The notes under the pieces were generated by a model. That model saw only the letters and a list, made by a program, of their open reading frames with translations. It was not told the origin of the DNA and ran no database searches. This document shows, piece by piece, positions 1-64,000 of a stretch of DNA of 64,000 bases. Numbering within the stretch: the first letter of the stretch is position 1; the number at the start of each line of letters is the position of its first letter. The DNA is taken from assembly GCF_004364325.1 (NCBI RefSeq), contig NZ_SOCP01000003.1:124001-188000 (forward strand). The letters are read 5' to 3'. The translations under genes and the position numbers were made by a program. The stretch is from Actinophytocola oryzae. GTDB lineage: Bacteria > Actinomycetota > Actinomycetes > Mycobacteriales > Pseudonocardiaceae.

Positions 1-48
1 CACCACCAGCACGCCGGTCAGCACGCGACGGATCAGGAAGCGCAGCAT
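1..48 (-). CDS. Oligopeptide ABC transporter permease (DppB/OppB-like), N-terminal fragment
   Basis: Only the first 16 codons are in the window (MLRFLIRRVLTGVLVV), reading off the left edge. A short basic stretch followed by a hydrophobic run is the usual start of DppB/OppB inner-membrane permeases. The ATG at 48 lies one base after the TGA (52-50) of the DppC-like permease, so it is the last visible gene of the peptide importer operon. The identification rests mostly on context: the operon already holds a binding protein, two ATPases and one permease, and the partner permease is the missing part. Confidence 0.75.
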   Translation of the reverse strand, partial: MLRFLIRRVLTGVLVV

Positions 49-49
49 G

Positions 50-979
50 TCACGACCTCCCGGCGAAACGGGGGTCGAGCGCGTCACGCACGCTGTCGCC
101 GAGCAGGTTGAACGCCAACGTCGTGAGGATCAACGCCAGCCCCGGGAACAGCAGGAACCACCACGCCACCTGGTAGTAGCTCTGCGCGTCGCTGATCATG
201 TTGCCCCAGCTGGGGGTCGGCGGGATGATGCCGACGCCGAGATAGGACAGCGTGGACTCGAACACGATCGACACCGGGATCAGCAGCGTCGTGTAGACGA
301 CCACCGGCGCCACCAGGTTCGGCAGCACGTCGACGAGCATGATCCGCAGCGGACCGGCCCCCAGCGACCTGGCGGCCTCGACGTACTCCTTCTCCCTGAT
401 GGCAAGTGTTTGCCCGCGCACGATCCGGCCGACCGCCGCCCACGAGAAGAACGCGATGACCGCGACCTCGATCAGCTCGCTCGGGCCCGCGACGGTCACG
501 AGCGCGATCGCGAACAGCAGGAAGGGGAACGACAGCACGACGTCCATCAGCCGCGCGAGAACCGAGTCGACCGTCGGCCCCAGGTAGCCGGCGCACATGC
601 CGACCACCACGCCGACCAGCACGGCGACGACCGCCGCGCCGACGCCGACCGCGAGGGAGACCTGGCTGCCGTAGACGATCCGGACGAGGATGTCGCGGCC
701 GAGGTTGTCGGTCCCGAGCCAGTGGTGCACGCTCGGCGGCATCGGCAGCCCGTCGGGACTGATGCCACCCGTCCGGTCCTGGTCGGTCGGCGAGTACCCG
801 ACCAGCATGCTGATCGGCCTGGCCAGCGCGGCGACCAGCACCAGCAGGACGATGAACACCATGCAGGCGACCGCGACCCGGTCGTGCCGCAGCCGCGCCC
901 ACGCCAGCTGCCACGGCCCGCGCCCCTCGATCACCGGCGCGCTGGAGACGTCCGCCGCGTGGAGGTCAACGGCCGTCAT
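50..979 (-). CDS. Oligopeptide ABC transporter permease (DppC/OppC family)
   Basis: Inner-membrane subunit of a peptide importer, 309 aa, the normal size for DppC/OppC. An N-terminal cytoplasmic segment is followed by a membrane helix at about residues 35-58, a periplasmic loop with the family stretch HHWLGTDNLGRD, and then five further hydrophobic helices. The EAA loop that contacts the ATPase is visible as EYVEAARSLGAGPLR near residue 198. The start overlaps the end of the upstream ATPase by 14 bp, indicating translational coupling. It should pair with the OppB-type permease beginning at 48. Substrate (di-, oligopeptide or nickel) cannot be decided from sequence. Confidence 0.93.
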   Translation of the reverse strand: MTAVDLHAADVSSAPVIEGRGPWQLAWARLRHDRVAVACMVFIVLLVLVAALARPISMLVGYSPTDQDRTGGISPDGLPMPPSVHHWLGTDNLGRDILVRIVYGSQVSLAVGVGAAVVAVLVGVVVGMCAGYLGPTVDSVLARLMDVVLSFPFLLFAIALVTVAGPSELIEVAVIAFFSWAAVGRIVRGQTLAIREKEYVEAARSLGAGPLRIMLVDVLPNLVAPVVVYTTLLIPVSIVFESTLSYLGVGIIPPTPSWGNMISDAQSYYQVAWWFLLFPGLALILTTLAFNLLGDSVRDALDPRFAGRS

Positions 980-2018
980 CGGGGACTCCTCCGGCCGGCC
1001 CGGGTCCTCGGGTCAGGTCGTCGCCCGGCTCGACCGGGAAGTGGCAGGCCGTCAGGTGTGCGGCCGGATCTCCCCGGCGGGCCACCAGCTCCGGCGCCTC
1101 CACCGCGCAGATCGGTTGTGCCTTCGGGCAACGCGGGTGGAAGTGGCAGCCCTTCGGCGGGTCCACCGGGGAGGGCACGTCACCGGTCAGCACGATCCGC
1201 TCGCGGCGCTCGGCCAGGTCCGGGTCGGCCACGGACGCGGCGGACAGCAGCGCGGCCGAGTACGGGTGACGCGGGTTGGCGTACAGCTCCGCCGCGTCGG
1301 CGACCTCGACGATCCTGCCGAGGTACAGGACCGCCACGCGGTCGCTGACGTGCTCGACCACCGACAGGTCGTGCGCGATGAACACGAAGGTCAGCTCCAG
1401 CTCCCGCTGCAGGTCCGCCAGCAGGTTGAGGATCTGCGCCTGGATCGACACGTCCAGCGCGGACACCGGCTCGTCGCACACCACCAGCGCCGGCCGCAGC
1501 GCCAACGCCCGCGCCACCCCGATCCGCTGCCGCTGCCCGCCGGAGAAGTCCGCGGGGAAACGGTTGTAGTGCTCGGGGTTCAGGCCCACCAGCGCCATCA
1601 GGTCCTGCACACGCCGCTCGCGCTCGGCGCCGTCGGCGATGCCGTGGATGGCGAACGGGTCGCCGATGATCGACCCCACCCTGCGGCGCGGGTTCAGTGC
1701 GCCGTAGGGATCCTGGAAGATCATCTGGATCTCGCGGCGGACCGACCGCAACGCGCGTCGGGACAGGTCGGAGATGTCACGGCCGTCGAACTCGACCGTA
1801 CCGGCCGTCAGGGCATGCAGCCTGGTCACACAACGGGCCAAAGTGGACTTCCCGCAGCCGGTCTCCCCCACGAGGCCGAGGGTCTCCCCGCGCCGCACCT
1901 CCAGGCTCACCCCGTCGACCGCCCGCACCGCGCCGATCTGCCTGCGTACCAACGCCCCCTGCTTGATCGGGTAGTGCTTGACGACGTTGTCCAACCGCAG
2001 CAACACATCGTTGCTCAT
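966..2018 (-). CDS. Oligopeptide ABC transporter ATP-binding protein (OppF/DppF-like)
   Basis: Second of two ATPases that energise the peptide importer, 350 aa. Walker A is GETGCGKST near residue 53, the signature is FSGGQRQRIG, Walker B is ALVVCDEPVSALD, and the switch histidine is in IAHDLS. The C-terminal oligopeptide/dipeptide domain contains the cysteine-rich GCHFHPRCPKAQPIC motif, which in related proteins binds an iron-sulfur cluster. The ATG at 2018 overlaps the TGA of the upstream ATPase as ATGA. A longer open frame continues upstream, but it is out of frame with the OppD-like gene and lacks family similarity, so this start was chosen. Confidence 0.93.
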   Translation of the reverse strand: MSNDVLLRLDNVVKHYPIKQGALVRRQIGAVRAVDGVSLEVRRGETLGLVGETGCGKSTLARCVTRLHALTAGTVEFDGRDISDLSRRALRSVRREIQMIFQDPYGALNPRRRVGSIIGDPFAIHGIADGAERERRVQDLMALVGLNPEHYNRFPADFSGGQRQRIGVARALALRPALVVCDEPVSALDVSIQAQILNLLADLQRELELTFVFIAHDLSVVEHVSDRVAVLYLGRIVEVADAAELYANPRHPYSAALLSAASVADPDLAERRERIVLTGDVPSPVDPPKGCHFHPRCPKAQPICAVEAPELVARRGDPAAHLTACHFPVEPGDDLTRGPGPAGGVPDDGR

Positions 2019-3034
2019 GCGCTCAGCTCCCTCGCGGCCCGTTCCCGTTGTGCCTCCACGTCCACGCCGAAACCCAGCAGGCGGCCGGGCAGCCAGCACG
2101 CCGACCGGTGTCCCGCACCGACCTGGTGCAGGTCCGGGAGGTCCGAACGGCAGCGGTCCATCGCGTACCGGCAACGGGGGTGGAACGCGCACCCGGGTGG
2201 TACGGCGATCATGCTCGCCGGCTGCCCCGGAATCGGCCGCAGCGCACCGGAATGGCCTGCCGCACCGGGGATCGACTCCAGCAACCCCTTGGTGTACGGG
2301 TGATGCGGCTCGTAGTACAGCGCTCGCCGACCGGCCGACTCGACCACCCGACCCGCGTACATCACCAGCACCTCGTCGGCGATGTCGGCCACCACCCCGA
2401 GGTCGTGGGTGATGATGACGAGTGCGGTGCCCGTCGCCTCCTGCAAGCGCCGCAACAGGTCCAGGATCTGCGCCTGGACCGTCGCGTCGAGTGCGGTGGT
2501 CGGCTCGTCGGCGATGATCAGCTCCGGTTCCAGCGCGAGTGCCATCGCGATCATCACGCGCTGCCGCATGCCGCCGGAGAACTGGTGCGGGTAGTCGGAG
2601 ACGCGGCGGGCCGCGTGCGGGATCCCCACCAGCTCCAGGAGTTCCACCGCGCGGGTGCGGGCCGCCCGCCGCGTGACCGGCCGGTGGGCGCGGATCATCT
2701 CCTCGAGCTGCCAGCCGACCCGGTACAGCGGGTGCAGGCTCGACAGCGGGTCCTGGAAGATCGCGGCGATGCGGGCGCCACGCACGGACCGCTGCTCCGC
2801 GGGCCGCATCGCCAGCAGGTCGGCGCCGTCGAAGAAGGCCTGTCCCCGCACCGACGCGCCGGGCACGAGACCGATCAGCGACTGCGTGCAGACCGTCTTG
2901 CCGGACCCGGACTCGCCCACGATGCCGAGGGTCTGTCCCGGTTGGACGTCGAAGGACACCCCGCGGACGGCCTGCACCAGACCGTCCGCGGAGTTGAACG
3001 TGACCCACAGGTCGCGCACCGTCAGCAGGCTCAT
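2015..3034 (-). CDS. Oligopeptide ABC transporter ATP-binding protein (OppD/DppD-like)
   Basis: First ATPase of the importer, 339 aa. Motifs in order: Walker [10 protein letters not shown], signature [10 protein letters not shown], Walker [13 protein letters not shown], switch IITHDLG, then the C-terminal oligopeptide domain with [15 protein letters not shown]. The start [11 protein letters not shown] lies 5 bp after the stop of the binding-protein gene. The frame is open further upstream into that gene, but the residues there are not ATPase-like. The order binding protein, ATPase, ATPase, permease, permease is a recognised actinobacterial arrangement of this importer type. Confidence 0.93.
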
Positions 3035-3039
3035 CCCGA

Positions 3040-4878
3040 TCAGCTCGCCGGGTCCAGCCACACGTTGCTGTAGTCGTACTCGGTGGAGAACGGCCAGAAC
3101 ACCGCGTTGTGCACCCGTTCCGACCGCATCAGCGGCGTCGACTGCGTCTGGAACGGGATCAGCGCCGCGTCCTTCATGATCTGCGTGTCCGCGTCGTGCA
3201 GCGCGCTCGCCGCCTGCGACGAGTCCGTCGTGGACAGTGCCTTGTCGATGTCGGCGTTCACCCTGGCGTTGTCGTAGTCGCCCCAGTCGGTCGACCCCGG
3301 GCCGTAGGTGCGCCCGTCGAACAGCGGCTCCACGATCGCGCGGCCGTTGTTGCCGTACCAGTCGGGCACCCAGCCCGGCTCGGACACGTCCCACACGCCG
3401 GACTTCGCGGCGGTCGGGTCGGACAGGTACTTGCCGTAGTAGTCCGACGCGGCGGCGGGCTTGCCGACGATCGTGACGCCGCACTTCTTGAAGTCCGCCT
3501 GCACCGACTGGTAGACGTCCGGGTGCTTGCCCGAGGTGCGGTAGACGTCGGTCAGCGTCAGGCCGTTCGGGTAGCCTGCCGCGGCCAGCATCGACTTGCA
3601 CTTGGCCGGGTCACCGCGTGAGCCCGTGGTCCTGTACGGGTCGATCGCCCGGTAGCCGACGTTGCCGGGCGGGATCACCTGGTCCAGCGGGGTGTTGAGC
3701 GTGGTGCCGCCGTAGATCTGGCCGAGCGCCACCTTGTCGACGGCGTACTCGAGCGCCTGGCGCACCGCGACCTTGCCGAGCGCACCGGAGTTGTTCGGGC
3801 TCTGCTCGTTGAACACGAGGAACGGGTTGGAGTCGTAGTTCGGGTAGATGCCCAGCCGCGCGTCCGAACCCGCCTTGAGCGTCGGCACGTCCGCGGTCGG
3901 CACCGTGGTGTCCCACTCCAGGTCCTGCGTGCCCGCGGCGATCTGCTGCTGCACGGCGTTCTCGTCGGCGCCGAGCGTCACCTGGATCCCGTTGGGGTAC
4001 TGGTGGCGCAGCGGATCGCTGCTCTGCTGCCACGCCGGGTTGCGACCGAGCACATAGGACTGTCCGGGCACGTACTTCGTGATCGCGTACGGGCCGTCGG
4101 ACAGCGTGTGCTGGCGGAAGTCGGCGTCGTCCGGCATGTAGTTCAGGTACTCGACGGGAGCCGCCGAGGAGAACGGCAGGGCCAGGATGTTCACGAAGTC
4201 GCCCGCGGGCTTGGTGAGCGTGAACCTCAGGGTCGTGTCGTCGACGGCCTGGATGCCGCTGATGTCGTGGCTCGTCATGAAATCCATGAACGCGGCGACG
4301 TTCTGCGGGACGCTCGCGAACGCCGCGCAGTAGTCCTTCATGCCCGCGATGGTGTCCTCGAAGTAGCCCGGGGCCCCGACGGAGTTCTGGGTCGGGTTGC
4401 AGAGCCGCTTGAAGCCGAGCACGAAGTCGGCCGCGGTGACCTGGCGGGCGGGCGTGGTGTTCCACCTGACACCGTCCCGGAGGTGCACGGTGATCGTCCT
4501 GCCGTCGGAGCTGATGCCGCCGTTCGACTTCGTCGGCAGCTCGGTCGCGACGTCCGGCGCCGGTTCGAGCGCCTTGTTCTTGTCGGTCGACGCCGGGTAG
4601 CTGTAGAGCTGCCTGGTGAAGGTTCGTTCCAGCGAGTAGCTGGTCGTGTAGTAGGCGGACGCGGTGTCGAGGTGGTCGACGTCCGCGTTGCCGATGACGC
4701 GCAACGTCCCACCCCGCGTCGGTGACCCGGTCGCGTTGACGTTGGCGCCCTGGCCGGAACCGGAGCCGTTCCCGGTGCCCGTGCCGCTGGTGGTGGAGCC
4801 GCCGCACGCGGTTGCCCCGAGCGCGACCAGCGTCATCAGCGACAGAACGGTGATTCTTTTGCTGCCTGAAGCGGACAT
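3040..4878 (-). CDS. Peptide ABC transporter substrate-binding lipoprotein (SBP family 5)
   Basis: Extracellular lipoprotein of 612 aa that captures peptides (or a related ligand) for the importer. The signal peptide ends in a lipobox GATAC with the lipidated cysteine at about residue 25, followed by a Gly/Ser/Thr-rich linker. The mature part has the SBP_bac_5 layout: RGGTLRVIG near the start, the LRDGVRWNTTP strand, and the ADFVLGFKRL helix. It is the first gene of the operon. A -10 box TAGCGT seven bases before the ATG suggests its own leaderless promoter although the two-component genes lie just upstream on the same strand. Confidence 0.93.
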   Translation of the reverse strand: MSASGSKRITVLSLMTLVALGATACGGSTTSGTGTGNGSGSGQGANVNATGSPTRGGTLRVIGNADVDHLDTASAYYTTSYSLERTFTRQLYSYPASTDKNKALEPAPDVATELPTKSNGGISSDGRTITVHLRDGVRWNTTPARQVTAADFVLGFKRLCNPTQNSVGAPGYFEDTIAGMKDYCAAFASVPQNVAAFMDFMTSHDISGIQAVDDTTLRFTLTKPAGDFVNILALPFSSAAPVEYLNYMPDDADFRQHTLSDGPYAITKYVPGQSYVLGRNPAWQQSSDPLRHQYPNGIQVTLGADENAVQQQIAAGTQDLEWDTTVPTADVPTLKAGSDARLGIYPNYDSNPFLVFNEQSPNNSGALGKVAVRQALEYAVDKVALGQIYGGTTLNTPLDQVIPPGNVGYRAIDPYRTTGSRGDPAKCKSMLAAAGYPNGLTLTDVYRTSGKHPDVYQSVQADFKKCGVTIVGKPAAASDYYGKYLSDPTAAKSGVWDVSEPGWVPDWYGNNGRAIVEPLFDGRTYGPGSTDWGDYDNARVNADIDKALSTTDSSQAASALHDADTQIMKDAALIPFQTQSTPLMRSERVHNAVFWPFSTEYDYSNVWLDPAS

Positions 4879-4885
4879 GAAATCG

Positions 4886-4891
4886 ACGCTA
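4886..4891 (-). promoter_or_regulatory. -10 box of a leaderless promoter for the peptide importer operon
   Basis: On the minus strand TAGCGT is followed by 7 nt and then the ATG at 4878. This matches the TANNNT box and spacing of actinobacterial leaderless transcripts. No convincing -35 was seen. The call is pattern-based. Confidence 0.45.
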
Positions 4892-4955
4892 GGCGCGTCG
4901 CCGCGATGGCTCCCGCATTCTTTCCCAGGAATTTAACCAGCACAAAAGGGACGCA

Positions 4956-6293
4956 TCAGCCGGTTTCCCCGTGTGTCGGCAGGACGAGGGTGAAGGTGGG
5001 TGGCGTGGGGGTCGCGAGCCACAGCCGCCCCGACTCCGCCTCGGCGAGCCTGCGTGCGAGCGGCAGGCCGATGCCGTGTCTCGTGCGGACCGTCCGTGCC
5101 CCGATCGTGGCGGCGAGGTCGCGCAGCTCGCCGTGGCCGCGGCCGGAGGTGTCCATGGTGGCGCGGGCGAGCGGGTCCGCCGCGACGCCGGGTCCCTCGT
5201 CGGAAACGTCGACGCCGATGGCCGACCCGAGGTCCCGCACGGCGACGGTGACCGTGCCGTCGCCGTGGCGCAGGGCGTTGTCGAGCAGCACGGCGACGAT
5301 CTGGCGGAGTACGGGCGCGACGACGAGCCTGCCGCCGACCGTGTCGGGGACGGTCACGCGCAGGGCACGGCCCCGCTCGGCGAGCAGGCCCGTCCAGTCC
5401 CGCCCGAGCCGGTCGAGGAGGCCGCCGACGGGTTCGAGTCCCGCGCGGGCAGGCACGTTGCGGGCGAGGTCGAGGAGATCCGCGACGGTCCCCTCAAGCT
5501 GGTCGGCGCTCTCCAACGCGGCGGTGATCGACGGCCGCAGCTCCTCGTCGGGCAGGTCCAGCGCGGCCTCCAGCTCCAGCCGGAGCCCGGCCAGCGGGGT
5601 GCGCAGCTGGTGGGAGGCGTCGGCGGTGAAGGCCCGTTCCCGCGCCACGAGGTCGCTCAGCCGCGCGGCGGTGGTGTCGAGGGACGCCCCGACCGAGTCG
5701 ATCTCGGCGATGCCGGACCGCGCGGTGGCGACGGTGAAGTTGCCCGCGCCCAGCTCGTAGGCGGCGCTGGAGAGGTCCTCGAGCGGTCGCGCGAGCCTGG
5801 TGGCCTGGCGGCGCGCGAGCAGCCACACGCCCGCGACGGCCACGAGCCCGAGTCCGCCCATGATGAGCCAGGTGACGACGGCGCGCCGGTAGATCTCGCC
5901 GCGCGACGAGGCGACCCGCACGATGCCGACGACCCGCTCCCCGTCCCCGACGGACGCCATGAGGACCAGCTCGCTGTCGGTGTCGGCCTCGACAACCTCG
6001 TCCGACGCGAGGGACACCGCGACCGTCGCGGGTCCGGTCCCGGTCCAGCGCGTCCCGTCGGTCCGGTAGAGGGCGACGGTGGTGCCGTGCCCGAGGTCGG
6101 GCAGCGTGCGTGGCACGGTCCCCTTGAGCAGGTCGGGGACGACGGTGAGCGCCGCGGTGTCGGCCCCCTGCTCCAGCTCGGCGCGTGCGTCGTCGGCGTA
6201 GTACCCGGCCACGGCCGCGGCGAGCGGCACCCCGAACAGGACGAGCGCCAGCACGGCCGCGGACACCGCCAACGTGACGATCCGCCCGCGCAC
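4956..6293 (-). CDS. Two-component sensor histidine kinase
   Basis: Membrane sensor kinase of 445 aa with a GTG start. One N-terminal helix (about residues 5-30) leads into an extracytoplasmic region of roughly 110 residues. A second helix (about 138-162) is followed by a HAMP-like linker, the HisKA box ADASHQLRTPLAG with the phospho-accepting His near residue 228, and a C-terminal HATPase domain with an N box (LLDNALRHGDG) and G1 box (VSDEGPGV). It starts 3 bp after the response regulator stop, so the two are cotranscribed. It lies 77 bp upstream of the peptide importer on the same strand and may control it, but no target site was identified. Confidence 0.92.
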   Translation of the reverse strand: MRGRIVTLAVSAAVLALVLFGVPLAAAVAGYYADDARAELEQGADTAALTVVPDLLKGTVPRTLPDLGHGTTVALYRTDGTRWTGTGPATVAVSLASDEVVEADTDSELVLMASVGDGERVVGIVRVASSRGEIYRRAVVTWLIMGGLGLVAVAGVWLLARRQATRLARPLEDLSSAAYELGAGNFTVATARSGIAEIDSVGASLDTTAARLSDLVARERAFTADASHQLRTPLAGLRLELEAALDLPDEELRPSITAALESADQLEGTVADLLDLARNVPARAGLEPVGGLLDRLGRDWTGLLAERGRALRVTVPDTVGGRLVVAPVLRQIVAVLLDNALRHGDGTVTVAVRDLGSAIGVDVSDEGPGVAADPLARATMDTSGRGHGELRDLAATIGARTVRTRHGIGLPLARRLAEAESGRLWLATPTPPTFTLVLPTHGETG

Positions 6294-6296
6294 CGG

Positions 6297-6995
6297 TCAG
6301 TCCGCCGGCTCGAGGCGGTAGCCGTGCCCCCGGACGGTGGCGATGCTCGGCACCCGGTCGCCACCGGCCTCCGCGAGCTTGCGCCGGACGGAGGCGACGT
6401 GCACGTCGAGGGTCTTGGTGGGGCCGTACCAGCGCGTGTCCCAGACGTCGGACATGAGCGTCTCACGGCGCACGGCGACCCCCGGCGTCGCGGCCAGCCT
6501 GGCCAGCAGGTCGAACTCCTTGGCACGCAATGGCAATACACGCTCCCCCACCGCGGCCCGCCGGGCCGGCAAATCGAGGCGGAGGTCCCCGACCCGTAAA
6601 GGGCCACGCACAACGGGCACGGAGAGCCAACGCCGCAAATGCGCCCGAATCCGCGCCCGCAACTCTCCCAACCGAACGGGTTTGGTCAGATAGTCGTCGG
6701 CTCCGGACTCGAGCCCGACGATTATATCGACCTCCTCGTCCCGCGCGGTCAATACGACAACCACGCACGATGGGCGCAATTCACGCAACCGCTGACAAAC
6801 CGCCAGGCCGTCCACGTCGGGCAGTCCGAGATCGACGAGCGCCAGCTCGAACTCCCTCGCCGCGGCGTCCCGCACGGCGTCGCCACCACTGGGATGCCAG
6901 CGAACGTCGTACCCGTCGCGACGGAGCGCGGCATCGAGCACCCGCCCGATAACCGGATCGTCCTCGACGAGGAGCAGGCGCGTGGTATGCGGCAT
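6297..6995 (-). CDS. OmpR/PhoB-family response regulator
   Basis: DNA-binding partner of the adjacent kinase, 232 aa. The receiver domain shows the acidic pair ED-D at residues 11-13 and the phospho-acceptor Asp near residue 55 in LALVDLGLPD. The C-terminal winged helix carries the usual TLDVHVASVRRKL recognition helix and RGHGYRL wing. The ATG at 6995 was chosen because GGAGAAGG sits about 7 nt before it. A GTG at 7013 in the same frame would add six residues but destroys that ribosome site. Upstream lies the 30-bp repeat array. Confidence 0.92.
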   Translation of the reverse strand: MPHTTRLLLVEDDPVIGRVLDAALRRDGYDVRWHPSGGDAVRDAAAREFELALVDLGLPDVDGLAVCQRLRELRPSCVVVVLTARDEEVDIIVGLESGADDYLTKPVRLGELRARIRAHLRRWLSVPVVRGPLRVGDLRLDLPARRAAVGERVLPLRAKEFDLLARLAATPGVAVRRETLMSDVWDTRWYGPTKTLDVHVASVRRKLAEAGGDRVPSIATVRGHGYRLEPAD

Positions 6996-7000
6996 CTCAT

Positions 7001-7157
7001 CACCTTCTCCCACCCTCCGATAATGCGCCGAAAACCTGAGAAAAACATGTGACCCGGGGTGGGTGGGAATTCCCGACTCACCGGGAAGAAAAGGACGAGC
7101 GGGAGGGAAGGGTCAGGCAGGGACCGGCGGCCCCCTCCGCTGCGGCCCGCCCGACCG
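7001..7157. other. Intergenic segment between response regulator and repeat array
   Basis: No gene is seen here. It must hold the promoter of the response regulator and kinase genes, but no box could be assigned with confidence. Open frames crossing this segment on both strands run on into the repeat array and are artefacts of the 30-bp periodicity. Confidence 0.5.
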
Positions 7158-7541
7158 CACTGAAGGACTCCTTCAGTACGCGCGGCGTTACGAAGGCGCC
7201 CTTCAGAACGCGCGGCGTTACGAAGGCGCCCTTCAGTACGCCGGGCGTTACGAAGGCGCCCTTCAGAACGCGGGACGTTACGAAGGCGTCCTTCAGTACG
7301 CGCGGCGTTACGAAGGCGTCCATCAGTACACCCGGCGTTACGAAGGCGTCCATCAGTACACCCGGCGTTACGAAGGCGTCCATCAGTACACCCGGCGTTA
7401 CGAAGGCGTCCATCAGTACACCCGGCGTTACGAAGGCGTCCATCAGTACACCCGGCGTTACGAAGGCGTCCATCAGTACACCCGGCGTTACGAAGGCGTC
7501 CATCAGTACACCCGGCGTTACGAAGGCGTCCTTCAGTGCGG
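7158..7541. repeat. Tandem 30-bp repeat array, 12 full units with inverted end caps
   Basis: Twelve contiguous 30-bp units begin at 7171, 7201, 7231 and so on to 7501. Five differ slightly, and the seven from 7321 to 7530 are identical (start CATCAGTACACCCGGCG, end TTACGAAGGCGTC). The left edge carries the unit motif in inverse orientation (CACTGAAGGACTCC, from 7158) and the right edge ends CCTTCAGTGCG (to 7541), so the array is bracketed by an inverted repeat. Because 30 is a multiple of 3, several frames stay open and give periodic peptides; there is no start, ribosome site or codon bias to support a protein. Units abut without spacers, which excludes CRISPR. Related elements lie at 21471, 40391 and 50009. 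Confidence 0.95.
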
Positions 7542-7561
7542 GCCGGCGGTGGGTGGAACGC

Positions 7562-7589
7562 TTGACATCCCAACGCCAGCAGCCATACT
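7562..7589 (+). promoter_or_regulatory. Sigma-70-type promoter for the GH2 gene
   Basis: TTGACA at 7562-7567 is separated by 16 bp from CATACT at 7584-7589. It lies between the repeat array and the GH2 start, pointing toward the gene. The resulting leader would be about 60 nt. Confidence 0.55.
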
Positions 7590-7614
7590 CCGATTCGGAT
7601 TAACGGAAAGGTTG

Positions 7615-7638
7615 CCGAAATTTTCGGTAGCGCTCCCA
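7615..7638. promoter_or_regulatory. Operator region of the GH2 gene (dyad plus CebR/LacI-like half-perfect site)
   Basis: A 13-nt dyad CCGAAATTTTCGG (7615-7627) abuts GGTAGCGCTCCCA (7626-7638). The latter matches 12 of 14 positions of the palindrome TGGGAGCGCTCCCA, the operator type bound by CebR-like LacI regulators, which occurs perfectly at 20627-20640 in this window. Located downstream of the promoter, it could block elongation or initiation. No LacI-family gene is visible here, so the regulator would be encoded elsewhere. Confidence 0.5.
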
Positions 7639-7658
7639 TGACGGGGATCGAGGGTGAG

Positions 7659-10238
7659 ATGCGCGACGAATCGACTGGCGAAGCGACCCGCAGGCGGGCA
7701 ATACAACTTGGCGCCGCGGCCGCGAGCCTGCTGGCCCTCGAGACGACCTCCACGACCGCGGACCCGTCCCCGCCGCCGAGGGACCGGTCCTTCGACGAAG
7801 GCTGGCGCTTCCACCGCGGCGACGCCCCCGGCGCGCAGGCATCGGCCTTCGACGACTCCCAGTGGCGTGCCCTGGACCTCCCGCACGACTGGAGCATCGA
7901 GGACCTCCCCTACGCCACCGACACGAACGGCGCGGTGACCGCCGACCCGTCCCTGCTGGTCCCCGCCGAGCCGCCGACCATCCCGGGACTGCCGGACGTG
8001 ATCGGTCCCTTCGACCCCCAGAACAGCGCCAACGGCGGCTCGATCGGCTACACCGTCGGCGGCATCGCCTGGTACCGCAAGGAGTTCCGCCTGCCCCGGA
8101 CCGGGGACCAGCACGTGGAGCTGCGCTTCGACGGCGTCTACCAGAACGCCGACGTCTGGCTCAACGACACCCACCTCGGCTTCCACCCGTACGGCTACAC
8201 GACCTTCGCCTACGACCTGACCCCGCACCTGCGCCCCGGCGGGAACGTCCTCGCCGTCCGCGTGGACAACAGCGGCCGCAACAGCCGCTGGTACTCGGGC
8301 TCCGGGATCTACCGCCACACCTGGCTCACGGTCACCGGCCCGGTGCGCATCCCGCTGTGGGGCGTACACGTCACCACCACCGAGACGGGTGGCCGCACCA
8401 CGGCGAGCGTCAACGTCGGCACCGCCAACCACGGCACCGGCACGACGCGGTCCACCACCCGGGTCACCATCCGCGACCCGAGGGGCCGCGAGGTCGCCAC
8501 CAGGCAGACCACGACGACCACGAGTCAGGGCGCCACCTCGGAAACCACGCTCGAACTCGCTGTCGACCACCCGATGAGCTGGTCGCCGGAGACACCGAAC
8601 CTCTACACCGCGCACACCGAGATCCTGGTCCACGGCAGGAAGGTGGACGAGCTGACCACGACGTTCGGCGTCCGCACGCTGACCTGGAACGGCGAGGTCG
8701 GCTTCCTGTTGAACGGCAGGCCGGTCGAGATCATGGGCGGCAACGTCCACCACGACCACGGTCCCCTGGGTGCGGTGGCACTGAACCGGTCCGAGGAACG
8801 CCGGGTCGAGATCCTCAAGGCCGCCGGCTTCAACTCCATCCGCACGGCCCACAACCCGCCGACCCCCGCCCTGCTCGACGCGTGCGACCGCCTCGGCATG
8901 CTGGTCATGGACGAGCTGTTCGACGTCTGGGACACCGGCAAGAACCCCGACGACTACTCACTCCACTTCGCGCAGTGGTGGCAGGCCGACCTCACCGGCA
9001 CCGTCCTGCGCGACCGCAACCACCCGTGTGTCGTGATGTGGTCGCTCGGCAACGAGATCACCGACAACACCCACGGCGCGCGAGGCGCGGAGATGGCCGC
9101 GCACCTGCGCACCCTCGACACGACGCGCCCCATCACGCTGGGCGGCGGCTCTACCTTCACCGCCGACGACCCGTCGTGGCAGTACGTGGACGTCAACGAC
9201 GTGCACTACAACGCGAACGGCAAGGGCTACGCCCAGATGCATGCCGCGAACCCCGCGAAGGCCATGACCCACAACGAGACCTTCCCCGCGACGATCCACC
9301 AGGACGTGACGTTCGCGGCCGAGAACGCCTGGGCCACGGGCACCTGGGTGTGGGCGGCGTGGGACTACCTCGGCGAGGCGGGGATCGGCAAGTCGATGAT
9401 CCCGCCGGTCGGCACCGCGGCCCAGATCGGCGACCAGAGCGTCATGCCCGGCTGGTCGATCGCCCGCACACTGCACCACGGCTGGGGCGGCTTCGGCTAT
9501 CCTTACCCGTACTTCCAGGCCAACTGCGGTGACTTCGACCTGATCGGCCAGCGCAAGCCGCAGAACCACTGGCGGGCCGCGGTGTCCGGCGCGAGCCCCG
9601 TCGAGCTGCTAATCGAGCGCCCGACACCGCCCGGCACCGAACAGGTCGCCGTGTGGTGGGGGTACTTCGACGAGCTGGCGAGCTGGACCTGGGACGTCGA
9701 GGCCGACCATCCGATGGTCGTACACGTCTACACCCCCGGCGACGCGGTTTCCGTGCTGCTGGACGGAACCGAGGTCGCGACCGGCGTGCCGGAACGGGCC
9801 ATGGCGACGCTGACCGTGCCCTACCGGCCGGGTGAGCTGACCGCGGTGGCGTACCGGGCGGGCCGCGAGATCGGCCGTACGGCGCTGCGCACGGTCGGCG
9901 TGCCCGCCGCACTGCGGCTCACCTGCGACGTCCGCGACCTCACCACGAGCCGCGACGACCTCGCGCACGTGCTGGTCGAGGTGGTCGACGAGCACCGCCG
10001 GGTCGTACCGGACTCGGTGGTGGAGGTGGCTTTCGACGTCACGGGCGCAGGCGGGCTGGCCGCCGTCGGGAACGGCAACCCGCACAACGTCGACAGCTTC
10101 CGGCTACCGCGCAGGCACACCTGGCACGGCAAGGCGCTCGCGATCCTGCGACCGGCCAGGCGGCCGGGTGTGCTGGTGCTGACCGCGTCGGCCCCCGGAC
10201 TGCGCACGGCGCGGCTGGCCCTGCCCGTCAAGAAGTAG
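7659..10238 (+). CDS. Secreted glycoside hydrolase family 2 (beta-galactosidase-like)
   Basis: Exported exo-glycosidase of about 859 aa. The N-terminus TRRRAIQLGAAAASLLA has a twin-arginine look followed by a hydrophobic stretch. The GH2 layout follows: sugar-binding jelly roll (from about residue 45, YRKEFRLP), Ig-like domain, then the TIM barrel with the acid/base glutamate in WSLGNEITDN (about residue 466) and a candidate nucleophile in THNETFPAT (about residue 540). C-terminal beta domains complete it. The ATG at 7659 was preferred over the in-frame ATG at 7638 because GAGGGTGAG precedes it. The aglycone and sugar specificity are not decided by sequence; beta-galactosidase, beta-mannosidase or another GH2 activity are possible. 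Confidence 0.88.
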   Translation: MRDESTGEATRRRAIQLGAAAASLLALETTSTTADPSPPPRDRSFDEGWRFHRGDAPGAQASAFDDSQWRALDLPHDWSIEDLPYATDTNGAVTADPSLLVPAEPPTIPGLPDVIGPFDPQNSANGGSIGYTVGGIAWYRKEFRLPRTGDQHVELRFDGVYQNADVWLNDTHLGFHPYGYTTFAYDLTPHLRPGGNVLAVRVDNSGRNSRWYSGSGIYRHTWLTVTGPVRIPLWGVHVTTTETGGRTTASVNVGTANHGTGTTRSTTRVTIRDPRGREVATRQTTTTTSQGATSETTLELAVDHPMSWSPETPNLYTAHTEILVHGRKVDELTTTFGVRTLTWNGEVGFLLNGRPVEIMGGNVHHDHGPLGAVALNRSEERRVEILKAAGFNSIRTAHNPPTPALLDACDRLGMLVMDELFDVWDTGKNPDDYSLHFAQWWQADLTGTVLRDRNHPCVVMWSLGNEITDNTHGARGAEMAAHLRTLDTTRPITLGGGSTFTADDPSWQYVDVNDVHYNANGKGYAQMHAANPAKAMTHNETFPATIHQDVTFAAENAWATGTWVWAAWDYLGEAGIGKSMIPPVGTAAQIGDQSVMPGWSIARTLHHGWGGFGYPYPYFQANCGDFDLIGQRKPQNHWRAAVSGASPVELLIERPTPPGTEQVAVWWGYFDELASWTWDVEADHPMVVHVYTPGDAVSVLLDGTEVATGVPERAMATLTVPYRPGELTAVAYRAGREIGRTALRTVGVPAALRLTCDVRDLTTSRDDLAHVLVEVVDEHRRVVPDSVVEVAFDVTGAGGLAAVGNGNPHNVDSFRLPRRHTWHGKALAILRPARRPGVLVLTASAPGLRTARLALPVKK

Positions 10239-10435
10239 AAACTTGAACATTAATTCCTTTCACTCGATATCAGTACCGGTGGGTGCGCCGCAAGGCCTGG
10301 CTCCCGACGGTTTTCCCGCGATTCCCCCACAAAAGACCGCGCTCACGAAAGAGGACAACTTCGCGGCTACCCGGTGCGTCTGTACGGACGGATTGCGTGG
10401 TCCAGCCACGTGACTTTCTGGGGAAAGGGAATCCA

Positions 10436-11263
10436 TTGGCTATACGAACACTTGCCAGGACCGGTCAGCTGCTCGGGCTGGTGACGGGCATGGCGACCGC
10501 GGTCGTGCTCGGCGCGGCGCCCGCGAGCGCCGAGGTGCCGTCGAACGACACGAGCGCGACCGCGACGGTCATCACCGAGCTGCCGTTCGCGGAGGTCGTG
10601 GACACCACCGAGGCCACGACGGACGAGGAGGACGCGGCACTCAACGCCCAGTGTGGCGCGCCCGCCACGAACGGCAGCGTCTGGTACACGGTGCCCGCGG
10701 GCACCGCGCCGGCGATCGTCGTGGACGTGTCGAAGTCCGACTTCACGGCAGGCGTGATGATCGCGACCGGCACGCCCGGCAGCCTCTCGGTCATCGCCTG
10801 CGGCCCCGACGCGGTCGGGTTCGAGACCAGCCCCGGCGAGACGTACTACGTGATGGCCTTCAGCGACACCCCGGACGTGCCGGGCGGACAGCTCTCGTTC
10901 ACCGTGCGCGAGTCCGGCCCGGCGCCGAAGGTGTCGATGACCGTCAACGACGTGGGCACCGCCAACGCGAGCGGCACCGCCACGATCTCGGGCACCTACA
11001 CGTGCGTCGGTGAGGCCGACCTCGTGGTCCTGCAGGGCTCGCTGCAACAGCAGCAGGCCGACAACGCCCAGGTGCGTGGCGACTTCGAGGTGACGGACCT
11101 GACCTGCGACGGCACGGCCGACTGGAGCGCCGAGGTCACGGCGGACAGCGGCACGTTCGTCAAGGGCCGGGCGGCCACCCTCGCGTTGACGGCGGGCTGC
11201 AACGCCATCGGCTGCAACGTCTACGAGACGCTGGAGGTCGTGCGCCTGCGCGCGGGCGCCTGA
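10436..11263 (+). CDS. Secreted protein with a PPC-like domain and a conserved actinobacterial C-terminal domain
   Basis: About 275 aa. A TTG start is proposed because GGGAAAGGGA lies 5-6 nt before it and the product then begins with a clean signal peptide (MAIRTLARTG to GAAPASA). The first mature half (about residues 33-160) resembles a pre-peptidase C-terminal beta-sandwich: VWYTVPAGT, VIACG, GETYYVMAFSD. The second half (GTATISGTYTC ... DLTCDGTADW ... CNAIGCNVYE) carries four cysteines likely to form disulfides and resembles a domain of unknown function in many secreted actinobacterial proteins (possibly DUF6299). No catalytic residues are recognisable. An ATG further upstream (10283) would give a non-export-like N-terminus. 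Confidence 0.75.
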   Translation: MAIRTLARTGQLLGLVTGMATAVVLGAAPASAEVPSNDTSATATVITELPFAEVVDTTEATTDEEDAALNAQCGAPATNGSVWYTVPAGTAPAIVVDVSKSDFTAGVMIATGTPGSLSVIACGPDAVGFETSPGETYYVMAFSDTPDVPGGQLSFTVRESGPAPKVSMTVNDVGTANASGTATISGTYTCVGEADLVVLQGSLQQQQADNAQVRGDFEVTDLTCDGTADWSAEVTADSGTFVKGRAATLALTAGCNAIGCNVYETLEVVRLRAGA

Positions 11264-11352
11264 GCATGACGCGTTCGGGCCGGCCCTCGTCGGTGGGCCG
11301 GCCCGAACGGGCATACGGGGGTCTGCCGGATGGCCGCGCGTCCCGGGTGTCC

Positions 11353-11358
11353 GTAGCG
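11353..11358 (+). promoter_or_regulatory. -10 box of a leaderless promoter for the secreted serine hydrolase
   Basis: TAGCGT lies 9 nt before the ATG at 11368, consistent with leaderless transcription. It also argues against the longer start at 11266. Confidence 0.4.
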
Positions 11359-11367
11359 TTCGGCCGC

Positions 11368-12471
11368 ATGACTTCTTCCGTGGGGGCAAGGTTTCTCGCC
11401 GGTTCGGCCGCACTCGCGGTCGGCGTCTGCTGTGTCACGCCCGCGTCCGCGAGCACGCACGGCCACGCCGCCGCACAGGCCATTGTGGACGGTTTCACCT
11501 CGGCGGGCGCGCCAGGGGCGATGGTGTACGCGCAGGACCGGCGCGGGCGGTGGTCGGTGCACAGCGGCACCGCTGAGCTGGGCACGGACCGGCCGATCCG
11601 CCCGGACGACCGCGTGCGCGTGGCCAGCAACACCAAGATGTTCGTGGCGACCGTGGTGCTCCGGCTCGTCGGCGAGGGCAGGGTCGCACTGGACGCGCCG
11701 ATCGCGGACTACCTGCCGGGTCTGGTGCGGGGCAACGGTTACGACGGCGCCCGCATCACCGTTCGCCAGCTGCTCCGGCACACGAGCGGGCTGGCGGACT
11801 ACGTCGAGGACGTGCTGTCCGACCCGACCTCGGGCGACCACCCGTGGCGCCCGGAGGACCTGGTGGCGGTCGGGTTGAGCCACCCGCCACTGTTCGCGCC
11901 GGACACGGGCTGGGCGTACTCGAACACGAACTACATCGTGCTCGGCATGCTGGTCGAGGCGGTGACGGGACGGTTCGTCGGCACGGAGATCACCGACCGG
12001 CTGATCCGGCCGCTCGGGCTGTCGAGGACGTCGTACCCGGCGCCGGGTGACAAGGCGATCCCCGGCAGGCACGCACACGGGTACTACGCGTTCCCCGGCC
12101 GCCCGGTGACGGACGTGACCGAGCTGGAACCGAGCCTGCCGGGTGCCGCGGCGGCACTGGTGTCCACGGGCGAGGACATGACGCGTTTCGTCCGTGCCCT
12201 GCTGTCCGGCGGGCTGCTGCGTCCCGACCTGCTGGCGGAGTTGCGCATGACCGTGCCGGCCGACGGAACCGACTACGGCCTGGGCATCCGGGAGATACCG
12301 CTGCCGTGCGGCGGGGTGGCGTGGGGCCACGCGGGCGACATGCCGGGCTTCGACTCGTTCACCGCGGCGACGCGGGACGGCCGGTCGGCGTTCGTGGTGG
12401 TGAACGGCCACCTGACCGACGGGAGCACGGCGGACGTGCGTGGCGCGGTGGGGACGGCGCTCTGTTCGTGA
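11368..12471 (+). CDS. Secreted serine hydrolase, beta-lactamase class C / D-Ala-D-Ala carboxypeptidase fold
   Basis: About 367 aa. Signal peptide residues 1-28 (GARFLAGSAALAVGVCC ... PASA). The catalytic motifs of the penicillin-binding/beta-lactamase fold are present: SNTK at residues 87-90 (Ser nucleophile, Lys base), YSN in WAYSNTNYI, and GHAGDMPG in place of the KTG/HxG triad. Such proteins act on peptidoglycan peptides, D-amino-acid amides or esters; a true beta-lactamase role is not implied. An ATG at 11266 in the same frame would add 34 residues with no signal-like character. A second, cytoplasmic member of the fold is encoded convergently at 12980. Confidence 0.88.
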   Translation: MTSSVGARFLAGSAALAVGVCCVTPASASTHGHAAAQAIVDGFTSAGAPGAMVYAQDRRGRWSVHSGTAELGTDRPIRPDDRVRVASNTKMFVATVVLRLVGEGRVALDAPIADYLPGLVRGNGYDGARITVRQLLRHTSGLADYVEDVLSDPTSGDHPWRPEDLVAVGLSHPPLFAPDTGWAYSNTNYIVLGMLVEAVTGRFVGTEITDRLIRPLGLSRTSYPAPGDKAIPGRHAHGYYAFPGRPVTDVTELEPSLPGAAAALVSTGEDMTRFVRALLSGGLLRPDLLAELRMTVPADGTDYGLGIREIPLPCGGVAWGHAGDMPGFDSFTAATRDGRSAFVVVNGHLTDGSTADVRGAVGTALCS

Positions 12472-12526
12472 CCCCGGAGTCGCGCCGATCCCGTCACGAC
12501 AGGAACAAGGTCGGCGACTACTCCAT

Positions 12527-12970
12527 GTGACTCCGAACCACACCGGCTACAGCCGTGAGCACCTCCAGGCCGAACGGATCATGCTCGACCGCCTCGGCTC
12601 CAGTCTCGGCGTCGTACTCACGCCGCTGCGGATCGTGCTCGGTGACGGTGTGCACGTCGAGGTCGACGGCGCCGACGAGCGACAGACGATCCTGGTCGAG
12701 ACATGGGCGCACCAGGGACGGCCGAAGCCCGCGCAGCAGAACAAGGTGCTGGCCGACGCGCTGAAACTGCTCCACGTCGCGAGAACGCTGCGGGTCCAGC
12801 CGCGCATGGTGCTGTGCCTGTCCGACCACGGCGCGGCCCACCACTTCACGGCCGCGTCGTCGTGGGCCGCGCATGCCCTGCGCAGCCTGGAGATCGAGGT
12901 CATCGTGGTGGACCTGCCGGTCGACATCAAGGCCGGGATCATCGCGGCACAGACCCGCCAGTCCCGATAG
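12527..12970 (+). CDS. Hypothetical protein, possible PD-(D/E)XK-like nuclease fold
   Basis: 147 aa with a GTG start. The segment VEVDGADERQTILVETWAHQG followed by KVLADALKLLHVAR resembles a widespread group of small actinobacterial proteins in which a strand with D, a hairpin with E and a following basic helix recall the PD-(D/E)XK core. The canonical lysine after the E is not obvious. No partner genes of a restriction or toxin system are adjacent: it lies between two serine hydrolases, on the opposite strand from the second and ending 9 bp before that gene's stop. The function is unknown, and the fold idea is an inference. Confidence 0.6.
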   Translation: MTPNHTGYSREHLQAERIMLDRLGSSLGVVLTPLRIVLGDGVHVEVDGADERQTILVETWAHQGRPKPAQQNKVLADALKLLHVARTLRVQPRMVLCLSDHGAAHHFTAASSWAAHALRSLEIEVIVVDLPVDIKAGIIAAQTRQSR

Positions 12971-12979
12971 TTCCGGTGG

Positions 12980-14305
12980 TCAGACCCGTGGCGTCACACG
13001 ACAGTTGGTGTGCAGGTAGCGTGCGGCGCCGTCGGCGAAGTCGTAGATCGCGACGGTCTGCGGGTCCTCGAGCGGACTGCCCGGCGGCATCAGGAAGTGC
13101 GTGTCGCTGATGGGGAACAGGTCGTAGGTGATGCGTTCCGGCCTGCCCGTGAAACTGGCGTGCATCGGGTCGAGGGTCGACGTCAGGCACAGGTTCCCGT
13201 CCGGGGCCGTCACCTCGTAGTGGGTACCGGGGCGGGCGTAGACGCCGGTGTAGCGCGCCGGGTCCAGCCGTAGGGTCGGGTCCGGTTCCGGCAGCTCCGG
13301 GATCGTCGGTGCCCCCAACTTCGCCAGGATCTCGTTGAACACCGTCCTGTAGAACGGTTCCCTGGGCCCGCCGTTGGTCAGCATGGTGATCGCCAGGTCG
13401 TGCTCGGGCAGGATGCGCAGCCGGGAGTTCTGGCCGATGGTGCTGCCGTCGCTCGCGTAGACCGTCTCGCCGTGCCAGTCGCACACGATCAGGCCGAGTG
13501 CCCACTCCGGCCCGAACAGGTACGGATCCGGGACGGGCACGCGGGAACGCGTCATCTCCGCAAGCACCCCGGCCGGGAGCAGGTCGCCGTCGAGGAACAC
13601 CCTGGCCATGGTGAGCACGTCCCGGACCGTCGAGGTCATGTTGCCGCCGGGGCCGAACGCGCGGGGCAGGTGGTCGATCGGCGTCACGATCGGACCCTCG
13701 TCGAGCGAACGGAGGATGTGGCCGGTCGCGGCACGCGGGTCGTCCGCGTGCCGGGTGTCGGTGTCGTTCTGTCCCAACGGCCGGAGGAGACGGTCGCGCA
13801 CGATGTCGTCCCACTGCCTGCCCTCGACGACCTCCATGACGCGGGCCAGGATCGCGTAGCCGAGCGCGGCGCTGTAGCCGTGGGTGTGGCCGAGCGGGAA
13901 GACCTGCGGTGCGTCGGCGATGTTCGCGACCATCCGCGCCAGCACGTCGTCGTCCTCGCCGGGATCGCCGAAGTCCTCCTCGATCCCGTTGGTGTGGTTC
14001 AACAACTGGCGTGGCGTGACCGCCGAGGTGACCGACGGGTCGGCGACGCGGAAGTCCGGCAGGTACGTCCGCACCGGAGTGTCGAGGTCGGCCTTTCCCT
14101 CGGCCACCAGCCGCATGAACGCCAACGCGGTCCAGGTCTTCGTCATCGAACCGACCTGGTAGACGGTGTCGGCGGTCGTGGGTGCGCCGGTCGTCACGTC
14201 CCGGACGCCGAAGGACTTCTCGGTGATCTCGCCGTCGTGCAGGATCCCGATCGTCGCGCCGGGCACCCCGTACTCCGCGAGTAGCTCGGGGACAGAGGAA
14301 AGCAT
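12980..14305 (-). CDS. Serine hydrolase, beta-lactamase class C fold, cytoplasmic
   Basis: 441 aa with no signal peptide. SMTK at residues 53-56 supplies the catalytic Ser and Lys. The second motif reads YSA (HGYSAALGY) instead of YxN, and the third is DGSTIGQ rather than HxG/KTG, so activity may differ from classical esterases. A C-terminal extension (from about residue 345) resembles the beta-barrel domain found in D-aminopeptidase and esterase relatives. The ATG at 14305 has GGGAGAA just upstream. It is 10 bp downstream of the Clp-N protein gene on the same strand and may be cotranscribed with the HTH/Clp-N pair. Confidence 0.85.
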   Translation of the reverse strand: MLSSVPELLAEYGVPGATIGILHDGEITEKSFGVRDVTTGAPTTADTVYQVGSMTKTWTALAFMRLVAEGKADLDTPVRTYLPDFRVADPSVTSAVTPRQLLNHTNGIEEDFGDPGEDDDVLARMVANIADAPQVFPLGHTHGYSAALGYAILARVMEVVEGRQWDDIVRDRLLRPLGQNDTDTRHADDPRAATGHILRSLDEGPIVTPIDHLPRAFGPGGNMTSTVRDVLTMARVFLDGDLLPAGVLAEMTRSRVPVPDPYLFGPEWALGLIVCDWHGETVYASDGSTIGQNSRLRILPEHDLAITMLTNGGPREPFYRTVFNEILAKLGAPTIPELPEPDPTLRLDPARYTGVYARPGTHYEVTAPDGNLCLTSTLDPMHASFTGRPERITYDLFPISDTHFLMPPGSPLEDPQTVAIYDFADGAARYLHTNCRVTPRV

Positions 14306-14315
14306 GGGTTCTCCC

Positions 14316-14783
14316 TCAGGAAACGGATGCGCGGACGCCGGCGAGCAACGCGTCCTGGTCGACGCCCGCGATGCCCAACGCCCTCGGTACGGTGCCTGCC
14401 TGGGCGGACAGGATGCCGAGCAGGATGCGCGCTGGCCGCAGGTCCTTCTTGCGCGGCGCCGACGCGAACCCGCGCTCCAGCGCCAGTCTCGCGGACGTGC
14501 CCATGCCGGGATGCACCGGCAGCCGGCTCGGCGGCGGCAGTTCGTAGGCCGACGCGGACACCCCGACCACGCTCAGGCTGTGCTCGAACTCGCGGGCCAG
14601 GGCGGTCTCCACGCCGGCCCGGTCCAGCCCTGCCGAGGCCAGCAGCCCGGTCACCACCGGGTCGGGTTCCGCGGCCACCGCCAGCAGCAGGTGCTCTGCC
14701 TCGACGGTCCGGCAACCGTCCGCACGGGCCTCGTGGCCGGCACGCATGATCACCGCGTGCAGGTACCTGTCGATGGGACTCAC
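14316..14783 (-). CDS. Clp N-terminal-domain protein (partner of adjacent HTH regulator)
   Basis: 155 aa containing two Clp-N-like helical repeats (IDRYLHAVIMRAGHEA ... AEHLLLAVAAEPD and RLALERGFASA ... PARILLGILSAQ) without any AAA+ ATPase domain. Such stand-alone Clp-N proteins commonly sit beside a small HTH protein in actinobacteria, where they may bind substrates or modulate the regulator. The GTG start overlaps the upstream TGA as GTGA and follows GAGGAGG. The exact role is not known. Confidence 0.85.
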   Translation of the reverse strand: MSPIDRYLHAVIMRAGHEARADGCRTVEAEHLLLAVAAEPDPVVTGLLASAGLDRAGVETALAREFEHSLSVVGVSASAYELPPPSRLPVHPGMGTSARLALERGFASAPRKKDLRPARILLGILSAQAGTVPRALGIAGVDQDALLAGVRASVS

Positions 14784-15010
14784 CCCTCGCGCCTCCTCAG
14801 CTTGACCCCGGCGGCGATCAGCCGCTGGGCGTGCTTCTTGTAGACGGCCTGGCGCGTGACGCCGAGCGCCTCGGCGACGCGCGGCCAGCCCCAGCCCACC
14901 CGCATGGCCTGCTCGACGGCCGCGTCCTCGAGCCGGTCGGCGAGCCTGCGCAGCGCGGCCACCGCGGCGAGCGCGTCGGCGGGGTCGGTCGGTACGGGAA
15001 CCTCGGACAT
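14780..15010 (-). CDS. Small helix-turn-helix protein
   Basis: 76 aa. An N-terminal helix (DALAAVAALRRLADRLED) precedes an HTH of homeodomain/sigma-like type: GWGWPRVAEALGVTRQAVYKKHAQ. The tail is basic (KLRRREG). It is translationally coupled (GTGA) to the Clp-N gene, a recurring actinobacterial pair. Its promoter is embedded in a large inverted repeat (15014-15058), suggesting autoregulation. The -10 box lies 7 nt before the ATG, so the transcript should be leaderless. Confidence 0.88.
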   Translation of the reverse strand: MSEVPVPTDPADALAAVAALRRLADRLEDAAVEQAMRVGWGWPRVAEALGVTRQAVYKKHAQRLIAAGVKLRRREG

Positions 15011-15013
15011 GTA

Positions 15014-15058
15014 AGCAACCGTAGTTGACTAATCTCGCATTAGTCAACCAGGGTTGCT
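15014..15058. promoter_or_regulatory. Nested dyad operator overlapping the HTH/Clp-N promoter
   Basis: A perfect 10-bp inverted repeat GTTGACTAAT / ATTAGTCAAC (15024-15033 and 15039-15048, 5-nt centre) is nested inside a second pair AGCAACC / GGTTGCT (15014-15020 and 15052-15058). On the minus strand the sequence also reads as a promoter: TTGACT (15047-15042), 18 bp, TACGGT (15023-15018), 7 nt, ATG. The inner dyad covers the -35 and spacer. The right outer arm reaches the stop codon of the DUF1905 gene. Confidence 0.75.
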
Positions 15059-15350
15059 AAACGAGCGCGACGGTGACCGTCAGGACGTCCCCCGCCTCGA
15101 CGGACTCCGCCCTGCGGACGGCCCGTTTCACCGGCAGCACGTAGCACCCGCTGGAGCTGTCAGGGAAGACCGAGGTCCGCCAGGTCGTCGCCCCGACCCG
15201 GACCCGCACACGCACGGCCCCGAACCCGCGGGGCGGCCCGGACAGCTCACCGATCTCTTCGGACACGTCGAGCGGCAGACGGACGAACGTCCAGCTGTCG
15301 TCGCGCCGCGCCTCCCAGACCCACAACTCGGCATCGAAGACGAACTCCAC
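15057..15350 (-). CDS. DUF1905 family protein
   Basis: 97 aa, GTG start. The pattern FDAELWVWEA ... WTFVRLPLDVSEEI ... RGFGAVRVRVRVGATTWRTSVFPD ... GCYVLPVKRAVRRAESVEAGDVLTVTV is that of the small beta-barrel DUF1905 proteins. Biochemical function is unknown. It is divergent from the Rieske oxygenase gene with only 31 bp between the starts, and its TAG abuts the HTH operator. Confidence 0.85.
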   Translation of the reverse strand: MEFVFDAELWVWEARRDDSWTFVRLPLDVSEEIGELSGPPRGFGAVRVRVRVGATTWRTSVFPDSSSGCYVLPVKRAVRRAESVEAGDVLTVTVALV

Positions 15351-15369
15351 GCGGGCAGCCTCGCACGGC

Positions 15370-15375
15370 TACCGT
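15370..15375 (+). promoter_or_regulatory. -10 box of a leaderless promoter for the Rieske oxygenase
   Basis: TACCGT, then 6 nt, then the GTG at 15382. It sits in the 31-bp gap between divergent starts. Confidence 0.45.
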
Positions 15376-15381
15376 CGAGGC

Positions 15382-16491
15382 GTGTCCCCATCCTGGCCCC
15401 CAGCGCCGGTCGGCGACCTCGACCAGGCGCTCCGCCCGCTCGGCACCTCGACCATGCTGCCCGCCCGCGCCTACACGGCACCCGAGGTGCTCGCCTGGGA
15501 ACGCAGGCACCTGTTCGCGGGCACCTGGACGTGCGCCGGCCGCCTCGACGAGCTGCTCGGCGACCACACCCAGCGCGCGGTGACGGCAGGCGACATCCCG
15601 GTGCTGCTGACCCGCCATGGCGAGTCCGTGACGGCGTTCGCGAACACGTGCAGGCACCGCGGCCACGAACTGCTGCCCGAGGACGGCACGTCGGCGCGGC
15701 CGGTCGTCGTGTGCCCGTACCACGCGTGGGTCTTCGGCCTGGACGGCGAGCTGCGGGCGGCGCCCCGCTTCGCGGAGACGCCCGCCGACCACGGGCTGGT
15801 GCCGCTGCCGGTCGAGGTCTGGCACGGCTGGGTGTTCGTCAACGGCACCGGCGACGCAGGCCCGTTCGCGAGGCATGTCGGCGCGCTGGCCGACCTGGTG
15901 GCGCCGTACGCGCCGGAGGGCCTGACGCTGGGGGCGCGGCACGAGTACGAAATGCGCGCCAACTGGAAGGTGGTCGTCGAGAACTACCACGAGTGCTACC
16001 ACTGCCCGCACATCCACCCGGAGCTGTGCGCGGTCTCCCCGCCGACCAGCGGGGACAACTACGACCTGCCCGGCGCGTGGGTGGGCGGTGCGATGGACCT
16101 GCGCGACCACGCCGAGACGATGTCGCTGGACGGCCGGTCCTCGGGCACGTTCCTGCCCGGCGTGGACCGACGCCGGGTGCTGTACCTGGCGCTGTTCCCC
16201 GACCTCCTGCTGTCGCTGCACCCGGACTACGTGATGACGCACCGGCTGCGACCACGCGCCCCGGACACGACATGGATCGAGTGCTCGTGGTACGCCCTCC
16301 AGGAGGACGTCGGTTACGCGGAGGAGTTCTGGGACCGCACCAACCGTCAGGACTGGGCGGCGTGCGAGTCGGTGCAGCGCGGCCTCGCGTCACCGCACTT
16401 CCGGCCGGGACCGTTCGCCCCGGCCGAGGACGCCGTGCACCAGTGGGTCACGATGATCGGCAACGCCTACCTGGGCACGCCGCCGGGTTAG
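15382..16491 (+). CDS. Rieske non-heme iron oxygenase, alpha subunit type
   Basis: 369 aa. Rieske [2Fe-2S] ligands are C90-x-H92 (CRHRGHE) and C111-x2-H114 (CPYHAW). The mononuclear iron site motif is NYHECYHCPHIHPE near residue 200, with the bridging acidic residue expected just before. The layout is that of ring-hydroxylating dioxygenase alpha subunits and of the choline/carnitine/glycine-betaine monooxygenase branch. No beta subunit, ferredoxin or reductase gene is adjacent, so electron transfer partners must be elsewhere. The downstream DinB-like gene starts 10 nt after the stop and its -10 box overlaps this stop codon. Confidence 0.9.
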   Translation: MSPSWPPAPVGDLDQALRPLGTSTMLPARAYTAPEVLAWERRHLFAGTWTCAGRLDELLGDHTQRAVTAGDIPVLLTRHGESVTAFANTCRHRGHELLPEDGTSARPVVVCPYHAWVFGLDGELRAAPRFAETPADHGLVPLPVEVWHGWVFVNGTGDAGPFARHVGALADLVAPYAPEGLTLGARHEYEMRANWKVVVENYHECYHCPHIHPELCAVSPPTSGDNYDLPGAWVGGAMDLRDHAETMSLDGRSSGTFLPGVDRRRVLYLALFPDLLLSLHPDYVMTHRLRPRAPDTTWIECSWYALQEDVGYAEEFWDRTNRQDWAACESVQRGLASPHFRPGPFAPAEDAVHQWVTMIGNAYLGTPPG

Positions 16492-16494
16492 GGT
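16489..16494 (+). promoter_or_regulatory. -10 box overlapping the Rieske gene stop codon
   Basis: TAGGGT begins with the TAG stop of the oxygenase and is 7 nt from the GTG at 16502. It is a likely leaderless promoter for the DinB-like gene. Confidence 0.4.
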
Positions 16495-16501
16495 GGCGCT
16501 C

Positions 16502-17059
16502 GTGACCGACACGCCGTGGGAACCACCACTCGCCGGGACCGAGGTGGAGCACCTGCTCGGGGCACTGGAGCGGCTGCGCACGACGTTCCGCTGGAAGACG
16601 GACGACCTCGACGCGGAGGGGTTGACCACCCGCGTGGGTGCCTCGTCCCTGACGATCGGCGGCCTGCTCAAGCACCTGGCGGTCGTGGAGGACTACACGT
16701 TCACCGTCAAGCTGGCAGGCGAGCCGATCGGCGGTCCGTGGCGGCCCGCCGAGTGGGACGACGAGTTCGAGTGGCCGTTCACGTCGGCCGCGGCCGACAC
16801 ACCGGAGCAGCTGTACGGGTACTGGGACGGGGCGGTGGCCCGCTCACGTGCCCGCCTGGCGAGTGCCCTGGCCGACGGTGGCCTGGACCGGCCGGTGCAC
16901 GTGTCCGGCCCGGACGGCAGGCACGCGAGCCTGCGCCGCCTCGTCTGCGACCTGGTCGAGGAGTACGGCCGCCACACCGGCCACGCCGACCTGCTGCGCG
17001 AGTCCGTCGACGGACGGGTCGGCGAGGACCCACCACCGGGATGGCAACCCAGGAGCTAG
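16502..17059 (+). CDS. DinB/DUF664-like protein (mycothiol-transferase superfamily)
   Basis: 185 aa four-helix-bundle protein. Candidate metal ligands are His in LLKHLAVVEDYTF (first helix pair) and the HTGHADLLRE motif near the C-terminus, matching the His-based metal site of DinB/YfiT proteins, some of which are bacillithiol- or mycothiol-dependent transferases. The start at GTG 16502 is favoured over the in-frame GTG at 16493, because the -10 box TAGGGT overlaps 16493. Substrate unknown. Confidence 0.85.
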   Translation: MTDTPWEPPLAGTEVEHLLGALERLRTTFRWKTDDLDAEGLTTRVGASSLTIGGLLKHLAVVEDYTFTVKLAGEPIGGPWRPAEWDDEFEWPFTSAAADTPEQLYGYWDGAVARSRARLASALADGGLDRPVHVSGPDGRHASLRRLVCDLVEEYGRHTGHADLLRESVDGRVGEDPPPGWQPRS

Positions 17060-17091
17060 CCGCTCCCGCACAGCGGCCTTGGGTCAACGGG

Positions 17092-17116
17092 ACCGCGGGC
17101 CGAGGTCGACCGCGGT
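17092..17116. terminator. Possible bidirectional hairpin between convergent genes
   Basis: ACCGCGG (17092-17098) and CCGCGGT (17110-17116) form a perfect 7-bp stem with an 11-nt loop in the 131-bp gap between the DinB-like gene and the HEAT gene. There is no T-tract on either side, so the terminator call is weak. Confidence 0.3.
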
Positions 17117-17190
17117 TCGGCGATCCGAGGGTGCCGTCCGCGACCGACCGGCCGCAGGCATCGTCTCGGTTCACCACAGCGAATCAGGAA

Positions 17191-17808
17191 CTAGCTGATG
17201 CGCTTCAACGCCTCCGCGGTCAGCGTGGCCGCGGCCTCGCCCGCGGTCGCGGCGCCGTCCGAGGTGATCTTGTCGAACAGTGCCGGGTACTCCGAGATGT
17301 CCTTCTTCGCGCGGCCCGCGTAGTGCAGGAGCGTGTTCGCGGAGTGGTAGCGGACCAGGTACTCGTCGTCCACGACGCCTCGGCCCAGGGCTTCGACCAG
17401 TGCGGGGGTCGGCGCGAACTGGCCGAGGGCCGCGGCGGCGTCGATGCGCACGCCCCAGAACGCGTCCGACGCCAGGACCGACGCGACCGGCCCGGCCCAC
17501 GACTCGTCGCCGGTCACGATGTGCAGGGCCTGGGCCACGCGGACGAGGAACGCCTCCGTGGCGTCGACGGCCGCGGCACGCAGCAGGGTCTCCGCGCCCT
17601 CCGGTGTCATACCCTCCTCCGCGAGGGCGACGATCGACTGCGCCGCGAGGGGGTCCTGCGCCTCGAGTCCGGCGGCCAGCATGCCTGCCACCTCGGCAGG
17701 CTGGGCCGCGGCCAGGCGCGACAGCCGGGTGAAGTCGGGGCCGTCGTGCCACACCATGTAAGGATCACCGAAAACGTCGTTCCGCCAACGGGTCCAGGGA
17801 TCAGCCAT
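17191..17808 (-). CDS. HEAT-repeat-like protein
   Basis: 205 aa, alpha-helical. Repeated helix pairs (LAAQSIVALAEEGM, AETLLRAAAVDATEAFLVRVAQAL, WGVRIDAAAALGQFAPTPALVEALGRGV, YLVRYHSANTLLHYAG) fit a HEAT/armadillo solenoid used for protein binding. The ATG at 17808 (MADPWTRW) is preferred; an ATG at 17829 would add seven residues and deepen the overlap with the divergent gene. The start codon shares bases with that of the LanC-like gene on the other strand (17807-17809). Confidence 0.75.
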   Translation of the reverse strand: MADPWTRWRNDVFGDPYMVWHDGPDFTRLSRLAAAQPAEVAGMLAAGLEAQDPLAAQSIVALAEEGMTPEGAETLLRAAAVDATEAFLVRVAQALHIVTGDESWAGPVASVLASDAFWGVRIDAAAALGQFAPTPALVEALGRGVVDDEYLVRYHSANTLLHYAGRAKKDISEYPALFDKITSDGAATAGEAAATLTAEALKRIS

Positions 17809-19126
17809 GAGCGCCTCGCACCACGTCAACAGTACTCAGCACCGGGACACCGCCGAAGCCGCCTGGCGGTGGGTGCTCGCGCAGATCCGCTGGAACGACG
17901 GACCGTCGATCCCGGAGTCGGTGCCCGGGCCGGAGCTGGATCCCGCCTACCGCAACGGTTTCCACATGGGAGTCGGCGGCCTGGCCTACGTGCTGGCGGA
18001 GATCGCGCACTGCCGCGAGTGGACGGTCGAGGAGACCGACCTGGCCAACGCCATCGCGGACCAGCTGACCACCGGGACTCCCGACGAGACCAGCTACACC
18101 TTCTTCGACGGCCTCGTCAGCACGATCGGCGTCCTCACCGCGCTCGACGCGCCCGGCACGCGGGCGGCCGTGCTGCGCCTGAACCAGCTCGCGACCCCGA
18201 CCGGCTGGGTCCAGTCCGACTTCGAGCCTGCCGACCTCCTGCCGGACGCGCGGTTCAACGACGTCACCCTCGGCACGGCAGGCGTGCTGCTCGCCGCCGT
18301 GTGGGCCCACCGCAACGGCGTGTCCGAGGCCCGCGAGCTGGCCGAGTCGGCCGCCGCCGTGCTCGTCGACGAGATGGAGACCCTGCCGACGGGCGTCAAC
18401 TGGCCGTTCGTGCCGGAGCGTTACCTGACCAGGGCGCGGCGGGACATGCCCAACTTCTCCCACGGCCTGTCCGGCATCGCGTCGGCGCTGGCGGTCGCGG
18501 GCGCCGAGCTCGGCCGCCCCGACCTGACCGCTCTGGCAACGCGGGGCGCCGAGCACCTGGTCACGCTCGGCACACTGGACGGCGCGGGTTTCGCCGTGCC
18601 GCACTACGTGCCGCGCGACGACATCGACGCGGACGAGTTCACGCACAACTGGTGCCACGGCGGTGCGGGCACGTCGCTGCTGTTCTCGGCCCTGCACCGG
18701 GCGGGTGTCGCGGAGGTGGCGGGGGACGCGCCGCTGACGTGGCACCGCCGGTGCCTGCACGGTGTCCGCGCGTCGGGCCTGCCCGCGCGGCGGTACCCGG
18801 GTTTCTGGGACAACGACGGCCGCTGCTGCGGGACCGCCGGGGTGGCCGACATCTTCCTCAGCTCGTGGCAGCGGTCGGGTGATCCCGACGACCTGGCGTT
18901 CGCGCTGCTGCTGGCCGACACCCTGGTCGAGCGGGCGGTCGTGTCGGGTCCGCACGCGTACTGGCGGTTCACCGAGCACCGCGACGCCGAGCCGTTGCTG
19001 CCGCCCGGCGTCGGCTGGGGGCAGGGCGCGGCCGGCATCGCGGCGTACCTGTTCCGCGTGAGCCGCCTGGACCGGGACGCCGCGGTGGTCGCGCGGATGG
19101 ACTCGTGGTGGACCACCGACCGGTGA
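17807..19126 (+). CDS. LanC-like protein with CCG zinc motif (orphan)
   Basis: 439 aa alpha-alpha toroid related to lanthionine cyclases. Putative zinc ligands are C283 in NWCHGGAGT and C340-C341 in GRCCGTAGVAD, a three-cysteine (CCG) set rather than the usual C-C-H. In LanC enzymes this zinc activates the peptide Cys thiol. Repeated glycine-rich turns (MGVGGLAYVLAE, SHGLSGIASALA, GWGQGAAGIAAYL) mark the barrel. AGGGA precedes the ATG. No dehydratase (LanB/LanM/LanKC) is visible, so a stand-alone role is as likely as RiPP maturation. Divergent start codons overlap with the HEAT gene. Confidence 0.88.
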   Translation: MSASHHVNSTQHRDTAEAAWRWVLAQIRWNDGPSIPESVPGPELDPAYRNGFHMGVGGLAYVLAEIAHCREWTVEETDLANAIADQLTTGTPDETSYTFFDGLVSTIGVLTALDAPGTRAAVLRLNQLATPTGWVQSDFEPADLLPDARFNDVTLGTAGVLLAAVWAHRNGVSEARELAESAAAVLVDEMETLPTGVNWPFVPERYLTRARRDMPNFSHGLSGIASALAVAGAELGRPDLTALATRGAEHLVTLGTLDGAGFAVPHYVPRDDIDADEFTHNWCHGGAGTSLLFSALHRAGVAEVAGDAPLTWHRRCLHGVRASGLPARRYPGFWDNDGRCCGTAGVADIFLSSWQRSGDPDDLAFALLLADTLVERAVVSGPHAYWRFTEHRDAEPLLPPGVGWGQGAAGIAAYLFRVSRLDRDAAVVARMDSWWTTDR

Positions 19127-19393
19127 CCGGCCAGGGCGCGGCCGGGCATGGTTCCGCCCACAGCGAACGCATGGTCGCAGGGGTCCGTCCGCCGTGGTCG
19201 GGTCCCCCGAGGGTCTTACCACGATCAGGTGACGGCACCGGGTTCTGGTGCAGCCGGAATCTCCGACCGGGAGCGGATGGCACGGCGGGGCAGAACGGGC
19301 ATCGTGGTGGTCGGGGAGGGAGACGGCCACGACGTCTGGGGCCTCGAGGGGTGGTCCCAGCCGTCGTGACCGTCGTGTCCACAGTGGAGGGCG

Positions 19394-20584
19394 TCAGCTC
19401 CGTGCGGTGCGCGTGAACCCGACCTTGAACATCTGGCCGGGCAGGTCGTTCACCACGTACCACTCACCGTCACGGTCGACACCGAACGAGGTCACCTGAG
19501 TGGGGAACTCGCCGATCGTGCCGTTCGTGTACGTGCCGTTCGGGTTGGCCCGCACGGCCCACGCGGTGTTCGAGCAGTAGTCGGTCGCCACGTACGTGCC
19601 GCCGACGAGGCTCGCGTACTGCCTGCCCCGGTAGACCATGCCGCCGATGACCGCACAGCCCTGGACCGACGACTGGTACTCGAACACCGGGTCGGTGTAG
19701 GTCTTGGTGGGGTCGCAGCGGTCCGGGTTGAACACGGTCGTGCCCTCGCGGCAGGACCAGCCGAGGTTCGCGCCACCCTGGTTGCGCCTGAGGTGGTCGA
19801 CCTCCTCGCGCGTGCCCTGGCCGACATCGCCGATCCACAGCGAGCCGTCGAGCTTGTCGAAGGAGAAGCGCCACGGGTTGCGGCCGCCGTAGACCCAGAT
19901 CTCGGGCCGCGCGCCCGCCACGCCGACGAACGGGTTGTCGCGCGGCACGCAGTAGGGCAGGGCACCGCAGGTCCGGTTGACGTCGATGCGCAGGATCTTG
20001 CCGAGCAGCGTGGAAAGGCTCTGGCCGCTCCCGAACGGGTCGGCGGCGTTGCCGCCGTCGCCGAGCGACCAGTACAGGTAGCCGTCGGCGCCGAAGGCGA
20101 GCTGGCCGCCGTTGTGGTTGGAGAACTCCGCGTGCGGCTGGGTCAGCAGGACCCTCTCGGAGGCCGGGTTGCCGAGCTGGATGCGCGAGAGCGTGAGCGT
20201 GCCGGAAGGCAGGCTCGTGTAGGCGATGTACACCAGTCTGGTCGCGGTGAAGTTGGGCGCCGGGACGATGCCGAGCAACCCGCGCTCGTTGCCGCTGATG
20301 TCGACGCGGTCGCGGATGTCGAGCACCGGGTCGGCGGCGAGGCCGGTGGTGGGGTGGTAGGCACGCACGGTGCCCTGCTTCTCGACGACGAGCATGCGTC
20401 CGTCGGGCAGCCCGGCGAGCGCGACGGGTCGCTGCAGGCCGAAGGGCACGAGCTGGGTCGTGGTGACCGTGATCTGGTCGAGGGGCACCGGTCCCACCGC
20501 GGCGGCCGGTCCGGGGGTGGACAGGGAAAGAGCGAGGGCGCCGACTGCGATGGCACCCGACAGGCGACGACGGTGTCGCGGCAT
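19394..20584 (-). CDS. Secreted PQQ-dependent sugar dehydrogenase family protein
   Basis: 396 aa. Signal peptide residues 1-28 (LSGAIAVGALALSLS ... PAAA). The body is a six-bladed propeller of the soluble aldose/sorbosone dehydrogenase family: GLPDGRMLVVEKQG, GNERGLLGIVPAP, SNHNGGQLAFGADGYLYWSLGDGG, LLGKILRIDVNR, GGRNPWRFSFD. These stretches surround the PQQ and calcium site in characterised members; the cofactor is inferred. The ATG at 20584 has GAGGAG upstream. A perfect TGGGAGCGCTCCCA operator 43 bp upstream implies control by a CebR-like LacI regulator. Confidence 0.88.
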   Translation of the reverse strand: MPRHRRRLSGAIAVGALALSLSTPGPAAAVGPVPLDQITVTTTQLVPFGLQRPVALAGLPDGRMLVVEKQGTVRAYHPTTGLAADPVLDIRDRVDISGNERGLLGIVPAPNFTATRLVYIAYTSLPSGTLTLSRIQLGNPASERVLLTQPHAEFSNHNGGQLAFGADGYLYWSLGDGGNAADPFGSGQSLSTLLGKILRIDVNRTCGALPYCVPRDNPFVGVAGARPEIWVYGGRNPWRFSFDKLDGSLWIGDVGQGTREEVDHLRRNQGGANLGWSCREGTTVFNPDRCDPTKTYTDPVFEYQSSVQGCAVIGGMVYRGRQYASLVGGTYVATDYCSNTAWAVRANPNGTYTNGTIGEFPTQVTSFGVDRDGEWYVVNDLPGQMFKVGFTRTARS

Positions 20585-20626
20585 ACCGAACTCCTCGGAA
20601 TGGCAGGAACATACCGGAGGTCTTTC

Positions 20627-20640
20627 TGGGAGCGCTCCCA
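20627..20640. promoter_or_regulatory. CebR/LacI-type operator
   Basis: Perfect 14-bp palindrome TGGGAGCGCTCCCA, the operator type of actinobacterial CebR regulators of glycoside use. On the minus strand a -10-like TATGGT lies immediately upstream (20646-20641), so the operator would cover the transcription start of the sugar dehydrogenase gene. Confidence 0.75.
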
Positions 20641-20814
20641 AACCATACCGCCTCGTATTCGACCATGGCCAGTGCGCGACCGGGACTGGCGGCGCGGGCG
20701 CGTCCGAGCTGGTCAGCACCTCCCGGCGGCCCTCAAAGCCGCCCGAACGGGCAGGGGTCGAGGGGGTGTCGCGGCGTTCAATGAGCGGGACCCGGTGAGC
20801 GAGAGGTACAGGAC

Positions 20815-20934
20815 ATGACGGAGAACGAGGCGCAGGAGGCGCGCGCCGAGCTACGTGGCGTGCAGTTCGAGGAGACGGACGAGCAGATCGAGGTCGTCGA
20901 CGTCGAGGAGATGACCGAGGAGGAGTTGGCATGA
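20815..20934 (+). CDS. Acidic 39-aa peptide, translationally coupled
   Basis: The peptide begins MTENEAQEARAELRG and ends VEEMTEEELA, with about 15 Glu/Asp residues and no Cys. GAGAGG lies 6-9 nt before the ATG and the stop overlaps the next ATG as ATGA, so translation is credible. The C-terminal MTEEELA recalls the ELSEEEL-type end of double-glycine RiPP leaders, but the frame stops before any GG and there is no core. It could be a leader-like or chaperone-like peptide acting in trans. That is speculation. Confidence 0.6.
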   Translation: MTENEAQEARAELRGVQFEETDEQIEVVDVEEMTEEELA

Positions 20935-21461
20935 CTGGGGCACTGGCGAAGGTCACCGCGGTGACCAACGCGATCAAGGAGGCCTGGTGGCTCGTCGAGA
21001 AGAGCGAGTCCGTGGTCAACGTGCAGGCGGACCAGGCCAACGCGGTGCCGGAGGGGTCGAACTGGACCACCGACCTGTCCGAGGCGGCAGGCCCGAACTA
21101 CAAGGACGTCACCTACCGAAGCTCCTGGTACATCTGGAACCCGTTCGGTGAGGACCACGAGTCGAACACCACCATCACGATGCGGGTGTTCTGGATGTAC
21201 GGCGCCAAGTACCGGGGCGGCGGCGCGTTCATCCCGACCGCGTGGGTGGACATCGTGCACCTGGACCCCGGCTACAACAACGACATCGACATCCACGTGA
21301 CCGCGGGCCAACCGTCGAACGTGGGCACCGAGACCGCCCCGATCGCCGCGCTGCCCCTGAGCATCACGGTGAAGGAGGACTCGATGATCCCCGGCCAGGA
21401 CAACCAGGAGACCTACACCGTCATGCTGTACGGCACGGGCCACGGCCAGGTCTACGGCTGA
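20931..21461 (+). CDS. Hypothetical protein, probable beta-rich, coupled to acidic peptide
   Basis: 176 aa, not recognised. It begins with an amphipathic helix (AVTNAIKEAWWLVEKSES), then is rich in aromatic and beta-prone segments (NYKDVTYRSSWYIWNPFG, TTITMRVFWMYGAKYRGGGAF, AWVDIVHLDPGYNNDIDIHV, SITVKEDSM, TYTVMLYGTGHG). No signal peptide, membrane segment or Cys. The composition suggests a beta-sandwich, possibly a lipid- or carbohydrate-binding fold. It overlaps the acidic-peptide gene by ATGA, so the two products probably function together. Its stop is followed by a perfect 20-bp inverted repeat. Confidence 0.65.
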   Translation: MTGALAKVTAVTNAIKEAWWLVEKSESVVNVQADQANAVPEGSNWTTDLSEAAGPNYKDVTYRSSWYIWNPFGEDHESNTTITMRVFWMYGAKYRGGGAFIPTAWVDIVHLDPGYNNDIDIHVTAGQPSNVGTETAPIAALPLSITVKEDSMIPGQDNQETYTVMLYGTGHGQVYG

Positions 21462-21470
21462 AGCGCCCGC

Positions 21471-21529
21471 GACGCACTGAAGGACTCCTTCCTGACGCCC
21501 AGCGTTACGAAGGAGTCCTTCAGTGCGTC
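21471..21529. terminator. Perfect 20-bp inverted repeat between convergent genes (repeat-family member)
   Basis: Left arm 21471-21490 and right arm 21510-21529 are perfect reverse complements, with a 19-nt loop carrying the GCGTTACG core of the 30-bp repeat family. It lies between the convergent unknown gene and the MFS gene, and its last base is in the MFS stop codon. The stem could terminate transcription in both directions, though no T-tract is present. Confidence 0.7.
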
Positions 21530-23592
21530 TAGCCGGCGGCCACGGCCACCGGGCGGGTGCCGATCGTGTCGTCCTCGGAGAGGATTCGGCGGGCTATGGT
21601 GGCCACGGCCTCGCGGAGGTCGGTCTCCGGTTGGCGGCCGAGGTCCTGTTCCACCTGTCGCTCCAGCCAGCCTGCCCATGCCTCGCGGATCAGTTCCGCC
21701 TCCTGGTGGCCGGTCTCCGTGTGCTCGTACGTCCACCCCTCCCGCCTCAGGTACCCGTCGGCGACCATCCGGTCGAACACCGGGGCCAGCACCTCCGGCG
21801 GCACCCGTCGCCGCAGCGCTACCTGCTCCAGGTCCGCCGTGCCGAACCGGCGCGTGGCCACCTCCACCTGGATCACCGTCCACGCCCCCGCCACATCCAG
21901 CCGCGTGCCGGACTCGGCCACGAGGCGCCGCAGCGCGTCCGACTCCGTCGCGGCCAGGATGCGCCCCACCGCCGCCTCCAGCGCCCGCTTCGAGTCCGCA
22001 CCGGTCGGCGAACCGAAGCCCTCACCCATGTCCGTCGAGCTGAGTCGGGCACTGTCGCGCAGCCGCACCTGTTTCAGGAACAACGCCACCACGAAACCCA
22101 GCAGCGCCATGGGGATGGTCCACATGAACACGGTCTGCAGCGCATCCGCGTACGCCTGGACCAGCGGCTCGCGGGTGGCCACCGGCAACGCGTGCAGGCG
22201 TTGCGGGCTCTGGGCGGCCGCCTCGATCACCCGTGGGTCGGCCGCGCCCGTCCGGACGGCGGCAACCACTGCCGACGTCAGGTCCGGGGTCAGCGCGTTC
22301 GTGTAGATGGTGCCGAACACGGCCGTGCCGAACGCCCCACCCAGGGTCCGGAAGAACGTCACCCCGGACGTCGCGGTCCCCAGGTCCGCGTAGTCCACGG
22401 TGTTCTGCACCGCGATCGTCAGCACCTGCATGCACAGCCCCAGCCCCAGCCCGAGCACCAGCATGTACAGCGACGACACCCACGCGCTCGTGTGCTGGTC
22501 CATCCGCGACAGCAGGAACAGCCCGAACGCCATCACGAGCGACCCCACGATCGGGAAGTACCGGTACCGGCCGGTCCTGCTGATCACGTTGCCGCTGAAG
22601 ATCGACGCGATCAGCAACCCCACCACGAGCGGCAGCGTGCGCACGCCCGCGAGCGTCGCCGAGTCGCCGTCCACGTACTGCAGGAAGCTCGGCAGGAACA
22701 CCATCGCGCCGAGCATCGCGAAGCCGACGATGAAGCTGAGCAGCGAGCACACCGCGAACACCGGATTGCGGAACAGGCGCATCGGCAGCATCGGCTCCGC
22801 GGCACGGGTCTCGACCCAGCAGAACAACGCGAGCGCGACGGCACCGCCCGCGAACAGCCCGATGATCACCGACGAGCCCCACGGGTACTCGCTGCCGCCC
22901 CAGCTCGTCGCCAGGACCAGCGCGCTCGACCCGACCGCGACCAGGCCGATGCCGAGGTAGTCGATGACGACCTTGGCCGCCGACCGCACCACCGGGATCG
23001 TCCGCGCCGCCAGGACGACCACGATGATCGCGATCGGCACGTTGACGTAGAACGCCCACCGCCACGACAGGTGGTCGGTGAACAACCCGCCGAGCAGCGG
23101 GCCGATCACCGTCGCCACGCCGAACACCGCACCCATCGCACCCTGGTACTTGCCGCGCTCCCGCAGCGGGATGACGTCCGCGATCAACGCCATCGCCGTG
23201 ACGAGCAGGCCGCCCGCGCCGACGCCCTGCAGGCCGCGCCAGATGACGAGCAGGGTCATGTTCGTCGCCGTGCCGCACAGGAACGAGCCGGTGATGAAGA
23301 TGGCCGTGGACAGCTGGAAGACGAGCTTGCGGCCGAACAGGTCACCGAACTTGCCCGCGAGCGCCGTCGCGACGGTCTCGGCGAGCAGGTAGGCCGTCGC
23401 CACCCACGACATGTGTGCCGCGCCACCGAGGTCGGACACGATCGTCGGCAGTGCCGTGCCGACGATCGTCTGGTCGAGTGCCGCGAGCAGCATGCCCAGC
23501 ATGATCGTCACGAAGACGATGTTCCGTCGCCGGTTGTCCAGCATCGGCGGGGCCGGGTCGCTCTTGACCTGCGAGATGTCGGTGGTGGTCAC
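21529..23592 (-). CDS. DHA2-family MFS multidrug exporter with C-terminal cytoplasmic domain
   Basis: About 687 aa with 14 predicted membrane helices (residues about 20-500). Drug:H+ antiporter motifs are visible: [13 protein letters not shown] (D1), [10 protein letters not shown] (motif A), [11 protein letters not shown] (motif B), GPLLGGL (motif C). After the last helix a soluble stretch of about 170 residues (from [11 protein letters not shown] to EDDTIG) looks like a winged-helix/MarR-like domain: [32 protein letters not shown]. The GTG at 23592 was chosen; an ATG at 23637 would add 15 residues without membrane-protein character. Substrate unknown. Confidence 0.88.
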
Positions 23593-23647
23593 GGCCCAAC
23601 CATCACACCGCGGGGACGCGCCCGCATTCCGAGTCACCCGGGTGAGG

Positions 23648-24625
23648 TCAGGTCACCGTCCAGATCCTCGCCACGGTCCGGCCGAAGGACGGGGAGAAGC
23701 TGATCCGGTCGACCTCGAAGTCGGTGGGGACCTGGAAGTAGATCGTCCACTTCGCCTCCGCGCCCGGGGGCAGCGGTCCCTCCCGGTCCGCGAACGCGCC
23801 GTAGACGTGCGAGGTGTACGCCTCGTCCTGTGCGTTGTGGACGGCGAAGATGCGCAGGTCGGCGTCGCTCTGCTCGTCCTCGTAGGCGGCCCTGCCCTCG
23901 TTGCGGACGGTGAGGTCGACGGCCAGCAGGCGGCGGTCCTCCTCGGCGTAGACCTGGCCGCGCGGCTCGACGGGGTCGGTGACCTTCGTCGGCGTCACCG
24001 CCAGGCGGAACTCGTCGCCGTCGGACGTGCCCTCGACCTCCTGCCCGGTGCCCAGCGGCTTCGTCGCGGGGCCGTTCCTCCTGGGGGGCGGCTTCGGTGC
24101 CTCCTTCACGGCCTGACCCGCGGTCTTCCAGGTCAGCACCTCGTCGTCCGGGCCGAACCCGCCGGTGAACTCGACCTCGTCGACGGTGACGTCCTCGGGG
24201 ATCTCGGCGGTGGTGAACCCGACCATGCTCTGCCTCGGCGAGAGGCGCAGCTGGTCGAACATCGCGCCCGCCGAGGTTTCGAGTAGCGAGTCGTCATAGG
24301 TCGTGCCATTGTTGCCGACGAAATGCGTCGTCCCGACCGGGCCGATCAGGATGTCCTCGGCGTCGACGTTGGTCACCAGCCACCGCACGGCGACGAGCCG
24401 CGTGCCCTCCTCGGGCTCGGAGCTGTACTCGCTCTCCCGGTAGACCGGCGCGGGGTCGACCAGTGCCAGCGGTGTCACGTCGAGGTTCCCCCGGACGTCG
24501 GAGGTCTGCGTGACGCCCACGACCTGCTCCGGCGTCGCCTCACCGGCGACCGCCGAGGCACACCCGGAAACCGCGCACAGGACCAATGCCAGCAGTGCCA
24601 CCCACCGCCGCGCCGCCACGGTCAC
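23648..24625 (-). CDS. Lipoprotein of unknown function (DUF4352-like)
   Basis: About 325 aa. Signal peptide with lipobox AVSGC (lipid Cys near residue 22). Two similar beta domains follow: one with [22 protein letters not shown] and one with [21 protein letters not shown], each typical of DUF4352-like immunoglobulin folds in exported proteins; the second ends in a [17 protein letters not shown] motif. The GTG at 24625 overlaps the TGA of the oxidoreductase gene (GTGA) and is preferred to the in-frame GTG at 24631. Probably attached to the outer face of the membrane. Function unknown. Confidence 0.8.
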
Positions 24626-25665
24626 GCCCACGGCTCACCCGGCACCCGGACCGCCGCGTCCCGCTCGGCGGCCTCGTCGAAGGCCAGTGCGACGCGGTGG
24701 TCGTGGATGCCGTCGGCCAGCGGGTAGGGCTGCGGGCCGCCGTCCACCCACGCGGCCGTGTCCTCCAGCAGCGTCGCGATGGCGACCTCCTCGTCGTTCC
24801 ACCGCTGCCCCTGGTAGGGGTTGCGGTAGAGGACCTGGTCACCGAAGGAGATGTGGTCGGTGTCGAAGCCGTCCAGGTCCAGGTCGTAGCCGGTCTGGCG
24901 GCGCACGAGCTGTGTCGTGACGATGGTCCGGTCGGCGACCAGGCGCACGCACTCCTGGTCACGCAGCTCGCCGGACGTGCCCCGCACCAGCAGCCGCCGC
25001 ATGAGCAGCTGGTTGTGCCACTGGTTGTCGGTGAAGTCGTAGAGCCCGAACCCGCCGCCGTCGAACGCGAGCGTCGCGACCGTGGTCGTCGCGGGCCTGA
25101 CCTCGACGGGGTCGGTCCAGCCCGCCCGGTCGAGCGGGTCGGCCAGCGGCGCGGTCGTCCTGGTCGCCCGCACCTCGACGGGCCCGCGCCCGATGCCGAG
25201 GAACGTCCGGATCAGCGACACCGCGTGGTACTGGTGCGTCGAGGAGACGTCGACGCGGGTCGGCGTGCCGAGGACACCCGACCTGACGAGCGCGAGCCGT
25301 GCCGCGTGGGCGGGCATGCGGGTGTACTGCTCGGCGACCTGGACGAGCCCGCTCGCGCCGACCGCGTGCCACAGCCTGCGCAGGCCGTCGAGGTCGGGGG
25401 CGGGCGGTGTCTCGGCGAGCACCCGCAGGCCCCGCTCGACAAGCTCGGTGACGAGCGTCGGCGTGACTGCCCACGGCACCGACGTCACGACGAAGTCCGG
25501 CTTGCGCTCGAGACACTCGTCCAGCGACGTGTACACCGGCACCGGCAGCTCCCGCTGTCGCCGCCGCGAGACCACGCCGACACAGTCGAGGCCGGTCAGC
25601 GCCCCGCCGAGGCGCCAGAAGTACTCAGCACGCCAACCCGTACCGACTATCGCGAATTTCGTCAC
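24622..25665 (-). CDS. Gfo/Idh/MocA-family NAD(P)-dependent oxidoreductase
   Basis: 347 aa. The N-terminal Rossmann motif is FAIVGTGWRAEYFW, followed by the family strand VVTSVPWAVTPTLVTELVERGLRVLAETPPAP. The usual catalytic-site motif EKP is replaced by ETP, so the lysine normally near NAD(P)H and substrate is missing. The C-terminal beta-sheet domain (FDGGGFGLYDFTDNQWHNQLLMRRLLVRGTSGEL) is present. The GTG at 25665 is supported by a TACTTT box 6 nt upstream; a longer frame to 25758 has no family residues. Substrate unknown, probably a sugar or cyclitol. Confidence 0.87.
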   Translation of the reverse strand: MTKFAIVGTGWRAEYFWRLGGALTGLDCVGVVSRRRQRELPVPVYTSLDECLERKPDFVVTSVPWAVTPTLVTELVERGLRVLAETPPAPDLDGLRRLWHAVGASGLVQVAEQYTRMPAHAARLALVRSGVLGTPTRVDVSSTHQYHAVSLIRTFLGIGRGPVEVRATRTTAPLADPLDRAGWTDPVEVRPATTTVATLAFDGGGFGLYDFTDNQWHNQLLMRRLLVRGTSGELRDQECVRLVADRTIVTTQLVRRQTGYDLDLDGFDTDHISFGDQVLYRNPYQGQRWNDEEVAIATLLEDTAAWVDGGPQPYPLADGIHDHRVALAFDEAAERDAAVRVPGEPWA

Positions 25666-25671
25666 CCGGGA

Positions 25672-25677
25672 AAAGTA
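25672..25677 (-). promoter_or_regulatory. -10 box of a leaderless promoter for the Gfo/Idh gene
   Basis: On the minus strand TACTTT, 6 nt, then GTG at 25665. It sits in the 125-bp divergent region shared with the membrane protein gene. Confidence 0.45.
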
Positions 25678-25725
25678 TCCCCCGTTCGTGAAGCAACATC
25701 CTGGGGGCGTCAGACATCTACTGGA

Positions 25726-25761
25726 TGTGTGAGCCGAGTCGGGGGCGGGTGGGCTCACACA
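25726..25761. promoter_or_regulatory. 10-bp perfect inverted repeat in the leader of the membrane protein gene
   Basis: TGTGTGAGCC (25726-25735) and GGCTCACACA (25752-25761) are perfect reverse complements with a 16-nt spacer, about 30 bp before the ATG at 25791. The site could be an operator or an RNA stem-loop. No regulator is identified. Confidence 0.5.
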
Positions 25762-25790
25762 CCGTCACACACACTGGGGAACTTTCTCGC

Positions 25791-27737
25791 ATGTCCTGGA
25801 TCGAGGTGACCCCTGTCGCGCTCGTCGCGGCCGGGTGGTTGTTCGGGCCCGGTCTTCCGGTCGCCTTTCTGGTGGGGCTACGGGGGATCGCGGCGTTCGC
25901 GCTGGCCCCCGTGGTCGGCATCGCCGTCGTCGCGTCGACCGCGGTGGTCGCGAGCACGGTCGGCCTCGACTGGTCGGTGCCGGTGGCGCTCGGCGGCACG
26001 CTCGTCGCGGCAGCGGTGGCCGGGTTGCTCGCGTTCCTGTTGCGCCGCAAGGACTTGCTGCGGCCGACAGCGGACCCGTGGCGGCTGACCGCCATCGCAC
26101 TGGTCGGGCTGCTGCCGGCACTTGCGCTGGCCGCACTCGCGGTCATGCAGGCGGTCGGGCCGCCGGACAGCATCTCGCAGGTCTACGACACGCCCTACCA
26201 CTACAACGCGCTCGCCCACATCAGGGACGCGCACGACGCGTCGTCGCTGACCCTGCACGCGTTGGGTGACCCGGAGACGCCCGCGATGTTCTACCCGGCG
26301 GCGTGGCACGGCCTCGCGTCGCTCGTCATGATGTCCACCGGGGTGTCGATTCCCGTTGCCGCCAACGTGTTCTGCGCGGTGATCACGATCCTGGTCTGGC
26401 CGGTGGCGTGCCTGCTGCTGGTGCGCCAGCTGTTCGGCCGCAACACCGCCGCGCTCGCGATCGCGGGCGTGGTGTCGATCGCGTTCCCCGCCTTCCCGTG
26501 GGACTTCTTCGGGTGGGGCGTGCTGTGGCCGAACCTGCTCGGCATGGCCGTGGCACCCGCGATCTTCGCGCTCGTCCTGACGGTCACCGGCTGGGTGCGT
26601 GACGACGTGATCGGCAGGGGCCGGGCGTGGCTGCTGCTCGCGGTCGCCGTCGTGGCGGCCGGTTTCGCGCACCCGAACGTGCTGTTCTCGTTGGTCGTGC
26701 TGTCACTCTTCCCCGCGGGGGCCGCGCTCTTCGTGCGTGCCAAGCGTTTGCGCGAGGACGGGAACGGGCGGCGCGGCGTCGTCGAGTGCGTGGTGTTCGC
26801 CGTGGTGGTGCTCGGCGCGTGGGCGTGGTCGGCCACCACGCCGATGTTCGACAACGTGCGCGACTGGCCGTGGGCACCGTTCGAGACACCGGCCGCGGCG
26901 GTCGGCGAGGTGCTGCTCAACGCCACCAACCAGCGGGAGGCGCTGTGGCTGCTGTCCGCGGTGGTGGTCGTCGGCGCGCTGACCGCACGGCGCATGCCCG
27001 CGATCCGGTGGGTGCTGGCCGGCCACCTGGTCGCCGCGTTCCTGTTCGTGCTCGCCGCCGGGCTCAACCGGCCGGACACCCGCGTGTTCACCGGATACTG
27101 GTACAACGACTCGCACCGGCTCGCCGCGATGCTGCCGATCACCGGGGTGCCGCTGGCGATCGCGGGTGTGCTGTTCCTTGCCGCCAGGGCCCGGCCGCTC
27201 GCGGAGCGCCTCGCGCCGGTACGTGCCAGGACCGCGCCCGCGCTTTCCGTTGTGCTGCTCGTGGTTCTCGTCGTACTGACGGGTGGCCTGTACCCGGACG
27301 ACCGGGAGAACCGGATCACGGTGACGTATCCGAGGGTCGAGAAGGACAAGCTGGTGAACGACCGGATGCGTGCGTTCTACGACCGGGTCGCCGAGCGGGT
27401 CCCCTCGGACGCCGTGGTGCTCGGCAACCCGTTCGACGGAAGCGTGATGCTGTGGGCGCTCGCCGACCGGGAGGTGCTGTACTCGCACTTCCTCAAGGAG
27501 GAGAGCGCGGAGCAGGAGTACCTCGGCCGCAACCTCGCGGACGCGGCCGAGGACCCCAGGGTGTGCGCCGCGGTCCACCGGTACCGGGCGCAGTACGTGC
27601 TGATCGGCAGGAACGACCCGCACATCGCCGAGATCACGCCGTACGAGGGCATCGCGGGCGTGCCGTACGCCGACGGGTTCGAGCTGGTCGACCGTGCCGG
27701 GCCGACCAGGCTCTACCGAATCACCGCGTGCGGCTAG
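25791..27737 (+). CDS. Large polytopic membrane protein (DUF6541-like)
   Basis: 648 aa. About 11-13 hydrophobic helices span residues 1-510, followed by a soluble C-terminal domain (from about 525, VTYPRVEKDKLVNDRM to the end) that is probably outside the cell. An early acidic/aromatic loop (PPDSISQVYDTPYHYNALAHIRDAHD) fits the first extracytoplasmic loop of GT-C-like glycosyltransferases, where acidic residues bind the lipid sugar donor. The family is common in mycolate and related actinobacteria, and its function is not established. The TAG stop lies in the left terminal repeat of a MITE-like element. Confidence 0.75.
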   Translation: MSWIEVTPVALVAAGWLFGPGLPVAFLVGLRGIAAFALAPVVGIAVVASTAVVASTVGLDWSVPVALGGTLVAAAVAGLLAFLLRRKDLLRPTADPWRLTAIALVGLLPALALAALAVMQAVGPPDSISQVYDTPYHYNALAHIRDAHDASSLTLHALGDPETPAMFYPAAWHGLASLVMMSTGVSIPVAANVFCAVITILVWPVACLLLVRQLFGRNTAALAIAGVVSIAFPAFPWDFFGWGVLWPNLLGMAVAPAIFALVLTVTGWVRDDVIGRGRAWLLLAVAVVAAGFAHPNVLFSLVVLSLFPAGAALFVRAKRLREDGNGRRGVVECVVFAVVVLGAWAWSATTPMFDNVRDWPWAPFETPAAAVGEVLLNATNQREALWLLSAVVVVGALTARRMPAIRWVLAGHLVAAFLFVLAAGLNRPDTRVFTGYWYNDSHRLAAMLPITGVPLAIAGVLFLAARARPLAERLAPVRARTAPALSVVLLVVLVVLTGGLYPDDRENRITVTYPRVEKDKLVNDRMRAFYDRVAERVPSDAVVLGNPFDGSVMLWALADREVLYSHFLKEESAEQEYLGRNLADAAEDPRVCAAVHRYRAQYVLIGRNDPHIAEITPYEGIAGVPYADGFELVDRAGPTRLYRITACG

Positions 27738-27903
27738 TGCCGCGTCCAGGCGAGGAGGGCACGTTTCTCCGCGGCCCAGGCGGCCGCCGGCGGCGTTGCC
27801 GGAAAGCCCGAGTACAACCCGGTACGAGCGGCTTCCCGGCGCCTTGCCAGCGACCACCTGGATCCACGGATAAACGACCCACCCCACCTGGACACGGCAC
27901 TAG
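27734..27903. mobile_element. MITE-like element with 17-bp terminal inverted repeats
   Basis: Left end 27734-27750 (CTAGTGCCGCGTCCAGG) and right end 27887-27903 are inverse copies with one mismatch. The outer four bases on each side are CTAG, so the element could be a 162-bp insert between duplicated CTAG targets, as made by some IS5/IS427-group elements. Interior sequence has further partial symmetry (AAGCC ... GGCTT near 27803-27837) and no coding potential. The left CTAG supplies the TAG stop of the membrane protein and the right CTAG supplies that of the ABC permease on the other strand. Transposition was not shown; a large terminator structure is the alternative. Confidence 0.6.
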
Positions 27904-28979
27904 TCGACGTGTGCCCACGCCTTGGCGAGGGCGACCTTGCCGCCGGTCTGCAGGAGTGAGCCCGAGTACACCCGGCTGGCCAGCAGCACGATCAGCACCA
28001 CAGAACCGACGAGCAGGCCCAGTGACACCAGCGGTTCCCACAGCTGGGCCTCATCGGCGAACAACCGCACCGGCATGGCGACGGCCGCCGAGAAGGGGAC
28101 GTAGGACATCACCGTCATGACCGTCGCGTTGTCGGAGAAGAACGACACCAGGAAGTACGGGCCCATCACGAGCAGCATGACCACCCCGGTGGTCGACCCG
28201 AGGTCCTCCTGACGGCTGACGAGCGAGCCCGCGACCGCCCACACCGCCGCCAGCAGCACGAACCCGAGGCACATGAACGGCACGAACCACCCGAGGGCAG
28301 GCGCCACGATCGACAGCAGCGCGGTCTGGCCGCCGAGGCTCAGTGCGATCGGCGTGGCGACCGCGAGCACCACGACCTGACCGAGGGTCAGCAGCGAGTG
28401 CCCGACGATCTTGCCCGCGAGCATGGCCCGCACCGGGATCGTCGACACGAGGATCTCGACGATCCTGGTCTGCTTCTCCACGACGGTGCTCTGCGCGATG
28501 GCCACGCCACCCATCGCGAACAGCATGAACACCACCGCGAAGACCTGGATCACGATCCGCTGCTCGTCCTTGCTGACCGCCGACTGCTCCAGCAGCGCCA
28601 CCGGCGGCGCGGTCGCGAGCTTGGCGACGACGCCGGTCGGCTGGTCGTCCAGAGCCACCACCCGCACGCCGCTCACCGAGTCACCCGAGGTGTCCGGCAC
28701 GATCGCGGCCTCGACCTCCTCGTCGCGGACCAGCTTCTCGGCGGCGGCGACCGAGGACACGCGGGTGACCTCCATGGCGGTGCCGTCGAGCACCCGCGCC
28801 GCGTCCGCGCCGACGGCCGCCACCTTGTCCGGGCCGCCCCCGATCACCTTGGGCAGGATCGAGATGGCGAACAACAGCACCACGATCACGCCGAGCCCGA
28901 TCCAGGTCCCCTTCGACCGCAGGAAGCTCCGCAGCTCCCGCTCGGCCACGAGCCTCGTGGCAGCGGTGAACCCTGTCAT
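27900..28979 (-). CDS. ABC-2 type exporter permease (NatB-like)
   Basis: 359 aa. A membrane helix near residues 25-45 is followed by an extracytoplasmic domain of about 110 residues, then five to six helices (from about residue 165) as in NatB/YhaP-type ABC-2 permeases (FAMGGVAIAQSTVVEKQTRIVEIL is the typical loop after helix 2). It starts 1 bp after the ATPase stop and forms the exporter with it. Cargo is unknown; relatives export sodium, peptides or drugs. Its TAG stop lies in the right arm of the MITE-like element. Confidence 0.9.
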   Translation of the reverse strand: MTGFTAATRLVAERELRSFLRSKGTWIGLGVIVVLLFAISILPKVIGGGPDKVAAVGADAARVLDGTAMEVTRVSSVAAAEKLVRDEEVEAAIVPDTSGDSVSGVRVVALDDQPTGVVAKLATAPPVALLEQSAVSKDEQRIVIQVFAVVFMLFAMGGVAIAQSTVVEKQTRIVEILVSTIPVRAMLAGKIVGHSLLTLGQVVVLAVATPIALSLGGQTALLSIVAPALGWFVPFMCLGFVLLAAVWAVAGSLVSRQEDLGSTTGVVMLLVMGPYFLVSFFSDNATVMTVMSYVPFSAAVAMPVRLFADEAQLWEPLVSLGLLVGSVVLIVLLASRVYSGSLLQTGGKVALAKAWAHVD

Positions 28980-28980
28980 G

Positions 28981-29865
28981 TCAGATCACTTCCTTGAAGA
29001 TCTCGTCGAGGGTCGGGACCACCGGCGCGAAGCTGCGCACTCCGCCCTTGTCCAGCGCCACCCGCAGGACGTCCTGGTCGGCCCGGGTGCCGTCGAGCAG
29101 TTCGAAGACCACTCGCGGGCCGTCGAGGTCCAGCACCCGCACGCCGGGGTGGTCACGCAGCCAGCCCGCGTCCGAGTCCACCACCAGCTCGAACCGGGGC
29201 GAGCCGTGCCTGGCCCGCAGGTCGTCCCGCGCGCCGGTCGCCTTGATCACACCCCCGGAGATGATCACGAGGTCGTCGCAGAGCCGTTCCACCACCGCGA
29301 GCTGGTGGCTCGAGAACAGGACCGGCACGCCGGCCGCCGCACGCTGGCGCAGCACGGCGAGCACGGTGTCGACCGCGATCGGGTCGAGGCCCGAGAAAGG
29401 CTCGTCGAGGATCAGCACGTCCGGGTCGTGCACCAGCGCCGCCGCCACCTGTACGCGCTGCTGGTTGCCCAGCGACAACGCCTCCAGCTTGTCGTCGGCG
29501 CGGTCGGTCAGCTCCAGCTCGGCCAGCAGCCGCGCGGTGTTCGCCGAGGCCTGCTCGTGGGTCAGGCCGTGGAGCTGGCCAAGCCACACGACCTGCTCGG
29601 CCACCCGCATCTTCGGGTAGAGGCCCCGCTCCTCGGGCATGTACCCGAACCGCTGCCGCACGGACTGCGTCACCGGCTCCCCCTGCCAGGTGACCGAGCC
29701 GCCCTGCGCGGCCAGCACGCCGAGGATGATCCGCATCGTGGTCGTCTTGCCCGACCCGTTGGCGCCGAGGAACCCCGTCATCCGGCCCGGCCGCACGTCG
29801 AACGACACCCCGTCGAGCACGCGGAGGTCACCGAAGCTCCGGCTGACCGTCGTCACCTTCAACAT
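28981..29865 (-). CDS. ABC exporter ATP-binding protein (NatA-like)
   Basis: 294 aa. Walker A GANGSGKTT, Q-loop FGYMPEERGLYPKM, signature LSLGNQQRV (a degenerate form typical of NatA-type proteins), Walker B VLILDEPFSGLDP, switch FSSHQL. The C-terminal about 80 residues form a regulatory extension. TAGGCT lies 6 nt before the ATG, indicating a leaderless promoter in addition to possible read-through from the two-component genes 54 bp upstream. Confidence 0.92.
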   Translation of the reverse strand: MLKVTTVSRSFGDLRVLDGVSFDVRPGRMTGFLGANGSGKTTTMRIILGVLAAQGGSVTWQGEPVTQSVRQRFGYMPEERGLYPKMRVAEQVVWLGQLHGLTHEQASANTARLLAELELTDRADDKLEALSLGNQQRVQVAAALVHDPDVLILDEPFSGLDPIAVDTVLAVLRQRAAAGVPVLFSSHQLAVVERLCDDLVIISGGVIKATGARDDLRARHGSPRFELVVDSDAGWLRDHPGVRVLDLDGPRVVFELLDGTRADQDVLRVALDKGGVRSFAPVVPTLDEIFKEVI

Positions 29866-29871
29866 GCGGGA

Positions 29872-29877
29872 AGCCTA
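29872..29877 (-). promoter_or_regulatory. -10 box of a leaderless promoter for the ABC exporter
   Basis: On the minus strand TAGGCT, 6 nt, then ATG at 29865. Confidence 0.45.
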
Positions 29878-29919
29878 GGAACCCGACACAACCGGCACAT
29901 CCGGCGTGGGACCGACCCG

Positions 29920-30585
29920 CTAGTCCTCCTCGCGGCCGACCCCCGGCGCGACGATCCCGTTCTCGTAGGCGAAGACCACCGCGTGGGTGCGGTCCCGCAG
30001 GGCCAGCTTCGTCAGCACCCGCGAGACGTGTGTCTTCACCGTCGTCTCGCCGAGGTACAGCTCCTTCGCGATCTCCGCGTTGCTCGCCCCCCTCGCGAGC
30101 TGCACCAGCACCTCGAACTCCCGGTCGGTCAGCTCCGGCGGCCGGTGTGCCGGCACCGGCGGCGCGGACGCGGAGAACCGGGCGATGACCCGCCGCGTGA
30201 CCTCCGGCGACAGCAGCGCGTCGCCCCTCGCCACGATCCGCACGCCCTCCACCAGGTCCTCCGGCGACGCGTTCTTCAGCAGGAACCCGCTCGCGCCCGC
30301 CTGCAACGCCTCGAAGAGGTAGTCCTCGCGGTCGAACGTCGTCAGGATCACGACCCGCGTGTCACCCGAGGCGAGCACGCGCCTGGTCGCCTCGAGCCCG
30401 TCGATGCCGGGCATCTGGACGTCCATGAGCACCACGTCCGGCCGCAGTGAGACGGCGAGCTCGACGGCACGGAGCCCGTCGCCGGCCTCGCCGACGACCT
30501 CGATGTCGTCCTCCGTCCCCAGGATCATCCGGAACCCGGCACGCACCAGGTCCTGGTCGTCGGCCAACAGCACCCGCAACGTCAC
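29920..30585 (-). CDS. NarL/FixJ-family response regulator
   Basis: 221 aa, GTG start overlapping the kinase TGA as GTGA. Receiver domain with acidic pair DD at 9-10 and phospho-acceptor Asp near 55 (VVLMDVQMPG). C-terminal LuxR-type HTH: LTDREFEVLVQLARGASNAEIAKELYLGETTVKTHVSRVLTKL. It pairs with the upstream kinase and lies 54 bp before the ABC exporter, the common actinobacterial arrangement in which such a system controls a linked drug or peptide exporter. Confidence 0.93.
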   Translation of the reverse strand: MTLRVLLADDQDLVRAGFRMILGTEDDIEVVGEAGDGLRAVELAVSLRPDVVLMDVQMPGIDGLEATRRVLASGDTRVVILTTFDREDYLFEALQAGASGFLLKNASPEDLVEGVRIVARGDALLSPEVTRRVIARFSASAPPVPAHRPPELTDREFEVLVQLARGASNAEIAKELYLGETTVKTHVSRVLTKLALRDRTHAVVFAYENGIVAPGVGREED

Positions 30586-31865
30586 GACTCCACCCTCTGG
30601 TCGAGCGCGGGCAGGTTCGCCCTGACCCGGTAGCCGATGTCCCTGCGCGGTCCGGCGTCCAGCTCGCCGCCGTGCACCGCGACCCGCTCCCGCATGCCGA
30701 CCAGCCCGAACCCGCCCGCCCCCGCACCCAGCGGCCCCCGGCCGTCGTCGGTGACCTCGACCTCCAGCGCGTTGTCGAGGTAGCGGACGCGGACCTCGGC
30801 GTTGCGGGCTCCCGCGTGCTTCACGACGTTCGTCAACGCCTCCTGCACCACCCGGTACGCCGACAGCGCGACGCTCTCCGGCACCGGCCGTGGCTCCCCG
30901 TAGACGCCGTGGGTCACCTCCAGCCCCGCGGCACGGGCGTTCGTCACCAGCTCGTCGAGCTGCTCGAGGCCCGGTGAGGCGCCGTGGGTGGTCTCGACGG
31001 GCTCCGCGTCCTCGGCCCGCAGGACCCCGAGCAGCCCACGCAGCTCGCCGATGGCGCTCCTCGCGGTCTCCTCGACGGTCCGCAGCGCCTCACGCGCCAG
31101 GTCGGGGTCCTTGTCGAGCACCCGCCGCGCGGCGCCCGCCTGCACCCCCATGACCGACACGTGGTGTGCGACGACGTCGTGCAGGTCCCGCGCGATCCGC
31201 AGCCGCTCCGCGACGATCGCGCCGCGCGTGTTCTGCTCCTGCGACCGGCGCAGCTGGGCGGCCCGGTACTCCAGCTCGGCCTGCCGCCGTGCCGAGAGCC
31301 ACGCCATGTTGCCGAACAGGTACGCGGTGACGAAGTACACGATGTTGATCACGAGGTTGAGCATCAGGGCCGCGACGAACGGGTCGAGTGGCCCCGCCGC
31401 GTCGGAGAAGTCCGGCCTCGGCCCCCTGAACGCCTCGTAGAACGCGACCCCGAGCCACGCGCACATGACGAGGATCACGCCGGCACGCGACCACCGCGCC
31501 ACGACCCGGTTCCGCTCCCACGCGCCGACCGTGTACACGGCGAGGAACAACGCGACCGACGGTGTCGTGTTGTCGCCGAGCTGGCGCCACTGCGCCACGA
31601 TGAACGCCACACTCACGACGATCACCACGGCCAGCGGGTAGCGGCGCCGCACGGCAAGCGGCAGCGACAGCGCGGCACCCCAGAGAAGCTGCTCGACGAG
31701 CGACGGGGCGGCGCCGAACGCGAAGGCACCCACGCTGTTGACCAGCACGATCACGATCATGGCGCCCGCGAGGACGACGAGCGCGACCAACCTGTCGGTG
31801 CGCTGCTCGGCTGCCGTAGGCCGTGGCCGAGGCCACCGGGTCCAGTCGGGCTCCGTGGTCACCAT
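30582..31865 (-). CDS. Two-component sensor histidine kinase (HisKA_3 type)
   Basis: 427 aa. Four to six N-terminal membrane helices (about residues 25-185) form the sensor with almost no extracellular loop, so the signal is probably sensed in the membrane. The HisKA_3 box is ERLRIARDLHDVVAHHVSVMG, with His near residue 229. The HATPase N box is QEALTNVVKHAGA and the G boxes are DDGRGP and GFGLVGMRER. The ATG at 31865 has TACCTT 7 nt upstream; an upstream GTG/ATG would add residues without similarity. Confidence 0.92.
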   Translation of the reverse strand: MVTTEPDWTRWPRPRPTAAEQRTDRLVALVVLAGAMIVIVLVNSVGAFAFGAAPSLVEQLLWGAALSLPLAVRRRYPLAVVIVVSVAFIVAQWRQLGDNTTPSVALFLAVYTVGAWERNRVVARWSRAGVILVMCAWLGVAFYEAFRGPRPDFSDAAGPLDPFVAALMLNLVINIVYFVTAYLFGNMAWLSARRQAELEYRAAQLRRSQEQNTRGAIVAERLRIARDLHDVVAHHVSVMGVQAGAARRVLDKDPDLAREALRTVEETARSAIGELRGLLGVLRAEDAEPVETTHGASPGLEQLDELVTNARAAGLEVTHGVYGEPRPVPESVALSAYRVVQEALTNVVKHAGARNAEVRVRYLDNALEVEVTDDGRGPLGAGAGGFGLVGMRERVAVHGGELDAGPRRDIGYRVRANLPALDQRVES

Positions 31866-31872
31866 GCGGGTC

Positions 31873-31878
31873 AAGGTA
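31873..31878 (-). promoter_or_regulatory. -10 box of a leaderless promoter for the kinase/regulator operon
   Basis: On the minus strand TACCTT, 7 nt, then ATG at 31865. Confidence 0.4.
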
Positions 31879-31936
31879 ACCCACGGGGCTGGGAGACTCG
31901 GGGTGCCGATGGCGTCGAACACGGGGAAGGGGCGGC

Positions 31937-33190
31937 ATGAGCGTGCTGGTCGTCGGGGCGGGGATCGCGGGGCTCACGACAGCGTTGAGCCTGCACGCGG
32001 CGGGCGTCGAGTGCCGGATCGTGGACAGGGCACGCGAACTCTCGGCCCTCGGGGTAGGTATCAACCTGCAGCCGCACGCGGTGCGCGAGCTGACCGAGCT
32101 GGGCCTCGGCGACCTGCTCGCGGAGCACGGGGTGCCGACGGCCGAGGTGGTGCACTTCGACCGGCTGGGCAACAGGATCTGGAGCGAGCCACGCGGTGTC
32201 GGGGCCGGGTACCGGTGGCCGCAGTACTCGATCCACCGCGGCACACTGCAGATGTTGCTCCTGCGTGCCGTCGAGGAACGATTGGGCACCGACGCGGTCC
32301 GGACGGGTGCGGCCTTCGTGTCCTGCGCACAGACCGCGACCGGCGTCTCGGTGCGGCTGCGGACCAGGGGCGGCGGCGAGGAGTCCGTCGAGGCGGACGC
32401 GGTCGTCGGCGCGGACGGCCTGCACTCGGCGGTCCGCGCACAGCTGCACCCCGACGAGGGTCCGCCGGTCGGCAGCGGCATCCGGATGTGGCGTGGCACG
32501 GCAGAACGCGCGCCGTTCCTCGGCGGCGCCACCATGATCGTGGCGGGCACGATGGCGGTGGCGAAGTTCGTGGCGTACCCGATCACGCCGGTGCGCGACG
32601 GCCGCACGACGGTCAACTGGGTCGCCGAGGTCCGCACGCCCGGCAACGAGGACGCGGACTGGACCACCGTCGGCAGGCTCGACGACGTCCTGCCCCACTA
32701 CGCGGACTGGCGCCTGGGCTGGTTGGACCTCCCCGAGCTGCTGCGCGCGAGCGACCCGATCCTCGAGTACCCGATGGTCGACCGGGATCCGTTGCCGCAC
32801 TGGGGAAACGGCCGGATCACGCTGGCGGGCGACGCCGCGCACCCGATGTACCCCATCGGCTCCAACGGCGGCTCACAGGCGATCCTCGACGCGCGGGTGC
32901 TCGCCAGGCACCTGGCGACGGCACCGGACACGGCCACCGCGCTGGCCCGCTACGAAACCGAACGCCGCGAGCCGACGAACCGCATCCTGCTGGCCAACCG
33001 GACGCTTGGCCCGGACCGCATCCTGCGGCTGGTCGCCGAACGCGCCCCGGCGGGCTTCGAGCACGTCAGCGAGGTCCTGTCGGAGGACGAACTGGCCGAG
33101 ATCGGCGCGTCCTACCGGCACACCACCAGCATGGACGTGCAGGTGCTCAACTCGCGCCCGTCCTGGTCGGTGAGCCGCACACCGCGATGA
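31937..33190 (+). CDS. FAD-dependent aromatic monooxygenase (salicylate hydroxylase-like)
   Basis: 417 aa single-component flavoprotein monooxygenase. FAD/NAD motifs in order: GxGxxG in VVGAGIAGLTTAL (residue about 7), the DG motif VVGADGLHSAVR (about residue 160), and the GD motif LAGDAAHPMYPIGSNGG (about residue 298). This matches the PHBH/salicylate hydroxylase superfamily that hydroxylates aromatic or related rings with NAD(P)H and O2. GGGGAAGGGG lies before the ATG. It is monocistronic, with no pathway neighbours, so the substrate cannot be predicted. Confidence 0.9.
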   Translation: MSVLVVGAGIAGLTTALSLHAAGVECRIVDRARELSALGVGINLQPHAVRELTELGLGDLLAEHGVPTAEVVHFDRLGNRIWSEPRGVGAGYRWPQYSIHRGTLQMLLLRAVEERLGTDAVRTGAAFVSCAQTATGVSVRLRTRGGGEESVEADAVVGADGLHSAVRAQLHPDEGPPVGSGIRMWRGTAERAPFLGGATMIVAGTMAVAKFVAYPITPVRDGRTTVNWVAEVRTPGNEDADWTTVGRLDDVLPHYADWRLGWLDLPELLRASDPILEYPMVDRDPLPHWGNGRITLAGDAAHPMYPIGSNGGSQAILDARVLARHLATAPDTATALARYETERREPTNRILLANRTLGPDRILRLVAERAPAGFEHVSEVLSEDELAEIGASYRHTTSMDVQVLNSRPSWSVSRTPR

Positions 33191-33214
33191 ACGACGCCGT
33201 GCGCTCGCCCGTCC

Positions 33215-33529
33215 CTACGATCGCGTCACGACAGTACCGGCGTAGCCGCCCTCCCAGTCCCGGGCCTGCAGTTCGTAAGCCTCGGCAGCTGTCCACAACG
33301 CGCCCACCACCCACCACTCCAACCCCGGAACGGCCGCCATGCGCCGCCACGCCACGGCTACGGCCGCCGAGCGCCGCGCGAACTCCCGCCCGCCCAGCTG
33401 AGCGGTCGGCAACTTCGCGATTTCCGCATACGACTCACACGCGTTTTCCAGAACAGCCTTCAGCTCCATCGGCATTACACCCGGATACACTTCACCATCC
33501 CCCAGGACATCCCCGTAATTTGATCTCAT
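33215..33529 (-). CDS. Small hypothetical protein divergent from the XRE regulator
   Basis: 104 aa from ATG 33529 (GGATCGACT precedes it); an in-frame ATG at 33559 is an alternative. The product is mostly helical: MELKAVLENACESYAEIAKLPTAQLGGREFARRSAAVAVAWRRMAAVPGLEWWVVGALWTAAEAYELQAR, cited here in part only as landmarks around residues 20-90. No motif is recognised. Location opposite an XRE/DUF397 cassette hints that it belongs to the same poorly understood module, perhaps as a third partner. Confidence 0.55.
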   Translation of the reverse strand: MRSNYGDVLGDGEVYPGVMPMELKAVLENACESYAEIAKLPTAQLGGREFARRSAAVAVAWRRMAAVPGLEWWVVGALWTAAEAYELQARDWEGGYAGTVVTRS

Positions 33530-33664
33530 AGTCGATCCGTTCCCATTCGACGCAAACATGTCGTTTGTGTGTGCACGGCCATGAATCCCACGTCTGGACG
33601 GTACGCTCGGTTCCGGGAACTCGCCTTGAGTTCCTTGCCTGGGAACCAAGAAAGTGCGGAGCGC

Positions 33665-34483
33665 ATGTCGGAGAAGAACCCTCAACCTCGGGACCGTCAA
33701 TGGGGGGCGCGGCTCCGCGCGATACGCACCGAGCGTTGCAACCTGTTCATAGGCGACGCCGCCGCCCGCGCCGGTTGGTACGGTTCGAAGCTCAGCAGAA
33801 CCGAACGGGGACTACGTCCCGTGAGCATCCAGGACGTCGCCACGCTGCTCACGGCCTGGGGCCTGCCGGCAGTGGAGCGGGAACAGGTCCTGAGCGAGCT
33901 TGTCGACGGCTCGACATCAGGATGGTGGTCCCGCCCGATACCGGGCGTACCAGAAGATGTGGGCACTTTGGCCAGCTACGAGGCAGAAGCGAGGGAACTG
34001 TTCGACGTGGCGATCGGTGCCGTACCAGGACTCGTACAGACCTATGCCTACGCGGCCGGGATCATGTCCGCTTCCGGCGTACCGCCAGCTGATATAGAGA
34101 CACGATGGATGGCACGTCTCCGTAGGCAGCAGGTTCTCACGAAAGCGGACTACACGGCCTTCATCTCCGAGTCAGCCCTGCGCACGCGGTGGGGTGGCGT
34201 CGAAGCGTGGCGGGAGCAGCTCGACCGGCTGATCCACAGCGACGAGATAGGCAGGCGTATCCGAATCATTCCCGAAGACCAGACAGACTTCGCGTTGCTG
34301 CACTCATGGCTGTGGATGAGCTTCGCCCACACACCACCCGTGGTCCACGTGGAGTTGAAGACAGGGGCGACTTTCGTTCACGAAGCCGAGCAGTACACAG
34401 AGCTGTTGGGTCGGCTAGATCACGTTGGAATTCCCAGGTCGGGAACCCGTACCCTGATCAGGCGACTAATCGAGAGGGCATGA
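33665..34483 (+). CDS. XRE-family HTH regulator with DUF5753 domain
   Basis: 272 aa. N-terminal HTH (WGARLRAIRTERCNLFIGDAAARAGWYGSKLSRTERGLRPVS, residues about 10-55) is followed by DUF5753 (LASYEAEARELFDVAIGAVPGLVQTYAYAAGIM ... HTPPVVHVELKTG ... EQYTELLGRLDHV). Such regulators are highly multiplied in filamentous actinomycetes and are encoded with DUF397 proteins; the best known are linked to development and antibiotic regulation. The ATG at 33665 begins the conserved domain directly; an ATG at 33569 would add 32 residues. The stop overlaps the DUF397 start region. Confidence 0.9.
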   Translation: MSEKNPQPRDRQWGARLRAIRTERCNLFIGDAAARAGWYGSKLSRTERGLRPVSIQDVATLLTAWGLPAVEREQVLSELVDGSTSGWWSRPIPGVPEDVGTLASYEAEARELFDVAIGAVPGLVQTYAYAAGIMSASGVPPADIETRWMARLRRQQVLTKADYTAFISESALRTRWGGVEAWREQLDRLIHSDEIGRRIRIIPEDQTDFALLHSWLWMSFAHTPPVVHVELKTGATFVHEAEQYTELLGRLDHVGIPRSGTRTLIRRLIERA

Positions 34484-34485
34484 TC

Positions 34486-34665
34486 ATGACTTGGAAGAAG
34501 TCAAGCTTCACCAACACGGACAACTGCGTTGAGCTGCGTTGCCACACCGCAGCGATCCGGGACAGCAAGCACCCGCAAGCAGTCATGCCTGTCAGCCGTA
34601 CCGCCCTGGCTCAACTCACCATGTTCGTTCAGGTCGAGCCGTCAGGAGCGTGCCGACGCGGCTGA
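34486..34665 (+). CDS. DUF397 protein, XRE partner
   Basis: 59 aa. MTWKKSSFTNTDNCVELRC followed by AAIRDSKHPQA is the diagnostic start of DUF397, and the rest (SRTALAQLTMFVQ) matches the usual C-terminal half. GAGAGG lies about 8 nt before ATG 34486; ATG 34480, which overlaps the XRE stop, is an alternative. DUF397 proteins work with the adjacent DUF5753 regulator, likely as an antagonist or toxin/antitoxin-like partner. Confidence 0.88.
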   Translation: MTWKKSSFTNTDNCVELRCHTAAIRDSKHPQAVMPVSRTALAQLTMFVQVEPSGACRRG

Positions 34666-34903
34666 ATGGGTCGAGGCGCTCCGCCACGGTGGTCCACCAC
34701 CGCCCGCCGACCTGACTTACCCCCCGGTAACACCCACCCCTGAGCCGACGACGTACGAGGTCATGGAGGGTGTGGAGGTGCCAGACGAGCTGCTGGCCGC
34801 ACTGTTCGCGGGTTGGCGGAACGACATCGACTCGGTGCCCTACGCCCACCAGCCGGAGTGCGACCGGTTGGTCAGGGCGCTACTCCCGGACAGCGGCTCG
34901 TGA
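34529..34903 (+). CDS. Hypothetical protein overlapping the DUF397 gene, start uncertain
   Basis: Coding-like codon use is clear from about 34645 (ERADAAEWVEALRHGGPPPP) to the stop: a proline-rich linker (LTYPPVTPTPEPTTYEV) and a helical tail (VPDELLAALFAGWRNDIDSVPYAHQPECDRLVRALL). There is no ATG or GTG at the front of this stretch. Options are the TTG at 34529, deep inside the DUF397 gene, a frameshift from DUF397, or the ATG at 34763, which keeps only 46 residues. The first residues from the TTG are a DUF397 shadow. Function unknown. Confidence 0.45.
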   Translation: MSCVATPQRSGTASTRKQSCLSAVPPWLNSPCSFRSSRQERADAAEWVEALRHGGPPPPADLTYPPVTPTPEPTTYEVMEGVEVPDELLAALFAGWRNDIDSVPYAHQPECDRLVRALLPDSGS

Positions 34904-34995
34904 CGGTGCGTCGGGCGGCGGTAGATCCACAGTTGACACTCCGCTACGATGTGCGCGGCTCGGGGGCCGTCAGTCCTACGTGGGGGTTGTCCTTC

Positions 34996-37308
34996 ATGCG
35001 TCGTGCGCTGCCCGCCGTCGTCTCTTCGCTGCTCACCGCGGGGTTCCTGTTCGCGGGGCCACCCGCCCTTCAGGCGCAGGAGGACCCGACCCCGTCCACC
35101 TACACGTCCGTCTCGCCCGCGAGGGTGCTCGACACCCGCAACGGAACCGGTACCGGCACGACGACGCCGGTCGGTCCGGGCGCGACCATCACGCTCGACC
35201 TCGCGGGGAACGTGCCGGAGGCCGCCACGGCGGTGGTCCTCAACGTGACCGGGGTGGCGCCGACGGTCGGCACGTTCGTGACGGTCTACCCGACCGGGAT
35301 CGGCAGGCCGACCACCTCGAACCTCAACCTGTCGCCCGGTGACACGCGGCCCATCCAGGTGACCGTCGCACTCGGCGCGAACCGGTCGGTCAACCTCTTC
35401 AACAACGCGGGTTCCACGCACCTGCTCGCCGACCTCGCCGGCTACTACGCCCCGGGCACCGGCGCGAAGTTCACGGCGCTGAGCCCGAACCGGGTCCTCG
35501 ACACGCGCAGCACAGGAGGTCCGCTCGGCCCGAGGGCCACCCGCGTGCTCGACCTGACCAACCGGATCCCCACGTCGGCGACCGCGGTCACCTTCAACCT
35601 CACCGGCACCGGCCCGACCGCGACGACCTTCGTCAGTGCCTTCCCCACGGGCGGTTCGGTGCCGAACGCGTCGAGCCTCAACCTGCCCGCCGGCGACACG
35701 CGTGCCAACCTCGTGACCGTCGCCGTCGGCGCCGACCGCAAGGTCAGCCTGTTCAACAACGCGGGCGACGTGCAGCTCATCGCGGACCTGACCGGCTTCT
35801 ACACCCCGGAATTCGGCGCGTCCTTCGTGCCGATCAACCCCGCCCGCGTGCTCGACACCCGCAACGGCACCGGCGTCGACGGCCGCACCCTGCCGGTCAC
35901 CACGCGCGAGATCATCTCCGTGGACCTCACCAACGCCGTCCCGCTCACCGCGACCGGCGCCATCATCAACATCACCGGCGTCAGCGCGAGCGCGTCGACG
36001 TTCGTGACGGCGTGGCCGCAGTTCGAGAACCAGCCCGCCGCCTCGACGCTCAACCTGGGTGCCGGTCAGACCGTCCCGAACGCCGCGGTCGTGTCCTTCT
36101 CCAGGATGCGCGGCCTCAACCTGTTCAACAACGCGGGTGACGTGCACCTGATCGCCGACCTGGCGGGCGTGTTCGCCGTGTCCGAGCAGGACTGCACCAC
36201 CGGCTGCGTGTACGCGTGGGGCGACAACTTCGCCCACAAGCTCGGCACCGGCGAGACCGTGACCGACTCCGGCACGCCCACGCAGGTCGCCGGGCTGTCC
36301 GGGGTGCGGGCCGTCGACGGCGGCGGCTACCGCAACGGCTACGCGCTGAAGACCGACGGCACCGTGCGTGCCTGGGGCAGCAACGACGACGGCCAGCTCG
36401 GCAACGGCTGGACCTCGGACGGCACCGGCGGCGGGTCCGCGGTGCCGGTGCCGGTCACGGGCCTGACCGGGGTCAGCGCGATCGCCGCGGGCGGGGCCAC
36501 CGCGTTCGCGCTGAAGACCGACGGCACCGTCTGGTCGTGGGGCGCCGGCGTGCAGGGCATCCTCGGCAACGGCGGCACGACCGACGTGAGCGTGCCGGTG
36601 CGGGTCAGCGGGCTGACGAACGTCGTGAGCATCGCCAACACCGGCACGGCCGGGTACGCGGTGCGTGCGGACGGCACGGTCTGGGCGTGGGGCTCGAACG
36701 CGGCAGGCGCGCTCGGCCAGCCGTCGAGCGTCGCGTTCACGACGACACCCGTGCAGGTGGCGGGCCTGGACAGCGCCACGTCGGTGGCGGGCGGCGGCAA
36801 CGGCGGCTACGCCGTGCGTGCGGACGGCACCGTGTGGGCGTGGGGCGTCAACACCGAGGGCCAGCTCGGCAACGGCTCGTCGGTGCTGCAGTCGGCGACG
36901 CCGGTGCGGGTCGGTGACCTGACCGGCGTGACCTCGGTCGCGGGTGGCCGCTACAACGGCTACGCGACCAGGGCCGACGGCACGGTGTGGGCGTGGGGCG
37001 CGGGCTCCGACGGCGCGCTGGGCAGCGGCGTCGACTGCTCGCAGACCGACTTCCCGTGTGCGTCGGGCGTGCCGGTCCAGGTGGCGAAGCTCGCCGACGT
37101 CACGGCCGTGGCCAGCTTCGAGTACGGCGGCCTGGTGCTTCGCGCGGACAACACCATCTCGGGCTGGGGCTTCAACGGCTCCCAGACCCTGGCCAACGAC
37201 TCGGCGTACTGGTCGGCGCCGCAGCCGGTGCCCGCCAACGGGTTGAGCGGCGTCAGCGCGGTCGGCGCAGGCGAGTACTCCGCCTACGCGGTGGTCCCCA
37301 GCCCGTGA
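34996..37308 (+). CDS. Secreted protein: three beta-repeat domains plus RCC1-like propeller
   Basis: 770 aa. Signal peptide residues 1-28 (LPAVVSSLLTAGFLFAGPP ... QA). Three homologous domains of about 115 residues follow, each beginning ARVLDTRNGTG or NRVLDTRSTGG and ending LFNNAGxxHLLADLxGxY; this domain is common in secreted actinobacterial proteins. From about residue 395 seven RCC1-type blades repeat the pattern YALKTDGTVRAWGSNDDGQLGNG, AVRADGTVWAWGxN. The propeller is likely a binding scaffold on the cell surface or outside. No enzyme motif or anchor is visible. The ATG at 34996 is the only start that gives a signal peptide. Confidence 0.85.
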   Translation: MRRALPAVVSSLLTAGFLFAGPPALQAQEDPTPSTYTSVSPARVLDTRNGTGTGTTTPVGPGATITLDLAGNVPEAATAVVLNVTGVAPTVGTFVTVYPTGIGRPTTSNLNLSPGDTRPIQVTVALGANRSVNLFNNAGSTHLLADLAGYYAPGTGAKFTALSPNRVLDTRSTGGPLGPRATRVLDLTNRIPTSATAVTFNLTGTGPTATTFVSAFPTGGSVPNASSLNLPAGDTRANLVTVAVGADRKVSLFNNAGDVQLIADLTGFYTPEFGASFVPINPARVLDTRNGTGVDGRTLPVTTREIISVDLTNAVPLTATGAIINITGVSASASTFVTAWPQFENQPAASTLNLGAGQTVPNAAVVSFSRMRGLNLFNNAGDVHLIADLAGVFAVSEQDCTTGCVYAWGDNFAHKLGTGETVTDSGTPTQVAGLSGVRAVDGGGYRNGYALKTDGTVRAWGSNDDGQLGNGWTSDGTGGGSAVPVPVTGLTGVSAIAAGGATAFALKTDGTVWSWGAGVQGILGNGGTTDVSVPVRVSGLTNVVSIANTGTAGYAVRADGTVWAWGSNAAGALGQPSSVAFTTTPVQVAGLDSATSVAGGGNGGYAVRADGTVWAWGVNTEGQLGNGSSVLQSATPVRVGDLTGVTSVAGGRYNGYATRADGTVWAWGAGSDGALGSGVDCSQTDFPCASGVPVQVAKLADVTAVASFEYGGLVLRADNTISGWGFNGSQTLANDSAYWSAPQPVPANGLSGVSAVGAGEYSAYAVVPSP

Positions 37309-37341
37309 GCAATCTCCGCCTCGCGGCGGATCCCTTGCGGT

Positions 37342-37392
37342 AAGCGCTTGCCTGAGTGGCCCCCGGTTGTTCTAATCGTTCCAAGCAACGAT
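37342..37392 (+). promoter_or_regulatory. Rhamnosidase promoter with two dyads (LacI-like operator)
   Basis: TTGCCT (37348-37353), 17 bp, TCTAAT (37371-37376) is a strong sigma-70-type promoter. AAGCGCTT (37342-37349), the core of LacI-family operators, overlaps the -35. A second dyad ATCGTT-N6-AACGAT (37375-37392) overlaps the expected start of transcription. Two operators around one promoter fit tight, possibly looped, repression. Confidence 0.6.
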
Positions 37393-37415
37393 GCTGAACA
37401 GCCGGGGGTTCGCTC

Positions 37416-40373
37416 ATGCGCCGTCGAGGGTTGTCGCTCGTCTTCGTGGTGGCCGCGGTTCTGACGACGTTCCTGACGACCGTCGCCGCGACCTCCTCCG
37501 CCAACCACTCACCTGGCGCGCCGGAGCGGCTCACGGTCGACGGCCGGGTGAGTCCGCTCGCGATCGACGGGGTGCCGCACTTCTCGTGGCTGCCAACCGA
37601 TCGCGACGACGACGAGGTTCAGACGGCCTACCAGGTGGTCGTCCGCCGGGGCGACCGCGTGGTGTGGGACAGCGGCCGGGTCGCCTCGACCGAGCAGTCG
37701 TGGGTGGCCGGACCGTCCCTGCCGGCAGGCACGTCCTACCGGTGGACCGTGCGGACGTGGGACCGGCGCGGCGCGGCGTCGCCGTTCGCTCCCCCGGCCG
37801 CGTTCGACACCGGCATCGGCGACGGCGACTGGTCGGGTGCCGCGTGGGTTCGCCGTGACACCACGGGAAACGACGCCGCGAACGAGTGGACACTGGCACG
37901 TAGGGTGATCCCGGTCGGGAAGAGCCGCGTGACGCGGGCACGTGTGTACGTCGCGGCCGTCGGGGACTGGGAGCTGCGCGTGGACGGCCGCTCGGTCACA
38001 CGCGGCTCGTCCTACGGCTACCCGGGCGAGGGCTACTACGACGTGGCCGCCCCCGAAGTGCGGGCTTGGCGGCCGCTCGCGATCGGGATCCGTTACCACT
38101 ACTGGAACTGCCGCTGCCAGGGACGCGCGAACGGCCCGGTCGACGGGCCGTCGGGCCTGCTGGTCAAGGTCGTGGTCGAGCACGCGGACGGCACGCGTGA
38201 GGTGACCGTGTCGGACAGCTCGTGGCGCCTGTCCCGCGACACGGCCGAGGACGTCTCGACGATCACCTACCGCAACTCGGACTCCGGCGACGTGGTCGAG
38301 CACCACGACGCCACGCTGGCGCAGACCGGCTGGGACACAACACGTTTCGACGACACCGCGTGGGCACCGGCGACGGTCGTCGGCAGGCACCCCAGGCCAA
38401 CGCCGGAAAGCTGCACCGCGTACGGCTCGTCGCCGTGCACGATCACCCACCTCGCCGCGCAGCAGGCCCACGTCAGCCGCACGACCGTCCGGCCGGTGTC
38501 GGTGAAACGCCTGCCGGACGGGACGTTGTTCGCCGACATGGGCGAGGTCGTCTCGGCCGTGCCGAGGATCGGGTTCCGCGACGGCACGGCAGGCCACCAG
38601 GTGACCGTGACCACGAGCTACCGCCGCAACAACACCACCCTCGCCGCGGCGGTGGCTCCCGGCGCGACCACGCTGGTTCTGGCCGACGCCACAGGTGTCC
38701 ACCCCGGCGACGAGATCGTCGTCGACGCGCCCGCGAGCGGCTTCGGACCGGGCGACCCGGAGACACGCACGGTCACGAGCACGAGTCCACAAGGGACTGT
38801 ACTGGACCGCCCGCTGCGCAAGGCCCACGCGGCGGGAACCTGGGTGGAGAACTCGCGTGCGGGCAGGTCCGGGCTGGACACCCAGGGCAGCGACCTGCGT
38901 TACCTGTACACGCAGAAGGCAGGCAGGCAGACGGCGGAGCCGTTCACGTACTGGGGCTGGCGCTACCTGGAGATCGCCGATCCCGGCGAGCGGCTGCCGG
39001 AGATCAGCGCCGTGGTCCAGTCGACCGACGTCCGGCGCGACGAGGCGGCCACGTTCTCGAGCAGCGACCGCACGCTGGACGCCGTCTTCGACCTGATGCG
39101 GCACTCGGCGCTGATGTCGGCCCAGAACGTCTTCCTCGACACGCCGACCCGCGAGAAGGGCCAGTTCCTCGGCGACGCCATCGACATCTCGTTCGCCACC
39201 ATGGCCGCGCTCGGCGAGCGGAGCCTGACCAGGCAGGCGATCGTCGAGTTCGCGCACTCGCAGTCCCGTTACTGGCCGAACGGCGCGATGAACGCCGTCT
39301 ACCCCAACGGCGACGGCCGCCGCGACATCCCGGACTACACCGAGATGTTCCCCGAGTGGGTCATGCGCTACCACCAGCTCACCGGCGACGACTCCCTTGT
39401 GGCACAGGTGTTCCCGGCCCTGCGCGGGGTCGCGGACTATCTCCTCGCCTCGGTCGACGACACCGGGCTCGTCCACCAGCTGCCCGGCGGCAGCGGCGCG
39501 TACGGAGGCGGCATCATCGACTGGCCCGCCCCGATGCGTTACGACTACGTGGTCACCGACAACGGCTCCCGCACGGTCGTGAACGCGCTGGCCGTCGGCG
39601 CCCTGCGTGCGGTCGCGGCCGCCGCCAGGGTCACGGGCGACCCGATCGCCGCCACCTACGACCAGCGGGCCGACGCGATCACCGCCGCCATGAACGACCG
39701 CCTCCGCGACCCGTCGACCGGCCGCTACTCCGACGGCCTCGCGCTCTCGACCGGGCAGCGCATCGACAGCTTCGCCGAGCACTCGCAGAGCTTCCCGATC
39801 GCCTACGGCGTCGCGCCCCGGGAGTCCTATGCGGACCTGAGTGCCTACCTCGACGAGCTGGGCATGCGGCAGGGCCCGATGACCCTGCGACAGCTCCTCA
39901 CGGCACTGGAGAGGACCGGCCGCACGGACACGCTCGTGCGGCTGCTCACCGACCCCGAGGGCGACGGGCCGGCGCGGACACTCGCCGAGGGCGGCACGTT
40001 CATGTGGGAGCAGTGGACCCCCGGCTGCGCGGTCGCGGGCTGCACCGGCGCGGACGTGAGCCAGCGCAGCAGTGAGAGCCTGTCGCACGGCTGGGGCGCG
40101 GCGGGCATCACGGGCATCCTCCGGGGACTGTTGGGCGTGGCGGTCACGAGCCCCGGTGCCGCGACGGTCACGGTCACCCCACCCGCGACCGGGCTCGACC
40201 GCGCGAGCGGTACGGTCTGGACGGAACGCGGCCCACTACGAGTGAAGTGGACGAACGGCCACCGAGGCACTGAAGTCGACATCACCGTCCCGGTAAACGT
40301 CACCGCGACGGTCGTACTGCCGAACGGCTCGACCCACACCGTCGGCTCCGGCCACTCCCACGTCGCGAGCTGA
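37416..40373 (+). CDS. Secreted alpha-L-rhamnosidase (glycoside hydrolase family 78)
   Basis: 985 aa. Signal peptide residues 1-29. Domain order matches GH78: N-terminal fibronectin-like domain (PHFSWLPTDRDDDEVQTAYQVVV), Bac_rhamnosid_N (SRVTRARVYVAAVGDWELRVDGRSV), middle beta domain, the (alpha/alpha)6 catalytic barrel (TFSSSDRTLDAVFDLMRHSALMSAQNVFLDTPTREKGQFLGDA, with the acidic substrate-binding residues around DTPTREK) and the C-terminal beta domain beginning SLSHGWGA. It removes terminal L-rhamnose from plant glycosides or polysaccharides outside the cell. Single gene, with its own promoter and LacI-like sites. Confidence 0.93.
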   Translation: MRRRGLSLVFVVAAVLTTFLTTVAATSSANHSPGAPERLTVDGRVSPLAIDGVPHFSWLPTDRDDDEVQTAYQVVVRRGDRVVWDSGRVASTEQSWVAGPSLPAGTSYRWTVRTWDRRGAASPFAPPAAFDTGIGDGDWSGAAWVRRDTTGNDAANEWTLARRVIPVGKSRVTRARVYVAAVGDWELRVDGRSVTRGSSYGYPGEGYYDVAAPEVRAWRPLAIGIRYHYWNCRCQGRANGPVDGPSGLLVKVVVEHADGTREVTVSDSSWRLSRDTAEDVSTITYRNSDSGDVVEHHDATLAQTGWDTTRFDDTAWAPATVVGRHPRPTPESCTAYGSSPCTITHLAAQQAHVSRTTVRPVSVKRLPDGTLFADMGEVVSAVPRIGFRDGTAGHQVTVTTSYRRNNTTLAAAVAPGATTLVLADATGVHPGDEIVVDAPASGFGPGDPETRTVTSTSPQGTVLDRPLRKAHAAGTWVENSRAGRSGLDTQGSDLRYLYTQKAGRQTAEPFTYWGWRYLEIADPGERLPEISAVVQSTDVRRDEAATFSSSDRTLDAVFDLMRHSALMSAQNVFLDTPTREKGQFLGDAIDISFATMAALGERSLTRQAIVEFAHSQSRYWPNGAMNAVYPNGDGRRDIPDYTEMFPEWVMRYHQLTGDDSLVAQVFPALRGVADYLLASVDDTGLVHQLPGGSGAYGGGIIDWPAPMRYDYVVTDNGSRTVVNALAVGALRAVAAAARVTGDPIAATYDQRADAITAAMNDRLRDPSTGRYSDGLALSTGQRIDSFAEHSQSFPIAYGVAPRESYADLSAYLDELGMRQGPMTLRQLLTALERTGRTDTLVRLLTDPEGDGPARTLAEGGTFMWEQWTPGCAVAGCTGADVSQRSSESLSHGWGAAGITGILRGLLGVAVTSPGAATVTVTPPATGLDRASGTVWTERGPLRVKWTNGHRGTEVDITVPVNVTATVVLPNGSTHTVGSGHSHVAS

Positions 40374-40390
40374 CCCCCCCGCGCCCAACG

Positions 40391-40443
40391 CACTGAAGGA
40401 CGCCTTCCTGACGCTGGACGTACTGAAGGCGTCCTTCATAACA
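40391..40443. repeat. Hairpin member of the 30-bp repeat family
   Basis: TGAAGGACGCCTTC (40394-40407) and its perfect reverse complement (40425-40438) form a 14-bp stem with a 17-nt loop containing GACGCTGGACG. It has the same end cap (CACTGAAGGAC) and core as the arrays at 7158 and 50009, reduced to about one unit. It lies directly after the rhamnosidase stop and may end that transcript. Confidence 0.75.
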
Positions 40444-40500
40444 CCGGGCGTCCAAGTCACCGGGAACCGCGCACGGATCGCCGTGCGAGTACGAAGGAAG

Positions 40501-40516
40501 TCCGGCGAAAGCCGGA
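40501..40516 (+). other. Hairpin with GNRA tetraloop upstream of the carrier-protein operon
   Basis: TCCGGC-GAAA-GCCGGA: a perfect 6-bp stem closed by a GAAA loop, 67 nt before the aminotransferase ATG. A -10-like TACCGT follows at 40533-40538. It could be a terminator remnant or a leader RNA element; nothing more is visible. Confidence 0.35.
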
Positions 40517-40582
40517 AGTGAGCCGCCGTCCCTACCGTGAAAATCACACACGAGGGGGCGTGAGGAAGGCGGCTCTGTCGTC

Positions 40583-41935
40583 ATGAAACTGGCAATGTTC
40601 GGCGGGAAGCCCGCGGTCAGACGAGAGTACCGGCGGCTGGAGTGGCCCGTCGTCACGGACGCCGACCGCGAGGCCGTGGCCCGCGTGCTCGACAGTCGCA
40701 AGTTCACGGTCGGCGCCAAGAACGAGGCCGAGATCCACGGCCTGGAGCGGGAATGGGCCGAGTTCTGCGGCACCCGCTACGCGGTGTCGGTCAACAGCGG
40801 GACGGTCGCGCTGGAGCTGGCGCTGGCCGCACTCGGTCTCCAGCCCGGCGACGAGGTCATCGTGCCCGCGCTGAGCTACGTCGCGACCGCGATGGCGCCC
40901 CTGTACTCGCTCGCGGTACCTGTGTTCGTCGACATCGACCCGGTGACCTTCAACATCGACGTCTCCAGGATCGAAGCCAAGATCACCAACCGCACGCGGG
41001 CGATCGTGCCGGTGCACCTGGGCGGTCTGCCCGCGGACATGGACGAGATCCTCGCGCTGGCAAGGAAGTACGACCTGCTCGTGGTCGAGGACGCCGTGCA
41101 GGCGCAGGGCGGCATCTACCGCGAGCGCACGTGCGGGTCGATCGGCCACGCGGGCGTGTTCAGCCTCAACGTGGAGAAGAGCATCCCGACCTGCGGCGAG
41201 GGCGGCCTGGTCGTCACCGACCGGGAGGACGTCGTCGAGCGCATCCGCAGCCTGCGCATCCTCGGCGAGGACCTGTCCACCGAGGAGCGGCTGTACGTCT
41301 CCGCGACGCGGGGCTCGAACCTCAAGCTCAGCTCGGTGCTCGCCGCGTTCACCCGCAGTCAGCTCGACCGTTTCTGGCAGTACCAGGAGAAACGGGACGA
41401 GAACACGCCCGTGTTCGTCGACCGCCTCGCGCAGCTGCCCGGCATCGTCGCGCCGACCGTCCCCGACGACCGCACGCACATGTGGCACATGCTGCGCTTC
41501 CGGTTCGACCCGACGGCAGCGGGCCTGGTCGGCGTCACCCCTGGCCGGTTCCGTGCCGCGCTGCGCCGCGCGCTGCTCGCCGAGGGCGTGCCCCTCACGC
41601 ACTACCAGATCATCCCGCTGCCCGGCCAACCCGTGTTCCAGGAGCAGAACGCCTTCGGGAACGGGCTGCCGTGGACGCTGCCCGGCACCAACCCGCAGCG
41701 CTACGACCTCGCCGACTACCCGGTGACGTGCCAGGTCATCGAGGACTCCCTGTGCCTGCGCAGGATGCACCTCAACCCCGAGGCCGGTCCCGCGCTCGCC
41801 GAGTACGCGACGGCGTTCGAACGCGTGTGGGACAACCTGCCCCGGATCGCCCGCTACGCCCGCTCCATGCCGTACGAGCCGCCGTGGCACGCCGTGCCCA
41901 ACGGCCCGCGCCTCGCCGAGCTGGACGCGGCATGA
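40583..41935 (+). CDS. DegT/DnrJ/EryC1-family aminotransferase of the AmCP cluster
   Basis: 450 aa PLP enzyme. The PLP lysine is K199 in FSLNVEKSIPTCGEGG, with the ring-binding Asp in VVEDAVQAQGG (D170) and the AHBA-synthase/sugar-aminotransferase start MKLAMFGGKPAVR. Members transaminate keto groups on sugars, cyclitols or carrier-bound ketones. First gene of a coupled operon with split transketolase and LysW/X/Y/Z/K homologues. By analogy with vazabitide A biosynthesis it would aminate the 6-keto group made by transketolase on the carrier-bound chain. The substrate is an inference. It ends ATGA with the next gene. Confidence 0.9.
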   Translation: MKLAMFGGKPAVRREYRRLEWPVVTDADREAVARVLDSRKFTVGAKNEAEIHGLEREWAEFCGTRYAVSVNSGTVALELALAALGLQPGDEVIVPALSYVATAMAPLYSLAVPVFVDIDPVTFNIDVSRIEAKITNRTRAIVPVHLGGLPADMDEILALARKYDLLVVEDAVQAQGGIYRERTCGSIGHAGVFSLNVEKSIPTCGEGGLVVTDREDVVERIRSLRILGEDLSTEERLYVSATRGSNLKLSSVLAAFTRSQLDRFWQYQEKRDENTPVFVDRLAQLPGIVAPTVPDDRTHMWHMLRFRFDPTAAGLVGVTPGRFRAALRRALLAEGVPLTHYQIIPLPGQPVFQEQNAFGNGLPWTLPGTNPQRYDLADYPVTCQVIEDSLCLRRMHLNPEAGPALAEYATAFERVWDNLPRIARYARSMPYEPPWHAVPNGPRLAELDAA

Positions 41936-42759
41936 CCACCGCGGCCGTCACCGACGACCTCGGGTTGCGGCGGGTCGCCCTCGCCGTGCGGGAACACGTG
42001 CTCGCGATCGGCGCGGGCCCGATCGGGACACACGTCGGCGGCGCGCTCTCCGCGACGGACATCCTCGTGGCGCTGTACCGGGAGGTGTTACGCGTGCGGC
42101 CGGACGAGCCACGCTGGCCAGGCCGCGACCACTTCATCCTCAGCAAGGGACACGCGTCCGCCGCCCTGTACGCGACGCTCGCCGAGTGCGGGTTCTTCCC
42201 CGTCGACGAGCTGGCCACCTACGGCCGCTCGGACGGCCGTCTGATGGCACACCCGACTCCGGCCGTGCCTGGCGTCGAGTTCGCCACGGGCTCGCTCGGC
42301 CACGGCCTCGCGCTCGGCGCGGGGCTCGGACTCGCGGCCAGGCGCGCGGGCAGGCCCAACCGGGTGTACGTGCTGATGGGTGACGGCGAGCTGCAGGAGG
42401 GCTCGGTGTGGGAGGCCGCGATGGCCGCCGCACACTACCGGCTGGACAACGTGACCGCGATCGTCGACCGGAACCGCCTGCAGATCAGCGGGTCCACGGA
42501 GGAGCGCATGGGCCTGGAGCCGCTGGCCGACAAGTGGCGGGCGTTCGGCTGGGCGGTGTCCGATGTGGACGGGCATGATTTCGCGCAGCTGGTGCCCGCG
42601 TTGCTGGCCCGCGCCGAGGGCAGGCCGACGGTCCTGCTCGCGGACACGGTGAAGGGCCGGGGTGTGCGCCACCTCCACCACCGCAAGCAGAGCCACTTCG
42701 CGAAGCTCGGACGGGCGGCCTACGAGCGGGCGCTCACGGCACTGCGGGGCGTCGCATGA
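41932..42759 (+). CDS. Transketolase, N-terminal (thiamine-diphosphate-binding) subunit
   Basis: 275 aa. Typical motifs of the PP half: HFILSKGHASAALY (about residue 67), GSLGHGLALGAGL, and the ThDP/Mg site MGDGELQEGSVWEA ending DRN (G150-D151-G152 to N181). Split transketolases like this occur in archaea and in secondary metabolism. Here it is coupled by ATGA overlaps to both the aminotransferase before and the C-terminal subunit after it. Proposed role: transfer of a two-carbon ketol unit to carrier-bound glutamate semialdehyde. Confidence 0.92.
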   Translation: MTTAAVTDDLGLRRVALAVREHVLAIGAGPIGTHVGGALSATDILVALYREVLRVRPDEPRWPGRDHFILSKGHASAALYATLAECGFFPVDELATYGRSDGRLMAHPTPAVPGVEFATGSLGHGLALGAGLGLAARRAGRPNRVYVLMGDGELQEGSVWEAAMAAAHYRLDNVTAIVDRNRLQISGSTEERMGLEPLADKWRAFGWAVSDVDGHDFAQLVPALLARAEGRPTVLLADTVKGRGVRHLHHRKQSHFAKLGRAAYERALTALRGVA

Positions 42760-43715
42760 CCAGCGCGGTCGTGGCGTCCGACCGGGCCGCCTACCGTGCC
42801 ACGCTGCTGGACCTGGCGCGGGCGGACTCGCGGATCTGGTGCCTGGACTCGGACATGGGCGGCCTGGAGAAGCAGTTCCAGGCCGAACTGCCCGACCAGT
42901 ACGTCGACGTTGGCATCGCCGAGGCGAACCTCATGTCGTTCTCCGCCGCGCTGGCGAGCACGGGACTGCTGCCGTTCGCCAACACCATGGCGGCGTTCGC
43001 GTCCGCGCGGGCGCTGGAACAGGTGAAGCTGGACATCGCCTACCACGACCTGCCGGTGCGGATCGTCGGGACGCACGCGGGGTTCTCGGCCGCGCACTAC
43101 GGCCCGACCCACCACGCGACGCAGGACCTCGCGACCATGCGGGCCCTGCCGAACATGACGGTGCTGACCCCCGCGGACGCCGGTGAGACCGCCAGTCTGG
43201 TGAAGGCGGCGGCATACCTGCCCGGCCCGGTCTACCTACGGCTTGGACGCAACGACATGGCGCCGGTGTACGACGTCGCGCCGGAGGTGACCATCGGCCG
43301 GGCCGCACGGCTGCGCCCCGGCAACGACGTCACGCTCGTGGCGGCGGGTGCGCTGCCGGTGCGTTTCGCACTCGACGCGGCGGCGACGCTCGCGGCGCGG
43401 GGCATCGCGGCGCGGGTGCTGAACATGCACACGATCAAGCCGCTCGACGTGCCCGCGCTGGTCGCCGCGGCGGCCGAGACCGCGGGGGTGGTGACGGTCG
43501 AGGACCACTCGGTGTTCGGCGGCCTCGGCGGCGCGGTCGCGGAGGCACTGTCCGAACACCACCCGACGACCGTGCGGCGAGTGGGCGTCGCCGACGTGTT
43601 CTGCCACCGCCCGGGAACGCACGCCGAGCAGCTCGCGGCGGCGGGGGTGTCGCCTGCCCACATCGTGGCGGCGGCGCTCACGGTAACGGAAACTATCAAG
43701 GAGGAACGGGAATGA
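42756..43715 (+). CDS. Transketolase, C-terminal (pyrimidine-binding) subunit
   Basis: 319 aa. The PYR half with the catalytic cofactor-activating Glu (about E56) in DVGIAEANLMSFSAALA, and the C-terminal transketolase domain beginning GNDVTLVAAGALPVRFALDAAATL. Forms the active heteromer with the 275-aa subunit. The stop overlaps the carrier protein start as ATGA, and AAGGAGG about 7 nt before that ATG gives the carrier gene a strong ribosome site. Confidence 0.92.
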   Translation: MTSAVVASDRAAYRATLLDLARADSRIWCLDSDMGGLEKQFQAELPDQYVDVGIAEANLMSFSAALASTGLLPFANTMAAFASARALEQVKLDIAYHDLPVRIVGTHAGFSAAHYGPTHHATQDLATMRALPNMTVLTPADAGETASLVKAAAYLPGPVYLRLGRNDMAPVYDVAPEVTIGRAARLRPGNDVTLVAAGALPVRFALDAAATLAARGIAARVLNMHTIKPLDVPALVAAAAETAGVVTVEDHSVFGGLGGAVAEALSEHHPTTVRRVGVADVFCHRPGTHAEQLAAAGVSPAHIVAAALTVTETIKEERE

Positions 43716-43885
43716 CCACCGCGGTGAGCAACTGCCCAGACTGCACGGAGGCCGTGCCTGCCGGTGACCTGCGTGTGACGCAGGTCCTGGTGTGCCCCGG
43801 CTGCGAGGCCGAGCTGGAGGTGATCAGCGTCGACCCGGTCGAGTACGCGCTGGCGCCGGACATCGAGGAAGACTTCGGGGAGTGA
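43712..43885 (+). CDS. lysW: Amino-group carrier protein (LysW-like, AmCP)
   Basis: 57 aa acidic carrier. Two zinc-knuckle pairs, C8-x2-C11 (NCPDC) and C28-x2-C31 (VCPGC), are those of LysW. The C-terminus is IEEDFGE, matching the conserved EDWGE tail with Trp replaced by Phe; in LysW the gamma-carboxyl of the terminal Glu forms the isopeptide bond with the amino group of the substrate. Lysine/arginine pathway intermediates are normally carried this way in Thermus and archaea. Here the neighbours point to secondary metabolism. The gene is short enough to be missed by length filters. Confidence 0.93.
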   Translation: MTTAVSNCPDCTEAVPAGDLRVTQVLVCPGCEAELEVISVDPVEYALAPDIEEDFGE

Positions 43886-43886
43886 C

Positions 43887-44777
43887 GTGCGCGCCAACAC
43901 GGGTCGGGACGGTCGCCTGGCCGTCCTGACCACCCGCGCCCGCCTCGAGGAGCGGCTGATCTTCGCCGCCTTCGACCGACGGGGTATCCCCTACGTGCAG
44001 GTGGACGACCGCACGCTGATCCACCACCTCGGCGCGCCGGGCGTCACCTACCGCGGCGTCCTGAACCGGATCATGTCCCACACTCGCAGCGTCTACGCGA
44101 CGAGGCTCTTCGAGGCGACCGGCCACCGGGTGTTCAACCCCAGCACCGTGGTCGACGTGTGCGGCGACAAGATCCTCACCTCGCTGGCCCTGACGCGGGC
44201 CGGCCTCCCCACGCCCGCGACGACCGTGGCGATCACGCCCGACGCGGCACTGGCGGCCATCGAGCAGGTGGGCTACCCGGCCGTGATCAAGCCGGCCGTA
44301 GGCTCGTGGGGCCGCCTGCTGTCCAAGGTGAACGACCGGGACGCGGCCGAGACCCTCATAGAGCACAAGCAGTCGCTGCGGTCGCCGGTCCACAACGTCT
44401 ACTACATCCAGGAGTACGTCGACAAGCCCGACCGCGACATCCGGGTGATCGTCCTCGGTGACGAGCCGGTCGCCGCGGTCTACCGGCGCTCCGACCACTG
44501 GATCACCAACACGGCACGCGGCGCGACCACGGCCGCGTGCACGTTGACCGATGAGCTGCGCTCCCTCGCGCTGCGGGCGGCCGGGGCCGTCGGCGGCGGC
44601 ATGCTGGCCGTCGACCTGCTGGAGCGCTCGACGGGTGAGCTGCTCGTCACGGAGGTCAACCACACCATGGAGTTCCACGGCCTCGCGGCCGTCGCGGACG
44701 TGGACCTCGCCGACCTGATCGTCACACACGTGGACCGCGCACTGAGCACAGTGGACACACTGGAGCGTGCGGCATGA
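43887..44777 (+). CDS. lysX: LysX-like ATP-grasp ligase (loads amino acid on AmCP)
   Basis: 296 aa, GTG start 1 bp after the carrier gene. ATP-grasp fold of the RimK/LysX family: CGDKILTSLALTRAGLPTPAT, YPAVIKPAVGSWGRLLSKVNDRD, YYIQEYVDKPDRDIRVIVLG, and the metal/substrate motif LLVTEVNHTMEFHGLA, which is LysX-like. It would use ATP to join the alpha-amino group of glutamate (or a related acid) to the carrier's C-terminal Glu. Substrate choice between glutamate and aminoadipate is inferred as glutamate from the transketolase context. Confidence 0.92.
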   Translation: MRANTGRDGRLAVLTTRARLEERLIFAAFDRRGIPYVQVDDRTLIHHLGAPGVTYRGVLNRIMSHTRSVYATRLFEATGHRVFNPSTVVDVCGDKILTSLALTRAGLPTPATTVAITPDAALAAIEQVGYPAVIKPAVGSWGRLLSKVNDRDAAETLIEHKQSLRSPVHNVYYIQEYVDKPDRDIRVIVLGDEPVAAVYRRSDHWITNTARGATTAACTLTDELRSLALRAAGAVGGGMLAVDLLERSTGELLVTEVNHTMEFHGLAAVADVDLADLIVTHVDRALSTVDTLERAA

Positions 44778-45796
44778 GGGCGACGGTCGTCGGCGGCAGC
44801 GGCTACATCGGCGGCGAGCTGGTCCGACTCCTGCTGGGTCACCCGCACGTTGAGCTGGTGACCGTCACGTCGGACCGGTACGCGGGCCGCCCGTTGCGTG
44901 CCGCACACCCGAACCTGCGTGGCCGCACGGCACTGTCGTTCATACCGGCGACCGAGGCCGGCGAGTCGGACGTGGTGTTCCTCGCCGTTCCGCACGGCGC
45001 GGCAGCGAAGGAGATCGACCACTGGTCGACCCGCGCACCGAGGATCGTCGACCTGAGCGCGGACTTCCGCCTGCGGGACGACGCACTGCGCGAGCGCCAT
45101 TACCCCGGTGCCGCACCGGATCCGGGCTGGCTGGCGAAGTTCCGCACGGGTATCCCGGAGCTGAACCGGGAGAACCTGCGTGGCGCCACCCACATCTCGG
45201 TGGCGGGCTGCATGGCCAACGCCGCGATCCTCGCACTGCACCCCCTCGCCGCGGCAGGCCTGGTCGCGGGCACGGTCCTGGTCGACGCCCGCACCGGCTC
45301 GTCCGGCGGCGGTCGCACCCCCGACGAGGGCAGCCACCACCCGGAACGCAGCGGCGTGCTGCGGATGGCGAAACCCCACGGCCACCGGCACATCGCGGAG
45401 ATCACCCAGGCGTGCGGGCTCGACGTGCACATGTCCGTCACGGCCGTGCCGTCGGTGCGCGGGGTGCAGGTGGTCAGCCACGTCACGCTGGCGAAGCCAC
45501 TGTCCGAACGCGATCTCTGGGCCGTGTACCGCGACGCCTACCGCGACGAGCCGTTCGTGCGGCTGGTCCGCGAGCGGTCGGCACTGCACCGCATGCCGGA
45601 GCCGAAACTGCTGTCCGGCACCAACTTCTGCGACATCGGCCTCGCGCTGACCCCCGGCACCGAGCACCTCGTCGTGGTGTCGGCCATCGACAACCTGGTC
45701 AAGGGAGGTGCGGGAAATGCCGTCCAGTGCCTCAACATCGCGACAGGCTGGGACGAGACGACCGGTCTCGAGTTCACCGGCCTGCACCCGCTCTGA
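44774..45796 (+). CDS. lysY: LysY/ArgC-like acyl-phosphate reductase
   Basis: 340 aa. N-terminal NADP Rossmann motif VVGGSGYIGGELVRLL, and the catalytic Cys at C146 in ISVAGCMANAAIL, where ArgC and LysY form the thioacyl enzyme. The C-terminal HGHRHIAEI supplies the catalytic His region. It reduces the carrier-bound gamma-glutamyl phosphate to the semialdehyde. Start overlaps the LysX stop as ATGA. ArgC of arginine biosynthesis is the alternative, but an operon with carrier, LysX, LysK and transketolase argues against it. Confidence 0.92.
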   Translation: MRATVVGGSGYIGGELVRLLLGHPHVELVTVTSDRYAGRPLRAAHPNLRGRTALSFIPATEAGESDVVFLAVPHGAAAKEIDHWSTRAPRIVDLSADFRLRDDALRERHYPGAAPDPGWLAKFRTGIPELNRENLRGATHISVAGCMANAAILALHPLAAAGLVAGTVLVDARTGSSGGGRTPDEGSHHPERSGVLRMAKPHGHRHIAEITQACGLDVHMSVTAVPSVRGVQVVSHVTLAKPLSERDLWAVYRDAYRDEPFVRLVRERSALHRMPEPKLLSGTNFCDIGLALTPGTEHLVVVSAIDNLVKGGAGNAVQCLNIATGWDETTGLEFTGLHPL

Positions 45797-45803
45797 GCGT
45801 TAC

Positions 45804-46619
45804 GTGGTGAAGCTGGGCGGCGCGCTCGACGACGAGATGACCCGTGCCTGCGCGGACGTCCGCACTCTGGTGTCCGGGGGCGCCGAGGTGGTGGTGGTCC
45901 ACGGCGGCGGCGCGGCGGCGGACCGCGTGGGCACGGAACTCGGCCGCCCGACCCGCCACCTGACCTCCCGCGACGGCCGCCGCAGCCGCTACACGGACGC
46001 CGCGGCGCTGGACACGCTGATGCTGGGCATCCTGGGCCGTGTCAAGCCCACGATCGTGACGGCACTGGCCTCGCTGGGGGTCCGGGCCGTGGGACTGTCC
46101 GGACTGGACGGTGGCATGGTGACGGCCACCCGCAACCGCGCGTCGCGGGCGATCCTGGACGGCATGGAGGTCATCGTGCGAGACGACCTGTCCGGCCGTC
46201 TGTCCGATGTGGATGCGTCCCTGCCGAACACGTTGCTGGCGGCTGGTTTCGTCCCGGTGATCTCCCCGCCGGCCCTGAGCACGGACGGCCCGCTGAACGT
46301 CGACGCGGACCGGCTGGCCGCCGCGCTGGCGGTGGCACTGTCGGCGGACACGCTGGTCGTGCTGTCGAACGTCCCCGGTCTGCTGCGGGACAGGCACGAT
46401 CCCGCGTCGCTGATCACGTCGGTGCCGGTGGACGCGCCGGAGGAGTACCTGGCCCTCGCGGAGGGCCGCATGAAAGTCAAGCTCAGGGCCGCGGTCGAGG
46501 CACGCAGGGCAGGCGTCGGCACGGTGGTCCTCGCCGACGGCCGCACCGACTCCCCCGTCCTGACCGCGACCGGCACCCGGTTCGTCACCCGAGAGGAACA
46601 CCATGCGCGAGCGAGCTGA
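45804..46619 (+). CDS. lysZ: LysZ/ArgB-like amino acid kinase
   Basis: About 271 aa from a GTG at 45804 (GTG 45807 is adjacent). Kinase motifs: VVKLGGALDD at the start, EVVVVHGGGAAAD, and the C-terminal GRMKVKLRAAVEARRAGVGTVVLADGR typical of ArgB/LysZ. It would phosphorylate the side-chain carboxylate of the carrier-bound glutamate. No good ribosome site precedes the start, which lies 7 bp after the LysY stop, so it probably depends on coupling. It overlaps the LysK gene by 17 bp. Confidence 0.9.
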   Translation: MVKLGGALDDEMTRACADVRTLVSGGAEVVVVHGGGAAADRVGTELGRPTRHLTSRDGRRSRYTDAAALDTLMLGILGRVKPTIVTALASLGVRAVGLSGLDGGMVTATRNRASRAILDGMEVIVRDDLSGRLSDVDASLPNTLLAAGFVPVISPPALSTDGPLNVDADRLAAALAVALSADTLVVLSNVPGLLRDRHDPASLITSVPVDAPEEYLALAEGRMKVKLRAAVEARRAGVGTVVLADGRTDSPVLTATGTRFVTREEHHARAS

Positions 46620-47643
46620 GGACCTCCTGTACCGCATGGTGGCCATCGACTCGGTGTCGGGCAACGAGAATCGCCTGGCCGACTTCCTGGTCGAGGAGCT
46701 GCGCGAGTGGGGCTTCACGACCCATCTGGACGAGGTGGGCAACGCGATAGCCCGACGCGGCGACCCGAACGCGCCCATGGTGATGCTGACCGGCCACATG
46801 GACACCGTCCCCGGCGGCCCACCGGTGCGCCGCGACGGCGACCTGCTCCACGGCCGGGGCGCGGTCGACGCGAAAGGCCCGCTGGCGACGATGATCTGCG
46901 CTGCGGCACAGGCCGATGTGGACGGTGTGCAGTACGTGGTGGCCGGAGTGGTGGAGGAGGAGACCTACGGCAAGGGCGCGACGCACCTGGCCGAGTGCTT
47001 CCGCCCGGCGGTGGGGTTCGTCGGCGAGCCCAACGGCTGGGCTGGTGTCGGCATCGGCTACAAGGGCCGGATCATGTTGCGCTACAGCGTGTCCCGCCCA
47101 GCTGTGCACACGGCGAGCCCGGAGGAGAAGGCGTCCGAGGCGGCGGTGGCGTTCTGGCACGACATCCTCACGTACTGCAGATCCGTGACCACGAGCGAGA
47201 AGGCGTTCGACCGCCCCATCCCCACACTGAACGAGATGACGGGCGACATCGAGCAGGCGCGACTGGTCGTCTCCGTGCGGACGCCCCCGGGCTTCGACGT
47301 CGAGGCCTTCGAGTCCTTCCTGGCGACGGCGACCCGGGACGGCGACCTGGTCGTCGACGACCGCACCCCGGGCGTCAGGGTCGACCACCGAGGCGCCGCC
47401 GTGCGGGCACTGTGTGCGGGCATCCGGGCCCACGGCGCCCGCCCGACGCTGAAGCTCAAGACCGGCACGGCCGACCTGAACATCGTCGAACCACGCTGGC
47501 AGATCCCGATGGCGGTGTACGGCCCCGGCGACTCGGCACTGGACCACACGGACAACGAGCACATCTCCCTGACCGAGTACGCAACCGCGATCGAGGTCCT
47601 ACGCGGCGCGCTCGACCACCTCGCCACCGACCTGCGCGGATAG
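46603..47643 (+). CDS. lysK: LysK-like M20 metallopeptidase (releases product from AmCP)
   Basis: 346 aa zinc peptidase. Metal ligands are visible: TGHMDTVPG (H65, D67), GRGAVDAKGPLA (bridging D89), VVEEETYGKG (general base E119/E120), FVGEPNG, and HTDNEHISL near the C-terminus. In the lysine pathway LysK hydrolyses the isopeptide bond to free the product from LysW. Start 46603 follows AGAGGA and lies within the end of the kinase gene. The last 45 bp overlap the end of the convergent MFS gene. Confidence 0.92.
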   Translation: MRERAEDLLYRMVAIDSVSGNENRLADFLVEELREWGFTTHLDEVGNAIARRGDPNAPMVMLTGHMDTVPGGPPVRRDGDLLHGRGAVDAKGPLATMICAAAQADVDGVQYVVAGVVEEETYGKGATHLAECFRPAVGFVGEPNGWAGVGIGYKGRIMLRYSVSRPAVHTASPEEKASEAAVAFWHDILTYCRSVTTSEKAFDRPIPTLNEMTGDIEQARLVVSVRTPPGFDVEAFESFLATATRDGDLVVDDRTPGVRVDHRGAAVRALCAGIRAHGARPTLKLKTGTADLNIVEPRWQIPMAVYGPGDSALDHTDNEHISLTEYATAIEVLRGALDHLATDLRG

Positions 47644-48825
47644 CACTGTCACGGTGGCCGAGGGGAAGTGCCGCCGCCAACGACCGGACAGAGCGGCGAG
47701 AACCGCGACGAGGGCGCCGGCGAGCGCGCCGAGCAGCAGGAAGGAGACCCGCCCCGTCACCTCGTACAACACGACCCCGACCACCGGCCCGAGCACGTTC
47801 CCGACGTCGGAGACGAGCCCGAACAACCCGAACGCGGCACCCTGGCTGGCGGCGGCCGACTTCAGCTCCACGATCCCCCGACGCGCGGTCAGGAACAGCA
47901 CGGCATACCCCACCATCACGACCAGGAAGGCCCCGGCGACAGGCAGAACGGCCGAACTGGCGGCCATCCCGGCAAGCCCGCCACCAAGCAGGAAGAGCCC
48001 AGCCGCGACGAGCGGCACGAGTCCGAAGCGTTCGGCGAACCGGCCGAGCGCCCACATGCTGACGGCCGAGGTGGCCAGACCCACCACGAAGACGATGGAG
48101 ATGGCACCGTGCGCCGATCCGCCGGCCGCGTCACTCAGGTAGAGCGGCAGGACCGGCTCGAGCGAGGTGTACACGAGGTGTGTGAACAGGTCGAGCAGGC
48201 CGAGCACGAGCACCCACACCCACCACTCGCGTGCGGCGGATCCGGTCTGCCCGGTGGTGTCGGCTTCCTCCACCGGCATGTCCGGAATGGCCCGCAGCAA
48301 CCCGAAGGCGGTCAGCGAGGTGAGGACGGCGCCGACGAGGAACAGTGCCTCGAGCCCGAGCGGCGCGGCGACACCCGCCACCAGCGGCCCGAGCAGGAAC
48401 CCGGCGACGGCGGCGGACCCGAAGTTCCCCATCATGCGACTGGAGGAGATCTCGTAACGCCTGCAGAGCGCGGACATCCCGGCGTAGAGCGCCGGCGTGA
48501 CGAGCCCTTCCCCGATCCCCCAGACGAACCGCCCGACGAGCAGCGTCACGGGATCGCCGGCGAACGCCGTGAGCACGATCCCCACCGCGGCGACGTTCAG
48601 TGCCACGCACGCCACCGCTCGTGGCCGCCAACGGTCCACCCACGCACCGCCGACGGGCTGGAACAACGCCTTGGCCGCGGCGAAGAGCGCGAACATCAAC
48701 GCGATGGTGACCGGCCCGGCGCCGACCCGCGTCTCGAGGTCGGGCACGAACGGGATCAGCACGGTGTACGAGGCGTTGACACTGATGACCGCGAGGAGGA
48801 GCAGCAGGGCGCGCCGCTGTCCCAT
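47599..48825 (-). CDS. MFS exporter next to the AmCP cluster
   Basis: 408 aa, 12 predicted membrane helices. Motif A-like loop GGAWVDRWRPRAV after helix 2, a motif B/C-like stretch GRFVWGIGEGLVTPALYAG, and a central loop near residue 190 (DMPVEEADTTGQTGS). Similar to DHA1-type drug and amino-acid exporters. It overlaps the preceding GNAT/FemAB-like gene by one base (TGATG) and its 3' end overlaps lysK tail-to-tail by 45 bp. Proposed to export the product of the carrier-protein pathway. Confidence 0.88.
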   Translation of the reverse strand: MGQRRALLLLLAVISVNASYTVLIPFVPDLETRVGAGPVTIALMFALFAAAKALFQPVGGAWVDRWRPRAVACVALNVAAVGIVLTAFAGDPVTLLVGRFVWGIGEGLVTPALYAGMSALCRRYEISSSRMMGNFGSAAVAGFLLGPLVAGVAAPLGLEALFLVGAVLTSLTAFGLLRAIPDMPVEEADTTGQTGSAAREWWVWVLVLGLLDLFTHLVYTSLEPVLPLYLSDAAGGSAHGAISIVFVVGLATSAVSMWALGRFAERFGLVPLVAAGLFLLGGGLAGMAASSAVLPVAGAFLVVMVGYAVLFLTARRGIVELKSAAASQGAAFGLFGLVSDVGNVLGPVVGVVLYEVTGRVSFLLLGALAGALVAVLAALSGRWRRHFPSATVTVLSAQVGGEVVERAA

Positions 48826-49877
48826 CAGGCGGCCTGGATGTAGGCGTGCAGGGTGGCGTGCATGCCGTTGAGCGCGGTGGCCAGCTCGGGACGGGCCGTG
48901 GGCGCGTAGACCATGGCCCACAGCTCGGTGGCGTCGAGGCCGTGGCGTTCCTTGAAGCGGTAGTTGTCGCGGCCCCACTCGATGCGCCGCATGCCGTTGT
49001 CGTAGGCCCACTGCGTCGCGCGGTACATGAGCGCGATGTAGGTGCTGTACTCCCGCATGCTCGCGTAGTCGACGCCGCCGCACATGTAGGTGACCTCGTC
49101 ACCGCGCCGGAACCCGAAGAACACGCCGAGGAGCCGGTCACCGGCCTGTGCCGCGACGAGCACGGCGCCGGGGATGTCGAGCATCCCGTGCAGGGCCGCC
49201 TCGTCGAAGAGGGCGGGCCACTCGTTCTTGTCACTGGTGTCGACGGTGAGCGGGAACGCGTCGGCGACGAGGTGGTGCGCGGTGGGGCCGTCGAGGACGC
49301 GCACCCGGAGGCCACGTTCCCCTGCGCGGCGCAGCCGTCGCTCGACGTCCCGCCGGATCTTGTTGTCGAGGCGGTAGAGGTGGTCCCCGAAGGTCCCGAC
49401 GACGTCGATGCCGTAGGTCCGTTCCAGGTGGACGGTCCCGACGGGCGGCCCGGCGACGTCGAGCCAGCTGTCCACCCCGGCACTGGTCAGGTTGGGGACG
49501 ACGAGCACCTCGGCCGCGCCGCGCCTGACCCAGTCCATGCCGGTGGCGTAGGCGCCCTCGACGAGTCTGCGGTCGATGGACCCGCGCTTGCCGTACATGG
49601 AGTAGGGCGAGCCGGCGAAGACGACCGGGTTGCCGAACCGTCCGACCAGGCCACACTGCAGTTCGTAGCCGAACCAGAATGGTGAGAGGGTGGTCTCGTA
49701 GAGGGGAAGGACCTCGTCCGCGGCGGAGACGTACGCGTGCCGCGTGCGCTGCTCGATCCCGATCCGCTCCCAGCCGCGCAACCACGCGGAGGAGTCGTAG
49801 AGGCAGCTGGCCCGTACCTCGCCGGGCACCTCGTCGACCAGCACCCACTCACCCGAACTCGCACCGGTGACCGCCAT
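48825..49877 (-). CDS. FemAB/GNAT-like transferase (Acetyltransf_6-type)
   Basis: 350 aa. The first half (LYDSSAWLRGWERIGIEQRTRHAYVSA) and the second half with DNKIRRDVERRLRRAGERGLRVRV and VLVAAQAGDRLLGVFFGFRRGDEVTYMCGGVD ... EWGRDNYRFKERHGL form the double-GNAT arrangement of FemAB/BioF2-like proteins. Such enzymes transfer amino acids from aminoacyl-tRNA in peptidoglycan and in some antibiotic pathways, or acylate amines. Coupled to the MFS exporter. ATG 49877 chosen; a GTG about 10 codons upstream is possible. The link to the AmCP product is inferred from position. Confidence 0.75.
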   Translation of the reverse strand: MAVTGASSGEWVLVDEVPGEVRASCLYDSSAWLRGWERIGIEQRTRHAYVSAADEVLPLYETTLSPFWFGYELQCGLVGRFGNPVVFAGSPYSMYGKRGSIDRRLVEGAYATGMDWVRRGAAEVLVVPNLTSAGVDSWLDVAGPPVGTVHLERTYGIDVVGTFGDHLYRLDNKIRRDVERRLRRAGERGLRVRVLDGPTAHHLVADAFPLTVDTSDKNEWPALFDEAALHGMLDIPGAVLVAAQAGDRLLGVFFGFRRGDEVTYMCGGVDYASMREYSTYIALMYRATQWAYDNGMRRIEWGRDNYRFKERHGLDATELWAMVYAPTARPELATALNGMHATLHAYIQAA

Positions 49878-50008
49878 GCCCAAACCCCGTCCGCGTGGAA
49901 GCAACACCCACCAGCGAACGTAACTCGCACCGGGTAACCAGCTCTCCACTATCGACTGGACCCACACTGGAGCGCCCCCGGCCCCATGCCCCGCCCCGCC
50001 CCGCCCCG
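49878..50008. other. Intergenic segment upstream of the FemAB-like gene
   Basis: Should carry the promoter of the FemAB-like/MFS pair. A CCCCGCC-rich run (49979-50008) abuts the repeat array. No gene or clear promoter box was found. Confidence 0.4.
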
Positions 50009-50245
50009 ATGCACTGAAAGACGCCTTCGTAACGTCCAGCGTTAGGAAGGCGTCCTTCAGTGCACCCGGCGTCACGAAGGCTCCCATCAGTGCGCCCAGC
50101 GTTACGAAGGCGTCCTTCAGTGCGCCCAGCGTTACGAAGGCGTCCTTCAGTACGCCCAGCGTAACGAAGGCTCCCATCAGTGCGCCCAGCGTTACGAAGG
50201 CGTCCTTCAGTACGCCCAACGTTAGGAAGGCGTCCTTCAGTGCAT
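50009..50245. repeat. 30-bp repeat array, about seven units with inverted cap
   Basis: Direct units start at 50041, 50071, 50101, 50131, 50161, 50191 and 50221 (GTTACGAAGGCGTCCTTCAG type, with variants GTTAGGAAGG, GTCACGAAGG and CTCCCATCAG). The left edge TGCACTGAAAGACGCCTTC (50010-50028) is the inverse of the right edge ending 50244, with one mismatch, so the whole array can fold back on itself. Same family as the elements at 7158, 21471 and 40391. Frames open on the minus strand through it encode only periodic peptides. Confidence 0.92.
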
Positions 50246-50263
50246 CGGGGTGGGCCGGTGGGG

Positions 50264-51559
50264 TTACAGGGTTACTCGCAGTGCAGGCGGCAGCCGGTCG
50301 GCGTGGGCGCGGACCATCTCGTTGCACAGGTCCCAGATCCGCTCGACCGGCAGGGCACCCGACGTCGCCGGGTCCACCATCGCGGCCTGGCGGATGTGGC
50401 GAGGCTCCTCGTCGACGGCCGCGCGGACCACCAGGTCGTTCATGCTCAGGTAGTTGCGGTTCAACGCGGCCAGCTGTGGCGGCAGGTCCCCGATCCTCGT
50501 CGGCCGCACCCCCGACCCGTCCACGAGGCACGGCACCTCGACCGTCCCGCCCGACGGCAGGTTCGAGATCAACCCCCGGTTGGGCACGTTCCCGTACACG
50601 ACCCTCGGTGTCCCCGTCGCGATGCTGTGGATCACCTGCGGGGCGTACTCCATCGTCGGCTCGACCTCCAGCGGCTCACCTGCCGCCAGCGCCGCCCGGG
50701 TCTGCTCGTAGCTCGCGACGTTCTCGTCCGTGATCCCCAGGTAATCACCCACGGGGATGCGCAGGCGCGCGATCTCCGAGTCGTGGTGCAGGTACCACGG
50801 CACGTACTCCGACGAGTGTTCGCTGGTCTCCGTCGGGTAGTAGCCGAGGCGGCGGTACATGTCGACACGCACCCGCCGCCGCAGCTCCGGGTCGGCCTCG
50901 ACCAACGCGTCCAGCGCGTCGTACAGGTTCACGCCGTCGCGAGTCCACGACAGCACCCACGCCTGGTGGTTGACCCCCGCCGCAACGTACGTGACCTCCT
51001 CGAACGGCACGTCCACCAGCTCCGACAGGCCACGCATCGTCCAGTACACCGAATGGCACAGGCCGACCACGCGGGTCAGCCCGGTCACCTCCGTCAGGTA
51101 CTGCACGTTCATCGCCATCGGGTTGGTGTAGTTCAGCAGCCACGCCGACGGGCACACCTCCGCGATGTCGGCACCCAGTGCCCTGAGCAGCGGGAACGTG
51201 CGCAGCGCACGGAAGATGCCGCCGATCCCCAGTGTGTCGCCGATGGTCTGGCGCACCCCGAACCTGGCCGGGACGTCGAAGTCGGTCCTGGTGGTCTCCG
51301 CCATGCCGACCTGCACGATGTTGATGACGAAGTCGGCCCCCGCCAACGCCTCCCGCCGGTCGGCGTGCGCGGTCACGGTCGGCGACATCCCCCGTGACGT
51401 CCCGATGTACCGCGCCGCTGCCTCCGAAGTGGACAGTCGCTCCCGGTCGATGTCGTGCAGCGCGATGTGCACGTCCCGCAGCTCCGGGAAGGCGAACAGG
51501 TCCGCCAGCAGACCCTGCGTGAACACGACGCTGCCCGCGCCGACGAAAGTGATCTTCAT
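50264..51559 (-). CDS. Glycoside hydrolase family 4 (NAD+/Mn-dependent alpha-glycosidase)
   Basis: 431 aa cytoplasmic enzyme. N-terminal NAD-binding MKITFVGAGSVVFTQGLLADL, then NYTNPMAMNVQYL (the NPM motif) and GLCHSVYW, with the Cys and later His (AAGVNHQAW) binding the metal. The pattern is closest to the alpha-galactosidase (melibiase) branch of GH4. The mechanism oxidises C3 of the sugar with bound NAD+. Last gene of the operon, starting ATGA within the kinase stop. With a secreted GH114 enzyme in the same operon it may release galactosamine or galactose from imported oligosaccharides. Confidence 0.9.
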   Translation of the reverse strand: MKITFVGAGSVVFTQGLLADLFAFPELRDVHIALHDIDRERLSTSEAAARYIGTSRGMSPTVTAHADRREALAGADFVINIVQVGMAETTRTDFDVPARFGVRQTIGDTLGIGGIFRALRTFPLLRALGADIAEVCPSAWLLNYTNPMAMNVQYLTEVTGLTRVVGLCHSVYWTMRGLSELVDVPFEEVTYVAAGVNHQAWVLSWTRDGVNLYDALDALVEADPELRRRVRVDMYRRLGYYPTETSEHSSEYVPWYLHHDSEIARLRIPVGDYLGITDENVASYEQTRAALAAGEPLEVEPTMEYAPQVIHSIATGTPRVVYGNVPNRGLISNLPSGGTVEVPCLVDGSGVRPTRIGDLPPQLAALNRNYLSMNDLVVRAAVDEEPRHIRQAAMVDPATSGALPVERIWDLCNEMVRAHADRLPPALRVTL

Positions 51560-52467
51560 GCCTGGGTCCCCTCGAGATGGCTCATGACGTCGTCCCACGT
51601 CGGCTGGGCGGCCGTGCCACCCACGTCCCGCGTGGACAGTGCACCGCACACGGTCGCGACGTCGAGCGACCGCTCCACGGACAGCCCGTGCGACCTCGCC
51701 GCGATGAAACCCGCGGCGAAGCTGTCACCGGCTCCTACCGTGTCCACAGCGGACACCGCGATACCCTTGTTGTGCAGCACCTTCCTTCCATTGTGGCAGA
51801 ACGCTCCTGCCGCGCCGTTCTTCACCGCCACCACCGGCACCCGCGTGGCGAGTACCTCGGCCGCTGCGCTCACCGAGTCGGCACCGGACAGCCGCAACGC
51901 CTCCCTCGCGTTCGGCAGCAGGACGTCCACGGCGTCGAGCATCGCGCCGACGTCCCACTCCCCCGACGGGTCGTCGTTGGTGTCCAGGGACGTGGTGGCC
52001 CCGTGTGCCCGCGCCTCCTCCAGCAGGCGAGGCAGCACCGCCGCCATCGGCGGCATCAGGAAGTACGACGACACGTGCACATGCCGTGCCGAGACGAGCA
52101 GCGCACGTGGCACGTCGAAGGCGGCACCCACCCCGGCTGTCAGCATCGCCCGGTCGTCGTCGCGTGTGACGACTACCGTCAGCGGCGTCGGCAACGCGGG
52201 GTCCACCACCAGCGCCGAGGTGTCGACTCCTCGTGACGCCAGGGAGTCCAGCACGAACCGGCCCGCGCCGTCGTCGCCGATCCGCCCCGCGATGGCTACC
52301 GACAGCCCGAGCCGGGCGGCACCGCACGCGGTGATCGCGCCGGAACCGCCGAGCACCAGCGAACCGGACGCGACGAGCTGCTCCTGCTGCCCGAAGGCGA
52401 GCGGTTCCGTCAGCGGGCCGACGATCACATCGGGGTTCGCGTCCCCGATGACCAGGAGATCGACCAC
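51556..52467 (-). CDS. PfkB-family carbohydrate kinase
   Basis: 303 aa ribokinase-fold enzyme, GTG start. Family signature 1 region LGGSGAITACGAARLGLSVAIAGRIGDDGAG and signature 2 DTVGAGDSFAAGFIAA with the catalytic Asp in GAGDSF. It phosphorylates the sugar released by the GH4 enzyme or imported directly; specificity unknown. It lies 1 bp after the permease stop and overlaps the GH4 gene as ATGA. Confidence 0.9.
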   Translation of the reverse strand: MVDLLVIGDANPDVIVGPLTEPLAFGQQEQLVASGSLVLGGSGAITACGAARLGLSVAIAGRIGDDGAGRFVLDSLASRGVDTSALVVDPALPTPLTVVVTRDDDRAMLTAGVGAAFDVPRALLVSARHVHVSSYFLMPPMAAVLPRLLEEARAHGATTSLDTNDDPSGEWDVGAMLDAVDVLLPNAREALRLSGADSVSAAAEVLATRVPVVAVKNGAAGAFCHNGRKVLHNKGIAVSAVDTVGAGDSFAAGFIAARSHGLSVERSLDVATVCGALSTRDVGGTAAQPTWDDVMSHLEGTQA

Positions 52468-52468
52468 G

Positions 52469-53344
52469 TCAGGCCTTGAGCCCGGTGGCCGTGACCGACT
52501 GGATGAACGTCTTCTGCGCGCCGAGGAACGCCAGCAGCACCGGCACCACGACGATCACGTTCCCCGCCATGACCGCCGCCCAGTTGGTGTGGTGCAGGCC
52601 CTGGAACGTCGTCAGTCCCAACTGGAGCGTGTACTGCGTGTCGTGGTTGATCGCGATCAGCGGCCACGTCAGGTCGTTCCACGTCGTCAGGAAGGTCAGC
52701 ACCGCGACGGTCGCGAGCGCGGGCCGGGACAGCGGCAGCACGATCCGGACCAGCACCCCGAGCGTCGAGCAGCCGTCGATCCACGCCGCCTCCTCCAGTT
52801 CCCTCGGCAGGGACAGGAAGAACTGCCGCATCAGGAACACGGCGAACGGGGTAACCAGTGACGGCAGGATCAACGCGCCGAGGGTGTCGATCAGCCCCAG
52901 CTGCCGCATCACGATGAACGTCGGGATCATCGTGAGCTGGAAGGGGATCGCCATCGTCGCGAGCATCAGCACCAGCAGCACCCGCGAGCCGCCGAACCGC
53001 AGCCGGGCGAACGCGTACCCGGCCAGCGCGCCGAAGACCAGGTTCGCCACCACGGCCGTGACCGACACGATCAGCGAGTTCGTGAACCACCTGGGGAACA
53101 GGGAGTTGCCGAAGACGTACGAGTACCCGTCGAAGTGGATGCCGTTGGGCCACAGGGCCGGCGGGAACTGGTTGATCTGCGCGTTGGTCATCACCGAGCT
53201 GATCACCAGCCACAGCAGGGGGATCGCGAACAGCAGCGCCAGCGGCGCGAGCAGCAGGTGCCACGCGCTGAACGGCAGCCGGAGGCGGGTCGCCCGCACC
53301 TCGGGTGTGGTCCTCGGCTCGACCAGGTCGACGGCCGCGGTCAT
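52469..53344 (-). CDS. Sugar ABC transporter permease (MalG-like)
   Basis: 291 aa, six membrane helices. EAA loop LEEAAWIDGCSTLGVLVRIVLPLSRPAL near residue 190, as in CUT1 family MalG-type permeases. The ATG overlaps the partner permease stop as ATGA. Upstream reading frame into the partner gene is a shadow. Confidence 0.92.
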   Translation of the reverse strand: MTAAVDLVEPRTTPEVRATRLRLPFSAWHLLLAPLALLFAIPLLWLVISSVMTNAQINQFPPALWPNGIHFDGYSYVFGNSLFPRWFTNSLIVSVTAVVANLVFGALAGYAFARLRFGGSRVLLVLMLATMAIPFQLTMIPTFIVMRQLGLIDTLGALILPSLVTPFAVFLMRQFFLSLPRELEEAAWIDGCSTLGVLVRIVLPLSRPALATVAVLTFLTTWNDLTWPLIAINHDTQYTLQLGLTTFQGLHHTNWAAVMAGNVIVVVPVLLAFLGAQKTFIQSVTATGLKA

Positions 53345-54240
53345 CGCGCCACCCCCTCCGTGCGGCGCCGTGCCAACCGGAACACGACGGCGATCACCAG
53401 TAGCGCTACGGCGAGCACGTACGCGGCGGCCGCGCCGTACCCGGCGGTGAAGCTCTTGAAGGCCTGCTCCCACACGAAGTACACGATGACCGTGGTCGAC
53501 CCGAGCGGCCCGCCCTTGGTCGTCACGTACACCAGGTCGAACACCTGCAGTGCCTGGATCGCCTGCCACAGCACGAGGAACACCGTGATCGGCGTCAGTG
53601 TCGGCAGCACGACGTGCCGCAGGACCTGCCCCCGTCCGGCCCCGTCGAGGCGCGCCGCCTCCACGAGGGACGGTGGCACGTCCTGCAGCGCGGCGAGGTA
53701 CACCACGACGCAGAACCCGGTCCCGCTCCACAGGGTGATCCCGACGAGGACGAGCAGCGCCTGCCCGGGATCGGTCAGGAAACCCTGGGTGGACAACCCG
53801 ATGCGGTGCAGCAGCGAGTTGGCGACCCCGAACTCGGGGTCGAGGATGAACGAGAACAACACACCCTGTGCCGTCGCCGACACCACGAACGGGATGAACA
53901 TCAGCGTGCGGTACAGCCCGACCAACCGGATCCGCTGGTTCAGCACCAGCGCCAGCAGCAGCCCGAACACGATGGAGAGCGGCACGTACAACACCGTGTA
54001 CAGCACGGTGTTGCGCACGGCCTGCCCGAACCTCGGGTCCTGCACGAGCGCGTCGTAGTTGTCCAGCCCCACCCACCGGCTCGGCGTCACGAGGTCGTTG
54101 GCCTGGAAGGAAAGGAGCAACGACCAGAGCACCGGCACGATACTCAGTCCGAGAATCACGAGCACGGCGGGCGAGATGAACGCCCACGCGGTCCCTGTCT
54201 CACGACGCGGGCGCCGGGTCGGGGTGATGGTGATCGGCAC
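53341..54240 (-). CDS. Sugar ABC transporter permease (MalF-like)
   Basis: 299 aa, GTG start, six helices. EAA loop PPSLVEAARLDGAGRGQVLRHVVLPTLTP near residue 190. Forms the CUT1 importer with the MalG-like subunit and the binding protein. No ATPase is encoded in the operon, as is usual for actinobacterial CUT1 systems that share a MsiK-type ATPase. Confidence 0.92.
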   Translation of the reverse strand: MPITITPTRRPRRETGTAWAFISPAVLVILGLSIVPVLWSLLLSFQANDLVTPSRWVGLDNYDALVQDPRFGQAVRNTVLYTVLYVPLSIVFGLLLALVLNQRIRLVGLYRTLMFIPFVVSATAQGVLFSFILDPEFGVANSLLHRIGLSTQGFLTDPGQALLVLVGITLWSGTGFCVVVYLAALQDVPPSLVEAARLDGAGRGQVLRHVVLPTLTPITVFLVLWQAIQALQVFDLVYVTTKGGPLGSTTVIVYFVWEQAFKSFTAGYGAAAAYVLAVALLVIAVVFRLARRRTEGVAR

Positions 54241-54249
54241 AGGGTCTCC

Positions 54250-55518
54250 TCAGCGCGGGATGCGTAATGCCGCGTCGGCCTCGTCTGCGCAGGTGCGCAT
54301 CGCTTCCTCCGGGGTGCTCTTCCCGAGCAGCACGGAGGTGATCGCGGTCGCCAGTGCCTGCGAGATGTCGGGGTAGGCGGGGTGCACCGGCCGCACCCTC
54401 GCCGACTCCAGGGCCGTCGCGAACACCTTCAGGCCAGGGGTTTCCGCGGCGTACTGGCTCCACTCGGGACTGGACTCGCTCTCCTGGCTCAGCGGCAGGC
54501 TGCCCGCGCCGAGCGCCCAGCGCACGTCCTGTTCCGGCTGGATCAGCCAGCTCACGAACGTGCGGGCCGCCTCGACCCGCGCCGCCCCGTTGTCGAAAAC
54601 CGTCCACGTGTCCGGGCCGGAGATCGTGACCGGCTTCCCGTTGAAGCTCGGTAGCGGCACGACCTCGTAGTCCACCCCTGCGTCGAGGATGTCGGGCAGC
54701 TGCCACGGCCCGGTGACGACCATGCCCATGCGACCGGAGTTGTACACCTGGTACATCTGCTCACTGCCGGACTTCGGGTCGATGTAGACACTCTTGTCGC
54801 GCGCCAGGTCCCGCACGACCTCGAGTGCCTCCACGCCCGCGTCCGCGAACCCGATGCCACGCCCGTTCGAGCCGATGACGTCGCCGCCCGCGTCCCAGAC
54901 GAGCGGCCACAGCCGCCAGACGGTGTCCTCGTCACCAGCACCCGGCCAGCCGGTGCCGAACGTGCCGGTGTCCACATTGGTCAGCGCCTTGGCCGTGGAC
55001 ACGAAGTCGTCCCACCGCCAGTTCTCCTTCGGCAGGTCGACTCCCGCCGCGGAGAACACGGTTTTGTTGCACACCACCGCGAGCGAGTCCACGAGTGCGG
55101 GCGCCGCACGGACCTGACCGTTGATCATGACCGCGTCGCGGACCGGCTTCCAGTAGTTGGTGCCCGCGATCGTGTCGCCCATGTCCACAACTTTCGGACT
55201 ACGCGCGATGTTCGCGAGGTCCGAACCGAAGATGTAGGCGACGTCGGGATAGGAACCCGCCGCCAACGCCGCGAGGACCTTCTGCAGCATCGCGTCACTC
55301 AGTACGCCGCCACCCGTGTCCACCTTGATGTTCGGGTGAGAACGCTCGAAGTCCGCGACCAGGTCCTCGATGACCAGGACGGCTGTGTCGCCTTGGCCGT
55401 GCCAGAAGTTGATGGTCACCGTGCCACCGGAGTCCGCGTCATCGGTGGCACAGCCCGCGAGAGCCGCACCCGCGGTGACACCGAGAGCGCCTCGCAACAA
55501 ATCACGTCGAGTTAACAC
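54250..55518 (-). CDS. Sugar ABC transporter substrate-binding lipoprotein
   Basis: 422 aa from a GTG at 55518. Tat-like lipoprotein signal: TRRDLLRGALGVTAGAALAGC with the lipid Cys at residue 23. Mature part is SBP_bac_1 (INFWHGQGDTAVLVIEDLVADFERSHPNIKV, VVTGPWQLPDI), typical of CUT1 oligosaccharide binders. The start overlaps the last 7 bp of the GH114 gene; TACGTT eight bases before the GTG may be a second promoter. Confidence 0.92.
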   Translation of the reverse strand: MLTRRDLLRGALGVTAGAALAGCATDDADSGGTVTINFWHGQGDTAVLVIEDLVADFERSHPNIKVDTGGGVLSDAMLQKVLAALAAGSYPDVAYIFGSDLANIARSPKVVDMGDTIAGTNYWKPVRDAVMINGQVRAAPALVDSLAVVCNKTVFSAAGVDLPKENWRWDDFVSTAKALTNVDTGTFGTGWPGAGDEDTVWRLWPLVWDAGGDVIGSNGRGIGFADAGVEALEVVRDLARDKSVYIDPKSGSEQMYQVYNSGRMGMVVTGPWQLPDILDAGVDYEVVPLPSFNGKPVTISGPDTWTVFDNGAARVEAARTFVSWLIQPEQDVRWALGAGSLPLSQESESSPEWSQYAAETPGLKVFATALESARVRPVHPAYPDISQALATAITSVLLGKSTPEEAMRTCADEADAALRIPR

Positions 55519-56303
55519 GTCTGGTAAACGTAGTCGGAACTGTCCGGTGTGGATACATCGACATCCCGGCGGACTACGCTGAGTGTGCTGCCGAAGTCGG
55601 CGCACGCCGCGCGCAGACCTCGTGCGGAGTACTCGATGATGATCACGTTGTTGCCGAAGGCATCCACGTAGTCACCACATTCCGTCCACTCGGCACACTC
55701 CTCGGCGACCGCGAAGTCGAGGCCGTTGGCCACGCGGTTCCCAGCCAGCTCAACAGTGTTCTTCTGTGCGATGGCGAGCCCGGCGCCGTGTGCGTGTGCG
55801 GACAACAGCTTGATGTAGGCCTGGGCCTGGTTCGCAGTCAGCAAGTTGTCGGGTGCACGAGTGAACGTGTCGAAGTTGTCCGGCTCGACCGCCCGGAAGC
55901 CCTTGGCCGCGCACTGGTCGATCCACGCGTCGACCTTCGCCGCGATGCGTTCGCGCTTGGCGGCGGTGCGGATGTCGAGCATCGCCTCGCCCCAGTCCTC
56001 GTCGTAGACGATGTCGCCGCGCGAGTCGCGGAGCAGGAGGTCACCCCACTCGCCCTCGGTGTCCGGCTGGGCCTGGAACGCGTTGACGTAACAGATGTTG
56101 TAGAGCCCGGCCGCCGGTGCGTCGCCGTGGTCGCGGCTCACGACCCGGACGCCGGACGGCGGGGTGTAGGCGCCGCCGATCTGGTAGTCGAACCTGGCGT
56201 GCGCGGGCGGCAGCGAGACCGCGGCGGAGGCGTCGGCGGTCACGAACAACGCCGCGACGACGGCACCGACCAGGGGGAGAACGCGAGCGCGAGTAGTCAT
56301 CAT
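55512..56303 (-). CDS. Secreted GH114 endo-alpha-1,4-polygalactosaminidase
   Basis: 263 aa from ATG 56303, with GGAG nine bases upstream; signal peptide residues 1-27 (VLPLVGAVVAALFVTADASA). The GH114 TIM-barrel landmarks are FDYQIGGAYTPPSGVRVVSRD, GLYNICYVNAFQAQP, DEDWGEAMLDIR, GFRAVEPDNFDTF (likely catalytic acidic residues) and AIAQKNTVEL. Family members cut alpha-1,4-linked galactosamine chains, for example in fungal galactosaminogalactan. First gene of an operon with sugar importer, kinase and GH4. Some longer in-frame starts exist (56318, 56468) but lack ribosome sites. Confidence 0.88.
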   Translation of the reverse strand: MMTTRARVLPLVGAVVAALFVTADASAAVSLPPAHARFDYQIGGAYTPPSGVRVVSRDHGDAPAAGLYNICYVNAFQAQPDTEGEWGDLLLRDSRGDIVYDEDWGEAMLDIRTAAKRERIAAKVDAWIDQCAAKGFRAVEPDNFDTFTRAPDNLLTANQAQAYIKLLSAHAHGAGLAIAQKNTVELAGNRVANGLDFAVAEECAEWTECGDYVDAFGNNVIIIEYSARGLRAACADFGSTLSVVRRDVDVSTPDSSDYVYQTC

Positions 56304-56418
56304 CGGTGGGAGCTCCATGATGATCGCGGGATACGTCCCCGCCTCGGACCGCGAAAGCGACCTGGCGACACAGTCCGGGCTCGGGCCGACGGCCCATACC
56401 GGCTGGGCGTACCTCTGG

Positions 56419-56440
56419 CGCCGGGTGCTCATCCCCGGCG
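56419..56440 (-). other. Hairpin in the leader of the GH114 operon
   Basis: CGCCGGG (56419-56425) and CCCGGCG (56434-56440) form a 7-bp stem with an 8-nt loop, about 115-135 nt before the GH114 ATG. A role in mRNA stability or attenuation is possible. Confidence 0.3.
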
Positions 56441-56451
56441 TGCTTCCCAGC

Positions 56452-56481
56452 AGTAAAACGAGGTACACGAAGGGTTGTCAA
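56452..56481 (-). promoter_or_regulatory. Promoter of the GH114/sugar-import operon
   Basis: On the minus strand TTGACA (56481-56476), 18 bp, TTTACT (56457-56452). The -35 overlaps the stop codon of the YdeI-like gene. The leader would be about 140 nt. Confidence 0.55.
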
Positions 56482-56927
56482 GAGAGGCGGGCGATTACTC
56501 CCTGAATGCGACGCGCCCGGGTCTCCGGCTTCTTCGCCGACTCGACCGCCTCGGCGCTCTCACGCTGGTGGGTGTAGGAGAGCCTGTCCCAGCTCGGCCG
56601 GAGCCCGGCCTCGTCGATGGCCGCGGCCAGGTCGTCCGGCGGCGTGACCACTCTCGGCTCGTCGTCGGCGGCGATGGCCACCACGAACGGCTCGCCCGCC
56701 GCGATACCCGCCGCGGCGGCGTTGGCCTTGTTGAGCGGGAGGAAGTACTCGTCGCCGTAGACGGCCACGGTGGACCGGTAGCTGTGCTCCCTGTCGGCCC
56801 GCACGGTCACGACGACCGGCGGCCGGGACTTCCCGAACAGCGCCCGCACGTCGACCGGGACCCTGACCGCCCCACCGGCCGCGCTGTCGAGCACGACCCC
56901 GAACTCGACGGGGTCCACTGTGGACAT
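56478..56927 (-). CDS. YdeI/OmpD-associated family protein with DUF1905 domain
   Basis: 149 aa. N-terminal DUF1905 barrel (VDPVEFGVVLDSAAGGAVRVPVDVRALFGKSRPPVVVTV ... YRSTVAVYGDEYFLPLNKANAAAAGIAAGE) and C-terminal helical YdeI tail (WDRLSYTHQRESAEAVESAKKPETRARRIQGVI). This two-part layout is common, function unknown. Translation is coupled to the cold-shock gene by TGATG. Confidence 0.88.
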   Translation of the reverse strand: MSTVDPVEFGVVLDSAAGGAVRVPVDVRALFGKSRPPVVVTVRADREHSYRSTVAVYGDEYFLPLNKANAAAAGIAAGEPFVVAIAADDEPRVVTPPDDLAAAIDEAGLRPSWDRLSYTHQRESAEAVESAKKPETRARRIQGVIARLS

Positions 56928-57310
56928 CAGTCCTCGACCCAGCCGTGCTCTCGCGCCTTGGCCACAAGGCCCTGGCGCGCCTGGAGGATCTGCTGCGCGG
57001 ACATCGTCGGCGCGGCGGACAGCAGGGTCTCGGTGACCTCCGCGACGTACTTCTTCGTCGACAGGACGTCACACAGGTCGCTGTCGAGCCCTCGCGCCGG
57101 CTCCGGCGAGTCGAGCAGGCGGACGTGCGAGGCCTTGGGCCCGCGCTCCCCCTCCTCGACCGTGAACTCCACCACCGCGCCGGGAGTGAGCAGCCGCTTG
57201 TCGAACGCGAGGTCGTTCACGTGAATGAACACGTCCTCGCCGCCGCCCTCCGGCGCGACGAAACCATATCCCCGCACCTCGTCGAAACGGACCACTTTGC
57301 CGCTGACCAT
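56927..57310 (-). CDS. Cold-shock-domain protein with C-terminal extension
   Basis: 127 aa. The cold-shock domain has RNP1 RGYGFVAP and RNP2 DVFIHV in the first 70 residues, with the usual start MVSGKVVRFDE. The extra C-terminal 55 residues (SDLCDVLSTKKYVAEVTETLLSAAPTMSAQQILQARQGLVAKAREHGWVED) are typical of the longer actinobacterial CspA-like form. It binds single-stranded RNA or DNA. Longer in-frame starts on the upstream side lie in a non-coding region. Confidence 0.92.
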   Translation of the reverse strand: MVSGKVVRFDEVRGYGFVAPEGGGEDVFIHVNDLAFDKRLLTPGAVVEFTVEEGERGPKASHVRLLDSPEPARGLDSDLCDVLSTKKYVAEVTETLLSAAPTMSAQQILQARQGLVAKAREHGWVED

Positions 57311-57636
57311 CACAACACCTACGCCTCTTACCGCAACTGAAACCCACCCGCCGCAACCATAGCGCATGATTGGTACACCCCGGGAACCACCACGACCTCC
57401 CGGCCACACCGCCTTCACCCAATGCGGTGACCATCCCGCACGGCGTCGAGTTATCCGTATTCCGCCACAGTGTCGCAACCGGAAAACATATGCGCCGCCT
57501 GCATTTCTCCGTGTCCTTATCCGAGGCAGGGCCGTGCGGGCCGGGTCCCGAGGACCTCCTGCCGGAGCGTCTTGCGTGCTAAGGTCGGTGTTCCACTGCA
57601 CGACGGTCGTTCCGCCACACGGCACAGCGAGGCACC
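57311..57636. other. Divergent intergenic region of the cold-shock and CoA-transferase genes
   Basis: No gene. On the minus strand TATGGT (57361-57356) about 45 nt before the cold-shock ATG is a candidate -10, leaving a leader that may be regulatory. On the plus strand TAAGGT (57580-57585) is a candidate -10 for the CoA-transferase operon, followed by two CGGT(C)GTTCC direct repeats (57586-57613) that could bind the IclR regulator encoded nearby. Confidence 0.4.
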
Positions 57637-58827
57637 ATGACACTCGCGCTGGAGGACCTGACGGTCATCGATCTGACCCAGGTGATGGCCGGGCCTTTCT
57701 GCTGCCAGCTGCTCGGCGACCTCGGCGCCGACGTGATCAAGGTCGAGCCGCCCCGGGGGGACGCGACGCGCGAGGCCACCGGCCACCGCCTGCCGCACGG
57801 GGAGAGCGCCGCCTTCCTGGCCGTCAACCGCAACAAGCGCGGGATCTCCGTCGACCTGCGGTCCAACGGCGGTCTCGAGGCGTTCCGCAGGCTCGCACGC
57901 GACGCCGACGTGGTCGTCGAGAGCTTCCGCCCGGGTGTCGCGAGGAGACTCGGCGTCGACTACGAGTCGCTGCGGCGGGACAACGAGCGGCTGGTACACG
58001 CCTCCGTCTCGGGTTTCGGCCAGACCGGCCCGTACGCGAACCGCCCTGGCTACGACCTGATCGCCCAGGCCATGTCCGGCATCATGAGCGTCACCGGCGA
58101 CCCGGACGGCCCGCCGACGAAGTCCGGCGTCCCCGTCGCCGACCTGTCCGCGGGACTGCTGTGTGCGGTGGGCATCCTGTCGGCCCTCCACTCCCGCACG
58201 GTCACCGGGCGCGGTCAGGCCGTCGACACCTCCCTGTACGACGCGGCGCTCGCCATGTCCGTGTGGGAGACCGCCGAGCTGTGGGCGACCGGCGAGGCAC
58301 CGACGCGGCTCGGCTCGGCTCACCGGATCAACGCGCCCTACGAGGCCTTCCCCACCCGCGACGGGCACCTCACGGTCGGCGCCAACAACGCACGCCTGTG
58401 GGACCGGCTCTGCGTGGCCCTGGACCGGCCCGACCTGTTCGCCGACCCCCGGTTCGCCACCAACGACGACCGCGTCCGCAACCGTGCGGCGCTCAGGGGG
58501 GAACTGGCCGAGACACTGTCCACGAAGGACACCGACGCCTGGGTGGAACTGCTGCTGGGCGCCGGGGTGCCCGCCGGGCCCATCCGCGACTACCGGCAGT
58601 CCTGCGCGGACCCGCACACGCTGGCCCGCGAGATGGTGGTCGAGCTGGACCACCCGGTCGAGGGTCGGGTCCACGCGCTCGGCGTCCCCGTGAAGCTGTC
58701 CGGCACACCCGGCACGATCCGCCGTACCCCGCCGAGCCTCGGCGAGCACACCGACGAGCTGCTCCGTGCCGCCGGCTACACCGACCCCGAGATCGCCGCA
58801 CTGCGTGCCGAGGGAGCCGTCACGTGA
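57637..58827 (+). CDS. CaiB/BaiF-family (family III) CoA-transferase
   Basis: 396 aa. Family III landmarks: LEDLTVIDLTQVMAGPFCCQLLGDLGADVIKVEPP at the start and the catalytic Asp at D169 in GVPVADLSAG. It transfers CoA between carboxylic acids, typically to or from a dicarboxylate or hydroxy acid. GCGAGG precedes the ATG. The stop overlaps the enoyl-CoA hydratase start as GTGA, so CoA activation and hydration or hydrolysis are linked. The acid is unknown. Confidence 0.92.
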   Translation: MTLALEDLTVIDLTQVMAGPFCCQLLGDLGADVIKVEPPRGDATREATGHRLPHGESAAFLAVNRNKRGISVDLRSNGGLEAFRRLARDADVVVESFRPGVARRLGVDYESLRRDNERLVHASVSGFGQTGPYANRPGYDLIAQAMSGIMSVTGDPDGPPTKSGVPVADLSAGLLCAVGILSALHSRTVTGRGQAVDTSLYDAALAMSVWETAELWATGEAPTRLGSAHRINAPYEAFPTRDGHLTVGANNARLWDRLCVALDRPDLFADPRFATNDDRVRNRAALRGELAETLSTKDTDAWVELLLGAGVPAGPIRDYRQSCADPHTLAREMVVELDHPVEGRVHALGVPVKLSGTPGTIRRTPPSLGEHTDELLRAAGYTDPEIAALRAEGAVT

Positions 58828-59585
58828 ACCTCATCATGAAGATCGACGGGCCGGTGGCGACCGCCACGATCAACCGGCCGGACGCCCGCAACGCCATGAC
58901 CATGGCGATGTACGACTCGCTCGCCGAGTTCTGCGCGTGGGTCGACGACAGCGCGGAGGTCCGGGTCGCGGTCCTGAAGGGCGCGGGCAGCAAGGCTTTC
59001 GTCTCCGGCACCGACATCAACCACTTCCGGGGCTTCGAGAGCGCGGAGGACGGTGTGCGCTACGAGAAGCACATCGAGTCCGTGTTGGCACGCCTGGAAC
59101 AGGTGACCGTACCGACGATAGCGGTGGTCGACGGCTACGCCACCGGCGGCGGGCTGTCCATGGCCGCCGCGTGCGACCTCCGGATCTGCGACAGGAACGC
59201 CAAGTTCGGGCTGCCCATCGCCCGCACGCTCGGCAACTGCGTGTCCATGGCGACCTACGCCCGGCTCGTCCGCCTGATCGGCGCCGCACGCACGCTGCAC
59301 CTCGTCTACACGGCCGGTTTCGTCGACGGCGAGCAGGCACTCGCCGTCGGCCTCGCCTCCGAGCTGGTCGACGACGCCGACGCCCGCGTGGCGGAGCTGT
59401 GCGAACAGCTGGCCGGCCACGCGCCGCTCACCATGCGTGCCAGCAAGATCGCGTTGGGGCGCCTGCGTGACCGGGAGCTACCGCCCGACGAGGACCTGAT
59501 CCGCCTCTGCTACGGCAGCGAGGACTTCGCGGAGGGCGTGAACGCCTTCCTGGACAAGCGAAAGCCACGCTGGCAGGGCCGATGA
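58824..59585 (+). CDS. Enoyl-CoA hydratase/isomerase family protein
   Basis: 253 aa crotonase-fold enzyme. Oxyanion-hole stretches: SKAFVSGTDINHFRGF and VDGYATGGGLSMAAACDLRI. The position of one classical catalytic Glu is taken by GNCVSMATYARLVRLIG, so it may not be a simple hydratase. GTG 58824 overlaps the CoA-transferase stop; ATG 58836 is an alternative. Converges with the IclR gene, ending 2 bp before its stop. Confidence 0.9.
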   Translation: MNLIMKIDGPVATATINRPDARNAMTMAMYDSLAEFCAWVDDSAEVRVAVLKGAGSKAFVSGTDINHFRGFESAEDGVRYEKHIESVLARLEQVTVPTIAVVDGYATGGGLSMAAACDLRICDRNAKFGLPIARTLGNCVSMATYARLVRLIGAARTLHLVYTAGFVDGEQALAVGLASELVDDADARVAELCEQLAGHAPLTMRASKIALGRLRDRELPPDEDLIRLCYGSEDFAEGVNAFLDKRKPRWQGR

Positions 59586-59587
59586 CC

Positions 59588-60352
59588 TCACAACGGCCGC
59601 CGGTACCCGAGTGTCGCGCTGACGCGTCGCGCGGCCTCGGTCACCAGCGCGCCGTAGCGTGGCCGCAGCTCGTCGGTCATCCGGCTGCCCGGCGTGGAGA
59701 TCGACAGGCTCGCCTGCGTGCGGCCCTCGTGGTCGAAGATCGGCGACGCGACGGCCGCGATGTCACTGCGCCACTCCCCGGAGTTGGTGGCGAACCCGCG
59801 CTCCCGCACCCGTTCCAGCTCGACGAGGAACTCCGCCCAGTCCACGATCGTCCGCTCGGTGTAGCGGTCGAGGTGGTCGCCGACGATGGCCCTGACCTCC
59901 TCGACCGGCCGGTGGGCGAGCATGGCCTTGCCGTTGGACGAGCCGTGCAGCGGCACCGCGCTGCCGAGCGTGATCACCGCGCGGACCGGGTGCTCCGTCT
60001 CGACCTTCTCGATCAGGACCGCGCGATCCCCTTCCAGGACCATGAGATGCGCGGTCTCGCCGGTCTCCCTGCGCAGCTCCTTCATGACCGGCAGCGCCGC
60101 GTCGCGCACGCCGAGGTCCGGCAGCGCTCGCTGTCCTATGTGGAGCGCCCGGTTGGTGAGCACCCAGCTCGTGGGTTCCGCGCCGGACGGGCAGATCCAG
60201 CCTGCCGTCCACAGTGTCTGGAGCGCTCGCTGCACGGTGGTCTTCGGCATCCGCAGTCGGCGGGACAGCTCCCCGACCCCGGCCGGCTGCGTGAACGCGA
60301 CCTCCTCGAGCACCCGGAAGGTCCCGAGCACGGTACGCATTCCCTCACTCAT
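59588..60352 (-). CDS. IclR-family transcriptional regulator
   Basis: 254 aa. N-terminal winged HTH (VGELSRRLRMPKTTVQRALQTLWTAGWI) and C-terminal IclR effector domain (ETAHLMVLEGDRAVLIEKVETEHPVRAVITLGSAVPLHGSSNGKAMLA ... GFATNSGEWRSDIAAVASPIFD). It follows the transporter by 15 bp on the same strand and likely controls the surrounding catabolic genes in response to an organic acid. Confidence 0.92.
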   Translation of the reverse strand: MSEGMRTVLGTFRVLEEVAFTQPAGVGELSRRLRMPKTTVQRALQTLWTAGWICPSGAEPTSWVLTNRALHIGQRALPDLGVRDAALPVMKELRRETGETAHLMVLEGDRAVLIEKVETEHPVRAVITLGSAVPLHGSSNGKAMLAHRPVEEVRAIVGDHLDRYTERTIVDWAEFLVELERVRERGFATNSGEWRSDIAAVASPIFDHEGRTQASLSISTPGSRMTDELRPRYGALVTEAARRVSATLGYRRPL

Positions 60353-60367
60353 GGCGGCAGTCTATGG

Positions 60368-61699
60368 TCACAGCCACCCTGGGGCGACGAAGATGGCCCA
60401 CGAAAGCACCGGCGCCACGATGATCATCGACAGGCCCCACACCATCAGGCCGCGGAACACCCGGTCCCGCACCTCGGGGCCGCTGCTCGCGACGACGAGC
60501 GCGCCGCTGGTGGAGAACGGCGAGGAGTCGACGACCGACGACGAGATCGCCAGCGCGATGATCATCCCGACCGCGCCGACCTCGCCCGCGAGCAGGAACG
60601 GCACCGCGAGCGGGATGAGCGCGCCGAGGATGCCGGTGGTGGACGCGAACGCCGACACCGCGGCACCGATCAGGCAGATCACGAACGCGGCGAGCAGCGG
60701 GGCGCCGATCTTCGCGACGCTGTCGCCCAGCATGTCGATGGTGCCGATGGTCTGCATCAGGCTCACGTAGGTCACCACGCCGCAGATGAGCAGCACGGTC
60801 GGCCACGCCACCTCCGCCACGCTTCCCTTGCACTCTTTGGGGAACAGGATGCAGATGACGGTGGCGATGGACAGGGCGAGCAGGCCGACGTCGATGTCGA
60901 AGACGAGCGCGCCCACCACGAGCGCGACCAGGCCGGTCAACGTGGCGACACGTTGGATGTCGAGGGTGACCACCTGCTCGGTCACCGGCGTCTCGGTCCT
61001 GGTGGCGACCGGGCCCGGCGAGCCGGTACCGCCTGCCGGTTCGCCGGGCCCGGCATCCGCCTCGGCGCCCTGTCCCACGGGCTCGACCCGCCTGCTGAGC
61101 AGCTCCCGGCCGCCGAACATCACGAAGACCGCGACGGACAGCGCCGCGTTGAACAGGAACGTGCTCGCCCACAGCAGACCGGGGTTGCTCGCCAGGTGCT
61201 CGCGTTCCACCACGCCGTTGGTGATCACGCCGAACACGCCGATCGGCGAGAACCCGCCCGCGCTCGCGCCGTTGATGATCAGCAGGCCCATCAGCAGCGG
61301 GTTGATGCGGTGGCGGGCGGCGAAGCTCAGCCCGATCGGCGCCATGATCGCGACCGCGCCGGGCACGACCGCGCCCACCGACGTGAGCACCGCGGTGACC
61401 ACGAACATCACCCACGGGATGAACGCGATCCTGCCCCGCACGGCCAGCACGCCGACGTGGACGAGCCAGTCGACCGTGCCGTTTCCCTTGGCGATGGCGA
61501 AGAGCAGCGTCACCCCGACCAGTACGACGAAGAGGTCACCGGGAAAACCGGCGAAAAGGTCGTCCTCGCTGACGTCGAATACGAGGGTGCCGAGCAGGAA
61601 AGCACCCAGGAATGCGATCGCCCCCATGTTCACCGATCGCAGCGTGGCAAGCAGGACGATGAGTACGAGTCCAACGATGGAGATTATCTGCATGGTCAT
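60368..61699 (-). CDS. Dicarboxylate-type transporter (MatC/DASS-like)
   Basis: 443 aa, 11-12 predicted membrane helices with two homologous halves, joined by a Gly/Pro/Glu-rich cytoplasmic loop (residues about 215-255). The half-start AIAFLGAFLLGTLVFDVSEDDLFAGFPGDLFVVLVGVTLLFAIA and the hairpin-like ASAGGFSPIGVFG and SSSVVDSSPFSTSGALV stretches fit the MatC/DASS ion-coupled carriers of dicarboxylates. ATG 61699 has GGGAG upstream. Substrate unknown; malonate-, malate- or hydroxy-dicarboxylates are possible. Confidence 0.85.
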   Translation of the reverse strand: MTMQIISIVGLVLIVLLATLRSVNMGAIAFLGAFLLGTLVFDVSEDDLFAGFPGDLFVVLVGVTLLFAIAKGNGTVDWLVHVGVLAVRGRIAFIPWVMFVVTAVLTSVGAVVPGAVAIMAPIGLSFAARHRINPLLMGLLIINGASAGGFSPIGVFGVITNGVVEREHLASNPGLLWASTFLFNAALSVAVFVMFGGRELLSRRVEPVGQGAEADAGPGEPAGGTGSPGPVATRTETPVTEQVVTLDIQRVATLTGLVALVVGALVFDIDVGLLALSIATVICILFPKECKGSVAEVAWPTVLLICGVVTYVSLMQTIGTIDMLGDSVAKIGAPLLAAFVICLIGAAVSAFASTTGILGALIPLAVPFLLAGEVGAVGMIIALAISSSVVDSSPFSTSGALVVASSGPEVRDRVFRGLMVWGLSMIIVAPVLSWAIFVAPGWL

Positions 61700-61749
61700 G
61701 GGGACTCCCGAGACCGCCGCGGCTCGTGCAGGACGGGAGCCACTATGAC

Positions 61750-61771
61750 GTGACTCACAAGTGACAGTCAA
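61750..61771. promoter_or_regulatory. Divergent promoter region with paired GTGAC boxes
   Basis: GTGAC occurs at 61750-61754 and 61761-61765, 11 bp apart, i.e. one helical turn. On the minus strand TTGACT (61771-61766) is a -35 with CATAGT 18 bp further on as -10 for the transporter gene. The repeats sit in the spacer and are candidate IclR sites. The region also serves the class V aminotransferase gene. Confidence 0.45.
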
Positions 61772-61801
61772 TAGGTAACGAGAAACCGACAGGAGTTGGC
61801 G

Positions 61802-62962
61802 ATGCCATACCCGGCCGGACGGCATTTCCTGCAAATTCCCGGTCCGACAAATGTGCCCGACCGTGTGTTGCGTGCCATTTCCGCACCGACGATCGACCAC
61901 CGGGGTCCCGATTTCGCGGTGCTCGCCCGCGAGGTGCTCGACGCGCTGAAACCCGTGTTCGGCACGTCCGATCCGGTGGTCGCCTACCCGTCGTCCGGCA
62001 CGGGGGCGTGGGAGGCCGCGCTGGTCAACACGCTCAGCCCCGGCGACCGGGTGCTGGCGTTCGAGACCGGTCACTTCGCGACGCTCTGGCGCGACCTCGC
62101 GGTGAACCTCGGGCTGGACGTGGACCTCGTGCCCGGCGACTGGCGTCACGGCGTGGATCCCGCCGTGCTGGCGGAGAAACTGGCCGGGGACAGCACGATC
62201 AAGGCCGTCTGCGTGGTGCACAACGAGACGTCGACCGGCGTGACCAGCAGGGTTCCCGAGATCCGGCGGGCACTCGACGAGGCGGGCCACCCGGCGCTGC
62301 TGCTCGTGGACACGGTCTCCTCACTCGGGTCCGTCGAGTACCGGCACGACGAGTGGGGCGTGGACGTCACGGTCTCCTGCTCCCAGAAGGGTTTGCTCCT
62401 CCCACCGGGCCTCGGGTTCAACGCGGTGAGCGAGAAGGCGCTGCGCGCGGCCGAAAGCGCCGGGTTCCGGCGTGCCTACTGGGACTGGCGTCCGATCCTC
62501 GCGGCCAACGAGCGCGGCTACTTCCCCTACACCCCACCGACGAACCTGCTGTACGGGCTGCGGGAGAGCCTCGCGATCCTCGCCGAGGAGGGCCTCGAGG
62601 CCGTGTTCGCCAGACACCGCAGACACGGCGAGGCCACGCGGGCGGCCGTACGGGGCTGGGGCCTTGAGGTCCTGGCGCTGGACGAGCGTGAGTACTCGCC
62701 GGTCCTCACCGCCGTCCTCGTGCCGGAGGGGCACGACGCGGACAAGATCCGCGCGCTCATCCTCGACCGCTTCAACATGTCGCTCGGCACCGGCCTCGGG
62801 CGCCTCGCGGGCCGGGTGTTCCGCATCGGGCACCTCGGCCACTTCAACGACGTCTCACTCGCCGGCACGCTCTCCGGGGTCCACATGGGACTGTCGCTCG
62901 CCGGCGTGCCGGTCCGCCCCGGCGGGGTCGACGCCGCACTGCGGGTCCTGGAGCTGACATGA
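61802..62962 (+). CDS. Class V aminotransferase (serine/alanine-glyoxylate type)
   Basis: 386 aa PLP enzyme. The PLP lysine is K196 in SCSQKGLLLPPG, with D170 in LLLVDTVSSLGSVE. The start IPGPTNVPDRVLRA and YPSSGTGAWEAAL are typical of the serine-glyoxylate/alanine-glyoxylate and related group. AGGAG lies 6 nt before ATG 61802. It overlaps the FAD oxidase start as ATGA, suggesting a route linking an amino acid to a 2-keto or 2-hydroxy acid such as glyoxylate. Confidence 0.9.
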   Translation: MPYPAGRHFLQIPGPTNVPDRVLRAISAPTIDHRGPDFAVLAREVLDALKPVFGTSDPVVAYPSSGTGAWEAALVNTLSPGDRVLAFETGHFATLWRDLAVNLGLDVDLVPGDWRHGVDPAVLAEKLAGDSTIKAVCVVHNETSTGVTSRVPEIRRALDEAGHPALLLVDTVSSLGSVEYRHDEWGVDVTVSCSQKGLLLPPGLGFNAVSEKALRAAESAGFRRAYWDWRPILAANERGYFPYTPPTNLLYGLRESLAILAEEGLEAVFARHRRHGEATRAAVRGWGLEVLALDEREYSPVLTAVLVPEGHDADKIRALILDRFNMSLGTGLGRLAGRVFRIGHLGHFNDVSLAGTLSGVHMGLSLAGVPVRPGGVDAALRVLELT

Positions 62963-64000
62963 GCCTGGCACAACGGCTCCGCCGCGACCTGGCGGGCGAG
63001 GTCCGGTTCGACGACTACACCCGGCAGCTGTACGCGCGGGACGCCAGCATGTACGCGATCACCCCGCTCGGCGTGGCGTTCCCGCGTGACGTCGACGACG
63101 TGGCCGCGGCGGTGGCCGCCGCCCGCGAGCACGGCGTGCCGGTCGTCCCCAGGGGTGCCGGCACGAGCCTCGCCGGCCAGACGGTCGGCCCCGGCATCGT
63201 GCTGGACCTGTCCCGGCACCTGAACAGGATCCTCGAGCTGGACCCGCAGGCACGCACCGCGCTCGTCGAACCTGGCGTGGTCCAGGACCAGCTCAACCGT
63301 GCCGCCTCGGCGCACGGGCTGATGTTCGGCCCGGACACCTCCACCAGCAACCGCGCCACGATCGGCGGGATGATCGGCAACAACTCCGCAGGCAGCGGTT
63401 CCGTGCGGTACGGCATGACCATCGACCACGTCCGCGAGCTGGACGTCGTGCTCTCCGACGCGTCGACCGCCCACCTCGCACCGGGTGTCGACATGTCCAC
63501 AGTGGACACACTGGCCGGCCGCCTGTGCCGCGAGCTGCCGAAGCTGGTCGAGGACAACAGGACCGCCATCGCGACCGGCTATCCCGAGTTCTGGCGCAGG
63601 GCAGGTGGCTACCGGCTCGACCGCCTGGCGGCCGACTTCGACCTCGCGAAGTTCGTCGTCGGCTCGGAGGGCACCCTCGTCGTCGTCACCAACGCGCTGG
63701 TCGACCTCGTCCCGAAGCCCAGGAGGACGGTCATCGCCGTCGGCCACTTCACCTCGACGCAGGCCGCCATCGCGGCCACCGAGGACGCGCTGGCGTGCGA
63801 CCCGGCCGCCGTCGAGCTGATGGACCGCACGATCCTCGACCTGTCCCGGCAGAAGCACGAGTACGCCGCGCTCGGCACGATCCTGTCCGGCGACCCGGAC
63901 GCGCTGCTGTTCGTCAGCCTCACCGGCGACGACGAGAAGGAGCTGGCCGGACGACTCAGCACGCTCACCTCGTTGTGGCGCAGGCACAACCACGGCTACC
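62959..64000 (+). CDS. FAD-linked oxidase (GlcD/D-2-hydroxyacid dehydrogenase type), cut by window edge
   Basis: First 347 residues only; the frame is open to the right edge. FAD-binding PCMH domain: VPVVPRGAGTSLAGQTVGPGIVLDLSRHLNRILE, then TIGGMIGNNSAGSGSVRYGMTIDHV and FVVGSEGTLVVVTNALVDLVPKP. The N-terminus VRFDDYTRQLYARDASMYAITPLGVAFP resembles the long fused FAD/iron-sulfur oxidases, so a C-terminal ferredoxin domain may follow outside the window. Coupled to the class V aminotransferase. Substrate probably a D-2-hydroxy acid. Confidence 0.88.
   Translation, partial: MSLAQRLRRDLAGEVRFDDYTRQLYARDASMYAITPLGVAFPRDVDDVAAAVAAAREHGVPVVPRGAGTSLAGQTVGPGIVLDLSRHLNRILELDPQARTALVEPGVVQDQLNRAASAHGLMFGPDTSTSNRATIGGMIGNNSAGSGSVRYGMTIDHVRELDVVLSDASTAHLAPGVDMSTVDTLAGRLCRELPKLVEDNRTAIATGYPEFWRRAGGYRLDRLAADFDLAKFVVGSEGTLVVVTNALVDLVPKPRRTVIAVGHFTSTQAAIAATEDALACDPAAVELMDRTILDLSRQKHEYAALGTILSGDPDALLFVSLTGDDEKELAGRLSTLTSLWRRHNHGY

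Follow-up and report, generated by a model that had tools for sequence, protein, structure and literature searches.

The window, by which we mean the whole 64,000-nucleotide stretch of DNA that was analysed, contains an operon of eight intact genes on the + strand (40583–47643). They encode a DegT aminotransferase, a split transketolase, a LysW-like carrier and homologs of LysX, LysY, LysZ and LysK. Two genes on the opposite strand, encoding an MFS transporter and a protein here called FEM, run convergent to this operon and overlap the end of lysK. The initial annotation had let the cluster end at LysK; the two additional genes (47599–49877) belong to it by conservation, and the whole cluster comprises ten genes over ~ 9.3 kb (40583–49877):

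40583–41935, + strand: AT, DegT/DnrJ-family PLP aminotransferase (PF01041, 284 bits)
41932–42759, + strand: TKN, transketolase N half with the thiamine diphosphate domain (PF00456, 145 bits, scored from 41935)
42756–43715, + strand: TKC, transketolase pyrimidine-binding and C-terminal half (PF02779 and PF02780, above cut-off)
43712–43885, + strand: LysW-like amino-group carrier protein (AmCP), 57 aa, C-terminus EEDFGE (PF21344, 35.7 bits, cut-off 27)
43887–44777, + strand: LysX-type ATP-grasp ligase, predicted starter loader (TIGR02144, 307.8 bits, cut-off 275.6)
44774–45796, + strand: LysY/ArgC-type semialdehyde dehydrogenase (TIGR01850, 339 bits, cut-off 233.6)
45804–46619, + strand: LysZ-type amino-acid kinase, GTG start (NF010659, 257 bits, cut-off 223; scored from 45708)
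46603–47643, + strand: LysK-type M20 hydrolase, predicted to act in release from the carrier (TIGR01902, 273 bits, cut-off 163)
47599–48825, − strand: MFS transporter, predicted exporter (PF07690)
48825–49877, − strand: FEM, tandem-GNAT protein of 350 aa, predicted FemX/Sba18-like peptide ligase dependent on aminoacyl-tRNA

Place, strand, open frames, families and order of the eight operon genes are as first annotated. Overlaps, claimed for nearly all of them, occur at five of the seven junctions, with 4 bases at AT/TKN, TKN/TKC, TKC/LysW and LysX/LysY and 17 bases at LysZ/LysK; LysW and LysX are separated by 1 base, LysY and LysZ by 7 bases. The 4-base ATGA overlap with AT places the TKN start at ATG 41932. 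For LysZ, GTG 45804 is the most probable start, while its open reading frame opens at 45708. The MFS gene shares 45 bases with the 3′ end of lysK, and its start codon has one base in common with the stop codon of FEM.

The carrier has four cysteines, is of the small zinc-ribbon type and ends in glutamate, as expected of an AmCP; against the NCBIfam lysW model it scores 38.2 bits, below the cut-off of 53.2. The scores of LysX, LysY and LysZ all exceed the cut-offs, where TIGR01850 is an ArgC model that does not distinguish LysY from ArgC and NF010659 is the [LysW]-aminoadipate kinase model. LysK exceeds the cut-off of the subfamily model TIGR01902 and, at 354.3 bits, falls just short of that of the equivalog NF003367 ([LysW]-lysine hydrolase, cut-off 363). 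LysX keeps GSWGR, Lys199 of AT is invariant in 27 aligned sequences, and GDGE and N are visible in TKN, which we take to be the thiamine diphosphate motif.

Conservation and distribution

All eight close-kin loci (window included) have these eight genes on one strand and in an identical order, which is kept in none of 31 other loci, so the arrangement is far beyond chance. The 31 loci are a chosen subset of the matches: 11 of 19 other-type aminotransferase matches in 390 genomes of the family, 10 of 34 in 392 Streptomyces-type genomes, one of two in another genome search and 9 of the 80 listed contig-search loci. Two of them (G137 and G110b) have aminotransferase and transketolase matches only. 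The counts leave out L010 and L012, which show the aminotransferase match alone, as well as L016, L018–L020, L022–L025, L028, L029 and L031–L088; L009 and G040 are one locus. By whole-genome searches, the core is sporadic, with 5/390 genomes of the family and 3/392 of the other, Streptomyces-type genus; the contig search had one close-kin locus among the matches listed.

In the two genome samples, AT is 81–92% identical among close kin versus 42–56% for other matches. This clean split does not extend to the protein list, which holds metagenome sequences at 55–79% identity. Some of these (P0041, P0045, P0053, P0057 and one from Herpetosiphonaceae), placed by sequence, take an intermediate position in our tree, with the close-kin clade on one side and the remaining sequences on the other. 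The carrier tail is EDFGE in 8/8 close-kin loci and 14/14 close homologs, and EDWGE in 25/25 carriers of other AmCP loci.

FEM occurs in all eight genomes found with the core, adjoined by the MFS gene in each; among the 392 Streptomyces-type genomes it is present in exactly the three that carry the core, and nearly all of the relatives that were searched lack it. It adjoins the core in two bacterial families. In Umezawaea, Saccharothrix and Lentzea, FEM was not found within 57–100 kb of the core, and whole-genome search located it ~ 70 kb away or on another contig. In the DNA comparison with A. algeriensis a long colinear block ends at AT and FEM; outside it, gene-sized matches lie at window positions 55542–56221 and, inverted, 24628–25664, together with short weak matches.

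The amino acid probably built on the carrier

The two-subunit transketolase and the DegT aminotransferase stand together with AmCP genes, as in the route to 2,6-diamino-5,7-dihydroxyheptanoic acid (DADH), and AT has 56% identity with a Streptomyces sp. SANK 60404 protein, this strain being presumably the vazabitide producer. We therefore consider it likely, judging from gene content, that the operon builds DADH or a close relative. The initial annotation had proposed this with glutamate as starter; the gene set supports the first part as far as the enzymes of the DADH route are concerned, and the second meets conflicting signals in LysX.

After EF, LysX has H-G-L, which is nearer to K-G-F of Sulfolobus ArgX than to K-N-S of 3vpd. 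No homocitrate synthase scored above cut-off (best match 185 bits against 413.55), in line with the absence of homocitrate-type genes first noted; aminoadipate can also derive from lysine breakdown. Glutamate fits both observations. However, Ile205 (HWITNTARG) is found in 8/8 close-kin loci as in 3vpd and 5k2m, which are the Thermus and Thermococcus lysine enzymes, at a position where 23 of the 24 LysX homologs compared from the 31 other loci have Arg, as does Sulfolobus ArgX (3vpb), and L030, omitted from one of the LysX comparisons, has Lys. It is because of this Ile that alpha-aminoadipate is left possible as starter, which would give a product with one carbon more than DADH. The best solved relative of LysX is 3vpd, presumably Thermus LysX (254 bits; 3vpb 156), and both the LysX_arch and the [LysW]-aminoadipate kinase models exceed their cut-offs. 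We regard the longer product as quite improbable in view of H-G-L and the homocitrate synthase result. Asn-Thr versus Gly-Phe is reported as the switch in PMC10433800, and we infer that these switch residues sit after EF in LysX.

The vazabitide A / s56-p1 pathways, with DADH on Vzb22, share with the window the LysW-like carrier, LysX/Y/Z/K, the two-subunit transketolase and the DegT aminotransferase; PMC9303977 describes their products as nonribosomal peptides. In contrast, the window has a fixed compact gene order, the EDFGE tail and the FEM–MFS pair, and neither adenylation domains nor AziU3 gave a match in the 104 kb around the operon. The azinomycin azabicycle pathway (AziC1–C7, AziU3/U2) resembles the window in using a transketolase and an aminotransferase on the way to a DADH-type amino acid; PMC9570651 describes a start from N-acetyl glutamate (AziC2) and mentions a carrier route as possible. 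None of the eight close-kin loci has an AziU3 match, whereas 17 of the 31 other loci do, as far as their fetched tiles reach. An azabicycle type was thus rejected for the window cluster. An upstream AziU2-like match (32%, L131:3965–4489) lies in the reading frame of a secreted protein and is unconvincing as AziU2. The statement that NRPS genes are missing holds across these 104 kb; for PKS, its check covers ten genes flanking the operon between 30582 and 56318, scanned with Pfam.

The same genome does carry a separate azabicycle-type AmCP cluster. On contig C16 all eight gene types occur once more, accompanied by NRPS domains and, ~ 20 kb away, the sole AziU3 match of the genome, and the window operon might be thought to supply additional DADH to it. 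But C16 itself encodes an aminotransferase, both transketolase subunits, a carrier and a release enzyme, the carrier tails in this one genome differ (EDFGE in the window, EDWGE on C16), and in the other four stand-alone genomes the scored candidates include no further aminotransferase match, which makes auxiliary supply very improbable indeed.

A role in primary metabolism has even less to recommend it. Homologs of LysW, X, Y, Z and K make ornithine or lysine in archaea and Thermus, according to the literature, and the carrier, ligase, kinase, reductase and hydrolase families are those of the window. However, the LysW/ArgW pathways have EDWGE carriers and a direct transamination step in the place of transketolase and DegT enzyme, for which we know of no place in arginine or lysine synthesis. 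An ArgJ match followed after ~ 80 bases by the start of an amino-acid-kinase match (C17) and a LysA match (C4) lie elsewhere in the genome, so the operon is unlikely to be the sole arginine/lysine route, a case that would have counted against the initial annotation. Together with the sporadic distribution of the core, these matches led us to reject a primary role, whose probability we consider negligible.

FEM as a candidate peptide ligase

Against solved structures, FEM had no phmmer match and a profile search gave two unrelated weak rows only; NCBIfam holds no family for it. Since these structure searches gave nothing meaningful, the fold was predicted, with confidence. The model is of the FemX-type tandem-GNAT fold and best matches aminoacyl-tRNA-dependent transferases (Sbb17/Sba18, FemX, MprF); the top 22 structural rows are all aminoacyl-tRNA users. 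FEM carries an N-x-x-F-K motif, with K309 and F308 in 45/45 and N305 in 44/45 aligned sequences, spaced as N325/F328/K329 of DhpH-C, an equivalence by motif without superposition. A sister FEM cluster has a lysyl-tRNA-synthetase-like gene, and in 5/5 inspected sister loci a tRNA-synthetase-like gene lies near FEM, an indirect sign that aminoacyl-tRNA is the donor. We therefore predict from the model that FEM is an aminoacyl-tRNA-dependent peptide ligase, and the earlier view that the cluster has no means of peptide assembly should be revised.

Like the FemX-type natural-product transferases (Sba18/Sbb17, Orf11 of BD-12, PacB, VlmA, DhpH-C, DhpK), FEM has the predicted fold and the motif and belongs to a biosynthetic cluster that includes a transporter, although sequence similarity to the solved members is not detectable. 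The acceptors of the reviewed members are aminosugars, phosphonates, hydroxylamines or nucleoside peptides; the text of this review contains neither "LysW" nor "carrier protein", and the combination of an AmCP pathway with a FemX-type ligase was not found in the literature searched.

Structural relatives such as FemX, FemA and MprF would also be compatible with a peptidoglycan or lipid aminoacyltransferase that lies beside the operon by chance. This is very unlikely, as FEM co-occurs with the core, adjoins it in two families and marks the end of the colinear block between two Actinophytocola species. Alternatively, the pathway could end with the DADH-type amino acid in free or simply derivatized form, exported by the MFS protein, with FEM as a CoA-dependent N-acyltransferase that acylates it for self-protection. 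We consider this rather unlikely: the structural neighbors are aminoacyl-tRNA users without exception among the top rows, the motif is conserved, and synthetase-like genes accompany the sister FEM genes. Because FEM and MFS belong to the cluster by conservation and FEM is a predicted ligase, a small peptide is the more likely end product than a free amino acid.

Proposed pathway and implications

We propose, with a probability of roughly 0.55, that the ten genes form an NRPS-free cluster in which the AmCP operon makes a DADH-type amino acid, FEM aminoacylates this product from tRNA and the resulting peptide leaves the cell through the MFS protein. Starter, chemical steps, donor amino acid and acceptor nitrogen are what we infer as follows. 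LysX would load glutamate, or less likely alpha-aminoadipate, via its amino group on the last glutamate of the carrier, and LysZ and LysY would convert the side-chain carboxylate to the aldehyde. The transketolase would add a two-carbon ketol and AT is predicted to aminate the ketone that it leaves, before LysK would detach the amino acid from its carrier. FEM would form an amide bond to one amine of this amino acid with an aminoacyl-tRNA as donor, and the MFS protein would export a small product of the dipeptide type.

More generally, we see an even chance that a non-proteinogenic diamino acid from a carrier pathway is passed here to a FemX-type aminoacyl-tRNA ligase, giving a peptide without NRPS, and that the EDFGE tail insulates this route from the second carrier pathway of the cell, with its EDWGE tail. 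The products named for carrier-made DADH in the literature consulted are NRPS peptides. If the AmCP module does pair with a tRNA-dependent ligase, ten genes would suffice as a route to new small peptides, and so compact a cluster would be easily moved to a host and tested. Close FEM relatives are predicted to mark such clusters, with EDFGE as a sequence tag for finding them, and the two carriers in one genome offer a test case for whether carrier tails separate parallel pathways.

Operon content and gene order

The initial annotation described a compact operon of eight genes around an amino-group carrier protein (AmCP) at 40583..47643, and all eight genes were found there on the plus strand, intact and each backed by Pfam or NCBIfam models. 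Two minus-strand genes follow.

DegT aminotransferase (AT): PF01041, 284 bits
Transketolase halves (TKN, TKC): PF00456 for one half, PF02779 and PF02780 for the other
LysW-like carrier (W): PF21344, 35.7 bits, cut-off 27; NCBIfam lysW, 38.2, below the cut-off of 53.2
LysX (X), 43887-44777: TIGR02144, 307.8, cut-off 275.6
LysY/ArgC (Y): TIGR01850, 339
LysZ (Z): NF010659, 257, cut-off 223
LysK-like M20 hydrolase (K): TIGR01902, 273; stricter model NF003367, 354.3 against a cut-off of 363
47599-48825, minus: MFS transporter, predicted exporter, with a 45-base overlap at the lysK end
48825-49877, minus: FEM, 350-residue PF13480 protein, predicted aminoacyl-tRNA-dependent ligase

Five of the seven operon junctions overlap, and the order AT-TKN-TKC-W-X-Y-Z-K is kept at all eight close-kin loci (AT identity 81-92%, the window included) and at none of the 31 other AmCP-type loci chosen for comparison, among which genome G1134 and locus L015 come nearest, with the carrier gene alone displaced. 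Distant AmCP-transketolase clusters in Nocardiopsis xinjiangensis (L027) and Paenibacillus sp. 1011MAR3C5 (L030) are arranged as X, AT, Y, Z, K, TKN, TKC and have no NRPS match within 21 kb.

EDFGE is the C-terminal tail of the carrier at 8/8 close-kin loci and in 14/14 homologues from a protein search reaching close relatives only, and EDWGE is that of 25/25 carriers from 24 other loci. The GSWGR motif of LysX/ArgX, given as the recogniser of EDWGE in PMC10433800, is retained in the LysX of the window. We infer that the two carriers of one cell may be insulated from each other.

Aminotransferase clade and starter amino acid

Of 390 family genomes, 20 contain AT matches, 24 in all: five, including that of the window itself, at 84-100% identity and 19 at 42-54%. 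Matches were found in 37 of 392 Streptomyces-type genomes, three at 81-84% and 34 at 45-56%; in these two samples the four or five top candidates of each genome were scored. In 396 genomes drawn evenly from the phylum, only two further matches came up besides the window's own genome. Intermediates at 55-79% identity are also present in the protein database. In the AT tree, ten close-kin rows share one side of a branch with support of 93/84, slightly below star level; together with the protein P0041 they are nested in a starred set (100/97), and the SANK 60404 enzyme is separate from them.

No homocitrate synthase over the cut-off was found in the window's own genome; among the controls, this model gave some match in 14/14 genomes, two of them over the cut-off. 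After EF, LysX reads H-G-L, closer to the Sulfolobus ArgX. Its residue 205, which may bear on starter choice, is Ile at 8/8 close-kin loci, matching the enzymes of Thermus and Thermococcus, and Arg (23/24) or Lys (1/24) at other loci. Glutamate is favoured as the starter at about five to one.

The azabicycle alternative and NRPS genes

AziU3, identified by a match to PDB 7wuw at 1.6e-54, is frequent in other AmCP clusters (17 of the 31 other loci, in fetched tiles) and was matched at none of the eight close-kin loci. At least one NRPS adenylation domain was found at 24 of the 31 other loci. The claim that the window's cluster is free of NRPS genes held, with no adenylation-domain match in 104 kb around the operon; the same is true of the 40-104 kb around the five stand-alone loci. 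An azabicycle type was therefore ruled out for the window's cluster, there being neither AziU3 at close-kin loci nor an adenylation domain around the operon.

The window's own genome has a single AziU3 match, on contig C16 (161500-162510, tile L245; 62% identical to the AziU3 of genome G353); a second AmCP set, accompanied by NRPS domains, lies about 20 kb away. This second cluster (C16, tiles L113 and L114, 172001-206000) is of the azabicycle type and has its own EDWGE carrier. A 32% match to the AziU2-like protein (L131:3965-4489), some 57 kb upstream of the operon, falls within the reading frame of a secreted protein, which hints that AziU2 and secreted proteins may have a domain in common.

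In Umezawaea, Saccharothrix syringae and Lentzea (L116, L117, L118 and neighbouring tiles), the same compact core is embedded in a large, conserved NRPS cluster that has six to eight adenylation domains. This cluster also holds an acetolactate-synthase-like enzyme, a TauD oxygenase, a thioester reductase and tryptophan-dioxygenase-like genes; in these genomes FEM-MFS lies far from the core, either within that region or on a separate contig.

The FEM-MFS pair

The FEM stop codon and the MFS start have one base in common, and the two genes are neighbours in all eight core-bearing genomes. In Actinophytocola algeriensis the pair also follows the operon, but is preceded by an EamA transporter gene that is not in the window. 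Colinear DNA shared by the two species covers 40589-49836, with AT and FEM as its limits, and only scattered matches lie beyond; among these, 55542-56221 (75%) and 24628-25664 (80%, inverted) are gene-sized matches to the same A. algeriensis region. Three Streptomyces-type genomes carry the pair in divergent orientation, at the opposite side of the operon. Upstream of FEM, a run of 30-base repeats (49994-50273; unit like CCTTCAGTGCGCCCAGCGTTACGAAGGCGT) gives seven overlapping 100-base copies at a spacing of 30, and a related inverted repeat lies at the opposite cluster end (40394-40438).

FEM is present in 8/8 core-bearing genomes and in 0/4 core-less Actinophytocola genomes. With the four or five top candidates of each genome scored, it was found in three of 392 Streptomyces-type genomes, exactly the three with the core, and in ten of 390 family genomes, five core-bearing and five core-less with relatives at 53-56%. 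Nine contigs, matched solely by their lengths, are common to the AT and FEM protein lists, consistent with this co-occurrence.

Five sister loci with FEM relatives at ~55% identity were inspected, one from each of four genomes and, as a fifth, the second copy carried by G075, with G183 left out (tiles L233/L234, G077; L235/L236, G075; L237, G070; L238, G064; L239, G073). No AmCP genes are labelled near FEM in these tiles. A SARP-like regulator, a methyltransferase and a class-I lysyl-tRNA-synthetase-like gene lie near FEM in 5/5. The last matches PF01921 at 1e-72 (Pfam on the G077 genes, the others via 84-97% mutual identity), gives 305 of 648 bits with the lysine--tRNA ligase model and, in both copies examined, retains KISK and a P-S-G-x-P-H-x-G-T stretch. 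As judged from gene neighbourhood, this synthetase paralogue adjoining a FemX-like gene points to aminoacyl-tRNA as the putative donor for FEM. All five sister clusters also have an MFS-hydrolase-sized fusion, and four (not the G064 tile) a PLP decarboxylase, a desaturase-type oxygenase, a Cys/Met-type PLP enzyme and a peptidase C26.

The accessible parts of the literature place the AmCP route to 2,6-diamino-5,7-dihydroxyheptanoic acid (DADH) in NRPS or azabicycle settings only. We found no instance in the open literature of an AmCP route joined to aminoacyl-tRNA ligation, which the primary papers of the field may mention. We predict an NRPS-free mechanism for this AmCP cluster.
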